From assembly GCA_002205965.3 (NCBI GenBank), contig NADL03000015.1:186001-250000 (forward strand): a stretch of DNA of 64,000 nt. The letters run 5' to 3'. A program made the translations under genes and the position numbers. The notes under the pieces are model-generated. The model had not been told where the DNA came from and ran no database searches. It was given only the letters and a program-made list of their open reading frames with translations. Every line of letters starts with the position of its first letter. The first letter of the stretch is position 1. This stretch comes from Kappaphycus alvarezii. Lineage: Eukaryota; Rhodophyta; Florideophyceae; Gigartinales; Solieriaceae. This document shows, in pieces, positions 1 through 64,000 of this stretch.

Positions 1-960
1 CCCCATAGCGGTGAGTATGGATGAATCCTTACCAGTTTGAACGTCTAAAAAACTCATCGCCGAACTATTTACTATACTGCAATCCAACCACAACATCATC
101 GACCTCGGCCATCCAACCACGTATCTAAAATGGGAAGCCCACAAAAACCCAAACGGCGACATCTATATAAACCAAACTCACGTTTTCTTAGCCCTATTAC
201 AAGAAAAACGGCTCAAAACAGCCGCACTCGCCCAAAAAAGCTTCCAGAAAACAACAACTTGCACGAAACAGCTCAAGCATCCCCACTCAACAAAGACCAC
301 AAGAAGAACTACAAACAAGATCTGTGAGATCTCAGATACAACACTGAAAGCACATGTCCCGTCCTTCAACACGCCGACAAACACCTCGCAGATTCAATGC
401 ACAGCGAGACCACCCATCACCACAAACTCCTCAAGTAATTGATTCAATACATCGAAGGCACTTCCACCTTGGCATTACGTATCGACGCGGTACCAGCAAC
501 GAAGCCCGAGGCCATCCAATTGTGTCATATAGCGACTAGGACTTCGCGAACTGCTACGACAGACATTCCAGAACCGGCATTATCGATACCGCCTTTAGAT
601 CACCAATCAGCTGGCCTAGTGCCAAAAAAATTGTGGTCTCCACTCAACTTGTGAGGCTGAATACATATCCAGTTCCGACGCCTTCAAAGAGAAAGCTTGG
701 CTCGGAAGAGTCATCCAAGACTGTAGTATTCTCTCTCACTCCGCGAAAATCCTGTTAAGTATTAAAAATCCTGTATTAAGTTTCAATCAGCCGCTCTCAA
801 CAAAAAATGCAAGCTTATCGAAATACTTTTCACCACCTCTGCGACCACGTAAAAAGTAAAAACGTCACAATCCATCACGCAAAATCAGCACAAAAAAAAG
901 CGGACATACTCACGAAAAACCGTGGAAAGATCAACCGCTTCAGTTCCGTTATGGCTGAAG
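1..960 (+). mobile_element. Ty1/copia fossil, 3' part (RT end and RNase H)
   Basis: Translated pieces resemble the end of a copia reverse transcriptase (HPTTYLKW followed by GDIYINQTHV) and then copia RNase H, ending near 880-920 with a KADILTK-type signature. The element enters from the left edge, so its 5' end is not seen. The same HPTTYLKW block recurs near 63.68 kb, so both window edges hold members of one copia family. It is a broken fossil with several breaks. No LTR could be delimited after position 960. Confidence 0.75.
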
Positions 961-1847
961 GGACCAATGAACTGTATAACTAATGTACGGTGCATCCTTT
1001 AGTGTGGAATATTGAACTTACTCTAAAAAATAGTCATAAAAAGTACCAGAAGCTCATAAAAATCACCTTTTAGCAACTGCTAATAACACAACCCCGCCCT
1101 CAAACTGCACCCCGGGTGCAGTATAGGTTGAGTTCGATCAAGTCACCCAAGGATTCGGTCAACCCCTGAAACCCCCTCCAGACAGCAGCACACTCAGTAA
1201 CACTTACCACCTGCTCTCTTTTAGGCTCTCTCGAAACCAACGCAGACATTTGTCCCACTTTACCCCTCGCAAGAACCCCCATCTCCTCCCGCGCGCAGTT
1301 TTCGCCTCGAATCTAGGTGTTAATTCGGGTCAGACAAATCCTCCGGCACTGATCCATCCACTGAGCATACAGAGGCAAATAAATAGGACAGTACCATCAT
1401 CTCAAAATACTTCCTTGGACCAGCTGGATAACACATGCTAAACAAAAGGCGGTTACGGCAAAGCTGAAAGGCAGATCTAGGCAGAGATCCAGTGCGAGGG
1501 AAACCGAGTTTAGAGGTCTCGGACGTGGTTAAGGAGATAGAGAGTGAAACAAGACACCGCATTCACTGCCCGCAAGAATATATCCATGAATCATTGGTTA
1601 CGACGACAAGATGGCGGTCATGCCGTGAACTCTCGGATAGAACGGCATAAAGGTCCGGGGGGGGGTATAAGGTCAGAAGATATGTGTTTTCTGCTGGTGA
1701 AGAAAGCTAGAAAAATATGTTGAGTTGGTAGCTGCGAGGACTCTATTGATGGAACCAATCTTTTTCTCTTCTACGAGGACTCTACGCTTTCCTACAAAGT
1801 GACCTAACAGCTTTACGTTTGGAATAGAAAATGTAAATTACGTAATC
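961..1847. other. No recognised gene; possible retroelement debris
   Basis: This stretch holds only short reading frames. Two on the minus strand (1100-1282 and 1320-1562) have the feel of decayed retroelement RNase H or flanking sequence, but no motif is good enough to name. A G-run lies near 1657-1664. Part may belong to the copia element to the left or the gypsy element to the right. Confidence 0.4.
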
Positions 1848-4330
1848 TTAAGCTAAAGTCCTACTTCCGTGACTGACTTGAGAACGACAATTAGATAATG
1901 AGTATGCTTCTATCGAGTTAGAGAAAACAAAGAAATCATCTAGATAGACTCGAGTGAAGGGAATGTATTTGCAGATGTAATCAATCATGCGCTGGAATTT
2001 AAACGACGCGATCATGAACCCAACGGCGTCACTTCGAATTTGAAAGTACCAAAGCAGCTGAAGAACGTGGTCATTTATTTGCATTTCCCAGCCTTATTTA
2101 TTTTGCAACTATTACCCGAAAATCGAGGTTGTTGAACAGAGAGCTACCTTTTAGATCGTCGAGTGCTTTCTTTATTATGGGTATTGGCCAGCGATCTGCC
2201 CTCATTTGCTGTTCAGAGTGCGATAATCCACGCAAAAAGGAGATCATTCTACGTTACGATAAAGACGGGAAACGACGGTGCAGACGACGAAGGGGTAATG
2301 ATTCCGGTGTCTAACATGCTTAAGATTTCTCCACGGGCATTTTCGTCGTGTTGAGGCGACATTCAGCGAGCCCGGGGTAGGATTCTTCATTTGAAAGGAC
2401 TATTTCGTGGGGATGGCTGCAGGACGTATCTCTTCTACAGTTCGGGCGACAGTCCTGGTGTCTCGAAGCAAGCCATTTATCTCTGCTTACGTTTCCTCCT
2501 CCAAGTGAGCGAGTCGAGTCCTCAGAGCTTCACAAACTTTTTCCTTCTTTTATTATTCATTCTTAGTACCTTGTTCACTGGTAGGATTCCCATCTAATCC
2601 GGAAGATTTGTCATCGCGGATAGCCAGGACCAGTTTCTTCTCGGTCGGCTTAGTTTTGGGATCGAGCGGAGGCGCAACTTCTTCGGAACCAATGGTTGAG
2701 CGAACGCTCTGCGCCCCGAAATCTATGTTTGCACACACATCTGTCAGCGTGGGGAGACCGATTATCGTGTCAAATAGAAACTTCTCGACTACAAGGAAGT
2801 CTGATTTGACGACATGATCCCGAACGTCGAGGGGACCTTGACCAATGAGCCGACACAGGAAGAGCTATCACCATTCGAATCAGTGATCCTTCGAAGCGAA
2901 TAGTTCGGCGACATGTATACACGTCGAGAATAATTAGCTGGCTTGACGTCCGGTATGGCTCCATAGTCTACAAGAGCCCAGACCTCGGTTGCGTAACCCT
3001 TGAGCTGAACCAACCGTAATAAGCGACGGCCAGAATTCGAAACGACTCCAACGCGGGAAATAGGCTATTTCCCCAATATTCGGCGCACAACCTTGGTACC
3101 TCCGTCAGCACCTCTGTGAAGAAGCTGGCCAGAGAATAAACCGAAACTGGCGTTAGCAAGCTCGGAAACAGCGTCGTGTTTGACGACGCACTCCGTCAGC
3201 TTGTTTGAATTCTTCTCCCCGCAATTAAAATTCTTCAACTTCTTTTTACGGATAATTCGAAATTCTTCCGAGGGTAGGGCTGCGAACGGCTTCATGGTGA
3301 GAGCTTGGGGTCTGGTTTACGAGGCGAGATATCAGAATGCCTCTATGGTTGTCCTGACGAGGCTGCTTCGGTATTGTATCGCCATCAATATTTATATTTT
3401 CAACATTGACGCCTTTCTTCTGAGACGAATCGGTGTCAGACGAGTCTTCTCGGAGGATATTGCTTCGGGCACCTTCTTTCCAGTCTTCTTTCTTCTCAGC
3501 GACCTTTTCGCGATCCGCCGCCTTTCATCCACCGGAAGAACAGAACATAGCCTCTGAATGACCCATCGTTCCACAAAGGGAACAGCGGATATTACTGTGC
3601 GGGTTCTTTTCGCAGTTCATTGCGATATGGCCGAGCTCATTGCATTAAGAGCATTGGCGAACAGGATTGTTCTTCTTTGGAGCTGAAGATGGCCCAGACC
3701 CGTTATCTCCCTTAGTCTTCTTCAGATAAAGTTTCGACCTTGAGAGGTCTTCAGCGATGGCGTCTACCTTGTCTTTGATATTCCTGTACCTCGAAACCGG
3801 GCGCAACAGAAGCTTTGCCGGCGGAACTTCAGCAGTACGATCCAAAAAAATGGCTGTCGCCACAAGATTCAAGTGAAAATCTTTCAGCGCCTTGACGATT
3901 CCTGAGTTATTTAGGACCCCAGAATGCGAAAAAATTTTGCAGCTCTTTGTGTCGACAGGTAGTGGTGCGAAAAAGTCCAAAACTTTCGACATATTCGAAG
4001 TTACCCTTGTCATAGAGATGTTACATCTCCTTCATTTACCCAGGGATGCCTTCGATGTCAATAATGGCTTCAAAAGTTGAATTATCACACCTTGGGGTAT
4101 TTTTATATGATAAATTCGGAGAAGAAATTCTGCCTAACGGCGACGTAGTTAGTCGCTCATTTTTTCAGTTCCCCATTACAAGCAAAGGTGTCGTACTAGA
4201 TGTCGAAAGCGTCGGCATCTAGGTGCCCGAGGAGAGAAATATTTTCTCCTCTTCGGCTCGAGAAGCCATGATGAAGTTTTCGTAGAAGAAGAAGAATTTT
4301 TGGACATCCCGCATGACGTCGAATACTACC
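1848..4330 (-). mobile_element. Ty3/gypsy-like retrotransposon fossil
   Basis: Read on the minus strand, the parts are in the normal order. A gag-like segment lies at about 4010-3645. It is followed by CCHC zinc-knuckle pattern around 3560-3645, a retropepsin-like segment with ALVDYGAIPDV at about 3010-2770, and a reverse transcriptase palm segment (FQRMIDYI, then VYLDDFFVFSNS) at 2084-1848. The YLDD box and FQRMIDY are typical of Ty3/gypsy RT. Integrase was not seen, so the copy is truncated or its 3' part has decayed, and it is clearly broken. LTRs were not identified; 4331-4568 shows nothing recognisable. Confidence 0.75.
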
Positions 4331-4568
4331 GCTCTAGCGCTGCAAGTGTTGTTCCTGCGCAAGATTATATTGATGGATGTGTAGTGTGGAAGTAGTTGTT
4401 GAAAAGGGAATGGCTGGAGGGAGAGGAAGGAGTTTTAGAAGAGGGGGATCCAAGGAAGGGAAGGGGATGCTACCTCCCCACAATAGCCCAGGAGCTTCGG
4501 ATGCCACAGTACGGTATATACCCGACAATCGAGCGCTCTTAGACAGAGAATTGCCAGTACAGCAGTGT

Positions 4569-4641
4569 ACCTGCTAGTTTTAATGATATTTTATGGTACA
4601 GTACAGTACTATACCCCAAGAAATTATTAAAACTAGCAGGT
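4569..4641. repeat. Perfect 16-bp inverted repeat (hairpin)
   Basis: ACCTGCTAGTTTTAAT at 4569-4584 is matched by its exact reverse complement at 4626-4641, with a 41-base spacer. The spacer contains the GGTACAGTACAGTACT word that recurs across the window. It could be a very short foldback element or a structured insertion scar. No target duplication is evident. Confidence 0.7.
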
Positions 4642-4705
4642 CAAAAAGATATAAAATACAGTGGACTACCCTAAAAATATTCATACATGTATGAAGAATA
4701 CTATG

Positions 4706-7493
4706 TGTCCAAAGGACAAGCAAATTTACTCACATGAGTACAAATGTTTGTTCGAAAATAGCTAGAATTTTTTAATTAAATTAAACCTTGGTTTTCTGAA
4801 TCCCTGAAGACTAGCATCACCTAACTATAAAATAAGTAGTTTCATCCCCATTCGCAACAACCGCCGTGACCTAATGGGCCTCAAGTACAGAATGGAAAAA
4901 GAAATAGTGAGTCAGACCGGCTGCGCTCCACAGAGAGAGCAAAAAATTCCTTCAGGAAGGTCGAAATTTCTGAGACAGCTGCTACCTCAGTTTGCTTAGC
5001 GTGCCCACTTGAACATCAGAAGAGGGGTTAATTCACTGATAACTCATAAAGGGGAATAACACCATAGGTACGTATACTAATTCCGCAAGTCGAACGACGC
5101 GAATTAGAAATGTACACGGGTATATTCAAGAACTCAATATTTTTATTTTTGCTCAGTCAGAATACAAACAATGCAAGCACAGACAAGTAAAATTCACTAT
5201 AGAGTAGTATAAGGCATCATCTAATTGTGACAGAAGTGGACATTGCGTAAGTGGTTTTGAAAGCAGTTACGTCAAGTCTCTGGATGCATATCCAAACCTC
5301 TTGTTCAGTTTCAGGCACTCAGAGCAGAGAATTTGGACTTCTTGTCAGATTTGCAAATTTTGCATCTGCTTTGAAACGCCGCTTTCGTTGGGGCCCCATT
5401 GGCTCCTTTGCGCCTTTTCACTGTGGGCACCAAGTGGATTCCAGTACCGCAGGCCAATGAAAATAGAATGCTCTAACGTCAACAGATCTGCGGAGGCCAA
5501 TAGAATCAAATGAATTGTCAATGAGTTGCTCTGCAAGTTTTGCATAAAAATCTTTTGCGACATGCAATTTCTCACCCATCAAACCCTTGTATAGCAGCCA
5601 TGAATCAACGATGCAAATTGCAAGCAAAGATGTATTAACCCTTAACGACCAATCATTGACTTCGAATTTTTCTTCTCCAATCCAGATCATCCTGTCTGCA
5701 TCTGTTATGCCTGTCAATCTGGGAGCAAGTTTCATAGTATGTGCTGACAACCGCTGGGACTGAATTTCCATTTCCGCAAGCACCATTTCATTGCCAGCAG
5801 ATCTCCAACGAGATCTTCTGATAGGCTCTGAAGGAAGTGTTGTACCGGAAGTACTGACAAAATATCTTCTGTCTATATCCATCCACATAACGGCCATCAT
5901 AGAAGGGTGGCTTTCCGTCCTCGACTTACCAAGATATGATCCCACGCCTAAAAAGTTCCAGCCCTGACAAAAATGACATAGGAAACTGCCTTGTCGCATT
6001 CTTGACGACACCTGTAAACCTCAGTCCATATTCGAAAAAGCATTTGCTGTAGCCACAGAAGCAAATGCAGAGTCTGCACAAACAAGTCGATTTGAATGAA
6101 ACCAAGGCTCTGTAAGGCGAAGAAAATTAGCAGTACCATGAGGGAAATTCGACTCGGAGTGCCGATTACTGCTGTCAGATGCTGAAAAAACAATCCCCAA
6201 ATTCAACACAATTTTACTGACACCACAGCAAGCAGTCTTGATTTCACATCAGTTTTCGGGCTTACAGTCCCTAGCGACATAATGCAGAAGTCCTTCTGAC
6301 GTCCATTTACCCCCTATTCGATACCAAAGCGACATGCTTTCATCCATACAAATTCTCTCCGATAGTGACACACTTGCCCTCCTGTCGTTTTATGGTCACC
6401 GCAAATCCACTGACCAGAAACCATCTTCTGTCAGTGCTTTCATTTTACATGTAGCGGCTAAATGTAATACATGAGATCAGTGCTACGAAAAAGGTCCCCG
6501 AAATTAATTTTCCAAACATCGCCAATGGAATGTTTTTGGATGTAAACTGTGTACTGCAAAGCAAACTTCTGCTTGTGAACTCTAATCTGCATAAAAAATA
6601 TGAATAATTCCTAAAACTTTAGAATTTCACCAGCTGTTGCATGCATGTGCCCACCATGATTGAGTTTCTGGTTTGTAAGTTCGGTAATTGTGGAAAGGTG
6701 TTCGAGGGGAAACATGGAAAAAAATTGTACAGGTCTTCTCATACTTAATATGACCTTGAAAGTACGTGTCACCTGCTGGACGAATTACCTTTCATGGCCA
6801 ATGTGTCGTTGATCCATTCAACGGGTAGTAATACCTCCTAAATGGTCCAAAAATTTCCATGCTCTTCTTTGCATACTCCTTCTACCTCGGCCATACCATT
6901 GGCTTCTTCTCGGTGGTCTTCTTCTGAAAGTTGACGATTCGATACCTCGATCACAGCAGTAGATGCCTCTGTTTCAATTGATGTTGCTGAGCCATCTTCA
7001 CATGCTTCCCCTGGTTTGATTTTGACAATTTTTAAGTTAAAACGTTTCGTCCAGTCCTAAGTGCCATGAACGGACCACTCTGCGGTGACTATAGTCTGAC
7101 GTCTTTCGGTAGATGTTTCAGTTTCAGTGCTGAGCACAGTTCCGTTGACGCGTTCACTTTTCTAAAGAGAACCGAATATTCGCTTACTCTCAGCCGCTGA
7201 CGTAACAAGGGTTGCTCGAGTGTTGACAAGGTTTCCAGGCTGTTGACTGGGGTCATTTAGATTCGTCATTTTTGGTTAAATTTTCGATGTTGGGAAACTT
7301 TTATGTGATCAATTGAACAGTGGAGGTTTGGAATCCGAGGTTTTCTACGGTTGAGTTCCTAATGGTGCTACTAGATATAGTGAAAAATAATGGATTCATT
7401 CTGTAATTTTTTATGAAAATTTTCTGTTAGATCTATGGACTCATATGAGTACAGTACATTTAGACTCATATGGGTACAGTTGTCCTCTGGACA
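4706..7493 (-). mobile_element. PiggyBac-like DNA transposon
   Basis: Imperfect inverted ends of about 40 bp face each other. The left one (4706-4747) starts TGTCCAAAGGACA and continues ACTCACATGAGT. The right one (7456-7493, read inward on the minus strand) starts TGTCCAGAGGACA and continues with CATATGAGT. Between them lies a degraded transposase of the DDE_Tnp_1_7 (PiggyBac) type on the minus strand. The expected TTAA target duplication is not seen directly outside these ends, so the true limits may be a little further out or the flanks have decayed. The CAGTGGA words at 4659 and 7890 were considered as outer ends but do not extend. Confidence 0.6.
5418..7269 (-). pseudogene. PiggyBac-like transposase (DDE_Tnp_1_7), decayed
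   Basis: The likely start is the ATG at 7269 (MTNLNDPSQQPGN). Family motifs then follow in the order seen in oomycete and algal PiggyBac proteins. They are MDESMSLWYR and CKPENGCEI near 6350-6230, LTEPWFHSNRLVCADSAFAS near 6120-6045, RFTGVVKNATRQFP near 6015-5975, and MDIDRRYFVST with NDWSLRVNTSLLAI further on. The C-terminal 197-codon frame (6011-5418) is open. Upstream, the reading shifts frame at least twice (between about 6030 and 5990 and upstream of 6200), and there are stops in the N-terminal third near 7160 and 7045. The span of about 617 codons is normal for the family. The aspartates of MDESMS and ADSAFAS are candidates for two members of the catalytic DDD triad. The gene is dead as read, and it cuts and pastes DNA in active relatives. 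Confidence 0.8.
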
Positions 7494-8006
7494 AGACACT
7501 CAAAAAGATCACCTTCCAGCAACGACTACTGTACCAACTCAGCATCCTGTACACTCTGTACACTCGAGTCCCTCTTAGGGACCCAAGAGAAAAACTTTAA
7601 TCCTCGAAATTTCCACAGCACCTTTGAACATTACTGACAGTGCTGTACTGTACAATACTCAAAGGTTGATGCTCAAACTAAAAACAAAAACAAACCACGT
7701 CAGAATTATCATAACAATTTACAATCCCGTTGCCATTGCTAGCAACAGCAAAATCTCGTAAATTCGACAAAAAAAATCCAGTATTAACTTCGTAGGGTTG
7801 CATTATTGATTGCAAAAAATACCAGATTTTCGCCAAAAAGGTTCCGATTTTTTCTGATTCAAATCCACCCTAATAAAATCCACTCCACTGCTCACGAGGT
7901 CGGAGTCTTTCGTCGTAAGCACACTTTCTTCTTTCACAGGTCAGCGCAGAGGGTCTGAAGATACCATTAAGGAAGAATACGAGCCCGCATCATCTACTTC
8001 ACTCGC
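7494..8006. other. Spacer upstream of the methyltransferase gene
   Basis: This is a gene-free stretch. It carries one CTGTACTGTACAATAC copy of the dispersed palindromic word (7643-7658) and a pyrimidine-rich run (about 7920-7940) shortly before the ATG at 8007, which may be part of the 5' leader or promoter. No TATA box stands out. Confidence 0.4.
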
Positions 8007-8831
8007 ATGTCCCTCTGGACCACCCTCCTTTCCCTCCTTGAGTCTCTTCTGTCCCCTCTCTTCGCCTGGCGTCATGATCGGATCGAGGAACCATCCGTCC
8101 TCACTTCAAAACGACGCGAATTAATAGATACTATTCCTCGCGGGTCTCATGTCCTTGAAATCGGTGCAGGCACTGGCGGTACATTGACCTCAGGAGCATA
8201 CGAGGGTTCAGCGGGTCGATTTGCACGTTTGGTGTTATCTGAACCGGATAGTAGCATGAGGGCCCGTTTGGAGTCAAAATTGCAAGGAAGGGCCTCCGGA
8301 GTATCGGCTGGAGAGTTAAAAGTCATCGATGCTGGTCTACCGAGTTTGCCATTTGTCGATGGAGAATTTGATGTTGTCGTCGTATTTTTGGTTTTGAGTC
8401 ACGTGGATGGCAGGAGGCAGGGTATTGCCGAGATTGCAAGGGTCTTAAAGATAGGGGGGAAGATGCTTATTATGGATCATGGTGTCCATAAACATCACCA
8501 TGGTCATACAGATCCATATGGCCAAGACGATGGTCAGGATCATGACTGCGCGTACCGTGAAAATGCCCCTGTGCAGCGGAGGCGGGAGCCCTATTTTATG
8601 GAATGGCTACGAAATTGGAGGCACCGGCGTGATCGCGAAGACCTAGATTCTGATCTGTTAGTGGACGAAATAAGGGCAGAACAGAGGCTAGAGGAAGTAT
8701 TTACTAGAAAAGCCCCTGTTGAAAGGTATTTCTTTAAGGAAGTTTGTACGGTTGTTTCGAACGGAAGCAAGAACCAGATGGATGACTTCCATGGCTTAGC
8801 GCGCCTCATCAGGAAGAGAGAATTAGTTTGA
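8007..8831 (+). CDS. METTL7-like class I SAM-dependent methyltransferase
   Basis: This 274-residue single-exon gene has an N-terminal hydrophobic stretch (about residues 2-20, LLSLLESLLSPLFAW) that resembles the membrane or lipid-droplet anchor of METTL7 proteins. The Rossmann methyltransferase core follows. It has motif I VLEIGAGTGG (49-58), an acidic ribose-binding SEPD (78-81), motif IV FDVVVVFLVLSHV (121-133) and RVLKIGGKMLIMDH (145-158). METTL7 relatives methylate small thiols or other alkyl substrates at the ER; substrate here is inferred only. Odd points are a histidine-rich insertion after the core (HGVHKHHHGH, 158-167) followed by an acidic DDGQDHD run, and a charged C-terminal half that I do not recognise. 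Its stop at 8829-8831 lies inside the coding end of the opposing MAPEG gene. The ATG at 8007 is the first in frame and fits the anchor. Confidence 0.75.
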   Translation: MSLWTTLLSLLESLLSPLFAWRHDRIEEPSVLTSKRRELIDTIPRGSHVLEIGAGTGGTLTSGAYEGSAGRFARLVLSEPDSSMRARLESKLQGRASGVSAGELKVIDAGLPSLPFVDGEFDVVVVFLVLSHVDGRRQGIAEIARVLKIGGKMLIMDHGVHKHHHGHTDPYGQDDGQDHDCAYRENAPVQRRREPYFMEWLRNWRHRRDREDLDSDLLVDEIRAEQRLEEVFTRKAPVERYFFKEVCTVVSNGSKNQMDDFHGLARLIRKRELV

Positions 8832-9287
8832 CCGCAAAGAAAAGTGTCGCGAGTAGTAGGTAGAGCTGTGCGAATACTGAAAAGCATGAAATTCCGACAT
8901 CAGCGTTAGTCAAGTTAGAATTCAGTCCCTCGTGTCTTCGCGTCTGCCGTCTAACTCCGAAAAACCCGCCAGCAGGATTCATTGAACGATGAACTTACGA
9001 TAGAATCCTCCCTGCCTCCGCTTCTCCACGCCTTCATAGTACCCGACACAATACCGGTACCGGCCAACCACAAACACAAAGCCCGCAATGCTCGAAAGTA
9101 CCGGTGTAGCCAGTGCCGACACCAGCAATGTTAGAAAGAACATTGGAGCACCCTCCACTGAGTTCGCGTGGGCTCGTTGATACCGGTTAAAAACAGAATC
9201 CGCTTTGTTCTCGTATGCCGCCGGAAGGGGCACATTGAACTTGCGGCGAGCCTTGCCTACTTGAAAACCCATCCACAACATTAACAT
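8809..9287 (-). CDS. MGST3-like MAPEG-family membrane protein, two exons
   Basis: Exon 1 (9287-8999) encodes GKARRKFNVP, FNRYQRAHANSVE and VGRYRYCVGYY, closely matching microsomal glutathione S-transferase 3 (GKARKKYKV, FNCIQRAHQNTLE). A canonical GTAAGT donor follows at 8998-8993. An acceptor ending TTTTCAG at 8877 joins exon 2 (8876-8809), which adds the hydrophobic helix LFAQLYLLLATLFFAVKLIL and a stop. Spliced length from the ATG is 118 residues. MAPEG proteins are four-helix membrane enzymes conjugating glutathione or reducing lipid peroxides. Without splicing the frame would stop early and lose the last helix, so the intron is well supported. The 17 codons directly upstream of the ATG (through TYGFAILDAALYG) also match the family N-terminus, yet no ATG precedes them before an in-frame stop. 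The start is therefore uncertain: a non-AUG start, a missed 5' exon or a truncated N-terminus. Confidence 0.8.
8877..8998 (-). other. Spliceosomal intron, 122 bp, in the MAPEG gene
   Basis: The donor GTAAGT (8998-8993) and acceptor CTTTTCAG (8884-8877) flank a phase-1 intron. The acceptor is preceded by a pyrimidine-containing tract, and joining the exons restores a fourth hydrophobic helix. This is the only convincing intron in the window. Confidence 0.75.
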
Positions 9288-9339
9288 CCCGTAGAGCGCT
9301 GCATCGAGAATGGCGAAGCCGTAGGTGGGTAAGTTTTAT

Positions 9340-9632
9340 GTTCATGTTTGCGATGCGGACGGAACAAGTGCCGGCGTTGGGATCTACACCTGGTGGCAGC
9401 CAAAGAATTGAAGAAGGATTTTATACCGCACTGTGTTGTACTGTACTGGTGTAATATCGATTTGGCTCAACTGCAGTCTTCGTGCCAACAAGTACACACA
9501 TTACAGTACTTGCTGTACTCAGCTGTTTCCAGTCTAGATTCCGGACTCTTGAACACATGTAACGAAAGGTAACAGTTGCCTTCAAAAGCAGCCGACTTTA
9601 TGTACTGGACAGTATTATACAGAGGGGGCATC
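9340..9632. other. Gene-free spacer with GTAC-type words
   Basis: No gene is supported here. TGTACTGTACTGG at 9437-9449 and two more degenerate copies (about 9504-9520 and 9601-9615) of the dispersed palindromic word lie between the MAPEG gene and the next repeat. Confidence 0.4.
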
Positions 9633-10273
9633 ACGATATAGTGCCACTTTGAATAGTGCTATGCTCCTTTTAGTGCCTCCAGCAAGGCCATGTACCACCA
9701 CCATCCTTAGGAAGGCGTAAAAGTCATCCACGAACGCAGAAGCACTAATTCAAGCAAAGGAAGAGCGGACAAGATCAAACACAAGCTCAAGCACTGAATC
9801 TCGGACAAGACTACCTAACACTACGAATTCCGCGAAGAAAAGCACTAGACGAGGAGGATCGGCTTCGGGTTCAAGGCCTGTTTTTTCCCTCTGGGTTTTT
9901 TGGGCCTGTGCATGGACCCTAAGAATTACCCTCGAATCTCGCACCGAAAAATGAAATTGCCGTCACAGTTTTCCCCGACAACGTAGCCCTAGACGGTTCT
10001 TCGTCGGGAGTAAATAAAATGTTCATCCCACCATTAGCGTCTAAAGGTTACGCGCTTTTCAACCGCCTCAGAATCTTGCACCGACTGCAACGTTCTAAAG
10101 GCAGGTGTCAGCCTTCGTCGCGCTCTGAACGGCTTCCTTAGCGCCATTCAACAAGCCAACACGAAGAAAAAGGGTCAAGTTCTGATTGAGATGCTCTCGA
10201 GAGCTTTACCGAATAGTGCCGATTCCCATTAGTGCCTGTAAAAGCCCCATGTACGGGGAGCACTATATATCGT
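9633..10273. mobile_element. 641-bp non-autonomous DNA transposon candidate
   Basis: The ends are inverted: ACGATATAGTGCC at 9633 and, on the other strand from 10273, ACGATATATAGTGC. The word TAGTGC is repeated just inside each end: near 9653 and 9678 on the left, and in the form AATAGTGCC and TTAGTGCC near 10214 and 10230 on the right. Repeated subterminal words are usual for transposase binding in hAT-like elements, although superfamily and target duplication could not be fixed. The interior shows no convincing ORF. Confidence 0.45.
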
Positions 10274-10395
10274 AAGGGGTACTGTATCGCAAGACGTCAC
10301 CGTACTGTCAAGTATTGGGAAGCAGTACTACTGCATAGCACCGTATCGGGTTTCAGCTTGGAAACATTTTATTAGTTCAAGAGAGAGAGAGAGGA

Positions 10396-10742
10396 ATGGA
10401 GACCTTCAATATGATTTTTAGTGGGCCTGCTAAACAGACTCAACCCAGCACCGACTAGACCGATGCCCACGCCAACAGAAGGGAAAGAAGAAAATTCCAC
10501 CACCGAAACACCTGCGGGCCAAGGCGGTGGTAGCTTAAGACTCCCTGTGTAAGCGCGATGCTTACAGTGAGCGGCGACGACGTCGACATGTGCTGCCGGT
10601 TTGCGGCCTCGGACACAACCGGCAGAACCACGGGACCCAGGACCCCTCGCTTGCTGTCCAAAAGGACAGCCGGATCAAGTGCGGCAGGGTACGCTGAGTG
10701 TTGAAGAACTTGATTCAGGTAGAGAGCCCTCCTTACACGCCA
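10396..10742 (-). repeat. Repeat unit U, uninterrupted copy
   Basis: Read on the minus strand, this is a near-copy (roughly 92% identical by eye) of 11282-11572 plus 13387-13453. It begins GGCGTGTAAGGAGGG and ends near a GA-dinucleotide run (about 10379-10394). It has an open frame on the minus strand ending LLLAWASV at 10455 and containing RRALYLNQVLQHSAYPAALD. The product is not recognised. In this copy the site GGTCTAGTCGGTGCTGGG is continuous, so it serves as the empty site for the 1.8-kb insertion in the other copy. Confidence 0.75.
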
Positions 10743-10751
10743 ATGCTTGCA

Positions 10752-11012
10752 ATTTCTGTACAGTACATCTGTTTTAATGAATGAAAAATAGGTTAGCCTA
10801 TGTTCCAAAGCGCATCAAAAAATTGGCTTGGCAGCGGTGACGAGGAGTATGGCAAAGGGCGGGAGATCAACATGGGCCAGGCCCCGGACAAGGTTAGCTA
10901 GAGACGAGAGGGCTGTAACGGCAGCTTCGGGGGACACCGAGGTGGTGGCCAGCATGCGAAGCAGACGTGAATCCCGTGAGTGATTTTATCAAAGCTACCA
11001 AGGATATGTACT
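10752..11012 (-). mobile_element. LINE 3'-end fragment (tail copy i)
   Basis: On the minus strand this 261-bp piece is almost identical to 13957-14205 on the plus strand. It contains the coding end (with GLAHVDLPPFAILLV), then the shared tail TTGATGCGCTTTGGAACATA and the stem-loop ATAGG-CTAA-CCTAT. It stops after ATTAAAAC. GTACTGTACAG words sit directly at both its borders (10756-10768 and 11007-11043). Confidence 0.65.
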
Positions 11013-11043
11013 GTACAGTGTTGTACCAGTGCTGTACAGTACA
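11007..11043. repeat. Cluster of GTACTGTACAG palindromic words
   Basis: Three overlapping or neighbouring copies (TGTACTGTACAGTG, then GCTGTACAGTACA) occur in 37 bases, exactly where homology to the LINE tail copy starts. The sequence can fold back on itself. 11044-11281 beyond it holds no gene I can name. Confidence 0.6.
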
Positions 11044-11281
11044 ATAACATAACTTTTGTTCTTTGCTCTCACTCTCCGCTTCATTTGGCTTTCTTCAACC
11101 TTCATCCCGCCACTCTCGGCGCCCTCGCTGCTATGGCGTGGGCACCGGACGCTCGTTCCTTCGTGCATCTTACAGACGGCCCTTCGTTTACTGGGCTTCC
11201 GCTGCAATGCCGTTGGCCATGTCCTTTTCAAGAGGATTGTCTTCCCGCGCCCCCAGCGCACTTGGGTCCTCGAACGGGGAA

Positions 11282-11572
11282 TGGCGTGTAAGGAGGGCTC
11301 TCTACCTGAATCAAGTTCTTCAACGCTCAGCGTACCATGCCGCACTTAATCCGGCTGTCCTTTTGGACAGCAAGCGAGGGGTCCTGGGTCCTGTGGTTCT
11401 GCCGGTTGTGTCCTAGGCCGCAAACCGGCAGCACATGTCGACGTCGTCGCCGCCCACTGTAAGCATCGCGCTTACACCGGGAGTTTTCCGAGCTACCACT
11501 GCCCTAGCCGCGCAGGTGTGTCGGTGGCGGAATTTTCTTCCTTCCCTGCTGTTGGCGTGGGCATCGGTCTAG
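11282..11572 (+). repeat. Repeat unit U, interrupted copy (left part)
   Basis: This is the plus-strand copy of the unit at 10742-10396. It carries the same reading frame (RRALYLNQVLQRSAYHAALN), here with one in-frame stop near 11416. Homology breaks exactly at TCTAG (11568-11572) and resumes after a second TCTAG at 13387-13391, up to about 13453, where a GTACGGTACAGTAAAGTACTG word begins. Confidence 0.75.
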
Positions 11573-11707
11573 CATAGTGATGGCGGGGAATTATTGGTCA
11601 TAGAATTTTAAGAAAATAAAAATTAAAAATTTTTCAATTCCCTGTAATAGAATTATTCCAAAATAATTGTCGTTTTGTTTCCTACCTGTGCATATGAAAT
11701 CAAAAAG

Positions 11708-11790
11708 GAATTAATGGCCTCCTGAGGTAATAAAAGAATTAATGAATTTCTGAGGTCATTAAAGAATTAATGACTTGATTACCAAATTAT
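11708..11790. repeat. 28-bp tandem repeat in the AT-rich arm
   Basis: Units starting GAATTAATG at 11708, 11736 and 11764 give a period of 28 bp over about 2.6 copies, with a CTGAGGT word in the first two. It belongs to the left arm of the insertion. Confidence 0.6.
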
Positions 11791-12090
11791 TACCAGGGAG
11801 CAATAGACTGCACCATGGCAGAATTATTACTATTACCAATTAATTACGTGCCTACAATACAATACAGCGCTGCGACATTAAAAAATAATGACTGTAATAC
11901 TTTTCTCATTCTACTGGAATAAATATTAACCTTTGACAAACCAAAAATTTCATGACCAGAGAGTAATTAATTACTTGAGTTGACAAACCCTGCTATCCCT
12001 ACAGTATTGCCTAAAAAGGAACAGTTTTGAACATTAATACAAATAGCCACATCACTCACCAACACTCTGACACTTTACAAACACGTACAG

Positions 12091-12771
12091 GTGGAGGGGC
12101 AGGCAAGAGTACATTACCACGACGAATCCTGGGCAAATTCACCGAACCCGGCCGCCCATAGCGATGCTGACTTTCGACATCGCATCCGTAGCTTACCGTT
12201 CCGACGCAGCCCCACTGCGGCGTTTACCTTCGCTCAACCAACGGCAGCACTGGCGGTGAACACCAAAAACTGGCAGAACATGCTCCACCTGCACCTCGGA
12301 CTACCAGTGTATGATGACTCCATGCCCCTCAACTGCCACCACTGTGACCACCCCTTGGACACCCTCGGGGATCACGCCGCCGACCTCTGCTGCCCTGGTT
12401 TCGGCCGTCGTCACCGCCACAACTCGCTATGTAATGCGATTGCGACGCACGTTACCCGCGCCGCGGGTCTGGATACTCGGCTCGAAGCTTCGTTCCTCGT
12501 TTCGGGCACTGAGCACCGGCCGGCCGATATCCTTGCACAACCACCCCCAACCCCGGAAGGCACAACGTTGAGCCCCATTGCCTGTGGCATCACTGTCGTC
12601 TCACCGTTTAAGGCCGCAGTTCGCACCAACGCGACCCAGGTTGCCGGAGGCGCTGCTAAACTGGCGGCCCGCGACAAGGTCACAACCATGGAGCGCAACA
12701 TCGCCCAACGCATTCCCGTTCCCTCAGCTGGCCCATTTTCTGCTCCTTACACGCTGAGCTTAATGTTTTGA
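12091..12771 (+). pseudogene. LINE C-terminal coding fragment (family B)
   Basis: An open frame of 226 codons matches the far C-terminus of a LINE polymerase protein. It has a zinc-binding CCHC pattern (CHHCDHPLDTLGDHAADLC), then RRHRHNSL, an RPADIL box, and ITVVSPF in place of the usual TVTSPL. Nothing upstream encodes the reverse transcriptase, so this is a 5'-truncated insertion or a relic carried inside the larger block. The same family recurs at 48754-49290 (HCQHCTHEMDELGDH). The first codon in the frame is GTG, so no native start is claimed. Confidence 0.75.
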
Positions 12772-13100
12772 CCTCTGACTTTTTATTCCCTGGGTGCCCC
12801 TTGTCCTAGAACAATTGCATTTATCGAGGAGTTAGTTCCACGGATCGCCTCCAAGTGTCATTTGACACTTGTTTATCCGCCGCCGTATCTACCAGCTACT
12901 AAGTTGCAATCTCTGTCATCCATTGCTTAAGCTATTCTGTCCCGAGCCCCAATGTGCATGGACGACGAGGTACATCCGATTAGATCTTAGCCATATAGTT
13001 AGGACGTGCGCAGTCCCCCAATAGATGCAGAATACATTAAACTTCTTCATCTTCACTGCATGTTGCACCTTTGTCCCAGCCCTTACACAGCAATGTAATG

Positions 13101-13129
13101 CACTGTACAGTACTTTGTACTGCACAGTG
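13101..13129. repeat. GTAC-type palindrome pair
   Basis: CACTGTACAGTACTTTGTAC followed by TGCACAGTG forms an imperfect inverted repeat next to the right AT-rich arm. It is another member of the dispersed palindromic word family. Confidence 0.55.
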
Positions 13130-13569
13130 CGGAACTATTCCGTTTGCCATCACTAGCCGAATTAATTTTTTCGGGAATTAATGACCTAGCTGGTCATAAT
13201 TATGACTAGCTAGGTCATTAAAATATGAATTCATAGAAATAATTATGACTCTGACTTCATAAATTACTTCTGAGTTAATAATTCCTGTTTTGATCTGGGA
13301 GGGAATTAAATTACCTGGTAATAGAATATTTTCATTTATGAAGTGCCTGTCATGGAATAATTCTTTTTAATTACGGCCATCAATAGTCTAGCAGGTGCTG
13401 GGTTGAGTCAGTTTAGCAGGCCCAGTAAAAATCAAATTAAAGGTTTCCATTTCGTACGGTACAGTAAAGTACTGTGAGCACTGTATAGTTGCAGGTTACA
13501 GCGGTCCGAGGGATGAATGACAAGTGTAAGGGTAGCTAGGGGTAGGAGATCAATCAGCGTGCGCTTAGT

Positions 13570-14205
13570 GGTTGAGGGATCAGTGCAGGCAAGTCGATAC
13601 GGCACAAGTCGCCGGCTACCTCCCCTCTCCGAGGGTAGGCGCGCATCACTATCCCTTTAATAGACTACCGAACTGCTCGGTTGTGTTCTCCACAACGTCC
13701 TCAATGCACTTTGCATTAACAGTTGGCGTCCCTCTATCAGTGATGCAAGAGTGAGTGCGTCATCTTGCATTCACTCCAATCTCTCCCATATATGCTCTCT
13801 TCGCACTACGGACTCAGCACACAATGCATTCATCTCTCGTCTACCAGGCGCTCTCCCCTACGCACTGGGACCACAAATGCAACTTCCCCAGTGTGTATCA
13901 TCTTTGACACGTGAGATATCTGTCCAGCTTGGACAGGTAAAGGTAGCAATCGACAAAAGTACATATCCTTGGTAGCTTTGGTAAAATCACTCACGGGATT
14001 CACGTCTGCTTCGCATGCTGGCCACCACCTCGGTGTCCCCCAAGCTGCCGTTACAGTCCTCTCGTCTCTAGCTAACCTTGGCCGGGGCCTGGCCCATGTT
14101 GATCTCCCGCCCTTTGCCATACTCCTCGTCGCCGCTACCAAGCCAATTTTTTGATGCGCTTTGGAACATAGGCTAACCTATTTTCATTCATTAAAACACC
14201 GCAAT
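13570..14205 (+). mobile_element. LINE 3'-end fragment (tail copy ii)
   Basis: Broken coding sequence runs from about 13570 to a 3' end encoding GHHLGVPQAAVTVLSS and ILLVAATKPIF. It is followed by the shared tail (CCAATTTTTTGATGCGCTTT, the ATAGG-CTAA-CCTAT stem-loop, CATTAAAAC). After ATTAAAAC it shares ACCnCAATTT and CCCCCTGTnCATATCA with the copy near 49.97 kb, so these bases belong to the true LINE 3' end. 13957-14205 is the inverted twin of 11012-10752. Confidence 0.65.
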
Positions 14206-14289
14206 TTCACCCCCTGTGCATATCAGCTGAAGGCTTGACAATCGAGGCTTAGCCTAATGTTTTTCATTTCACGGAGTAAGGGGTGGTCG

Positions 14290-14943
14290 CATTATGGAAT
14301 CAAGCGACGGATTACTGGTTGCTAATGTTGGCGAAGACCATCATCGTGAGACGGCATGCGAGCGGGAAGGGCAGCGGGGACACTGGAACAGACAGTAAAG
14401 CGCAACCGTTGCAACACTTGGACCTTGACGGCAAAGTAAGGACGGGCAGATCGAAACGAGGTCCGTTTGGTGTTGCCATCGAGGACGCGTCGATAGCGCG
14501 CAGAGAGCTAACCAAGGGTGTCAAATGCGAGCTGGACGAAATGCCAGTGGACGCGAAGGACGGATCGGAATCCTCGGGTAGGGAGGAGTGCGTCACGCAC
14601 CCTTGTGAACGTCTTTATTTTAGTTGCATTAGTGGGCTCGGAAGCGCCAACAGCCTTATCAGCGGTGTGTTGGATTGTGGCAGAGGTGTATGCGGAGCGT
14701 ACCGTAATATCGTATGCTGTGAACTTGTCCGGCGGTGAATCATGGACAGGGGACTGGGTTGAACGAGGATATTGGCGAGATCATTGGCGGTGCCAGCCAA
14801 CAGGAAGGTACCTTCTTGCTAACATGCGATACCTGCGCACTGGAGCACATGTCTGGTGAAGATATTCCAAATGGTGTTGTGCTGGTGTGCACCACGCCAT
14901 AGCCTGACTTGCAGATCGAGGCGTGATCACCTAGGGGGTCCAT
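14290..14943 (-). pseudogene. LINE C-terminal coding fragment
   Basis: Minus-strand reading gives DPLGDHASICKSGYGVVH (zinc-domain GDH..C pattern), ANDLANILVQPS in place of the RPADILV box, TAYDITVRSA, and a C-terminal FDTLG. The frame changes at least twice and contains stops, so it is a dead fragment. It lies opposite in orientation to the neighbouring LINE tail copy ii. The plus-strand 151-codon frame here is a shadow. Confidence 0.65.
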
Positions 14944-15159
14944 CGAGGCATGGCAATGGTGCCAACGAATCGTGGCTACTGAGTCCTTGAAAATTGGAAA
15001 GTCAAGACGTCGACGCAGGATAGCTGACTAGGCATTGTTACGGACCTTGGAGGTGGCCAAGGGATGAACAATGAGGAAAGGGGAGGCGCCGCGGGAGTGA
15101 AAAGAGTTGCGTTGAGCGTCTCGGCGGGCAGGTGCGGCGCTGTGGCCTCGGCTTTCAAA

Positions 15160-18100
15160 TCAGCAATGAACTATTCGAATATGCATTTCATGTGGATTAG
15201 ACAGCTTTTCGAGTTTAATATTGTAGAGGATTTCATGGGATTTCATGGGAACTTGACTTGCGGAAGGTACTGGAAATAAAATAAATACAGAGAAATGAAA
15301 CGAAATTAGGTTGAAATAGGTCTACAACATCTTTCAGTATAATTTATGACCATAGATATTTGTGGTGGTAAATCTTTACGGGTTGCACAATGTTGTACCG
15401 AAGCGTGCCTAGGTTATGCGTAAATTAACTACGGATGCTTGCGGCGGGTAGAAACTTGTCGCACCTGCATTATTTGGAGACTAAACGCAAAATTTTGGCG
15501 ATTCTTGTCTTTTCATTCAAATTGTTTCCTTCACATCCCATATTTATCATTGCGTAGCTATCACCTTGAAAATTCAAATTGTTTCCTTCACATCCCATAG
15601 TTATCATTCCGTAGCTATCAGATTGAAAAATTTTATCGTTCCCGGGAGGTTCTTGCAGGAAACGAGCTAGTCATTTCATGTTTGAGCTCAGTACCTATGT
15701 ACTTTGGGCTATAAAATGACTGAAGTATACTACAATTGCACTTTAATTATCTATCGATAGTAACTTAATGGCACCCTGGGCCGATTTTGAAATAATGAAA
15801 AATAAAAATAGAAGCAAAAAATTTAGCCAAATATTCTCATTCTTTGACTGTTATAGAGCCTCTGTTTCTTTTTCTCTTCATTATTACCAAACTAAATTAA
15901 ATGGAACTATTTTCCAATGCTTCTCCCGAAATTTTCCAAAGTACTTGAAACATAAATAGTAACCGATGACACAGCGTTTTGGTGACTCGTCATTCCTAAA
16001 TAATCTTTCCATCAAGAAAAGTATTTTCTCCTGCTTCATAAATCAGTTTAATGCTTTTTATTTTTCGTTTAACTTCAGTGTGTAGTTCTGGAAGGATTCG
16101 ACCTACTCCTGAGAACGTTTTTTGAAGCGCACATTGTGCTACGTCGAAGCAGGTATTTTTAAGATACTTCCCGCTCGTTTCCAAAAAACCTTTATGAACA
16201 TACTTTCTAACAAGTCATTTAATTTTTGTTACTTCATAAGCACCAAAATTTTTCCTCTCAACATAAGCAGTCGCATAAAGTTTCCGAGTAATCTTCTCGT
16301 GATAATATAAGATACCCGTATCCGACCTTTTTGACGATATCTGTCAACCTTTTCTCACCCCATACTCCTCAAAGGCGTTCTTACTGTAGCATTGAATATG
16401 GTTCATTATGGAGTTCAATTATAGGTCAATTTTGTTGAAACTAATACAGTTTAGAGAACTTTTTGCTATATATGGTTCATTAAAACCTTAATAAATTCTA
16501 TGTTAAGTTACTTTTTCGACTTAAATCCAAACGTTAAGATTTTCTGTTCCTTTCACAGTAGCCCACAATTAGTTCCTAACTTCTTTAGTAATATACTCAG
16601 AGAAAAGTTTAGAATTTATCTGTCGTTGTCGTTGTGCTAAGGTACCAATATATCAATGATTATTATTTCCAATCTTTTAAACGGTGATTTAAAATATCAT
16701 CAAATTTTTACTAATAGTAGCTTTGACTACTCAGTGTATGTATCTTTTTTTAAAATAATTCTGTTGAGACGCACAATACTCATTAATTTCAACATGGAAT
16801 GAAATGATTTCCCTGTGTTCTTTTCATTGATTTAAGCCTTTGCTGTTTAGCAAATTGTGCAGAGGAGTTATTTTATCATAAAGTGATCGTAGAATTCATA
16901 AAATTGACCAAAGAATTTATCAACTACCAATATCATCCATTATGTCCCCTCTGTTATTTCGGATGTTACTAATAAGTGACACTAGGTAAAATGAAGAGGC
17001 TTCTATCGTGATAAAGCGCATCAATCCATCTTTCCGCTACGAAAATAATGTTTTAGATGCCCATTTGCACGTACGTGTTACTAGAGATGACTGTGATATA
17101 TCAGCTTTGGAATTAAACTGAATAGGAGGGTTTTTAATTGGGGTATTTACTGTGCAATCAATCGCATATTTAAGCCCCAACAGCTTTTATATGTGTAATA
17201 CCGCGTGACACTAATCAATTACGCTCAAAAATAAAGAGTTTATCGTCAGCATCATAACAAATCGCGCAACGTCTGTTTTCTTCTTCGGATCCACAAATAA
17301 TCTGTAGGATCCTTTTATCCTACGTTATTTTTCATTGTATGGTTTTAGATTAAGAACTGAAAGTATTACGAGACTTCTACGCCGTATAAAATATGTGATC
17401 ATCAGCGTTCAAGTGATCTTCTTTCCTTAATATAGCAAGGATAGCCTATATACTTCATGGTCACACTGGAAAATATTTTTCCAGTGAAAAATATTCTCAG
17501 CAAGATTTTTAGCGGTTTTAGTGTGCCAATCAGGGAGTTTCCTGTAATCTGAATTCTTATAAATACTATATGAATTTGTTATTGACAAGGACAATTCTGC
17601 AGAATATTTTTCCGTTATCCGAAAAACCTTCATTACATTGCAATCATTATCCTTCATTCTCACGAGAGCACTGGAATTCAAGTCAAGAAACGTAAAATAT
17701 TTTCCGCTGGACCCATAACCTGATTGTGTATACAGTTTTTTCGTATATTTTGAGACTTTCCGCTATGTTCACACCTGTTGTTTCCCGAAATTGCATGAAA
17801 GTCACGTAAAATCCGAAGCAATTCTTATTTTTCACGAGTTATTTAATAACTGGGGGCAGTTTCGGGTTGTGGGACTCTGGCATCATTCTTACTCAAAAGA
17901 TCGGTCTATTTTCATGTTAAGATGCTCCTTGATTATTTTTGTTCCCAAAAATTTTTCAGCAGCTCATCTTCAGTGAATTGGAAAGAAGTATCTATCGTTG
18001 AAAAAGTTATATTTATATTATTATAGTGCATTAACTTGGCTTGTTTTCATTCATTTCTGTATTTTGACTAAAGCTCTTTTGGTTTCAGTATTGTGCAACA

Positions 18101-18480
18101 TATGATTCGCGATTTATTCTTTAGTGAGTTCTGCTGTACCGAAAAGAGCTTTAGCAAATTTTTACCTAATTTGAATGCAATGTTGATTGCATCCCTTTGG
18201 GGTAAAAGTAAAAATAAGTAAATTATATATTTTCAACTTACAAATCAATTTGATTCAATAATAGGGGCATCCACAACACAAAAGTATCAGTATTCTGCTT
18301 AGTTAAGACTACTGTTATCGATGACTCGTTCATTTATTGTAGCCCAACGAATTCTATTCGGTTCAAATTTGCACAAATGAATGTTTCTAGAAAAACTCTG
18401 AAAGTACATAAAGGCGAGGCATCCCAACTTGATAGTGCCCACCCGCCTTCGATTGTACCAGGGCGGCGAGGGACTGATCA
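15160..18480. other. AT-rich block, left part: no gene seen
   Basis: About 3.3 kb of strongly AT-rich sequence contains only short chance ORFs. It has a 57-bp tandem duplication (15515-15628) and a near-palindrome GGAAAATATTTTTCC (about 17467-17481). A 17-bp word TAGTTCTGGAAGGATTC (16083-16099) recurs exactly at 24843-24859. Base composition matches 22.66-28.9 kb, so the two are probably one block split by the YR retroelement. Confidence 0.6.
15515..15628. repeat. 57-bp direct tandem duplication
   Basis: Two head-to-tail copies (15515-15571, 15572-15628) beginning ATTCAAATTGTTTCCTTCAC differ at only a few positions. This is a simple recent duplication in the AT-rich block. Confidence 0.8.
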
Positions 18481-18648
18481 CACCAATGCCGGCCCGCCTT
18501 TCTGGAGGCCAGTCCTACGAAGCAGATACTGCGACGTGTCCAGTTGGCCACCTGTCCAGTTGTCTCCACTTTTGACTTTCTCTCCAAAACTCGAAAGAGA
18601 GAGGCATGGAAGTAGGACGACAAGGTCTACGGGCGGGAGGGCGGGAAA

Positions 18649-18671
18649 GAGAGAGGCATGGGTTGGCATCC
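18649..18671 (+). repeat. Left copy of the second shared end block
   Basis: GAGAGAGGCATGGGTTGGCA plus three bases matches GAGAGAAGCATGGGTTGGTA at 22601 onward. On the right the block is contiguous with the GTCTACACTAGAC block. Here it is separated from it by about 138 bp containing a GGCGGCGGCC run. A partial third copy lies at about 18580-18611. Confidence 0.6.
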
Positions 18672-18809
18672 AACGCGGCGGCGGCCACCGCCGCCCTTAT
18701 GTACCCGCATCACTGTAATCACAGAATTACAGTATCAGTACCAGGGCAATCGTACGCGTCGACAGTACGGCCCCAACCCGCCACGCTCGCTATCATTCTT
18801 ATCGTTTCA

Positions 18810-18838
18810 TCTGTATAAACGGTAAGTCTACACTAGAC
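18810..18838 (+). repeat. Left direct repeat of the YR element, palindromic core
   Basis: This repeat (TCTGTATAAACGG, then TAAG, then GTCTACACTAGAC) is 29 bases long and differs from 22624-22652 at one position. It is in the same orientation. The core GTCTA-CAC-TAGAC is a perfect 5-bp inverted repeat around 3 bases, the architecture expected of a tyrosine-recombinase crossover site. Confidence 0.75.
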
Positions 18839-19774
18839 GAAACACCAAAGCGTAGTCACGGAGCGTAGCGACGCCTCAATTGGTTGAGGTGGAAACGGGG
18901 AAGAAGGATGGAGAGATCCCGACCCGAATATCCAGACTGAAGCTGCGGTAGGCACAATAGTCCTGTCAAAGTACACATTAGCCATATCAGAACTACGAGG
19001 CCCCCAGCCAAACCGGGCAAGCCGAACTTCCAAAGGAATCCCGAGAAAAACTTGTTCGGTGTGTGCCCCGATTCGAAGGCTGTGGGAAGAAAATGATCCT
19101 CCCACAGGAGCGGAAATTCCGATAGCGCTCAAGCATCGACGAAGGGCGTCAGTCAAGCCACCCGGTGACCACCGTGTCGGTTCGCCAGCCAATGCGAAGA
19201 AGCGCACATGGTGGGGACGCATGTTTTTCCACTTCGTCCAGAGTCGCAAAGGAGAGGGCTCGGTGGTGGAGGTGAAGCGCACCAACGGCACACGGCTTGC
19301 AGTCCTGCCTTTCACAACGTGAAGCCTACAGGTGAACTCGTGTGAATCAAGAACGCAATCCTCTGAACGGACGGAACAAACAGAGCTCTCTCGAAGCCCA
19401 TTAAAGCAAAAGGCAAAGAGACACATGGCAGCGTCACGAACCCCCAAAGGGTCATCGACGCGCATGCCATAATCACAGATTTGCTTCACATGTTGGGCAC
19501 TTAACCCGCATCGAACCGTAGGTTGGGGCTGGACTTGTTCCTCCCACCGTTGATAAGCGCGCAATAGATGGTACAGGAAGGGGAAACTGGGAACCTCCTT
19601 TCCAAGTACGGCGAGTTGTCTTTGGCGAACAGCGGACGGATATTGGGGGAGTGAAGAGTGTCCAACAGTCCAGCGACCGGCCTCGCGCTCTTCGGTGAGC
19701 CAGCCTCTGAAGGCCACGAAGTGTGCCTCCGTAACAGGAAGCGGATCTCTGTTGTCTGCTGTGCAGAACTCCAA
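18833..19774 (-). other. Tyrosine recombinase part of the DIRS/PAT-like element
   Basis: A 313-codon open frame looks whole. The residues expected of a tyrosine recombinase are visible: Arg in NGLRESS (about 128), Lys in VVKGR (155), His and Arg in HSLRIGAHT (231, 234), and the Tyr of ANVYFD (268). In the family this enzyme joins a circular DNA copy to the genome without a target duplication. The reading frame ends within a few bases of the left direct repeat. Confidence 0.8.
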
Positions 19775-22623
19775 ATATGTTCGCTATTGGGAGTCCCTTG
19801 TGCGACCTGTACGAGCACTCCGCCCGTAGTCAGCAAGGAGACGGACTGATCGGCGCGTTGACGAAGCTTGAGGGCGCCTTCCTTCCACCCCGTCGCCGGC
19901 CAATTGTGCCAGGCTCACATGTTGATCTCGAGGAGTAGAAGACGCCAGTCGGGATTCAGAGTTCGCTGCGCGCTCGAGATCTCTTGGGGTAGATGATTTA
20001 ACTCGTCCACCTTGTTCGCCATGCGGATCGCTGTCCAATACAAAGGTTGCCGCAGCCAATTCGGAACAAGCAACATCGCTGGGCATCCCGAGTGGCGGAG
20101 TTTGATCAGCGTCGGCGTGATCAAGTCCACTGGTTGGCATAGCAATCGAACTTGGTCCTTGTTTCAAACTGCGTCCAGCTTAGCCCAGGCCTGTCGGCGA
20201 AGGAATACAGGGTGTTCGCCTAGAGGGCGGAACGGAAAGGAGTCCACTGGAGCTTCCATACCATCTAAGACGGAAGGCCGCCGCCGCCGGATCTGGAGGT
20301 CGCCGCGAGGGAACCGTCGCGATAAGGCATCGGCGAACTTTTGGCCACCGAGGGGAGCCATTCTGAGCGGATGTGAAGATTGTGAGCATCCAGCACGCGC
20401 TTGAGTCGGCGCAATTATGTCATTATGACGCGGCTGGACGAAACAAAGGCATTGTTTATACCCACTGCCTGGTTGTCCACATGAAGCAAAAGTTCCCGTT
20501 TGTTCAGTTTGCAGACATCTCGACCAAGGCGACTCTGTGTAGCATTCGAATCGCTTTCAGTTCGCGAAAGGTGATCGACCTGCACGGTCTCTCCAATCCA
20601 TATGCCTTGATCCTTGAACTGGCCGTCCTTGCCCGCGTGCATGTTTTCCAGGTTGAGGGTGCCTCCATATCCCACATCGGCTGCGTCGGAATGTATCGCC
20701 GCTTGAACAGGCATGAGATGTATTACGCGTCCGTCGAGGTCCTTTCCGGCCATCCGCTTCCACCAGGCGAGATCCCGTCCCTTGGATCAGCTTGCACCTG
20801 CCCGGCTGTCCCGTTGACTGTTGGCCCTACGTCCAGTAAAGGGAACGGGTGTAGAACCGCGCCCAAGGTAAAGCCAAAGACAAAGACACAATACCCACAA
20901 AAGTGGGTAACAGACCGAGCGCAGACCCACGCCGCCCCATCCGGGCTTGTCGCAGAATCTTTGTGCCAAACTCCTGACTTTGGCAACCTTGTGTGGTGCG
21001 ACCTTGAATCGCATACACCTGGTATCTACTTCGACACCTAGATGAGTGAGCACTTGCCGTCCTTCCCATTCTCCTTTCTTCGGGTTCCGAGTCAGGCCTA
21101 AGCGGCGAAGTAGCCTTTCGATGACAGGCCGTGCCCGTTCGCAATGGGCTTTGCTCGCAACTGTTCCTGCCGATGAAGGGCAATCAAGAAATCGTCCAGG
21201 TACGCGAGGACTCGGTACCCAAATATTCGCAATTCCTGCACAAACACCGCCATTAGTCGAGTGAACCAAAGCGTGAACGTCCCCAACCAAAGGGCAGGGC
21301 AACACATTGATAAAACCTCCCTGCATAGTGGAAAATGAACCAGTCCCTCATAGACGGTGCCAGGCGGAGATGGCGATAACCTTTGCGGATGTCCAAAGAA
21401 AGTAAATGGTCTCCTTGTTGAATGCAGGTAGCGAACTCGAAAGGCTTTCCATACGCAAACTTCCTTTGCGCCAGTGCTTGGATTGCCTGCTGAGGTTGAA
21501 ATAAACCTTCCTTCTTCCCTCTGGTCCTTCTTGCCAAACTGTAAAAGAAGAAGAGATTACGGCCCATTTGTTTCGCCCGCTCGGCGTGCGCAGACATATC
21601 TCGCGTATATGCCTTCTTGCATCCAGCTTCCAGATCCCCTTTGCGAAGGCCAAATCCTCGCTGACTGCGGTATTGGAGGCAAAACCACTCCTTCCCCTTG
21701 CCGAAAGGGGTCGCAGGCTGCTCGAAGATACCGAACTTGATAGCCCGGCATAGATAATCCGAGCAGAATTGGCGCCAGCTCTCGACGCGGATTGTGTCCC
21801 ACGCCAAAGCGACGCCCCATGTTCCATGTGATCAGTGCCCATCGGCGGAGCCTCCCTTATTTCCACCAGTCTTATTCTTCGTGTTGCTGGTCTTCAAGGT
21901 AGCTACCGCCTTCATGAGCTGGGTCATCATGTTGAGTCGAGCTTCTCCATCGGCTCGTCCATATTATCCGCCGCAGGCATGTCCATCTGACGTTCCAATC
22001 CTGGAACTATCATTTTGGCCGTTACCGGATCTTCTGCCGCCATTTTATAAATTCAGTTCTGAGCCCGAGTACCCGAAGTCCATAGCGGACGGAGAGACAC
22101 GCCCAGACGTCAAATCTCTCAGCCTTCCCAAAGTTCTTCTGCTGCTCATGTCCAATGCCTCATGTCGCAATTGAATAGAAGCTTCGTGGAAGGAAAGCCA
22201 ATATCCTGTCGCATTGACATAATTCGCCTCATGCATGGCGATCGGCTTCACTGGATTACCTTTCCAGCGCAGTGCAAATAGGCCACTGGCGATTCTCGTA
22301 GAAGCCACCATTAAATGCTGAAACCGTACCGGGCTCGGATAACGTGATAGCCCAAATTCGCGGTTCATCACGACAACGTTGTGCAATCTCAGCGTAAGCC
22401 GTCAACCACTCCGGATAGATCCCCGAAGAGGCAAAGGACTCCCCTTTTGCAATCTTCTTAGATTTTTCAATAAGCTCCTCAACCGAGGGCAAACTTTTGT
22501 CGAACGAGGTATTCATCACGGGTATTGCAAAATTTTGCTTAGTCGAGTTCGTTGGACTAATATGAAGGTGCCTACCGCCAAAGTCTGGGGACTCTCCAAA
22601 GAGAGAAGCATGGGTTGGTATCC

Positions 22624-22652
22624 TCTGTATAAAAGGTAAGTCTACACTAGAC
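22624..22652 (+). repeat. Right direct repeat of the YR element, palindromic core
   Basis: This matches 18810-18838 with one difference and has the same GTCTACACTAGAC core (22640-22652). It marks the 5' end of the element (minus strand), directly before AT-rich flank. Confidence 0.75.
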
Positions 22653-25600
22653 AAAAATCTTGGCTAGTTTTTGTGTAATATTCAGATATATTACAAAATT
22701 ACAAAAATAAAAATAATCTCCTTGCCGATCAAGTAAAAAGCCGAGGTATTGACGATGGGACAAAGCCACCGAAAGGCTGAAGAGGTGGCGAAAAAAGGAG
22801 ATAGAAGGTAGATCAATTTTTTTTGCTATCTACTGTTCGTTGAATGAGTGCATAACGTTGCGTGTCTTGCTTTAGTGCAATTCCGTATTCAATAAGAGTA
22901 TTTTTAATACAATTTGTACCCTGTTACGGTAAAAGTAAAGTGTTGATTAAAACTCTGTAATTTTTTCCTTCCGAGAGGAGACCAGACCAACAAGCTGGAA
23001 ATGAACACGAGGAAGAGTAATAACAACTATCATTAGCTGAGCGAGTGAACTCAGAACTCAAGTAATGCTAGACCCAACTACAGGCTGACGGCTTCCAACT
23101 GATAACGCAACCATTTTCTGCTGATTGGTCTGATATCCATGATTCTGAAATATCATTGAGAGAGAGCACAGGCACTATAGTAGTATAGATGTGACTGCAC
23201 TTCTTACGGGATAGAAGTTGGAACAGAAAGATGTTCATTATCACCTACGAGAAGAAATAGAAGTTAATATTTTGCACTGTCCTTAAATGGAACTTTCAAC
23301 AAAGAATTCAATTAACTACGAAGAATATGTTCCTATCAATTTCAAGTTAAAAAATCCTCCTATTTTCTCAAAGATACCAATTGTCCTAATTTTTAAAGTC
23401 ATACAGGACATGCATGCTTTAATCCTCTACCTAAATTGTGTTACATACGACCCTTACAGAATGATAAAGTAGAGAGTATCATTCTAAAGTTTTATTTTTT
23501 CTATTTTGTTACATATTTTACAGGCTACGTTAATATTCTAAGAAAATTCAAAGTTTATAGCAATAAAATCATTTTTTGCCAGAGAATAAAGGGCTGAAGT
23601 TGTCACATGGTTGCTTTTTTTGGTACTACAAACATATCATAGAGAATCTTTAGCCATTTATTTAGTTAGGATTGATAAATGATGGTATTTATAGCGGACA
23701 AAATAGTTGGATACCGATATCTGTATTTCTATATTTTACTAAGTAAAACAATCGTTTCGTAAAAAGCTTTAAGAATTTAAATACTTTTACATACGCGTAG
23801 AGGATAATAAAGCGTAGAAAAACACTGTAAATAAGGGGTTTAAAGCTTCACTTCACCTTTAAAGTGGTTCCACAATACAAATAGAAATTTAGATTCTGTA
23901 CCCGGACAATTATACAATTGACAAACTTTAACAGTAAGTTCGCAGAGAGATCGCCCCTGGTGGTTTCACAAGTGAGAATCAGACGTTTTTTCATTCTTAT
24001 GATTTTGAACGACTGTCAGGCCAAAATATTTCATCTTTTGCCTTTTTGTACCTTGTTAGTAGGCAAAAATACGTTATCGGTATTTATAATTCCCTTTTAA
24101 TCTGAATAAGATTAGCCTTCTAAAATAAAAAATTATATAATAATCCTTGTTTCCGTCCTCCGCTGTTCAAATTGACATAATGTTTACCGTAAACATTTTT
24201 ATCTCTGAAGTAAAATATTCAGCTAATGTATCAATTACCCCTATTATGACTATAGAGTGTTAATTGAACAGAATGTAACTATTTTATCACACTATGATTT
24301 TTTGTATGGTTAAAGAATAAGAAGGTATATATTCAAAAAAGTTGAAGTATTTTGTTAATTACATTCAATTTTACTCTTTCCAGGATCCTGTATTCTATTG
24401 GCCCATCGTAATCAAACTAAAACAAATAAGAGCTGTATTCTAATGAAAAAAATAACTCTTGCTCAAGCTCCTAAATATGCCTTCAACTGTAAACCTCGAT
24501 CATAACAAACTTCAGAAGCATTACTACGCCACTAGGAATCCGAAAAAATTTTCCCACCTAGATATTTTACCCTTTAGTTTCAATTCATCACATGTTGTCC
24601 ACCTATTTTCTGCTGGTGGATGTTTCCACGGACGTGGCGGAGCGTGGAAAATGTGGAGCACTAAATTAAATTAAATTAAGTTCCTCATCAAAGTAGCCTT
24701 GAGCCGCGTGCATATGGTTTTACTCTGACATGTCTGTGTTTTACTATAGAGAACTTCTCTACATTGTATGAAAATTAATATAAAATTATAAATTCGCGCT
24801 CAAGATATATGCCTTTCATAAATTTTATCAATATTTAATGAATAGTTCTGGAAGGATTCAGTTAACTGGCCTCATAAAATTTTTTGTGAGTACTTTGGCC
24901 TTGGTCCGCTTCATCAATTGCTTGATGTTAGTTTAATATATGATACTGCAGCATGTTTCGAAAGAATATTTTTCCAATATGGCCAATAAATGGTAAACAT
25001 TACCAAAAACTTATCCTCAATTGTGGAAAATACGGTAGTTCGCCTGCAGTGATCCTGTTTCTCCCTATTAGATCAAATGCCTATTAATACGATTTATAAA
25101 TGCCATAATGGGGATCCAGTACATATATTAAGGTAGGATTATCATTATCTATTCAAAACTGTAAGACTCTGAATTACTTCCAGGTTCTCGAGAACAAAGA
25201 TAAGAAATGTTTGAAATGATGAACGTATGATTTCCTGACCGGTTTTGTGTCTATTTTTTTTGTCTGTATACTTGGTTAAGATGATTTTTATCTGATCTGG
25301 TGTCTTGCATATAACCATATTACGTATTTTTCTACCAAGTTTCTATATTTTGTATCCGGTAAATTTCTTTTGCATAATTCAATGATAGATACCTTTGAAA
25401 CGCGGATTACCTTTCAGGTGTGTTAAAAAACTTTTAGAATATATTTGCAAAAACGTAAAGCACACTCTACAGTCGCAAAAAAACATCTTGCTTTCACGGT
25501 GAAAATCTTCAAATTAAGCACAAAAATCTGAATTTTTACTTTTTTACTTTTTTCCAGTTTGCGGTTGGTTGTTTTCTTTTATGTAACAGGTCAAGTCAGC

Positions 25601-28600
25601 ATTATCATAATGATTTTTTTGGAAAAATATATTCGCGTTGAAGTGAATGGCGGTGATCAATAGAAGAAGAGTCATGATGTACCAAAAGTTTTAAACAGGG
25701 CAGAAGTTTGATTTAGAATTTTGTGGGCTATGTTATCGTAAGGTAGAAATCTTTGAATAATTCAGGCTTTTTAATAAAAAAAAATTATTTTCTATGGCTT
25801 GTAATAAATTCTCTGCCTTCCCTTTGAAAAAACTTGGTGCTTAATATACTTAATCTGACAAATACAAGTTTGCACCTTTCAATATTGCGTTCACGAAATT
25901 ATCACAATATGACGCAAGAATCATATGATATAATTATTTAAGAGTAGGTAGTATAAGTTGTACTGTTGCATTTCGGTGAAATTCAGAGTCGAAAGTGTAA
26001 GTCAGAAGTCTACTACCAATGGGCTTCGAAAATTATTCTTAACAGTCATCCTTTCATTTTATCCCTCATTACCTACTACATATGTATTTATGTAAATCAT
26101 TTTAACCCATTCGTTTTCTACTAGTGAAAGGCAAAGAAGAATTATAGCACACATATATATATGTTCAGTTCTCTAACTGAAGTTTGAAAAATGTTACAAC
26201 CCTTTTAAAGATTAATTTGAAGTAACGGCTAAGAATTATATTACATTACTCTCTCCGAATGCGCTAGTCAAGATATTTCTCCCACATTCTAATAACTTTT
26301 GCATAAACTTAGCGTATTAAGTTCCGTCTGTTGTATCATTTAACGTGAAAGGGGCTGTGAAATAAGTGTATATGGAGAAGATTTCCATGAAAGCCCATAA
26401 TAGAGTAAATGTACGTTTCAGTAACTGATTTGTGTAATATTTGACATGAAACTTTAGTTCATGCTCCAATTTTAGAAATAGATTAGATGAACATGTATGA
26501 AGGATATAACATTTCAACGAAAACTCAATATTTGGATAATTTATATCCAACTTCCACTCATCTTTTTAGAGGTTTCCACGAAATAGATGAGGTTAATGAT
26601 GCATTAAATGATGGCGAAAAATATTTCTGGCACGAAAACTTCGTTAAAATCTACACTTTTCAAAAACGTTTATAATTGAATTATCGTATTATGTTTCGAA
26701 TCGGAAACTTACATATCACACTCAAGATTATACACACGTTCAAATTTTAATATTCTATTAAAATTTAGTATTCTATTAAAATTTAGTAGAAGGATGATGG
26801 GAGAACCTCAGTGGTTTAGGTATGAACGCCAATCTCAAAAAAAATTAGTTTCTCAATAGTGCTTAACCTAAATAAGTCGCTTTTTTACTCATCATTAAAA
26901 TCTTTTTATCATTTATCGTAGCCAAATTTTGTCCCTCAGCCGTACATGGCGTCTCGGAAACATTTGCTTCTCCTCCAATTTCCAAACTCCAAATGAATTA
27001 CGCTAAATTTAGCTTTCTCTTGGAACTGTCTATGAAATAAGGCAAAGATGTAAACTCTGTAAAATGCATCATATGCTTAAGGCCTAAAGCTAGTACATGA
27101 AAATTTCTCATAGATATAAAGTAAAGGATAACTTCATGATATAATACTGATCAAGACAAAGGCATAAAGTGAGGTTATCAGGCGGTAAAACTATGATCAG
27201 AGGTTGAAAATTGTTAACAAGGCAACATACCCACTGAAATTGGGGACTAACTAGGAGCATATGTATATTCTTGAACTTTTTTTGTGTTCTCTGCCGTAAG
27301 AATTAAACTACTGGTCTGAAGCTTCGTCTTTTTAAATAGAGCAGCAACCAACAGTTGAACAATTTACTACCTTTTTGCGCTCAACTCCCCACAAGATTTG
27401 ACATGAGTATACTCTTATCGCCTTTCATGAGTACCTACACAAAATTTTTCATTCTTCAAGCATAAATAGACTAACAAATCACCCTTCCACTAGAACAACT
27501 GAGTTCATAGTGGGTATTTTCTGCTTTGAATACCGCCCAGAAGAATTAGGAAAGTGCGGGCTACATCCATTTCTTTATCAGTCTGTGGCTTTATACGAGA
27601 AGATCCTCTTTCTTGACTTTGAATTTCTTGTATTACCTCTTCTTTTATGTCTTAATTTAAGGATTAACAGACAAAGACGAATTATTAACATATTCTACTT
27701 TGATCTCGATCAGCCAGTGGTAGGGATCGGGTATGTGACAAGTACTGCAATTTCGTTGCCCAATATCTTCCTGTTAACGGCGTATGTCATACTAAACTGA
27801 GTAAAAACGCAATTAAATAGCTTCTGCAATAGCATACAGGATTTATAGTAGCTAACTTGCTTTGATCGAAACAATACTTCACAAATGATCTTTAAAGGTT
27901 GTATGTTAACGTTCCTACCATCCCTTCTGCCCTTTAAGTCTCCAGTAGGGGGTTTTGCAGGACTTCCTTTCATTTCCATACCCTTCATAATTTGTAACTA
28001 ATATAAGATGCCTTAATGGCTGTCGTAATGTCATAGAAGATCTTCTTTGCCAGTCTGAATGAAATGATGACCTACATCTCGACTGACCCCATTACAATGT
28101 GACAGTACGCTTTATATGCCCAACGAAATCTTGCAGTCAGTGATTTTTAAATAATTTGTAACATACTTCTATGCAGTCATGAATTTCCTGAAGCAGCCCG
28201 CCAAAGTCGATCTAAAACTATTAGAACAATCACATAACTTTTCCGCACCGTTTCTGTGGTATTCTGGAACCAAAGAATGGTGCTAAAAACCTTTACAGGA
28301 AGCAAAGTAGTACATTACGTTATCGTAAACTCTGGTATACCAGAATCGATATCTTCATAAATTTTTTTGGGTTACTTGTCGAAATATCACAAAGAATTAT
28401 GTCCAAATGTCAGACAGAATCATACGAAGAAAGCCAATATACCAGCATGGTCCAAGGGGCTGCGTAACGCGCAGTACATCTAAATATCTTATCTTTCTAA
28501 AGATTAAACTTCCTTTCATTCCATCAAATTGACAATTTTCCCTTCATTATCTCCTCATGAAACTTTTCTTCAGAAAAATAGCGGTACATCCGGATGGTGT

Positions 28601-28960
28601 AGTTTTAACACATATAAATTATAGTATGCCAATTAGACAGATTTTTCGATTCGCTACGTTATATTTTACGCTCTACCTGTTCCATGTATGTCCAATGGTT
28701 AGGAGGGAAGTTATTCAGTGAAATTTACGCTAGGAACTTTGTTTACAAACGCAGCACAGAAGGGCTAGTGACTAAAAGACTGAGAGCTGGAGTGATCACG
28801 TAAGTGAGGAGAGAATGGGAAAGGAAAGGATAAGACAGGGAAAGAGTGAGCACACCCGCGCGGCTTGACTGCTCGTCTCCTAGTTGCCTTTCCGGTACCA
28901 GAAGGCTTTTATATGCGCCCGTTTTCTTTTCGGTTGACAGCCGAAAGAGTGTGACAGAGT
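22653..28960. other. AT-rich block, right part: no gene seen
   Basis: About 6.3 kb of AT-rich sequence has no frame longer than 100 codons and no recognisable domain. It shares an exact 17-bp word with the left AT-rich part. Short purine runs and an 18-19 bp hairpin (TTTCGG-TTGACAG-CCGAAA, about 28929-28947) appear near the right border, where GC content rises and the copia fossil starts. I see no organellar gene that would support a plastid or mitochondrial origin. Confidence 0.55.
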
Positions 28961-28969
28961 GACTGATAC

Positions 28970-31900
28970 TTCAATCGCTACTGCAAATAGAGCTAACAAT
29001 ACCAAATTGAGATATTACTCCTGATGTAATAAATTCAGGCGCATTTGCGAAATTGAATTGTGAAGCATCTGCGCTTACACGTCTCGCAACAATACCATGG
29101 CGCTTCGAATTATGCAACACAATCCTTGGGTATCGGCGAACAATGTCACGACTCCATTCGGCGAACATACAATAAGATGAAGTCTCGCTTTCCCAGCTTG
29201 ACTCCCGAACATGCGCTCTCGCTTGAGGTCAAAGCTTACAACGACACGGCCAATGTCGACGGTCTGGTATCCTCAGCCCTAGTCTAAGGCATCATGCCTC
29301 GCTTGAATGCTGGCATATACCCTCTTCCCAGTCAAAATGAAGGCTTTCAAGCTATGTTTGAAGCTCTGCACGAGATAGAGAAGATTATGAAAGAACGTCT
29401 CATACAGGCGGCGCTTAAGCGGCGCACGCCGGCTGCTGCCAATCTTACGTACAAACCAGGAGATCAAGTCTTAGTCTACCGGGAGAAGTACAAGGATAAG
29501 ATAGTCAACACATGGATTGGGCCTTTTCAAGTCATATCTCAGGAAGAGAAGATTATCACGGTAGATGAAAAAGGTAGACACGGATAAAATGTTGATCAAG
29601 TCGAACCATACTCACCACCCATGGCTGCACCTGAAAACAATGCACAGAATACTAACATCTCCCAGCAGACGTACTACTTGCGGAAATACTTCCATCCTAC
29701 CGACATCCACGCACATTATTTTCATCAAAGACGTTCTGGACCGTCTGACAAGCGTAAGATCAATCCCAAGTTTACGGGAGCGAGACTCAAGGAACTTCGA
29801 GGAATAATCAACCTTGGGATGTTCAAATTTGTTATCAAACATGAACTTCCGGGCAAACCCAATTTGCAAAATTCTCGCTTCGTGCTTGCTATCAAGAACC
29901 CTGGAACCGACGAAAAAATCTTCAAGGCCTCACTATATTCCCAAGGCCACAAGGATCAGGACAAGGATTTCATCATTAATGCTGTCACTACCCTCTACAA
30001 GTACAGCTGTAGTGCAATGTGCGGTGCGCAGTTCTACTCGTCTAGGAACGGAACTCCATATGACAACGAGAAAACCAACACACATACACCAAGACCCACA
30101 GAGTGTTCGCTGTCCCTCTTTCTCTTTAAGCACCCTGCGATGCAGTATCACAGCTCGCCGACGGCGAGGAGAAGTGGGGCTGGAAGAGCTTGGTAATTCC
30201 TTGGGCGTCTGGACGCTATACTTGTCCTCCGGTTTGTAAGGCCGGACCATGGTCCGCAGAATGCTAGAAACTTGGTATGGGTCTATTCCAAAGAACCGTA
30301 GACACTAGAGTTGTAATACTGGACAAAGAAGATGTAGTAGTGTCTCAGCAGTGCTGATTATCTCTTTTGGAGATAAGTATGTTGTCACCAACGACAACCT
30401 TGAAGTTCCTATTTGTATATAGATGCCGGAGTCCGGGGCGCCAAGTGTGGGTAAATATCACAAAAAAATAACAAAAGGGGTATTATAATATTGGATAGCG
30501 AGGGGGGTATATAAAGGGGACCCGGGCGGATAAACGTGTCTATAGCCAAAGTTGCCGTTGGCAAGGTTTCTGCAAAGGCGGAAGTTGGGAGTCAAGTTCA
30601 GAGCCAACAACGGGGTGGCTGTTTAATATGGGACCTTACTGTTCAGGTAGATATAAATAATAGTCAGCTAGGTTAGGGTTATCTACGACAGCGGGGTGAG
30701 TAAAGTTAAGGTCAGCGAAGAAATGGAGATCCATGTTACAGATAAGTAAAGTCGACACTTGTTCCAATAGGTGCCTTTCACCTGCGAGAATATCAGGTCC
30801 AATTTAGAGGCCGAATGGTCCGGACTGCAAGCCCTCAAACCCTCTCGGGTGTTTATACGGTACCATGAGTAATAGTGGGCGACAAGCAAAAGTTTCCCTT
30901 ACTGCACAGTACAGTACAGTTCCTGCTGGTTAGCAGTGAATCAGATCCAAAAAATATTACCAAAATTAGCTCTGCCGATGGCAGTACAGTGTGAGCGCCA
31001 GTGCCATACAACAGCGTACGACTCATTACAAGTCTCGCAGCTATAAAAGGGTTCGAAATCTGGTCACAAGCATACACGCAAGCCACATAAAAACTGCTCC
31101 GTGATGTCTTTATAAAGCCGGTGAGGGAGTTTCATGATCTGCTCGACTTCCCTGCTGATACACTGCTGCAACTACTGATTCCGCTGTACGGTACACCGAA
31201 TGTTGGAGATTATTGCGACATCAGATTCAAAAAAAACCACAAGAAATACATGAAAATGAAAGCTACAACCTCGGATTCAAGTTTGTTCTACCGTCGATAC
31301 AACAAGAACGGCAAAAAGAACTTCAAGGTTTATCTTGAGCTGTTTTTGATTACCTGCTCCAGTTTGGAGATGAATTATTTAAGAAACTGACGAAAACAAC
31401 CGAAAAGAAGTTCGAGCCCAACCCAAGAACCTTTCATGTCCTCAAATTCGCAGGCATGCGCATTAGAAAATTGTAAAATGTTCGGGACATCTCAGTACGA
31501 CTATATAGACGATCTCAATCTACAACCAGCAGAATGCACGTTGAAAGACTTTGGCTCAGGCGGAGGCAAAATATCTTGTATATCTCACACAAGACCAGGT
31601 ACTTCGTTTCTTCTCTCTCAGATTGCTTAAATTAAAGAGATTGCATTCAATAAGAACACAGTCGATATCGTGAAAAAGATAATAATATACTTGCGGACGA
31701 CAAAGGACTCGACTCTATACTTCGTTCCCCTTGACAAATATTCAGTTCATGTCGCTGTATACACTGATAGGTCCTTCGCAAACAACCTGGATCTTACTTC
31801 TCAGCTTGGATTCATTTTATTGATAGCAGGTGATGCAGGGAACTTCAATGTGATACATTACACCACATAAAAAACCAGAAGAGTTAAAAGATCGGTACTA

Positions 31901-32270
31901 GGAGCTAAGTTGTATGCATTCGCTGATGGTTTCAACTTCGCTTTTTCGGTCAAGTATGATCTAGAAGCAATTCTCAAGAGACATGTCAAGATCCGAATGT
32001 TTACGGGTAGCAAGAGTCTTTTCGACATTATGGTTAGGATGAGACACACCGCTGAGAGGCGACTTATGATTGACGCCGCTGCTGTCCGTAGTGCTTATCA
32101 GCGCAACGAGATTTCGGATATTGACTGGATTCGTTCAGAACACAACCCGGCGGATGGACTAACCATACGTACAAAGCGCCCCGCCGTAGACAACTCGATT
32201 ACGACGAACAAGCTGAAACACCCAGTGGAACAGTGGGTTATCAAGAAAGATATCCAACGTCATGAGTAAC
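28970..32270 (+). mobile_element. Ty1/copia fossil (oomycete/fungal-like branch), 5'-truncated
   Basis: Parts are in copia order. They are the end of the integrase core (about 29000-29300), the integrase C-terminal segment (KPGDQVLVYREKYKDK, 29294-29587) and the start of reverse transcriptase (RLKELRGIINLGMFKF and NSRFVLAIKNPGTDEK, about 29700-30000). RT then continues (LLIPLYGTPNVGDY, about 31010-31600), followed by RNase H (DRSFANNLDLTSQLGFI and HNPADGLT, about 31670-32269). Gag, protease and the integrase N-terminus were not found. This branch is different from the copia elements at the two window edges. A roughly 1-kb insertion separates the two RT parts. Besides this insertion there are several breaks. 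Confidence 0.8.
30010..30990. mobile_element. About 1-kb insertion inside the copia fossil
   Basis: Copia RT coding similarity stops near 30010 and resumes near 31000. The inserted block has a TATATAAAGGGG box (about 30507), a GGCGCCAAGTGTGGG word (about 30440) of a kind often found at LTR borders, and GTAC-type words near its right end (30901-30920). It may be a solo LTR or a partial element. No coding domain was seen and its exact ends and target duplication could not be set. Confidence 0.45.
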
Positions 32271-32379
32271 GTCTTGACAAGTCAAGCAACTGAAAGTTGG
32301 GGAACTGTTCTAGCGTCAGGCAGTCGACTGGACAGCTGTCGTAAGAATACCCTAAATTAACCCGCCGTTGACGCAAGTT

Positions 32380-33135
32380 GCTCCACAAAGTTTCTGGACA
32401 GTATTTAGACCGCCCCGCCACTTGCCACTCCAGTAAGTTCCGTGGGCTAAGTGGGAACATCAGCTGCAATATAATGCTTCAGTCGTCATCGTCTGTGCGC
32501 GGTTGGCGGCTTCTCCCCGACTCCCAAGTCCCGTTTTACGGCAATCAACAGTATTTAGAAGGCAACCCTTGTTGCCAGGGATACACTGGTTCTTTCAGAG
32601 TATCCCTCATACATGATAGAAGGGATGGAATAGCCGGCACAATGTCGCAGTGAAGGTATTTGGCCGACAAGTGTTCAAATCAGCAGGACTCGGCATGCAA
32701 TATGAGGATAAATACTTACCTCCCGGGCTAAATGCATGGCCTGCTGACATCCTAGTGCACCAGAGGCCTGACGCCATCAACACCTCGCCGCCTCTCCCGT
32801 TGGCGTACGATTTCACAGTAACATCGGCATCCCAACAGGGGTTCATGTCCGTTGGACCGCGACAGGCGCGCGCCGTTGCCAATGCCGCGGACCTCCGAAG
32901 GAGTAGGGAGCTTGCAAGCAAAGTAGCAGCCATTCCTTGTAAAGCCCTACCAGGACTACCGAAGTTGGGATCGGAGTATGTGCCATCAGCATTCGTCCCG
33001 CTTGGATCGCCGTCTGCGACGACATCGAAGGTAATCGACGAGTACGCGGCCGTTGTTGCAAACCGTAGCGGCTGTTCGACGGGAGGAGTGAAGAATCGGC
33101 GTTACCAGCTTAGTCCTGCGATTTGGTCGACGTGA
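32380..33135 (+). pseudogene. LINE C-terminal coding fragment
   Basis: The 161-codon frame 32650-33135 has the LINE signature WPADILVHQR followed by LAYDFTVTSA (RPADIL...FDVTVTSP in relatives) and a GFMSVGPRQARAVANAADLR region typical of the C-terminal tail. Upstream, down to about 32380, fragments in other frames look like the same protein. It is truncated: no reverse transcriptase precedes it, because the copia fossil ends at 32270. The minus-strand frame at 32607-32933 is a shadow. Confidence 0.65.
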
Positions 33136-33317
33136 GCCGCGTCGGTAACATGTCGCACCCCATACACGCAGAGTTTAGCCTCCCTATTCAAATCTAAATT
33201 TTTAAGGTTGTTACAGCAGGGTATTCAGAGACTTTGCATGTTGCATCTGCATTTTACGTTGGTAAATAAGGAGCCTGATGGAGGGGTCTAGTACAAATGT
33301 TCTGGGGAATCCTTACG

Positions 33318-33640
33318 TTGTTTCAATGATTGAAAAAGAAGCTTGCCTGTTTTCCAAAGTGCATCAAAAAATTGGAAGTTGGCTCGGGGATATAAGTAAG
33401 AAAGCGGTGTTAAACGGTTAAAGATTACTGGAAAGCTGGCTTGAGACCAGCTAGCAGGCAGGCCACATTGGAAACGGCAGCCGCCGCAGCGCGCCTTTGC
33501 GTGAATATCCTGCAAACCTTGCCGATGCTGTTGGAGCAGACAGCAGGGTTACACGTACGGTATGTGCATTTTATTGCCAGTGAAAAAGAAGCCCATTTGA
33601 AAGGAAACAAGCTATTCAGATATTCATCGTGGCGTGCGAA
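33318..33640 (-). mobile_element. LINE 3'-end fragment (tail copy iii)
   Basis: Minus-strand reading ends GKVCRIFTQRRAAAAAVSNV then ACLLAGLKPAF, matching GKVRGIFMQRHAAATATSNA and ACLLAGLESAF of the LINE end at 50160. It is followed by a diverged copy of the shared tail (CCAATTTTTTGATGCACTTT, 33376-33318). Orientation is opposite to the LINE fragment that abuts it. Confidence 0.65.
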
Positions 33641-34779
33641 GACTTAGAATATGCGAGACGCAAGGAGGCGGCAAATCGGTTCAGATGTTTCGACGAAGGC
33701 GCAAGAAGGCAGCAGTGTGATACGTAGGATGCCTCGCAGGGCCAATTCTTGCCTTTTGTATCGGGTGGAACCATGATGCTCGGGAGCCAAGTTTTCGTTC
33801 AGTAAGTCAATTGGATAACGTTGTACGGGCAGAATGGGCTACAGTTTGCAAATGTGCACTGTGAGAGCGCGACCAGAGTTTCTAGCCCAGCAAATTGAGA
33901 CAAGTTCAGTGTAATGCGTTTTCCAGTTGAGAGGGAAGCTTTACTAACAGGAAACAATCTGTACAGTCATTGCTCGTGGCCTGCACTATGGTGATCATCT
34001 TCACGAGTTTTATTTCCACTGTCAGATGCTGCGCTGTGTTGGTCCCAGTCATTACATCTGCGAGGCATGAAAGGACGATGCATGGGTTGCGAAGAAATGA
34101 GAAAAGTGCTGGTTGTAGAGGTAACGCAGGTTGTGCAATATAGTTTGGTTAATGCTGTGTAGTCAAGGAGACTTCAATCGGCCATCGTTTATGGAATGGG
34201 AGGAGCATTTGAAGTTGAACATCTAATGCTCCAACGGCACAGTTCAACTTTACTTACGCATTTATTTCTTTTGGGGGTGATGCATAGCGCAAGGGCAAAG
34301 GGCGCTTTAGTTGCAAACGCTCGACATATCACTCATCACGCGCATGTATTCCATTTGACGCTATCATTTTCATGCATGACGTGTTTGTCAAACATCTTTG
34401 CTGCACTGTTATTTGAACCCATTACGGAAATCCTGCGTTGGGCGGCGAAGAAATCGCCAGCGATACCCTCAACATAGTGCGATTATACTGTACTGTATAG
34501 TCGGCGAGAGACGACTCGCACAAATGGGCCCGGGGGAGATTCCACCGTGATTTGAGTTTTTGTACATAGAGTTTACATGTGTGATGTTTCTTTGCTTTTA
34601 ATTTTTTCGGGCGCATTCTCTTGCACCAAAATACAAATAACAGAATACAGAATACAAACTGGCCGGATGACGGTACATTGTCATTTTGAAATGCGAGTGT
34701 ACAGTACTGTACTGTACAGTAGTTATTCTATGGATACAGTACTAGTCCGTAGAATTCCGTAGTACGTACTTCCCTATTT
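33641..34779. other. No recognised gene
   Basis: This stretch holds a 93-codon plus-strand frame at 34196-34477 without recognisable features and two copies of the GTAC-type word (34484-34500, and 34697-34721 with three overlapping units). No domain, RNA or terminal repeat is convincing. Confidence 0.4.
34697..34721. repeat. GTACAGTACTGTACTGTACAG palindromic cluster
   Basis: This is the longest uninterrupted run of alternating GTAC-type words in the window (25 bases). It is self-complementary over most of its length and has a further TACAGTACTAG 15 bases on. Confidence 0.6.
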
Positions 34780-35660
34780 TTATCGATAAAGCACTATCCA
34801 GTATATCCGCAAAGGACCTTTTGTTAATCGGGGCGTCGAGAAGATGGAAACCATTTCATTAGCAGTCAGAGGGAGGGACATCGTTGAGAGGGCAGCACGG
34901 TCCGGAGGTTCAGATAGAATGTGGGGCCGGAAAATCTGCGTTTTCCGCGCGTTGACAAGCAACCAACAGGCCAGACCTTCTCGCGCGAGGAGGCGAAGCG
35001 CTCGCCGGAGACCATCGAGGGTTCTCATGAGCGTCCCGTTGTCTGCGTTCTATTGGCATGGGGCGACGCCGCTATGCTCAGCTATCGTAGAAATAAGCGG
35101 CAGGATCGTGAGCGAGATTAACAGCACACTGCATGGTTGCCCTGGTCGGTACCCTGAGCAATCGGAATAATAACGTCGACTGTGAGCAACCTTAGATCAT
35201 GTTGAAAAATCGGGCAGGTTAGATGCGAGAGAGAGTAGACGGCTCAGCATGTTAAACGCGTTTTGGGCGTTGAAGAGGTCGATGGCCACATGGGGGGGCG
35301 CGGAGACACGGCGTACCATCGTACTGGAGTCGTGAACGGTGCTGTCCATCGCAGCTTTGATACCATTGACCGTTTGGAAGGGGCCAAGGAAGTTGCGAGA
35401 ATCGTCAATGGCGGTGGGCAGCGGCGTCTTACTGACGATTCCGGGCAGGACCGAGTCTGCAGCGATGTTCCGGCCTTAGGTGAGTTTCAAGCGGCCTTGG
35501 TCGGGGCCAAGCAGTCCAGGCGGCTCCATCTGAAGATCAAACAGTGCATTTGGTCCGGCAAATCAGGGCATTTAAACCTACCGTCATGCGCACTGAGCTG
35601 GCCGAGAAATTCGACGGGTTTACCGATGCAGGCTGAAATCTGTGATGCATGAAAGGGCGG
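34780..35660 (-). pseudogene. LINE reverse transcriptase fragment
   Basis: On the minus strand, a segment with FNAQNAFNML (the D..NAFN..R box of LINE RT) lies near 35270, AQGTDQGNH (QGDPLGP in relatives) near 35140, and ALRLLAREGL followed by LLVNARKTQIFRP (GL.LN..KT box) at 35028-34900. There are several frame changes and stops between these boxes. The catalytic YADD box is not intact. The plus-strand frame at 35263-35652 is a shadow. This may be another part of the same minus-strand LINE that ends at 33318, but the pieces do not join continuously. Confidence 0.6.
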
Positions 35661-37242
35661 TGCATGGGTTCAGACGGAACGTACAAGACAGGTCAGGTCA
35701 CATAATTATTCTTCCGGCTGTTCGGGAAGAATCCCTAAGCTACCCGGCACCTATCAAGATGCCATCCTAACGCCTGGTGACTCGTCGAATGCCAGATAGT
35801 CCGAATGACCCTATACCTATTGTGGTTGCTTCAATCATCGTGACAGTAGGCGGGAAAAAAGCCCACATGCCCACCATGCCTACCTCGGCGCGAGTAAGAA
35901 TGCACTCAAGTTTTTTTATCATGGACTTACCGGCAGGCGTCAAGAAGTCTTGATGACGGGATAGCGGCGTTCCTGCGTTTCTGGTAAACTTCGAGAATTT
36001 AACGAGGGATTTAGTAAGAGATTTGGGTACTTTTTGAGGCGTTTCATGTCGATCACGAGCAAGCAGTGCTTGGTTCTCATTCCATCGTTTATTTGCACAA
36101 TTTGAGCCCGAGATTATCGTGTCAGTGGCTGTTAAGATACGTGTGTGCCCGCCTGCCCTCGAACTCTCACATTGGAGCAAATATTCCGACACTTTTCTCC
36201 AACGACGTCGTCAAAGAACTTTAAAAGGCGTTTTTTGAGAAGAGAAGTATGTGCTGTCTTCACTCCCCATTTCTCAAGGCCGGATTGATATCATGGTTAA
36301 TGGAGGATCAAGGACAGCATGATATCGAAAATCCTATGGTCCCATCTGTCTTCAGATCTGCTCATTGTCCCATTCAGCCTTCCTTTCAAATGTGCAACAA
36401 AACGTGGTTGCAAGTGACTCTACAGGACCCGAAACGACCGCATATCCTTTAAGTATATTTTTCTCACCGACTGGTGCCTCTGAATCTTGTAATACACCCT
36501 TAGGACTGCAACCGAAGATGCGGATTCAAGTGCACTTTTACTCCTGAAATCTTACCCAGTAGCAACTGACAGCGTATCGTAGCCAATTTGACTATGTAAC
36601 GACCTTATCCAGCCTGGAAAAAGCGCGAGGATCTGTTCCAGAGTTTTTCTACGGAGCTCTGCGGGACGCAGCCAACCACAAGATGATCCATGTACGCATT
36701 ACAGTTTCCTTGCATGCTGGGCATCTACCGAGTCCTTGTACCTTATGGCACAAGAACCACAAAACTCCTGATCGAGGCGTACTGAATTATTTGAACTCGC
36801 TCTGAAAACCCCAAACCAATAGCTGCCCTCCAAGTTCTTCCGCAAAAATCATCTCTGAAGCTACTCTTTGTCTCCACAATTGGCGTCCGCTGGGAGCAAA
36901 AAATGAACACTGGCATTCCAAGAATCGATGAAACTGGCTGCACAGAACCAGCCCCAAATGTTGGCAAGGGGCGATCTTCTCGAAGATACAGCTGACGGAA
37001 TGAATCCCTTGCACGGGTTTGGACCAGATCGCGTTGCAAAGTTCCTGCTCGTTTTTTTGCATTGCGATCGCTGAGGGCTCAGAGGATTTAAGTTCGATTC
37101 GTGAACCGTGTGTCCATAACTTCAGATGGGTTCGCTGTAAGGGTTGAACGCTATTTAGTGTCTGATATTCTTACCTTCGGAACTCCTCCCTAGCCCACCG
37201 TTCTAATCTTGTGGACACCGTCGCCGCTTCTGAATTACCTTA
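35661..37242. other. Unrecognised stretch downstream of ORC4
   Basis: Frames of 141 codons (35767-36192, minus) and about 98 codons (36743-37039, minus) exist but match nothing I know and lack biased composition. This is the 3' flank of the ORC4-like gene and may hold its UTR near 37200. Confidence 0.35.
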
Positions 37243-38694
37243 TCAATCAACTCTGGCTCCACAGCTAATTCCACCCTCCGCAGTGCCTTGGGCCCGTTTC
37301 CATTTCTCACCACCAAACCCCTCCACCAACCGCTCCCAACAGTTCTCGGCAACCATTCTGTCCGCTATCGCCTCGCCTTGTTCCCCTCTAACCATACCCT
37401 TCTCCCACCCCAAAGTCTCATACTCTTTAATCACATCGGCAAACGTCGCCTTGCCCTTAATCCTTCTGCGCGCTATCAATAACGCAAGCTCCACCTCGGA
37501 TACACTGGCCACCATCGTAGACAATGTGTCTGCTGGCGAAAGATGCATCTCCAGCGTTTGCAACGCAAAACTTAACCTCTCTTCAATCCCCATGACAGCG
37601 CCTTTCTTCCCCGAGCCCTCCACCTCCACAATTTCGGCCTCAAACGCACTGGTCATAGCGGCATCAACCGCTCGGAGAATAGGCTCAATGACTCTATTTC
37701 CAAACATATATCTATTGATAACGGCCTTACCCGCTTCCGCATCAATCAGCATCCGCACGACACTGCGATAGTCGTCCATTCCTCTGTCATACTCAGAGCG
37801 ATCACTGCCGCCATGTCCATTCCCCCTCATTTCATCGCGGTGTCCACCAACACGCTTCCCGTCCATACCGCGCGTACGCGCGGTGCTGCGACGGCGCTTG
37901 GTATTTCGGGTCGAAGAGGAGTTGGCTGCGGCTGGAGTATCCGAGCGTTGTCGCTTGGCGACTTGAGGGTCGCCATTTTGCAGAGGATGATGCATGGATT
38001 CGGTTTCGGGGGCGAGTGAATGTTGGATGGCGGCGGTGAGAAATTGGCGTACCTGGTTGTCATCCTTCGGTAACGGGATGACTATTTCGCGGGCTGCGAA
38101 CCTACTTTTAACACGCTTCTCGAGACGACTTGTGGTATCGATCTTGTTTGTCATTGCGACGCAGGCGGCGCGCAGGGTGTGTTGTTGGAGGTAGTTTAAA
38201 ATGCCGTAGAGAAGGCTTTGAGAGGATGAATCGCATGCAAAAGCGTGAAAGGCGTCTAGTACGAAGAGAAGGGGTTTGTTATGGTTGGCTAGAGTGCGTA
38301 AATGATCGTTAATTATAGCGAGACATTCGGCTTGATGTGCGGGCGGGTCAGTTGCGGAGAAGTGAGATGCGATGGTGCGCCAGGCGGTGGAAGGCGAGGA
38401 GTGAAGCAGACCATGGAGGGTTACAATTGTTGGTTGGGCTGAATCGGGCAACGTGGCGAGGGCACGGGATAGAATTAGGGTTTTGCCGCTGGATTGGGGT
38501 CCCACCAGGAGAATTGAGAGGGGGGGAGACTGTGCCGAGAGAGGGCGGAGGAGGAGGTTGGAAAGACGGGTGATGACGGGTTCAAGGGTTGGAAGAGGGG
38601 TGAAGGTTGGGGAAAATAGGTGACGTCGGAAGGATGAGTGACAAGTTTGGACGGCGGCGGAGTAGGAATGGGAATGGGTTGCGTTGGATGGCAT
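37243..38694 (-). CDS. ORC4: Origin recognition complex subunit 4 (ORC4-like)
   Basis: This 483-residue, single-exon protein starts at the ATG at 38694. The AAA+ part has Walker A GPQSSGKT (65-72), GLLHSSPSTAWRTIASHF (95-112, matching the LNGLLQINDKIALKEI region of human ORC4), Walker B LLFVLDAF (142-149), LLYGILNYLQ (161-170), a sensor-like VAMTNKID (179-186) and the ORC4 hallmark LEKRVKSRF (191-199). The C-terminal winged-helix part includes SEVELALLIARRRI and FADVIKEYETLGW. ORC4 is part of the complex that binds origins and loads the MCM helicase. Odd points are that the acidic pair of Walker B (DE in human) reads DA, and that a basic, low-complexity linker of roughly 75 residues (about 240-315, with KRQR, KRRR and GHRDEMRGNGHGG) separates the two domains. 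The gene is divergent to the one starting at 39584. Confidence 0.85.
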   Translation of the reverse strand: MPSNATHSHSYSAAVQTCHSSFRRHLFSPTFTPLPTLEPVITRLSNLLLRPLSAQSPPLSILLVGPQSSGKTLILSRALATLPDSAQPTIVTLHGLLHSSPSTAWRTIASHFSATDPPAHQAECLAIINDHLRTLANHNKPLLFVLDAFHAFACDSSSQSLLYGILNYLQQHTLRAACVAMTNKIDTTSRLEKRVKSRFAAREIVIPLPKDDNQVRQFLTAAIQHSLAPETESMHHPLQNGDPQVAKRQRSDTPAAANSSSTRNTKRRRSTARTRGMDGKRVGGHRDEMRGNGHGGSDRSEYDRGMDDYRSVVRMLIDAEAGKAVINRYMFGNRVIEPILRAVDAAMTSAFEAEIVEVEGSGKKGAVMGIEERLSFALQTLEMHLSPADTLSTMVASVSEVELALLIARRRIKGKATFADVIKEYETLGWEKGMVRGEQGEAIADRMVAENCWERLVEGFGGEKWKRAQGTAEGGISCGARVD

Positions 38695-39583
38695 GGAGAT
38701 GACTGGCTTGCGAGTGAGGTGCTGACGTAGCGAGCATTGGATGGGGCGGTGAACGGGAATTTGTAACGTGGTACTTGCTGCAGCGCGAGAGGGTTTGCCC
38801 GGCGGTGGATGAAAGCAAACATGAAACGAAATCGCGGATGGAACATGTGGCCTCGGGCTGTGAGGTTTTAGAAAATGACATTACTGTACAGTACTTTCCA
38901 AATATTTTAGCCCCGAAATTGAGGCATGCAGAATTATCTTCGCACAACTTGTGCTCCGCCGGCAAGCGCGGCGACCGATGGATACAAGTGTTGATGGGTT
39001 TCAACATGGTTTCAACCAATAAGGCAGCGACGAATAGCAATGTGAATATTACGACTTTTCGCTGCTGGACGGTATGATAGTACAGTAGACAGGATACGAT
39101 AACGAAAACTTGTTTGTCCAACAGTATCAGTGTTTCACGATAGGATGTGTACACTAGTCCAGTTTTTCGAAAATAATATTGGACCTATGGTCCAAGAGTC
39201 AACTTGATGCAAACTAGGAAATCTCAATGTTGGCCAGTCATTGTCACAATTAAGTGGATTGGAGGAGGGTCTGATTAGGCGGGCTCTCGCTACAGTAATT
39301 TCATCGCCTTTTTTTTGGAAAATACAGGCCCTCTACAGTACAGTGCTACACATCTCTCGTGGACTTGTTGACAGGGCGATGCCAAGTCGCTGGGTCACCT
39401 CGTTCAAAATTCGAGCGCTGCAACAGCAGTCAACACTCCCAAAATGTTGACAATACGTAATCGCTGCAAAATAGTGAAAGCACTTCAGGTGCAACTCTTA
39501 GTCCATCCGTTCTCTTGATCCTCGTTCTCACAAAACTCTTCCTTATCCTTTTGTCCACACTCCTTTGTACACATACCCTCTCA
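38695..39583. promoter_or_regulatory. Divergent intergenic region ORC4 / hypothetical gene
   Basis: About 890 bp separate two divergent starts, so both promoters should lie here. Two GTAC-type words (TTACTGTACAGTACT at 38881-38895 and CTACAGTACAGTGCTACA at 39333-39350) sit about 190 bp and 235 bp upstream of the two ATGs. A TTTTTTTT run is at 39310. No TATA box is clear. Whether the words act as control sites is unknown. Confidence 0.4.
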
Positions 39584-40402
39584 ATGTCCTCCGATCAAAC
39601 CCCCAACCCTTCTGCCCGCGTTACGCCTCCACTCCCCACAACCTCAACCTATAACCAATTCCCCTCGAAACTCTATCAGACCGTCGACGCTCTCCTCCCC
39701 ATCCGCAATTCAACCCTTACTAAACACCGTCGTCTTCCCAAACCATCATCACTTGATAACCACTCAGACTATACAAACCGCTCCGCCTCCCCAGACCCTC
39801 ATGATGTCTCCCGCCCAAAGAAATCAAAACCACGAGGTGATGTTCGCCGCGTTTGGAACCGTCGCGCTTTAGAATCCTCCGGTATTTCTGACACCCTCCT
39901 TCATGCCCTTGATGACTTTACCTCATCTGTTCCGCCCATCCCCACCACTATCGACCTTTCTCGAAAAATCCCCATTCGAAACATGCGCAAATGGATCGGC
40001 GACCTCGAAAACCCCGCTCACAACACAACTTGGACCAAGTTGGTCGACGCATTGCGCACAGACAACTCTGCCCAACGTGCCTGGGCAAGTGATTGGGATC
40101 ATGACATATGTCGTTTCATACTAGGCGTTCTCGTCTCTGAGGATCAGACGAAGAATCGCACCGACAAGAGGCAGTCCCGTCAGGCTGTCAATAACGCCAT
40201 AAAAAGAGAACTTACCTGCCCTACAGAGTCCCGCACCTCCTCGCGCAGTAAGACTTTCCGAGATCTATTCCGCGAAAAATGCACCGCCGCCGGCGTCCCG
40301 GTTCCTCAACTCTCCGAAACTCACCAAAACCAACTCGCCCTCCAACAGCTCCAAGAGTTATTCGTCCTGAAATCTCTCCACATGCACCACTCCAGAGATT
40401 AA
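39584..40402 (+). CDS. Hypothetical protein, possibly the N-terminus of the WD40 gene
   Basis: From the ATG at 39584 the frame runs about 272 residues. The first 80 are rich in Pro, Ser and Thr; then comes a basic patch (RPKKSKPRGDVRRVWNRR) and a mostly helical region (WTKLVDALRTDNSAQRAW, RSKTFRDLFREK). No domain is recognised. The frame overlaps by 25 bp the next open frame, which is in a different phase, and the text reads smoothly into it. It may therefore be the 5' part of one gene split by a frameshift or small intron. A hydrophobic run seen further upstream precedes the ATG and is not counted. Confidence 0.5.
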   Translation: MSSDQTPNPSARVTPPLPTTSTYNQFPSKLYQTVDALLPIRNSTLTKHRRLPKPSSLDNHSDYTNRSASPDPHDVSRPKKSKPRGDVRRVWNRRALESSGISDTLLHALDDFTSSVPPIPTTIDLSRKIPIRNMRKWIGDLENPAHNTTWTKLVDALRTDNSAQRAWASDWDHDICRFILGVLVSEDQTKNRTDKRQSRQAVNNAIKRELTCPTESRTSSRSKTFRDLFREKCTAAGVPVPQLSETHQNQLALQQLQELFVLKSLHMHHSRD

Positions 40403-42801
40403 TGTCGAGTGGGACCATACTCTCGCTGACCTTTCCGTCACCACCCCACCCCTTCGCACTTTCTTGCCACTTCATCCCAGAGTGCCAGGAAGCATCCAAC
40501 TTGAATCATATCGCGAAAGATGCAACCCCTTGGATGAATGGGGTCGCACCGCATGGTGGCGCCTTTCTTCGGAGCAAGCTGTGCGTCGGGTTCCAAAATT
40601 ACTCGCTGAACATTCTGGCGTGGAATTGCGATCAATGCTGCTCGACTTTCGATGGATTATGCGAACCTTTCGCTATGTCGACTTTTCCAAAGGTATGCGT
40701 CAAGTACCCACCATGGGATACGACGAACTTCTCCGCGTCATGAGAAGACAAGCTCCGCCGATACCGACCAGTCGAAGTCGAAGGAATTCGCCTTATCCGC
40801 AATGCACTCATGTTGATATGCCCATCTTGGCACGTGATGAGATCCGCGACCCCACAGAAAAGGGTTTTCTTTCCCACCTTGCCACGCAGCTCGTGGGGCG
40901 ACTTCTTAATCTGAAGCGCCGGTTTCCGGTCATAGCAGAGCTCATCCAGAGCATTCAGTTGTATGCCCCAAGACCATGGCTTAGGCCGCTCACCCCTTGT
41001 TTTCAGGAACCGAGTACAGATATCAAGATCGCAGTGCCAAGTAACGGCACTTTCACGCCCCATTTGATTGATCTATCGCAAGACGGGAAGCTTCTTGCTA
41101 TTAGTGGAACGGAAAGAGAGCGAAAATTTGCAACTCCAACAACTGTCAAGACAGAGGAGAATGTTGACACGAACCCAACCCTGGCAGCAACGGTATCGCA
41201 AAGAAATACAATTCCATTCGTGTGTGGGACGTGGAAAGCGGGAAACTTGCATGGGTTGTGGACGGAATCTCGAGCTTTGTTCGGTGCCTAGCGCTGGCAT
41301 GGGATTGCAGCTGTGTAGTCGGCGAGACTGTGGATGGATTATTCTTCTGGCCTTTAGAGAAAGGCGTGTATGATGTAACTCAGAAAAAAATTGATGCCAC
41401 ACCGCGACCAAAATCAGTGACATCCATCACGCCAACTGTCGAGGAGCGTCTTGTTTTGACCACGTCGCGATCCAATGACGAACCTGCTATTTCGCTGTGG
41501 GATACAAGACAGGCAGACTGCTGAAGGTTTTCGCAGCTGTACAAAGTAGAGCAACTTGTGTAGATGTATCCTTGGATAAGGAGTACTTTGCCTCTGGGCA
41601 CAAGAATGGGTTCATACATCTGTGGCATTTGTGGAGCAAAGGAGATGGGGATTACGAGCCAGTGTTGAGTTTCAAGAATGAGGGCAAGGTACCAGAGAAT
41701 GGCCAACAGCATGTTGACCTACGCAAGACCAACTCCACCGCTGACAACTTGAAGACCGAAACAGTTAGCATTTCGTTCCTGGATACGAGTGGAGACAGTA
41801 GTTGGTTGGCAGCGCAGCGGCAGACGAAGTAATTAGGGTTTGGCTGCTGCCTCCTCGAAGCATCACTCGGAAAAGCAAAACGTTTGTGTCGTCCCTTCGC
41901 AGAGCAGTAATCCAGTGCCCTCGGGTAAGGGAAGTGCAGTGGTCGCTGAGAGGGGGATTCTTTTCCTCTGGGGACGACGGGATTGTGCGTCTATGGCGAA
42001 AGCGAAAGAGTGGCATGTGGGAACCGCATGCGATTGGGAGGGACAAAAAGGAACATCCATCGACCCTGTCTACGGTTTTCGTGTCTAGTGGAAACAGAGT
42101 GAACTAGTCTACCTACGTCACGAAATCACCCTACGTAACTGTTTGGGACACATGCGCTTTCAAGGGGGAGGACGACTGCGAGATTCGCAAGAGAGCCAAA
42201 TTGTACAGGCCGTACTTTTGCGTGGTGAAAGACAGCGTGGACTCGACAGACATTGCACATCTAACGACTCTGAAACGAGTAGGACGCACAGACGCCATGA
42301 CGACGAGCACAAACGGAAGTAGGTCAGGAGGCACACAACAGGGGCATGAGCGACTACGCGCTAGGTGACGCGTATGATTCGGATGGAGTTGGAATGGTTC
42401 TTTAGCACACTAGATTTGAAATACGCGACGCAGGTGTCTGGGGAAATGAACCCAAGACTGCGGACGGTGGCTACGGGGAGAGGGGGTGTGCCGCTGGAAA
42501 TTTGCTTTGAGCAGCCTGTTATTCACGGGGTGTCTGGAACTTTCAAGACTGCGACGATGGTTTGGGCCAAGGTGAACAGCAAAGTGGCTCAAAAATTTAC
42601 TAGTGCGTTCATGCTGATGTCACAGGGGACGGGGAGATTGGATTGGAGGAGGAGGAGGAGGAGACGCATGGAACTGTAGTGGCGTTATTGAATGGAGAGA
42701 TTGGGATATTTGAGCTACATGATGAAGAGGGACATGATGGGGCTATGTCACCAAGCACGTCGATGACGGGACAAGGGAATGGTGTGAGACCACCACGATG
42801 A
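40377..42801 (+). pseudogene. NACHT/STAND-type WD40-repeat gene, frame-broken
   Basis: The first frame (40377-41291) contains ELRSMLLDFRWIM, FLSHLATQLVGRLL and PWLRPLTPCFQEP, the linker that precedes WD40 repeats in NACHT/APAF-like STAND proteins, then DLSQDGKLLAISG. Later repeats lie in other frames: NSIRVWDVESGKLAW (41205-41250), PAISLWD then YKTGRLLKVF (near 41505, where one base is missing), FASGHKNGFIHLWHL (41590), VGSAAADEVIRVWLLP (41803, another shift) and FFSSGDDGIVRLWRK (41975), then SPYVTVWD (42140). I count at least four frame changes plus stops near 42400 and 42490. No nucleotide-binding domain is visible. Without cDNA, very small introns cannot be wholly excluded for some shifts, but the loss of single bases inside WD blades argues for decay or sequencing error. 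Confidence 0.6.
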
Positions 42802-43659
42802 TAGCGTAAGCGGAGTATCGGGCGGCGGCATGAGAGTGGAAAGGAGAGAGGAAAGCATGGGCGGCGATGAGCGGCTACGCATAGTGCGGGGAGTGGTCAT
42901 CCCGAATGATGAGGCGGGTCGTGGACACGGAGGTGGATCTGCGATGAAATTGTTGTGTCCAGTGCCTCGAACGGTAGTGGCAGCTGTAGCGGGGGAGGGA
43001 GTTGTGGAAATGGCTAGCCAGTTGCCGTAGTCGTCAGAGAAACAATAGGAAATGTAGGTCAACGTGTATTTGCTGTAATGTAAAAAGGCGAGACGGTGGG
43101 CGCCGTCGAATGTAGGAAATTAAAATGCGCAACAAGGAATGGCAATGCTTGGCATTCCTTGGTGACGTTGCAAGAAAACAAATTCAACAGGCAAATGACA
43201 AAATCGGGTCATTTGTTGGAGAAGGATGATTGGGTGCATTACAGTGTGGACAAAGCCAAAGTTGCATATGCTAAGCTATTGGTCGTGTTGACCAGTGAGA
43301 CAAGAGAAGAAGGTTGAAAAGCACTGCTTTGGCTGGGATTTCCGAACCTAATTGTTGAAGAATTATATCCATTGCATTTGTTGCAAATGGTGAGGTAAGG
43401 TTCTCGTCGCAAATGCGTTTGCAAATGCAGCGACGCCGAACATCGACTTGTTTGAGTGACACGCGTCGTTGTGATCAGTGAGATTTTAGTTTAAAACTAT
43501 TTTTTTGATGGATGTATCCCGCCCATTCCTGAATACTGTACAATACTGTACTGCGAGCATTATTTGATGCCGTTTGTTTATTATTTTCACTATAATGCTG
43601 TACTGTACACTGCATGAAAAGTACAATAAATAATCCCAAGACAATTTTCCAGTTGCCGA

Positions 43660-43690
<31 letters not shown>

Positions 43691-44151
43691 CAATTTTTTA
43701 CTCATAATGTTTCTGCCAACATGCGCCGACATTGAAAATCTGCAATAAATGTAGTTGCGTCGTTTTTTCAACCACAATTTACACTATTAAAATCTTAGTT
43801 TGTGCATCATCCCTCACCCAATCCAGTACACTAAAGATCGCCATTTCCTGTTGTCCTTGATTACCGACCCATCCAACCTACCCATATCACCCGAGAACCT
43901 GCTTGTAGCAACCACCATCTCGCCACGCGCCGCGTCAATCACCAGCAAACAAACGTTCCTATCCCACTCAACTGTACTCCGTACCTCTCAACTCTCAACT
44001 CCCCGCCCCCGATCGCTTTCCCATCATCGCAGTCAACACACTGACATTCTAAACATGCCGCGCCCTTACCGACCCCCCTTCCACTTGTAATTCAACCCCA
44101 ACCCCACCTCGACAACCACGCTGTCCAAGCCGCCCACCCTCCTCGCTCATC
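42802..44151. other. Gene-free stretch with a microsatellite
   Basis: No gene is supported. It contains the (TAA)n tract and three GTAC-type words (43534-43552, 43598-43612). A 73-codon frame at 43096-43317 has no ATG start and no recognised features. Confidence 0.4.
43661..43690. repeat. (TAA)10 microsatellite
   Basis: An uninterrupted trinucleotide run of about 30 bases. The poly-isoleucine minus-strand frame across it is an artefact of the repeat. Confidence 0.9.
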
Positions 44152-44890
44152 ATGACCGATGATCCAATCCCCTCTGAGCCATCCAACTCTGTCACCGCCA
44201 TCTTCGAACGTGCGGAGCGCGTATTCGAACGACGTGTCGACCAGCTTCTTCACCTCAAGCGCATCAAAGCACGCGCCGCAGGTACCGCCTTCAATGCACG
44301 CAAGGCGAAACGAGATGCACGCACTGTGGCAGGACGGAAAAGTTGGATGCCTTGGTGAGACGTTTGGCAGATTTGGCAAGTATGCAGGAGCGCGCTCTGG
44401 TGAACATCGGGCGAAAGAGGTTGTCCAGGCTTTGGAATGTGCGGCAAAGGCTGTTGTTGGTGTGGCGGTGCTGGGATTGAGAGGTCAGGATGAGGATACT
44501 GTTGAGGACGGGGATACGGTTGAGGACGAGGATAGGGAGGAAGTGGGTAGGGGAGGGGAAGGGGAGGGGAGGGGGAGGGAGGGAAGGATATGTTGGAGAC
44601 GTCAAGTTGCAGTGATGATTGTTCGGTTGGGGGTTGTTTGATGGGGTTGAGGGAGTTTAGGGATGGGATGATGCGGAGCGGAGAGAGGGGAGAGGAGGAG
44701 ACCGTGATTTATTTCTGGCTACTGAATCTGTTGTTAACTTTGTATTGGGATCTGAGGATGACAAGGAAGAGGGGGTTAGAACGGAGTCAAAGGCGGCGAC
44801 TGGAGGTTCGTCGTCTGATGGCAGAGTTGATTTAATGGCTACTAAATGGGCTGGAGATATTGGGCGTGGGCAAGGGGGAAGTGGATGATG
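44152..44890 (+). CDS. Possible small coiled-coil protein gene, split over frames
   Basis: An ATG in fair context (44152) starts MTDDPIPSEPSNSVTAIFER, followed by a helical basic stretch (VFERRVDQLLHLKRIKAR). That frame ends at 44358. One frame over, from about 44334, a leucine heptad reads KLDALVRRLADLASMQERAL, which continues the helix naturally. Further down (about 44660-44890) an acidic frame reads TESVVNFVLGSEDDKEEG. The three pieces look like one gene broken by one or more frame changes or small introns, with a G-rich tract between the second and third. I do not recognise the family; function is unknown. Confidence 0.3.
44536..44584 (+). other. G-rich tract with quadruplex potential
   Basis: Eight or so runs of three to five G separated by single A residues or short spacers (for example GGGGAGGGGAAGGGGAGGGG) fall in about 48 bases on the plus strand. 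It fits the simple G-quadruplex pattern many times over. Confidence 0.7.
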
Positions 44891-45578
44891 TAGGACGATC
44901 GGAACGTGACTATGGTGAGATGATTTGTACTGGGAGAGAATCCCGATAGTTGGCAATTACGTTCTGTGCTGTGTGTGTTTAGACATTGAATACTAGGGGA
45001 GCAGGGTTACTACAGACTGTGATGATGACGGGAGAACACGAAAATTAATGCTGTTGAAGGAGCTGGATCCGTATATTTTTTTGATGCAGAAATCTTTTCG
45101 CGTGAACATCAAAGTGTCTTGAAACTTGGCATGTGCAAGATGCAGATGATGAATACGGTTGCGACACAATGGAGGAGACTTACGATTTCGATGAAGACTC
45201 AATTGGACTTGCCATGGTTTGACAAACTACATGAAGCGTTAGATAATTTAATAGTTGTTGCTGCAGTGCTGTATCTCTGAGAAAATTAGCAGTGGCTATG
45301 CGTCATTTTCAACATGCCCTACAACCTTCTGGCTAGCTGTGAAATGTCTTTGTTGGAACTGTGCATAGTTCTACAATCACTGGCCGAAAGGGGCAGTATT
45401 GTACAGTACTGTACATGTATTACTGTACCTGCACGAAAGTTCATTTCACGTGATAATGCAACAAAGCGCTTACACTCAATTATACCGCCTTAGCCTCTGC
45501 CAACATCACGCGCTCCTACATACTGTTGTTTTCTGTGCGATACTGTATCCATTTGCTACATCGGCCTCTTAGAAGATC
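44891..45578. other. Gene-free spacer before the long LINE
   Basis: No gene is supported. Near its end lies a dense GTAC-type cluster (45398-45430: ATTGTACAGTACTGTACATG then TATTACTGTACCT). Confidence 0.4.
45398..45430. repeat. GTAC-type palindromic cluster
   Basis: Two adjoining copies of the dispersed word in 33 bases, about 150 bp upstream of the LINE reading frame. Together they can form a hairpin. Confidence 0.6.
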
Positions 45579-48500
45579 ATGGTCATCTCCAAATCGGGCT
45601 TTTGCGATTCCTATCGCATTGCGGCGCGGCCCCGCCTCGTCGACCCCCGTTTCCGACTATCCGCCCGCCCGCCGTCTGATGCCTCCGCCGAGCTTTCAAT
45701 CGACTCAGCCGCCGGTGCTGCCACTCGAGCCTACAGGGAGAGTGATGCTATGCTTAGCACGCGCATCTCCGCCTCCCGCCGTACAGCTGAGTTGCCCATC
45801 CGCCATGCACTCGCCGACGCCCTCCTCGCCGCCTCCGAAAACATCAGAGTGGCCATCAAGACGAGGCGCCGTCCCGCCAACTCTGGCAACACGCTCCGCC
45901 CAAACCCCACCAGTCTTCCCCACGCAAGGCGCCCAACAACAACGCTGTCTCACACTCACCCCGCTGCCCACGGTACACCTATACGCGCCCACTGGCCGGA
46001 CACGGTTCCTGACCTCACCCCTGCCGAGGCGCAGCACATTCCTGCGGCTAAGGAACCGCTCCCGAAGCCCACCCACGCCCCCCAAGGCAAGCCCGCTACA
46101 GTGCCCTATGCGAAGGCGCCGCTAACCGCCCTCGGCAGCAGCCGCTGCCTCGCAACCCCTCCCCCCAACCCGCCCGTCCCTACCGCCAGCACCACACGCA
46201 CCGCAGACCCTAGCTACCCCGCTACACCGCTCCACCTTGCGCGAAAATTAAGAAACCACGCCAGCCTGTCAACCCCGCCACCACGGAAGGCCCTGGAGTG
46301 GATACTATGATGCTTTCTACCACCCCGATTTTCTAGACGACCCTCGTCTCATCCCACGGCGCCGTCACCCCACCCCATCGTCCCTCCCGCCATTACGTGT
46401 CCATCGGCCTTGTGGACGTCGAGCCTGCACACCTTACTGCCTCGGAAGCCCCGCCCCAGTCGCGGACGCCCCCACTAATATCCGCCGCCATGGATCATCC
46501 CGCACCATCTCAGGATGTCACACCGCCGCACTCCCTCCTGTTCCCCCTTGACATTTTCCGCACTCCGTACCGCGAGGCCGACTTCTTCCAAGATATCCCT
46601 GCCCCCTGCCTCAAACCGTTCGTCCTCCTATTCATCAAGCCTTCAAGGCCGCCGCTAACGCTCGCACAGCAGACGCCACCTACCGCGTACTTCTTCACCT
46701 CCACATGTTCCCTACTGCCGTGCTCCGCCGGACCCTGCGTAGGGAGGAAGGATGGCGGCATCAAAAAGGTCAAACAGCGGCCCTCCGTACACGGATCCGC
46801 AGTGCTACCACGGGCTCCTAATGGGGGCCCTCTGGTCCGAAGCACTCTCCGCATCCAAGCCCGGTATTAGTAGTTAACCGACCGCGACACCGCCCCCTCG
46901 TCCCCGCCACAACTCGCCGTTCCCGCCGCGCAGAAGCACTCTGCGCCGACGCGCGGTACGGAAAGGCCATGCGGTCCCTCCACAGCGACCCCCTCGCTGA
47001 CGTCAACGGCCCGCAGCGATCCAGCAGCTAAGTAATAAGTAACCTGCACCCGCTGCCTCCACGTCCACCCAGCCCTGTCCTCGAAGACAGCCTCCCCTCG
47101 ACCCCCTGCATCTCGGAGACCGCTGGGAAGTGGCGACGCGCGGCACCTTCCAAGATACTAGACGCCATCGAGATGGTTTCATTTCCTCGTCAAAGCCTCG
47201 GTCAGCCCCGAAGCCGGTGTCACTGGCCTCTGCGTTCTCACCAGGCGGATCAACCGCATCGCTTGTGGAGATTTCCCAGACTCTGTCCTTCCATTCATCG
47301 CTGCAGCGACACTCTTGCCCCTCCAGCCCAAACCAGACAAGATCCCCCCAATAGCCGTCGGCTAGGTTCTTCGCTAGATCGTCACCAGGCTTTGTTCCCT
47401 TCCGCGATTGACAATTCCCGGGAATACCTTGCCCCTTCCAAACAGCTAATGGTATCAAGGCCAGTATGGACGCCATAGTCTACGATATGCGGACCGTGCT
47501 GCGACGCCTCAACTGGATGCCTCCCGTTGCGAACAACCTCGTCGACGCCCAAAACGCCCTCAACCGAGTTGATCGGCAGTCATTGTTGCATCTCCTCCCC
47601 TTTCACGCCCCTTCGTTCGGCCGTTTCATCAGCATGATATACGGGCGAACGCAACCACCTCTACTGGTCCTGAACCGCGCTGCCACGACTATTCTCAACA
47701 CACAGGACACGCAGCAAGGCGGCCCTGTTAGCATGCTCCTGTTTTCTGTCACTGTACATCCGCTAATCCGGAAAATCGCTGGGGAAATGGTATATTCTGA
47801 ACTAGTAGTACGCTTACGACGAAACGCTCGTCGGGACCCTCGACGGGCGTCCGCGACGGCCCCTCCGTTAGCCTGTACGTGAATACCCAGAAGACCCGAG
47901 TGTTCTGGCCATATACCTCATCCCGACCGAGCGACTTTCCTCTAAGAGTTTCCACTCTCCCGTGCTCGGACCACGGCTTCGAACTGCTCGGCGCCCCAAT
48001 TGGAAACGAGAAGTTCACAGGCACCTTCCTGAGGACCAAGATCGAGGCCTGCAGCCGCACCATCGCTCTCCACCACAACGTCCGCGATCGTCGAGCCCGC
48101 TTCCACATGCGCAGGATTATGCATCCGTTTGCCTACTGACGCATGCCTTCAAGTTCGCCGACCCCCGCCAATCCGCCCCCGCCGCGGATGCCTTCGACAG
48201 TCCAGTGAAATGTTCGTACTAGGCGTCGCACGGGATCGCTCTCACCGACGCCGCCGAGAATCAAATATGCCTCCCGTTCCAGCTGGGCGGCCACGGCTTC
48301 TCACTAATCCGCCCGTCAATCCACAGCACCGCGGCCGCCATCATCATTGACGCCGCACCGGCCCGCGAACGGTCAGTGTTCTATATGCACTTCCGGTGCT
48401 CCGGTCAACTCCGGATCTTCTGCGCTCCTTTCTCGGACAGCTTCGATCATCACTAGCAACCTTCCTGACCGTCATCCCCGGCCACCCTCCCCAGCTCGGC

Positions 48501-49290
48501 CTCGGTCCCTTCGACCCTGAGCGTGTTGCTGCTTCATCTATCACAACTCAAACCCTGCTTAAAAGGAGCAAGAAGACATGGCTAAGGTTCACTGGCACGA
48601 AGACGCTTGGGCGGCCGACCCCAACCATACTATTACAGTGCACCCGACATCAGGTGTCGCATCTGCGGTCTTGCCTTCCGCCATACTTCGCAGCCGGCTT
48701 CCTAGCTGCACCCTTCCACGGTCACCGCAGTCTCCAACGCCCACCGGGCAGTCATGCTCCACCGAAACCCGGGACTCCCGGTTTACTCGGACTCGTTACC
48801 GCTCCACTGTCAACACTGCACCCATGAGATGGACGAACTCGGCGACCACTCCGCCGACTTTTGCTCATCTGGCTACAGGCGCATCCACAGCCATAGTTCG
48901 CTACGCAACGCCCTGGCGTACCACGTCATCATCCTCGCTGGACTGGACTGCCAGTTCGAGGTCCCACCCCCGTCACGGGTACGGAATTCAGCCCCGCGGG
49001 CATACTGGTCCAACCTCCGACCCTCCCCGTCACTGACCCGCCCCGCCCCACCGCCTTCGATATCAAAGGTAGTCTCTCCATTCAAGGATACCGCCACAAC
49101 AAGGGCCACCCAGGCTGCTGGTGGCGCCGCCGGCCTCGCCCACCGGAATAACCTTAGGGACCTGGAATGCAAGCTGACACGTCGCCTGATGCCTCCCTCC
49201 GACGGCCCAGACCGCAACCCTGGTGTAGATTTCCGCCCTATTGCCTGCGACTTCTCCGCGCACCCGCTCTCGAGAGCAACCAATTTCTAG
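45579..49290 (+). mobile_element. LINE, longest copy (family B)
   Basis: The first frame (ATG 45579, 243 codons) is Pro/Ala/Ser-rich and probably the N-terminal or ORF1-like region. Reverse transcriptase boxes follow at 47540-47890: LVDAQNALNRVDRQSLLHLL (D..NAFN.VDR), TQQGGPVSMLLF (QGDPL..LLF) and, one frame over, YAYDETLVGTLDG in place of the YADD box. KTRVFWPYTSS (GL.LN..KT) and FELLGAPIG follow. The zinc domain (HCQHCTHEMDELGDHSADFC) and C-terminus lie at 48754-49290, the same family as 12091-12771. The order is complete, but there are many frame changes (for instance between 46310 and 46400, around 47790 and around 48120), and the changed catalytic boxes show that it is inactive. No endonuclease domain was recognised and no poly-A tail is seen. 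Confidence 0.7.
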
Positions 49291-49330
49291 ACAAATTTAT
49301 CCCTTGTATGGCTAGTGTTTATTGGACCGT

Positions 49331-49712
49331 TGTCCTCATATGAGGACAACTTTTAGCCCTTTTTTCAATACAATTCTTTTTTACCTCAGCGCATTTCTTG
49401 TCCCTGCATTAGTTCATGAGTGTAGATGGCCGATCAAAACAAACTTTTCAAGATTATTGACCTCGGTTAAGCCTAGAGCAATTTTCCCTCACCAGCTTCT
49501 GCTCTTCGCAAGAAGTTGTGAAAACGACTACGTTTTGGAAGGAAAAATAGTTCGTATTATCGTGGGGGGTTTCAGAAACGAGGGCGCACGTACAGTAAAA
49601 ATTACTGTACTGTAACTTAACATGAAAACCTGTTTTCCAGTAAAAATTTCGGCCTTCCAAAACATTTACTTTTCCAAAATGTAACGGAAACTGTCCTCAT
49701 ATGAGGACAAAG
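49331..49712. mobile_element. Short element bounded by TGTCCTCATATGAGGACA palindromes
   Basis: The perfect 18-bp palindrome occurs at about 49333-49350 and 49691-49708, with near-identical neighbours (TTGTCCTCATATGAGGACAA and then CTTTT, versus GTTTCC inward from the right). A third, partial copy (ACCTCATATGAGGACAG) follows directly at about 49715-49731. The 340-bp interior shows no gene; it includes a GTAC-type word (49591-49614). This looks like a MITE with about 25-bp inverted ends. The ends resemble the PiggyBac-like termini at 4706 and 7493 in style (TGTCC...GGACA plus CATATGAG). Confidence 0.55.
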
Positions 49713-49983
49713 TGTACCTCATATGAGGACAGAGCATGGTCGTATAGACACTAGCCGATATCACACTTCCGACGGCGTGATTCGTCGGCGAATCTACCAG
49801 CGCCTCCAGTAGTGTCGGATCCTGCAGCGGACACCCGTTCTACTGATGCCATAAAGTTACCACGTTACATGGTCGTCCATAGCGATGTCCTTTGTCCTGC
49901 ACCCCAGTGAACGGGGCCGATATGGAACGTCGTTCCCCCACCATATTCTACAATATATGATATGTACAGGGGGAAAAATTGGG

Positions 49984-50914
49984 GTGTTTTTATGATTGAA
50001 AATAGGTTAGCCTATGTTCCAAAGCGCATTAAGTAATTGGTATAAGTGGTCGGCATGGGGAACCAAGAAAATCTAACGTGTTACTCATAATGTTTCTGGA
50101 GTGTACACTCACTGACCGACTGTTGAGTTAAGAAACGGAATTAATCCGATTCAAAGTCGCTAGAAGGCTGACTCGAGGCCAGCCAGCAGGCAGGCTGCGT
50201 TGGACGTGGCAGTGGCCGCAGCGTGCCTTTGCATGAATATCCCGCGGACCTTCCCCTTTGATTCCATGGCCCTGACTGCAACGCTTCTTGCCTCTTCGGC
50301 TATGACGGCGTAAGCGTCTGGATGCCAACCGCCGACAGTGGATATGGGCACGGGGACGAGTCTGCCCCGAGAGGAAGTAGCAATGAAGGGTTGATACTTT
50401 CTGTGCTTCGCCGCTCGGGCTGCGTTAACGGAGGTCAACGGGTTGAACGTGTTGACTCTCCTGTTCGATGGTGCGAGAGGATTGAAAAGGGTGATGTCGA
50501 AGAAGTCAGTCCCTCCGCGGCTTCCCACTGCCCAAATATCCGGTCTCGCGCGGTGGAGGCCCTCTCGTGGCTCTACGACGGGATGACGGGCGGCCTTGGC
50601 CAGGTCCCTAGCCAAAAGATTCACTTGCCGATCGTGACGAATGCTCCTGTGGGGGCCGTGCAGGCAGTGGAGGAGGTGGTCACCATAGGCGTCCGACTTG
50701 TGAGGGCAATTTGCCCTCGGGCATGGTGTGCCAGGAGCAAACAGCGGGACTTGGCAGTGATATCGGAGCCACTGGGAAAGTTGCCGGGCCTAGAAGTGCC
50801 TTTGTAGTCCGGGGCATGACGCACAGTACTGTTCAGTACAGTTTTCGGGTCGGAGAAACCATATATCTCAGCAGTTGAGACCGCTGCCAACCAGTCCGAG
50901 AAACCCCGCCGCAA
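49984..50914 (-). mobile_element. LINE 3' part: zinc domain, C-terminus and tail (copy iv)
   Basis: Minus-strand reading gives a zinc-domain motif (CPRANCPHKSDAYGDHLLHC, about 50740-50680), RHDRQVNLLARDLAKAARHP, then RARPDIWAVG with FFDITLFNPL (RPADI...FDVTVTSPL box), GGWHPDAYAVIAEEA and a C-terminal ACLLAGLESAF ending at 50160. The frame changes once, between the zinc domain and the 155-codon C-terminal frame. The shared 3' tail lies at 50040-49984 and its extra bases run to about 49960. A GTAC-type word sits inside the LINE at 50821-50842. The plus-strand frame 50322-50807 is a shadow. Confidence 0.7.
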
Positions 50915-51167
50915 TACTGCCGCATAGTAGGCGGTCGGCTACTGCGCGGCAGGATTGGGGCGAGGTTTGTGTATGTACCCACTCTTTGAAGACCATAAGC
51001 CGCATGGATGCGTGGAACGCTTGCCTCCTGTAGTATATACTGTACTATACAGCACAGTGCGCGAAATTCGATTGTAATCGACGACCATGCTGCGGGTGGT
51101 GGCTGCCACTGCATATCTCGGCGCCTCTTGGTGATGGTCCTAGATGTCCAGTTGCGTACCTGAACGA
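50915..51167. other. Spacer with GTAC-type word
   Basis: Under 300 bp without a gene; it holds TATATACTGTACTATACAGC (about 51034-51053). Confidence 0.4.
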
Positions 51168-52524
51168 TTCCCGGTGTCAAAAATTGATTTGCCGTAATGG
51201 TTTCTAAGCTATCAAAGAAAGAACAGAAAAATGCGATGTTTGACGGCGAAACTCAAACGCCTGCACATCAAACGGTCCACGACAACCTTCAACCTCAGTA
51301 CTTTGTGCTCTTCCCCTTTGCGTCCATCACAGCCAGCATACGTATAGGGATGCTGCGTTACAAGCGGAACACCTCACTGGGATCAATGGAGTCCCACACA
51401 TCACCAATCGTGGCCTCCAGCTCGACCACATTATCGAAAACCTTACTGCGCTTGTATACCTGCCTCGCCATCCATTCCCACACGTTTTCAGTGATATTGA
51501 GATCTGGTGAGCGGGCTGGCCATGGTAAAGTGCTGAGTAAGCCAGGAACGGCTAAGGGAGGACCTTTGGATGGGGCATTATCATGTTGAAACACCCAAGT
51601 GCTCTGTTCTCCAAATACATCAGCTGCAAATGGCAAAATTCTTTGTTCCAACGTATCTAAATAGGACTTGGAGCCTTGACGGTCGTTAAAAACAATGATT
51701 TCTGACACACCATAGAAAGAAAGCGCCCCCAAACCATCAACGGCCCACATCACATCTGATTTGTAGAAAAGCGCTATGGTTTTTACGCAGATTATGTTAG
51801 TAGTACCGCAAACCGTCTGGGCTGTCCAAATCAAATTTTTATCATTAGAAAAAATCACTCTGACCCAAAATTGGTCGCTATTGGATACAAAACGATGTGA
51901 AAAATTCATTCGGGCTTCAATTTGGCCCTACTTCAGCATTGTTTCCATCAATATATTCTCTTACTTATGTAGGCGATTTAGATGGGCGACTCTGTGGACG
52001 ATGTGTTGAACGCGGCGAACCCACACCTTCAAATTAAAGTTTTTTGCAACTCAATTGAACTGTACTTTTCCGTAGGGGTGTGACGAAGGAGTCGGTGATG
52101 CTAGTGCGTCGTCATATTGAGGTTTTTGTTGCAGTTGATCCTATCTTGCCGCCTCTGTATGTGGATTTTTAACCGAAAGCAAGTAATTTTGAGCGGGAGG
52201 ACGGTTTCCGCGATCTCTTTCCAGCTCAGGCGCTCACTGCGGAGTGCTATAATTTGCCGTTTTCCTAAGTCGGAGAGGCGAGGAGCAACAGACATATCGG
52301 CGTGGTTGTGGCTTTGCAAACGTTTCAAGTGATCTGAAGGATGGTCTCTGTGGTCTGCAGTGTGCTTTTTATCTCTTTTGGAATTCTAGCTGTTTCTTTC
52401 TCGCGCCGTAGATTCGTGCGCAATCCGATGTACGCGTTTAAATTTTACGCGAGAAAATCGAGGCTTTCGGTTTTTTACGATAGCTTTGAAACGGTTAGAG
52501 TCTTAGTTTTTTTTGACCCTGGGA
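51168..52524 (-). mobile_element. Tc1/mariner-type DNA transposon with both inverted ends
   Basis: The left end (51168 onward) reads TTCCCGGTGTCAAAAA and, 20 bases on, GGTTTCTAAGCTATCAAAG. The right end, read inward from 52524, gives TCCCAGGGTCAAAAA and CGTTTCAAAGCTATCG at the matching distance. This makes inverted repeats of about 54 bp with clear conservation of both blocks. The 1,357-bp length and the single transposase inside are normal for Tc1 elements. A TA target duplication is not visible at these limits, so the outermost bases are approximate. Confidence 0.7.
51290..52328 (-). pseudogene. Tc1-like transposase, inactive
   Basis: The N-terminal helix-turn-helix part reads MSVAPRLSDLGKRQIIALRS and SWKEIAETV (ATG at 52295, or 52328 with 11 more codons). 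The frame is lost between about 52101 and 51909. The catalytic part follows: WVRVIFSNDKNLIW, QHDNAPS and SPDLNITENVWEWMARQVYK, with a C-terminal WDSIDPSEV. In the family the first aspartate lies in FSDEKN; here it reads FSNDKN. The gap between the second Asp and the Glu is about four residues shorter than the usual DD34E spacing. Both points and the frame change mark it as dead. The active relatives cut and paste DNA at TA. Confidence 0.8.
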
Positions 52525-55500
52525 CTCGTTTTGGTGCGCAATTGGCCACCTTAATCCATCATAGAGATGCGTCGCAGCATACCATGGCAGCCATTACATG
52601 CGAGATGGTTATCGCTTACAATCGAATTTTCATACACTGTATATACACTATTTACCAGTGGGCGTCATTCCATCACAGCACAAATGATAAAAAATCAGTA
52701 AATATCTTAAAGAAAAATAGTTGAAATAAGGTAAGATAAGGTCGGTCCGTAATTACTGTTCAGTAGAATGGGCAGCTGTTGTGACGTAAACAAGGATAGA
52801 GCCCGCATCTTTCTGCTTGCTACTGTCTGCATCCTTTTAATTTGTGTAGAAAAAAAGAGGAAATACTCACATTACAAGGTGGCTGTTTTCTGTTCCCACC
52901 ATACTCGCTGGTACACCACACAACTTCTTCGTCCGGCTGAATCGAATACCGTACGATACGTTTATGAACATGATGGTAAAGCTCGTTTTTGTAGAACATT
53001 GATCTTTTCGTTGGAGCTGCCAATTGATAAGACTATCCGCAGCATTGCATGACTTGCTGGTGGCTCATATCTCGACATATCCTTAGCACATTGTCTGTCT
53101 GTATCTACAAAGTACTAAAACATCCATGACACTTTAGATACCATTAACAGGGCTATCAAGATAAATTTTGCTTACGATAATGATATAGGTCTGCGACATA
53201 TTGCTGAGCACTGCTGTTGGGAAGGACGCAGCCAGTTGCGAATGTTTGTTAGCTCTTTGGACTGTATTGCTGTCAAAACTACGGAAACTCATTTCACAGG
53301 ATTTCCAACACTTCAACGTACTACAAAATGAAAAGGGGTTTCGCGATCAAAACACAGGTAATGTGTGATTAATTTCATCGCTTTGCATTTATATCTTGCT
53401 TATCGCCAAGGATCCCCATATGAAAGTACCGATGGTCAATGAGTTATCTCAGCAAGTTTATGTTAAAGAATGCGGGAGGGTTAATAGATGTATTTTGGAT
53501 CGTGCCAGGCACGCTTGTGTATGTGATTACAAAGTTATTACTCCATCGTCCGGACGGTTGGTTTCTGTGGCCAATAATTTCTTTAACTATTGGAATTAAT
53601 TAGCCATAATGCATATCTGGCAGAGCTTTGGAATAATTTTTGCGAGATGGGGTGTCCTATGGAGACCGTTTCCAGGCACACTACAACGAAATGCGAAAGT
53701 CACTGTTATTTGGTTTCAACTGCACAGCTTTATAATCGACGACTGCAATCTATTTGTATCCCACAACATCCTATCTCCTTCCGTGATACTGGTCATCATG
53801 GTGAACCAGAAGATAGGACATTTAATTTACAAGATTAATATGCTTCAGAAGAGGTACGACATAGAAGACGTAGATATATGGAATCAAATGAACTACGATA
53901 GTTTTTCAGGGACGAATTGGAAAAAGAAATCGGAGGAGACGAGAAGTTAAATAGAGAGCAGTACGGAGCAATATGGTACGTGTACACAAATAAAATACAT
54001 TTCACTTCTGCTTGTGGGCGCCAACATCGCTAGAACGGTTAGTATCTCCTAAGCTGCTGTTCGTACCATTGCCTATCTTTTGCGCACCAATTGGAGAAGT
54101 CTTTCAAGTAGTTTCTTTGTCTCATAGTTCGATGGCTCGAACTTTCTAAAATGGCTGAGACGAGCACGTCTCAGCAGCATATCGTAATCCAAGAAGCTCG
54201 AAGCTCGCTAGACTCAAACATAATTGAGCTATAAAAGGCAACAAATTTAGCATCGTCTGTGTCAAGTTTAATGTAACTAGAGACAAGAATAATGCCGACC
54301 ATTCAGAGTATTCAAGGGGTGCATTCGACTGACTCTTCCGACTGTACACATAAGATGTAACAAAGTGTGTGATCTTGACTTCAAACAGTGTCTGTGGGTA
54401 ATTTTTTGTACGGTGTATGGACTATTCCGCAAATATCTAAGTGGCAGATGTAGAACATTATATTTAAACCTAAACGCATACAGCGATAGTGGTGATCTCG
54501 CTGATCACCAATTCATCACGAAAGATCCATGTCTAATAGCACCAGTTATGGACTGGCGCCGCGGCCTGACAAAGCGGTGACGATAGGGCTTTGATAGCAT
54601 TACTGTTTGCTATTTTGTATAAAAAAACTTGCTACACCTTGCAGGCGGTATGAACTCAAAAGATTATTCATTATGAGGTCACCCAAGATGCTCGAGCTCT
54701 ATTTTAAACTAACTGGAAGAATTTGTAAAAAGGAGAGTGAATTTTACAACGGATATAAGGGTGGAACGGAAGGAGAACTATGCGAAGCAGGATGCAAATA
54801 CTACTAAGAAAAAAAAAATGTGGTTAGAAAACTTTCTCGGGTTCAATTATTGTTCAGATATCCAGATGAGTCCCTCTGGAAGAATTTTTACGTTGCAGAG
54901 AGGCTGTTATTCCGGGCATAAAAGGATGCAATGTTTTTTATATCAGACTATTACAACAGTAATTGGTATTATGATACACATTTACAGCCCTGAGCTGTGC
55001 TTTGACGAGATATCAGGGTACTTCGTAAGAACCAAATTAAGGATACATTGCGGGAAGTAATGGTCATCGACAGAATGCAGTACTGCATCAATGGCGATGT
55101 AGCTTACATTCTTCTTTCATGGGTTCAAACCCTGTCACCTCTTCTGCCCAAAAAGGCACAAACAAAAAGAGTTTATATACCAAAGATTATTCTTTTTCGT
55201 AAAGCTTTTGAATGGTCCTAAAAATATATCAAGCAGATGTGGTCATCACAAGATTATAACCGAATTTTAAATGAGAGAATATGTTACCTATTGACTTCTT
55301 CTACACGACTGCGCATTGGTGTACAACCACGAGGTCTGCTTGGGCATAGTCGGCAGGTGAAGTAATATTTTAATTAACTAGCTCCATCATTGGAACGGTG
55401 CGTATCGATACCAGAGGATTCTTGACTTCTTGAGTGGCTTGTCTAACGCCTTCGAGCGGCGAGGGCAAAGTCCACAGTGAGAAAGAAGGAGCGAACACAC

Positions 55501-58500
55501 AAAGGTATTTTTCCGCAGCTGCGAGAAGTGCGCGGCAAGCCAGCCGTACGCAAGCGTCAATCCAGTTTGTGGGCAAGGAACGCGAGTATGTACATCATAC
55601 TGTTTTGTTCACTCAAACCGTTGCGCCTTCTCTCAATCTAAATCTCCGCCCTCCATTAGGCCAGTAAATTTTTGCGCTCCTCTCTATACTAAAGCCTCAA
55701 ATCCCGTGTATTCTACATCGAACGAGTTTTCTCATTAATTTTTAGGCGTTTTAACTTAGACTCACAATGTTTCCGCATGTCATCCACCAAATTTGCTTGT
55801 CATCTTCGTCAGATTTATACGTGAGACGCTTCTCATTTCCCTCAGATGACTTCGTTGAGCACTTTTCTTGAGTCTTTTACGCCTCTGCTCGATCTCATAC
55901 ATCTCCAGATACGTTCTGTTACAGTGTGTTCAAAGCCAGCTCCCGAATCTTGTCCCTGACCTCCACAACACTACAACCGACTTCTAAGAAAACCATTAAA
56001 TTACCACCGAGTAATAATTTAAATAAAAAAGCTGCAAAACCACCAAGTGTGACTGCCTATTAGCACCTGCTGCAATGCTTTGCGTTAATGATATTGCGAT
56101 TTCAAATTTTTCATTTTCATTTTAACGGAGCACCTGCACTACCACACTCTGAGGGCATGTAAATTGTACAGTGAGCAACTTATGAGGATGAACTGCGTTT
56201 CCTGTCCTACCGCAACAAAACATAAGTCATGACTGGTGCCCACGAATGTTCATGTAAAAAGCCGTCGTCGCCAACTGAGACAATCATAGAAACCTACAAA
56301 CTACCCCTAAGCACATTCGACATGACGAACTAGTCATGTCACCTACCTCCCTGTTCAATACTTTCTCTCTACCATGTGTCTGAGCAAGGCATGCTAACCT
56401 CAAGGAAGCCATGAATGGTACCATCATGGAGGAGCTCTGAAGACCAACATCCCCACACGTCCGTAGCACGCCTCCAATGTATCATGAGGAAGTTAATTAT
56501 ACCGTTACCAGAACACACCTCTGGATCCTGAGAACAATCCTGTTCAACCTTTCCGAGATCAACACCGCTTGCATAACTCCCATCCGTCTCGTCATATTTA
56601 CTGGCTCTCTCTCTATAACTATACCAGACAAAGCTATCTTACGTTTTCTCCTTAGCATTGCTGGTAACAGCTGTATCGGATGAAGATGGCATGTAGTCTT
56701 GATTTGAACTGCTCCAAGAAAAATTACTGACAGTCCGAGTCTTGTTTCCCGTACGAGAACGTCCCTAGGACTTTCATCATTTCTCCCTCAGTTCTACTCC
56801 ACATTTTCGAAACAAACTCAATCTGTCATTTCTGGAATGTACAGTATGTAGAGACATTTGCAGAGAGCTGTGAACAACGAGAGATTTGCGAAGAATTATG
56901 TGCTATCTTCTGAGGGGCACTAAGTCTCTGAAAAACTCTTGTGGAACTGCAAATCTTGTCGGGATTGTATGAGGCCTCTCATAATTCTTGTAACAACAGA
57001 TATTTATCTAAACTGAACGGAACTCTTGTCTTCAGAGATCCCGGTATGTATGCATCGCAAAATATGGCATTTTCGGACGCAGCATGATTAAAACTTTGGT
57101 CAATAGCCCCTTGCTTTACATGTTTCTTGCATATCATCGTGACAGCCCGGTACAGAGACTTTAAGATCTTCCGTGCATCTTCTATCGCTACTATCCCACC
57201 GGCGGTCCAAATTCTAACTTTTTTATTCGTTGCTTGTGTTGCGATATTTCATTCAGAATTGATTCCGTTTGAAGGCAATGGATGCGTACGAGTCCCTTAT
57301 CGTTCGCAATTCTTCTTTTTTACGAGTTAGATCTTTTGGATGTTTCTGCAAGGGTTCTTTTTTCTTATATACTTCCATCAGAGACCACACCCTAATCCAG
57401 GTCACAACCCCTCCTATGGCTCTCAGTACTGCACGCTCTCGCTAATACCTACCGAACCGCCATGATAATGATGTATTCTTGTTTTCATTCCCATCATTGT
57501 TGTAAGGGTACAGTAGAAGGCGTTGTAGGACATCAACTACGTGAGCCTCTGTTGGAGAACAATATGCTTCTGGATATAGCAGCACACCATACCAAAGGCT
57601 GGACTGCGAAGAGTACTCTTCGATGTACCGAAATCGGCAGAACACCAAACCTTGGCCTTCCTAGCCAAATGATCCATTTTCCACAGTACTAGAGTAATAT
57701 CTCCCTTTTCGGGGACTAAAAATTCTTCGAAGCCCAGATCTCCATATGCTCTCGTCGGTCTCCATGAAGTCCTCTCTTGGGCTAGGAGAGCATTCCTTTG
57801 CATAGTGAGGGGCTTCTGTATCTAGAGTACTCTAGAATCATTGACTAAACAGAACAGTCCGTACCTCAGGTGATCGCGGAAGATTGTTCGCTGTGGTAGC
57901 TATAAACCTGCATGATCTGTACTATGCAATATATAAAGTTTGATCCGATCATCGTTTCGAAGTAGAACAGTTGTTGGAGTTTTTGGAAGAATATCTTGGT
58001 GGTAACAATACTTTCAAACCTAAAACAACAGTAAAACCAGCACAAATGTGTCTATCAAGATTTAATCTGACCCCTGCCTGAAAGTATTGGAAATGCAATT
58101 TATACATCAGTTGCGCATGGAAAACGCTAATTTAATGCAAAATAAACGAAAATAACTTCATACATACACCAAATTCTCACCCCTATGATTTCTCTCAGAC
58201 AGAAGTACGGGAAGGATTACTCCAGCGTACATTGGAATAACCCCATAGATACTTCGTATTACCACTTTTTGTTCGCAGTTCGACATCGTGCATTCTTGTT
58301 TTCCGACCTTCATACCCAAAAGTGGGGAATTATTTAGTTGTGCCTATAGCTGATATACCTTACTCCAAGGTGAATGCAGCTTCAGCATGAAGAATAACCG
58401 AACTCGTTGCAACTGAACCTCTGTAAATTGAATGGCACCTTACAAGCAAACGCTGTAGAAGATGAATGCCAGGTCTAGAACTCAATAGCAGACCTCCGCA

Positions 58501-58960
58501 TCCCCCGAGTCTCCCAAACAAGGACTTGTCGCCAATATCAGGCAATCCGGAAAATCTGGAATGTGAACCCAACATCATTCTTCTCCGAGAGAGCAGGCAC
58601 GTTTCGACTTGATGTTTTAGCTACCAAAGAGAGAAAGATAATAGTGATTGGGAGGAGGCGAGTATCTCCAGGAAAGGAAGATGGTGAGTCTGGATGCAGT
58701 AGTCAGGAAAACACTTCCAAAAGAAGAAATTCATCACATGTTCTAATCAAACAGTTTCAGATTATGATAAGGATAATGACGATGTAGATGCATGAATAAG
58801 GGCGAGTAAGTTCCCAACAAACAAGGTTGTGACAAGTACTTGACTAATAACTCCACTCTCTCCCCGGCTCATATTATTAATGACATAGTTGGAAAATAGT
58901 GCATTAATGGAGGGATTGGTAGATATACACGAAGAGAATCACTACTGAATGTTCGTCAGA
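52525..58960. other. Long stretch without recognised genes
   Basis: Six kilobases hold only frames of 60-130 codons on both strands with no recognisable domain. Noted places are 53590-53950 (two overlapping plus frames of 82 and 113 codons), a tRNA-like GGTTCAAACCC word at about 55122, and a minus-strand stretch at 57540-57800 with a faint copia RNase H look (ADFGTSKSTLRS). None is strong enough to call. Base composition is intermediate, and GTAC-type words are almost lacking. Confidence 0.45.
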
Positions 58961-59303
58961 TAGAGCTTCATGATGAAGATGAGTTGGGAAGGTTAAAACG
59001 GACGGGAATGGCGTATGACGCGAAGTCACTGCCATTTATTTACAGCCCACTCAATGTCGACAAGTTAAAGAATTACTGAAATCTTTCAGTGAAGAACGTT
59101 GCCAGAAGATTCGTAAAGAGGTTGACTGCCTGTGAAAAGTCATCACCGACATTTCTGATCAGAGAACGTTCGTACGGGAGCGTGATAAGAAGATTAAATA
59201 CAGGGTTGCTCGATACTTGCTCTGAGATAGTGGACCTCCACTTGGTGCAAATAATTTACTCGTGCGATAAAAAAGACTTTATGGCTACCACGTTTCGGAA
59301 GAT
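58961..59303 (+). other. Coding-like remnant of unknown family
   Basis: Plus-strand frames read VRQIELHDEDELGRLKRTGM and LPFIYSPLNVDKLKNY, then VARRFVKRLTACEKSS. The composition looks protein-like and the pieces line up in order with a stop between them, but I do not recognise the family. It lies next to the pogo-like remnant and may be part of another transposon. Confidence 0.25.
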
Positions 59304-60290
59304 TCAGTTGATTTGACTACTATCACTTCCCATCATCTCATCGAGCGTCAGCTTCAGCTGCCTACAGCACCGGCGGGCCTCATCGCGAATCTCGCTCTGA
59401 AGGGAACAGAGTACCCTGTACAGGGGGGCGGAAAAAATGCATCGCACTGCAGCATACCTCCTGACGATTGCAATTTCACGAAAAGTCTCTTTGCAGGGAG
59501 GCAACTGCGAAGATTCAATCGCTTCTTCCTCATCGCCACTATCGCCGTCAATGTGCTCGTCTACCATTTGATCAAATTGCGTGTCGAGTGAAACAACTTG
59601 AGTGCGGTTCTCTCCCCTGGCATATTCAGGAGCGCGGCTCACAATATTTGCGAATGAACCGGAATTAAAAGCGTCCATTGCGTTCTGTGCATGTTTCTCA
59701 TCGGCACGTATAACTTGGCATCCGTATTTGTTTCGTAAGATTCCAGTTCTTTGTGCTTGCAATAATTGCTTATGATGGCGGCCTCTAACTCCCTCCACTG
59801 CATCTTAACGCTTTCATAGCAGCAGGATGCCCACCTCAGTATATTTCACGAACTTTTTCATCAAGCAGGTCAAGCGCACGGTCCATCTGAAATGCGCGAT
59901 AGCAAAGGTTCATGGACGGGATGATTACAGCGTCCAATGGATGGATTTTGGATGTAGTGGTCGGAGGTATAAATTACACCTTAACATTGGACAACTCTGG
60001 AATGTTGGGAACACTGCCATTGGCGCTACAGCTGTTGATGAGCAGGATTGCTTTGCTGTAGCTGAAATTTGTACACTGAACCGGTGCAGCCAGTTAAAGA
60101 ACAAATCACACGCCATCCATGCATTCTTATTATGTTGATAATCAAGTCCAAGTTCTCGACCGCCCTTCTTCTTGAATGCACGAGGACTGAAAAAGCAAAC
60201 AAGAATGGATATCCGCAGCAACCAAAGGTGTAAAACGAGCAAAAGAACTCAGAATGCAAAATAAACAGAGAGGCTAACGGTATACGTTCG
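59304..60290 (-). pseudogene. Pogo/Tigger-type transposase remnant (DDE_1)
   Basis: Minus-strand reading gives AFKKKGGRELGLDYQHN and KNAWMACDLFFNWLHRF (60180-60080), AILLINSCSANGSVPNIPEL (about 60055), FIPPTTTSKIHPLDAVIIPS (about 59970) and NLCYRAFQMD. These match, box by box, the DDE_1 domain of pogo-like elements, where KAWMTS..F..WL, LLLDNC.AH and FLPPNTTS..QPLD.GII are usual. The second catalytic Asp (LLLDNC) is Asn here (LLINSC), there is an in-frame stop just before FIPP, and the frame shifts before the 165-codon C-terminal frame 59798-59304. No inverted ends were found. The gene is dead. Confidence 0.7.
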
Positions 60291-60299
60291 GTCAGGTTA

Positions 60300-63200
60300 T
60301 GGCATAAGACGCTAAAACACCTACCAACACTTCTTCGACGACCCCGAGCACTCGACACGACCCCATCCAACTACAGGCCGACAAATCCCACCCGGATTTG
60401 CCTGTCTCAACACTCAGAAGATCATACCAACCACAGCAAGAAGCAGACGGGGCGCTCGTCGAGAAGCACAAGTCCCATTCACCGAGCCCACCCAAGAGTT
60501 ACTACGCCTCACCAAGCTTACAGCACAGGACACCCAACCTCCATATCACACTCCGAGCACCTATCTCACAATGGAGAACATAACTACACCCAAAATCGCA
60601 AGACTGGACCGCGCAAACTATGCGCCATGGCTCATCTATGTCCGCGGTGCCGTCGCGTCTACTCAAGCGAGGGATCACATCTCACAAGACGTCCACCCTC
60701 CCAAGGACCCCAACTCAGCACCTTCAATGACAACGGGATGTCTTGCTGAGCGCTCTTATAGGGTCCATCTCGGCCGAAATTGCCAACCTAGTCATCCGCC
60801 CCGACACCTACCCTACACCATGTCAGCTCATCCAGTCGGTCCAATCATACCTCAACACCATACACACCGGCCACCACAAGTAACTCAAGTCCCTCGCTGA
60901 GCACATAAGGTTAACAGAAGAGATGTCCATAAACAAATATGCCGCCAGCATGAATCGGTCCATGTCGAGGCGATTACCGCCAAATATACAGACATTAACG
61001 ACGCAGCTACCACTATGGACTTCATGACCGCTGGACTTCGCTACAACCCCAACACGACACATATCGGAATGCATATGCTCACCAACGAACACTTCGAATC
61101 GAAGGACTTCATACACAAATGCAATGAACTCAGCATGTCACGACACCCACACATGCGGGGTCCAGCAGCCAACATCTTCCGCCCCCCAACAACACACAAA
61201 CGCTACTTGGTTGAACTACCCAAGCAGATCCATGGTATTCGCAAGCAACCACCCCAATCCGCGACGCTTCACACCATGCCAACATCACGTCGCCCTCGGT
61301 TTCCGCAAACCCCGCCACATCGATGAGAAGTGTCATGATCTCAACCACCCGCGCCACAAGCAGGGCAAATCGGCAGCCAAAGAAGTGATCATCAACTACA
61401 ATGATCTCGCTACGGAACTCCACAAACTGCTCCAACAATCCACCCCGAGAATTCACAGACGTCGAAGGCTCCAACATTCGTTCTTCCTTGATTCAGCCGC
61501 CCACTCTACTCTCTTCCACTCCTCCACACTCTCATGAAACCATTCGATTATCATCTTCCCACGACCACAGCCACTAATTCTCCCTCCTATTGTATCCACA
61601 CATGCCGCACATCGTTTGAGACGAATCTTAATAAGTACATCACAGTCCCCGCTCACGCGAACCAATCACTCTCCCACAACCTCCTCTCCGTCCGGCACTA
61701 GCCACATCCTATGGCTCTGTCGTCTTCTTCAAACATCAAGCACTTATCACACAAATCGACAAGTACGGAATTCGACTCTTTCTAACAGCACCGTGGAATG
61801 ATCAAGCTCAAGGATATGTAGTCACAGCTCAACGCAGCCCAAACCACGCATTTAACACGCGCCACAGTCGTCACAAGTAGTGGCAAACCTAGTACCACAT
61901 CATACAACCAACTCCGCCATCCTTCCTCCAACACCCAACACCAAACCCCCTCCTCCCCAACGACAAAAACGCCTCATATCCTCCCTTCCAAACCACCAGC
62001 ACGATCTACTCCCAAACATAACCAACGTAACTCCATCCACCAAAAACGCCCTCAGCCACAAATGGCATCTAATCCTTAACCAAACCCACCCAAGAGCCAT
62101 CCAACAATGGCAAAACAGGGCACTACCTAGATCCTACCCCCAGCCATGAAACGCACTCCCCCGAAATAACATGCTTTCCCTGCCGAAATTCGAAACGCAC
62201 ACCGGCCCCCCACAAACCGAACCGCAAGCACTATGCAGTCGGTAACTACATAAGCTCCGACACATGCGGCCCGAAAACCCGGAGTCTAAACACAAAAATA
62301 AGCATTTCCTCACGTTCATATATGCCGAAAGCCGCTTTCTCGCGTGTACTTTCTGAAAACCCGAGATCAGGTTGGGTAATACACCCACGTCCACATGCCA
62401 TAATCTACATCAACCTCAGCATCCCACCTACACTATCAGGGTGGACAACGCAAAAGAATTCACCTCAACGGATATCTGCAAACTGTACAAGCATCAGGGA
62501 ACAAACTCAAACCCAGAACCCCTTACTAGCCGCAGGAAAACAGCCGCCCGGAACTAATCAACCTAACGCTCCTCAATGCAACCAGAGCAGCACTTGTCAC
62601 CGCCGAACTACCACCTGCATTCTGAGAAGACGCACCCGCCGACGCTACATACAAATACAACTTGATGTAACACTACACCACAAACCAGACAACCTCAACA
62701 ATTGGCAAGCCGCCACATTCCAACTCCACAAACTATTCATCTTCGGAGAATATGGACACATCCCCACCAAAAACCAAAAAAAGGACCTTGCGCGACACTC
62801 GTCCGCTACATGTGCCCAATAGACGACACCATCATTCGTGTTTGCCACCCAGATTAGGACACATAAATGCAAGCCCGGGCAGTCGACTTCCGCCAGTGTG
62901 ATCTCCTACAAGACCTGTCCCGAAAAACGTCCTCCGCACTTCAGATAACGCCACAACGTCTTCCCACCCCACCTTAAACAACATGTAAAGCTCCCTAATA
63001 ACGCAAAGCGTCACTCTGGGCCGAAGCCTATGACAAAGAGCTGGCAGCCCTCGAACGCGAACACACATTTAATTGTAATCACAACCACAAAGTCACCAAA
63101 TCGGCAAAATCATCCAATTGAAAATGACGTACAGGTACAACACGACCTATCCCTGAAATAGAACGCAAAACCCGCTGCTCCGTCCGGGGCGACAGGATGC

Positions 63201-64000
63201 GACCATACCTGGATTAAGACCCCCATCAAACGTCCCTCTTCATCGCAGAACAAACCACAATCCGCATGCTCCTTAATATCGCCGCCCATCAGGACTGGCA
63301 CATTGGCCATTTCGACATCCGGCTGCCTAACTACACGAACCATACAACCATGACAAACCAGTTTTTGCCAAAGAACAACCTCGATTTGACGGTACCCTTT
63401 CTCACCTGGGACACACGGGCATACTCCTTCGAAACTTGTACGGCACAAAAACCGCGGCACAAAACTACTATAATGGCCTTGTCAGCCATTCACAGTAGCA
63501 TGGATACCAACCCAGCCGGGCAGATCCACGCATGTTCTGCAAACAAGCGAACGGCCACCCTATACTAGTAGCCATAAGTATAGACGTCTTCCTCCCCGCG
63601 CCCCCATACAAACAAAGTATAGACGACCTTTTTGCCGCAATCAAGCTCAAACACAACATCTCCAACCTAGCACATCCCACAACTTACCTTAAGTGGCACA
63701 TCAAAACAACACCAGCCGGCGACATCCACATTTCACAGCCACACGTAATACAGGGTCTCCTGCACAAGACGGGAATGACTAAATGCAGTTCTAGTCATCT
63801 CCCCGTACAAGAGAATACCAATTGGACGCAAGACCACCAAGCCCCCCCCCCCCCACTGTCGCAGAGCAATTACAAAGCATACTAGGGGACCTACGCTACC
63901 TCAACAACAGTTCCCACCCCGAAATACATTTCGCGGTCAACAAGGTGGCCGAGAGCATGCATCGACCCACACAAGACCATCGACAAATTCTAAAGTGCTT
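60300..64000 (+). mobile_element. Ty1/copia fossil, 5' part, runs off the window
   Basis: A gag-like start (ATG 60571: MENITTPKIARLDRANYAPW, a typical copia gag opening) is followed by further gag (about 60900-61320). A protease-like region lies near 61480 (SFFLDSAAHSTL), with integrase-type remnants (about 61800-62850) and reverse transcriptase (about 62990-63900, ending with HPTTYLKW and GDIHISQPHVIQGLL). The RT end matches the fragment at the left window edge. Domain order is complete as far as the window goes; many breaks make it a fossil. A leader lies at about 60300-60570, but LTR limits could not be set. A poly-C run is at 63841-63856. Confidence 0.75.

Follow-up and report, generated by a model that had tools for sequence, protein, structure and literature searches.

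Judging by its genes, the element on the minus strand of the window, the 64,000-nucleotide stretch of DNA analysed here (C15:186001-250000 in a genome of 336 Mb and 884 contigs), is an old, decayed tyrosine-recombinase (YR) retrotransposon running from position 22652 to about 18327, and its gene content would imply RNA-mediated copying followed by phage-integrase-like insertion (Table 1). The genes follow the order gag, reverse transcriptase (RT), RNase H and YR; this order, proposed in the first-pass annotation, is supported by PF00589, by PF00078 in relatives and by RNase H motifs. The YR ORF matches PF00589 with an E value of 4e-5, which falls under the curated cut-off; the catalytic R, HSLR and Y can be read in its sequence, and its stop codon is a TAG within the first bases of the downstream repeat, R2. 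PF00078 matches the RT piece weakly in the window (E 0.039) and at 2e-15 and 5e-13 in the relatives L004 and L075. RNase H is recognized from its motifs and from a sub-threshold RVT_3 match in L075, a Pfam search with the window piece giving no match; nor was there a Pfam match for gag in the window copy or in the relatives searched. For the roughly 110 amino acids that follow RNase H, no Pfam match exceeds the cut-off; a CPPVDLI...IPDWPRQPW stretch there resembles the DIRS-type methyltransferase domain and may be a remnant of one. Searches of IMG/VR with one RT protein, of PDB sequences with the YR and of Rfam with positions 17000-24000 returned nothing; a PDB sequence search with the RT was weak (best E 0.002, to a polyprotein, followed by retroviral RTs). 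Phycobilisome-family ORFs on large contigs of the genome fit the red-algal-type host that had been suggested.

Table 1. Parts of the YR element in the window, listed in the direction of its genes.
Feature	Position	Strand	Evidence
R1 'b' part, gene-5' terminus (GTCTAGTGTAGACTTACC...); presumed recombinase-site half-arm	22624..22652	-	repeat search and copy alignment
R1 'a' part, fused directly to b by the deletion	22598..22623	-	repeat search and copy alignment
gag region; two broken frames, 22256-22654 and 22045-22386	22045..22654	-	ORFs; 230-aa ORF in relative L075
Reverse transcriptase region; frames broken	20787..21807	-	ORFs; PF00078, E 0.039
RNase H region	20415..20753	-	motifs SDAAD and VDNQ, by reading
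Tyrosine recombinase ORF, 313 aa; GLRES, HSLRIG, YFDRT	18833..19774	-	ORF and PF00589
Internal core GTTTC immediately before R2; sole 'B1' remnant	18839..18843	-	sequence reading and B1/B2 tests
R2, complete b-X-a direct repeat	18646..18838	-	alignment with copies
X, 138-bp middle of R, missing from window R1	18672..18809	-	alignment with copies
T, unique 3' tail ending ...CTACAATAAATGAACG; true 3' end of the element	18327..18645	-	alignment with copies

A genome search with the window element gave at least 57 matches (40 of 123 candidates scored). Family F1 comprises the window copy together with C18, C275, C767 and C586 (these four 93-94% identical), F2 comprises C466, C113, C616 and C620 (~76-77% identity), and F3, mostly at 65-71% identity, includes C73, C509, C474, C585, C736, C479 and more. 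C466 and C113 have common flanks and were counted as one insertion.

The 29-bp block previously seen in the same orientation at both ends of the element lies within a direct repeat of 39 bp (90% identity; 18804-18842 and 22618-22656; BLAST E 2e-8), and the second shared block then described corresponds to a 26-bp match (92% identity; 18646-18671 and 22598-22623; E 5e-4). As also described, the two blocks adjoin at the gene-5' end (22598-22656) and stand 138 bp apart at the other (18646-18842), a spacing that the first-pass annotation took for split repeats of the PAT type. The relatives argue otherwise: in C275, C767, C586, C466/C113 and C616, aligned to the window, the whole block 18645-18842 (~198 bp) is also present at the gene-5' end. 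Since the full block occupies both places in these relatives, b and a are the outer parts of a single ~198-bp repeat, R, and the window copy carries a deletion in R1; the 138-bp gap thus reflects the loss of X from this one R1 and is not part of the element's design. An apparent split in a single old copy can come from a deletion, and the window copy itself is, on this comparison, an ordinary old copy.

C18 also lacks X, and its breakpoint, AAACAGATG^CGCGTTGG, differs from that of the window copy, TATACAGA^GGATACC, so the two deletions are separate events. A smaller loss in R1 of C620 leaves 171 bp between b and the leader motif described below, versus 218-224 bp in other F2 copies, and R1 of C814, a member of the young family introduced below, is interrupted at TTTATGCGG^TCGGGCGCC. 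Shortening, by a different deletion in each of these four copies, is seen in R1 alone: 4 of 32 R1 versus none of 30 R2, a suggestive difference that is not significant (Fisher p 0.064). The R1 counted were 5 in F1, 3 in F2, 5 in F3 and 19 in the young family, and the R2 were 4, 2, 5 and 19, the young-family figures being taken from spacings with C667 and C668:4789 entered separately. Splicing was considered as a cause of the missing X and set aside, the deletion borders not reading as GT-AG.

Alignment of the copies, the course recommended earlier for defining the ends, reveals full R at both places in the relatives and a further segment past R2. The element therefore has the plan R1, genes, R2 and a unique tail T, with the 3' end ~320-570 bp past R2. 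The 5' end, GTCTAGTG..., stands at 22652, where it had been placed; the left limit previously drawn falls short, for the element continues ~320 bp past the left repeat to ...CTACAATAAATGAAC-G near 18327. Flanks vary among insertions at both ends. In the F1 and F2 copies with a located 3' end, the bases after it are GTTTC in C18, C497 and C616, GTTTA in C767, GTTTT in C586 and ATTTC in C466/C113; the window copy, followed by GAGTC, is an exception without the GTTT core. The 3' end of C275 was not located, its T match ending at window position 18569. F3 shares the plan of F1 and F2; its T is ~500-570 bp long and has an AAAAC-type end, followed by GTTTCA or GTTTTCA in the six copies read (C509, C736, C669, C809, C671 and C585); C479 falls short of the F3 T end. 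C736 and C585 match past the 3' end as well and may be one insertion. F3 (C669, C809 and C671) and F2 (C497) also include solo R-T units, for which the 1.5 kb upstream revealed no element body. C145 is a unit similar to a solo R-T with further insertions inside; its flanks resemble those of C497 and it too has GTTTC after the 3' end.

These alignments also bear on a reading in which the shared blocks come from unrelated repeats in the flanks or from a nested insertion, an outcome that would have undone the earlier proposal. Nothing beyond the odd spacing in the window speaks for it, and the blocks keep their positions across the full-length copies compared, whose loci and flanks differ, so that we regard it as next to impossible.

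The clearest form of the plan is found in a young family. A genome search with the window YR protein gave at least 129 matching places (127 of 731 candidates scored), among which one near-identical group, Y, has clean ends and the same R1-genes-R2-T arrangement; the suggestion that the lineage might have 'its own end arrangement' is thereby upheld. In L075 (C446), 4070 bp separate R1 from R2; open frames encode 651 aa of RT-RNase H and a gag of 230 aa, and the YR contains a frameshift by reading. No inverted repeat of 20 bp or longer lies inside the L075 element, in keeping with the direct, not inverted, repeats reported at first. The b arm of Y occurs at 41 places, 38 of which form 19 R pairs: 18 are spaced by 4062-4085 bp, and that of C814 by 3930 bp owing to its deletion. 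C667 and C668:4789 have a common 3' flank and are probably one insertion, and the C503 pair is part of a tandem R-body-R-body-R-T reaching the contig end. R1 and R2 are 100% identical in three of six copies compared and 99% in two, and the kept part in C814 agrees at 42 of 43 positions; in F1 the figures are 90.5% and 93.9% for the two copies where both repeats are comparable. The exact 19-base terminus of T was found at 18 places, with GTTTTC as the next bases in 17 and GTTTCA in one; in C530 the terminus has an insertion inside.

According to PMC4157794, PMC8547959 and PMC6681497, Ngaro and VIPER elements have the formula A1-ORFs-B1A2B2 and PAT elements split pairs of the same kind, and the tables of PMC6681497 give B lengths of 57-294 bp where both B are listed. 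Taking R1 and R2 as the A pair, we compared the sequence before R2 with the end of T, scores being set against simple base shuffles here as in the T-leader and inverted-arm comparisons below. In Y, the 116 nt that precede R2, set against the final 120 nt of T, score no better than shuffled sequence (equalled by 95 of 300), nor does the whole of T against 600 nt before R2 (184/300), versus 0 of 50 for R1 against R2. The score was reached by 283 of 300 shuffles in F1, 207 in F2 and, for two F3 copies, 174 and a marginal 27 (L063). The sole sequence common to the pre-R2 region and the 3' end of Y is the ~6-nt core GTTTTC at the junction. The A pair of the PAT arrangement (A1-ORFs-B1A2-B2) is thus present, and its B1/B2 pair, by these comparisons, is missing apart from the ~6-nt core, most clearly in Y. 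Because the window copy draws its YR stop from the opening bases of R2, any B1 at that place would need to be part of the coding sequence; the Y stop apparently lies ~60-70 nt before R2 (by reading), and this constraint is therefore not general.

A standard PAT- or Ngaro-type element whose B repeats have aged beyond recognition would account for the direct repeats, the YR and the gene order, and both the age of the window copy, as gauged from F1 repeat identities, and the marginal F3 score lean its way. Against it, Y combines A1/A2 identities of 99-100% with B similarity at the level of shuffles, and F1, F2 and the other F3 copy likewise have no B similarity. The young family thus largely refutes this explanation, which we hold to be distinctly improbable. 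That a young and numerous family lacks the B pair suggests that the second pair is dispensable, which makes the standard model of circle closure testable here.

For ten insertions, the two flanks were joined and used to search for empty sites (40 of 1803 candidates scored), which were found for at least four: C653 (empty copies in C709, C552, C622 and C481), C814 (C474), C586:642k (C780 and C488, the match stopping ~28 nt past the junction) and the F1 copy in C586 (C37). The remaining six gave no match across the junction among the candidates scored. A T-rich core is present once in each empty site and once on either side of the element. The empty-site cores are of TTTC or TTTTC type, with ATTTC in three of the C653 set and TTTGTC in C488; for the F1 copy in C586, the 3' core GTTTTG is one base away from the empty site GTTTCG. 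The 3' core is nearly constant and the 5' core variable. Among six unselected Y copies, both end cores agree as TTT(T)C in C586, C701, C653 and C814, and two (C446 and C717) have unequal cores, 5' TTTAC versus 3' GTTTTC. All four Y copies fetched because R1 begins with T also have 5' cores unequal to the 3' GTTTTC (TTTAT in C529, C530 and C467; TTGTT in C667); T replaces C at the start of R1 in 5 of 19 pairs and at the start of R2 in none of 19. Unequal end cores argue against a target-site duplication made by a staggered cut and are expected if the target core stays at one junction and the circle core at the other. Integration by the YR at a T-rich (TTT-type) core is well supported. The presumed Y circle junction carries 8-bp inverted arms, ACACTTGA-11 nt-TCAAGTGT, whose score 6 of 2000 shuffles attain; no significant arms are seen in F1 (468/2000) or F3 (1945/2000).

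Taken together, we favor, with a probability of roughly 75%, a reading of the window element as a decayed member of a YR lineage of the form R1-gag-RT-RNase H-YR-R2-T (R ~200 bp) that moves through RNA copying and core recombination. The copies themselves show where the element ends, how its repeats are arranged, that it inserts at core-type sites and that solo R-T forms exist; the transcript and circle steps would run as follows. A transcript would extend from within R1 to the end of T and be copied into DNA, a step to which the genes and the R1/R2 identity point; R2 would supply the lost 5' sequence of R1, which would keep the pair identical; and the short core GTTT(T)C would link the ends, to be exchanged by the recombinase with a TTT-type genomic site. 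The loss of X in the window R1 would perhaps reflect misplaced template switching, from the RNA 5' end onto the b arm: a TATA-like stretch, TATATAAG, in R2 of C18 lies 29 and 35 nt before two F1 deletion borders, which may mark that 5' end. No TATA-like box stands at the expected distance from the Y breakpoint (C814), so the link to transcription start is drawn from the two F1 copies; the Y deletion does not fit this reading and may instead involve the microhomology TTATGCGG/TTATGTGG. As to how such a lineage would manage without a B1A2 splint, we give even odds to a circle junction made from one long repeat pair and the ~6-nt core, whether the recombinase unites the two cores of linear cDNA or template transfer takes place with R2 as its only guide.

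Movement chiefly at the DNA level, with the recombinase excising and reinserting chromosomal R1-...-T circles and the RT little used, would also be served by a core at each end, as excision could then yield a circle without a splint, and the solo R-T forms and the C503 tandem speak for it. Unequal crossing-over between R1 and R2 explains solos and tandem equally well, and both the open RT-RNase H frame of L075 and the near-identity of R1 and R2 point to copying; we consider this alternative unlikely.

We read the lineage as YR retrotransposons whose ends follow a new variant arrangement: a single long repeat pair, a unique tail and a ~6-nt core. Its gene order is like that of Ngaro and VIPER, with RNase H assigned by motif and sub-threshold match, and the split repeats of these groups, when looked for, were not found. 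According to PMC8547959, gag, RT-RNase H and YR in one direction, direct repeats and solo units (reported for Cafeteria Ngaro) are shared with Ngaro; SIRE corresponds to A2-B2 of VIPER in PMC6681497. Unlike in Ngaro and VIPER, B is here the ~6-nt core alone, with a unique tail after A2. PAT-like elements (PAT, TOC and kangaroo) likewise have direct repeats, one of which lies inside the element close to the 3' end, but here there is no B1/B2 pair, the YR is not inverted, and no gag zinc finger was seen: the 230-aa gag of L075, read for the zinc finger that is a Pat1 trait, has no CCHC pattern and no Pfam match. As to the methyltransferase domain, expected in PAT-like pol and not in Ngaro or VIPER, PF05869 matches eight places in the genome, none among the listed element or YR matches, and the stretch after RNase H may be a remnant of such a domain. 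Membership in PAT is not supported. DIRS1-like elements share a YR, the absence of target-site duplication and a short T-rich junction (NTT stands at both ends of 23 of 28 such elements in PMC3266345); they differ in that neither inverted terminal repeats nor an internal complementary region was found here, the short inverted pairs of the window copy not joining the termini. An LTR retrotransposon does not fit a YR ORF in place, a 3' end past R2 and unequal end cores in two of six unselected Y copies. No element with one long repeat pair and a tail was recognized in the portions of the literature searched, including PMC4157794, PMC8547959, PMC6681497, PMC3266345, PMC3783388 and PMC12477816. 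PMC6681497 lists a Trypanosoma theileri TATE copy with A1 and A2 and B as 'missing data', as well as other irregular repeat orders, so that near cases may exist.

Common to the families is a leader motif, CTGGCGGTAGGC-n-CTTTCA, ~20-30 nt after R1. As it starts with TGG, a tRNA primer-binding site was considered and rejected, pattern hits numbering 7+7 versus 16+16 in the control and none being tRNA-shaped on reading; pairing of the end of T with the leader (9 nt complementary in Y) was likewise discarded as no better than shuffles (74/100). The motif was found at eight F1/F2 loci (L001-L008), at five of six Y loci and at four of seven F3 loci tried, counts in which the locus end cuts the motif in C586 and others, so that it was not fully reached in all.

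About 20–30 nt downstream of R1, the direct repeat on the gene-5′ side of the YR retrotransposon, lies a conserved leader, CTGGCGGTAGGC-n-CTTTCA (window ~22562–22581, minus strand), which occupies the same place in copies of the three related groups F1, F2 and F3 and of the young family Y, and is placed like a primer-binding site. In the Y family, a tandem of the form R-body-R-body-R-T, with T the unique 3′ tail, was observed at G000:C503:165471-172418, reaching the contig end.

With at most one mismatch, the 3′ terminus of F1, the group that includes the window copy, CTACAATAAATGAAC, has 73+75 occurrences across the genome, compared with 20+19 for the reversed control. The majority are one-mismatch forms (TTACAATAAATGAAC, CTACAGTAAATGAAC) located outside the YR element, for example at loci L042–L046.

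Elsewhere in the window (table), the longer ORF probably encodes origin recognition complex subunit 4, judging from its domain matches, and the two inverted pairs suggest another repeat family. Strand skew is strong at 60000–64000, with GC skew falling to −0.44 at its lowest and AT skew reaching 0.32. Phycobilisome-family ORFs are found on large contigs (G000:C669:240962, C74:183737 and C837:1087743), of which C669 and C837 also carry YR-element copies.

Additional ORFs and repeats in the window
Feature	Position	Strand	Match or identity
483-aa ORF	37243–38694	minus	AAA domain + ORC4_C match below threshold
274-aa class I methyltransferase ORF	8007–8831	plus	PF08241, E 7e-14
Inverted repeat pair	10455–10742/11282–11572		93% identity
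Inverted repeat pair	10770–11012/13958–14198		97% identity
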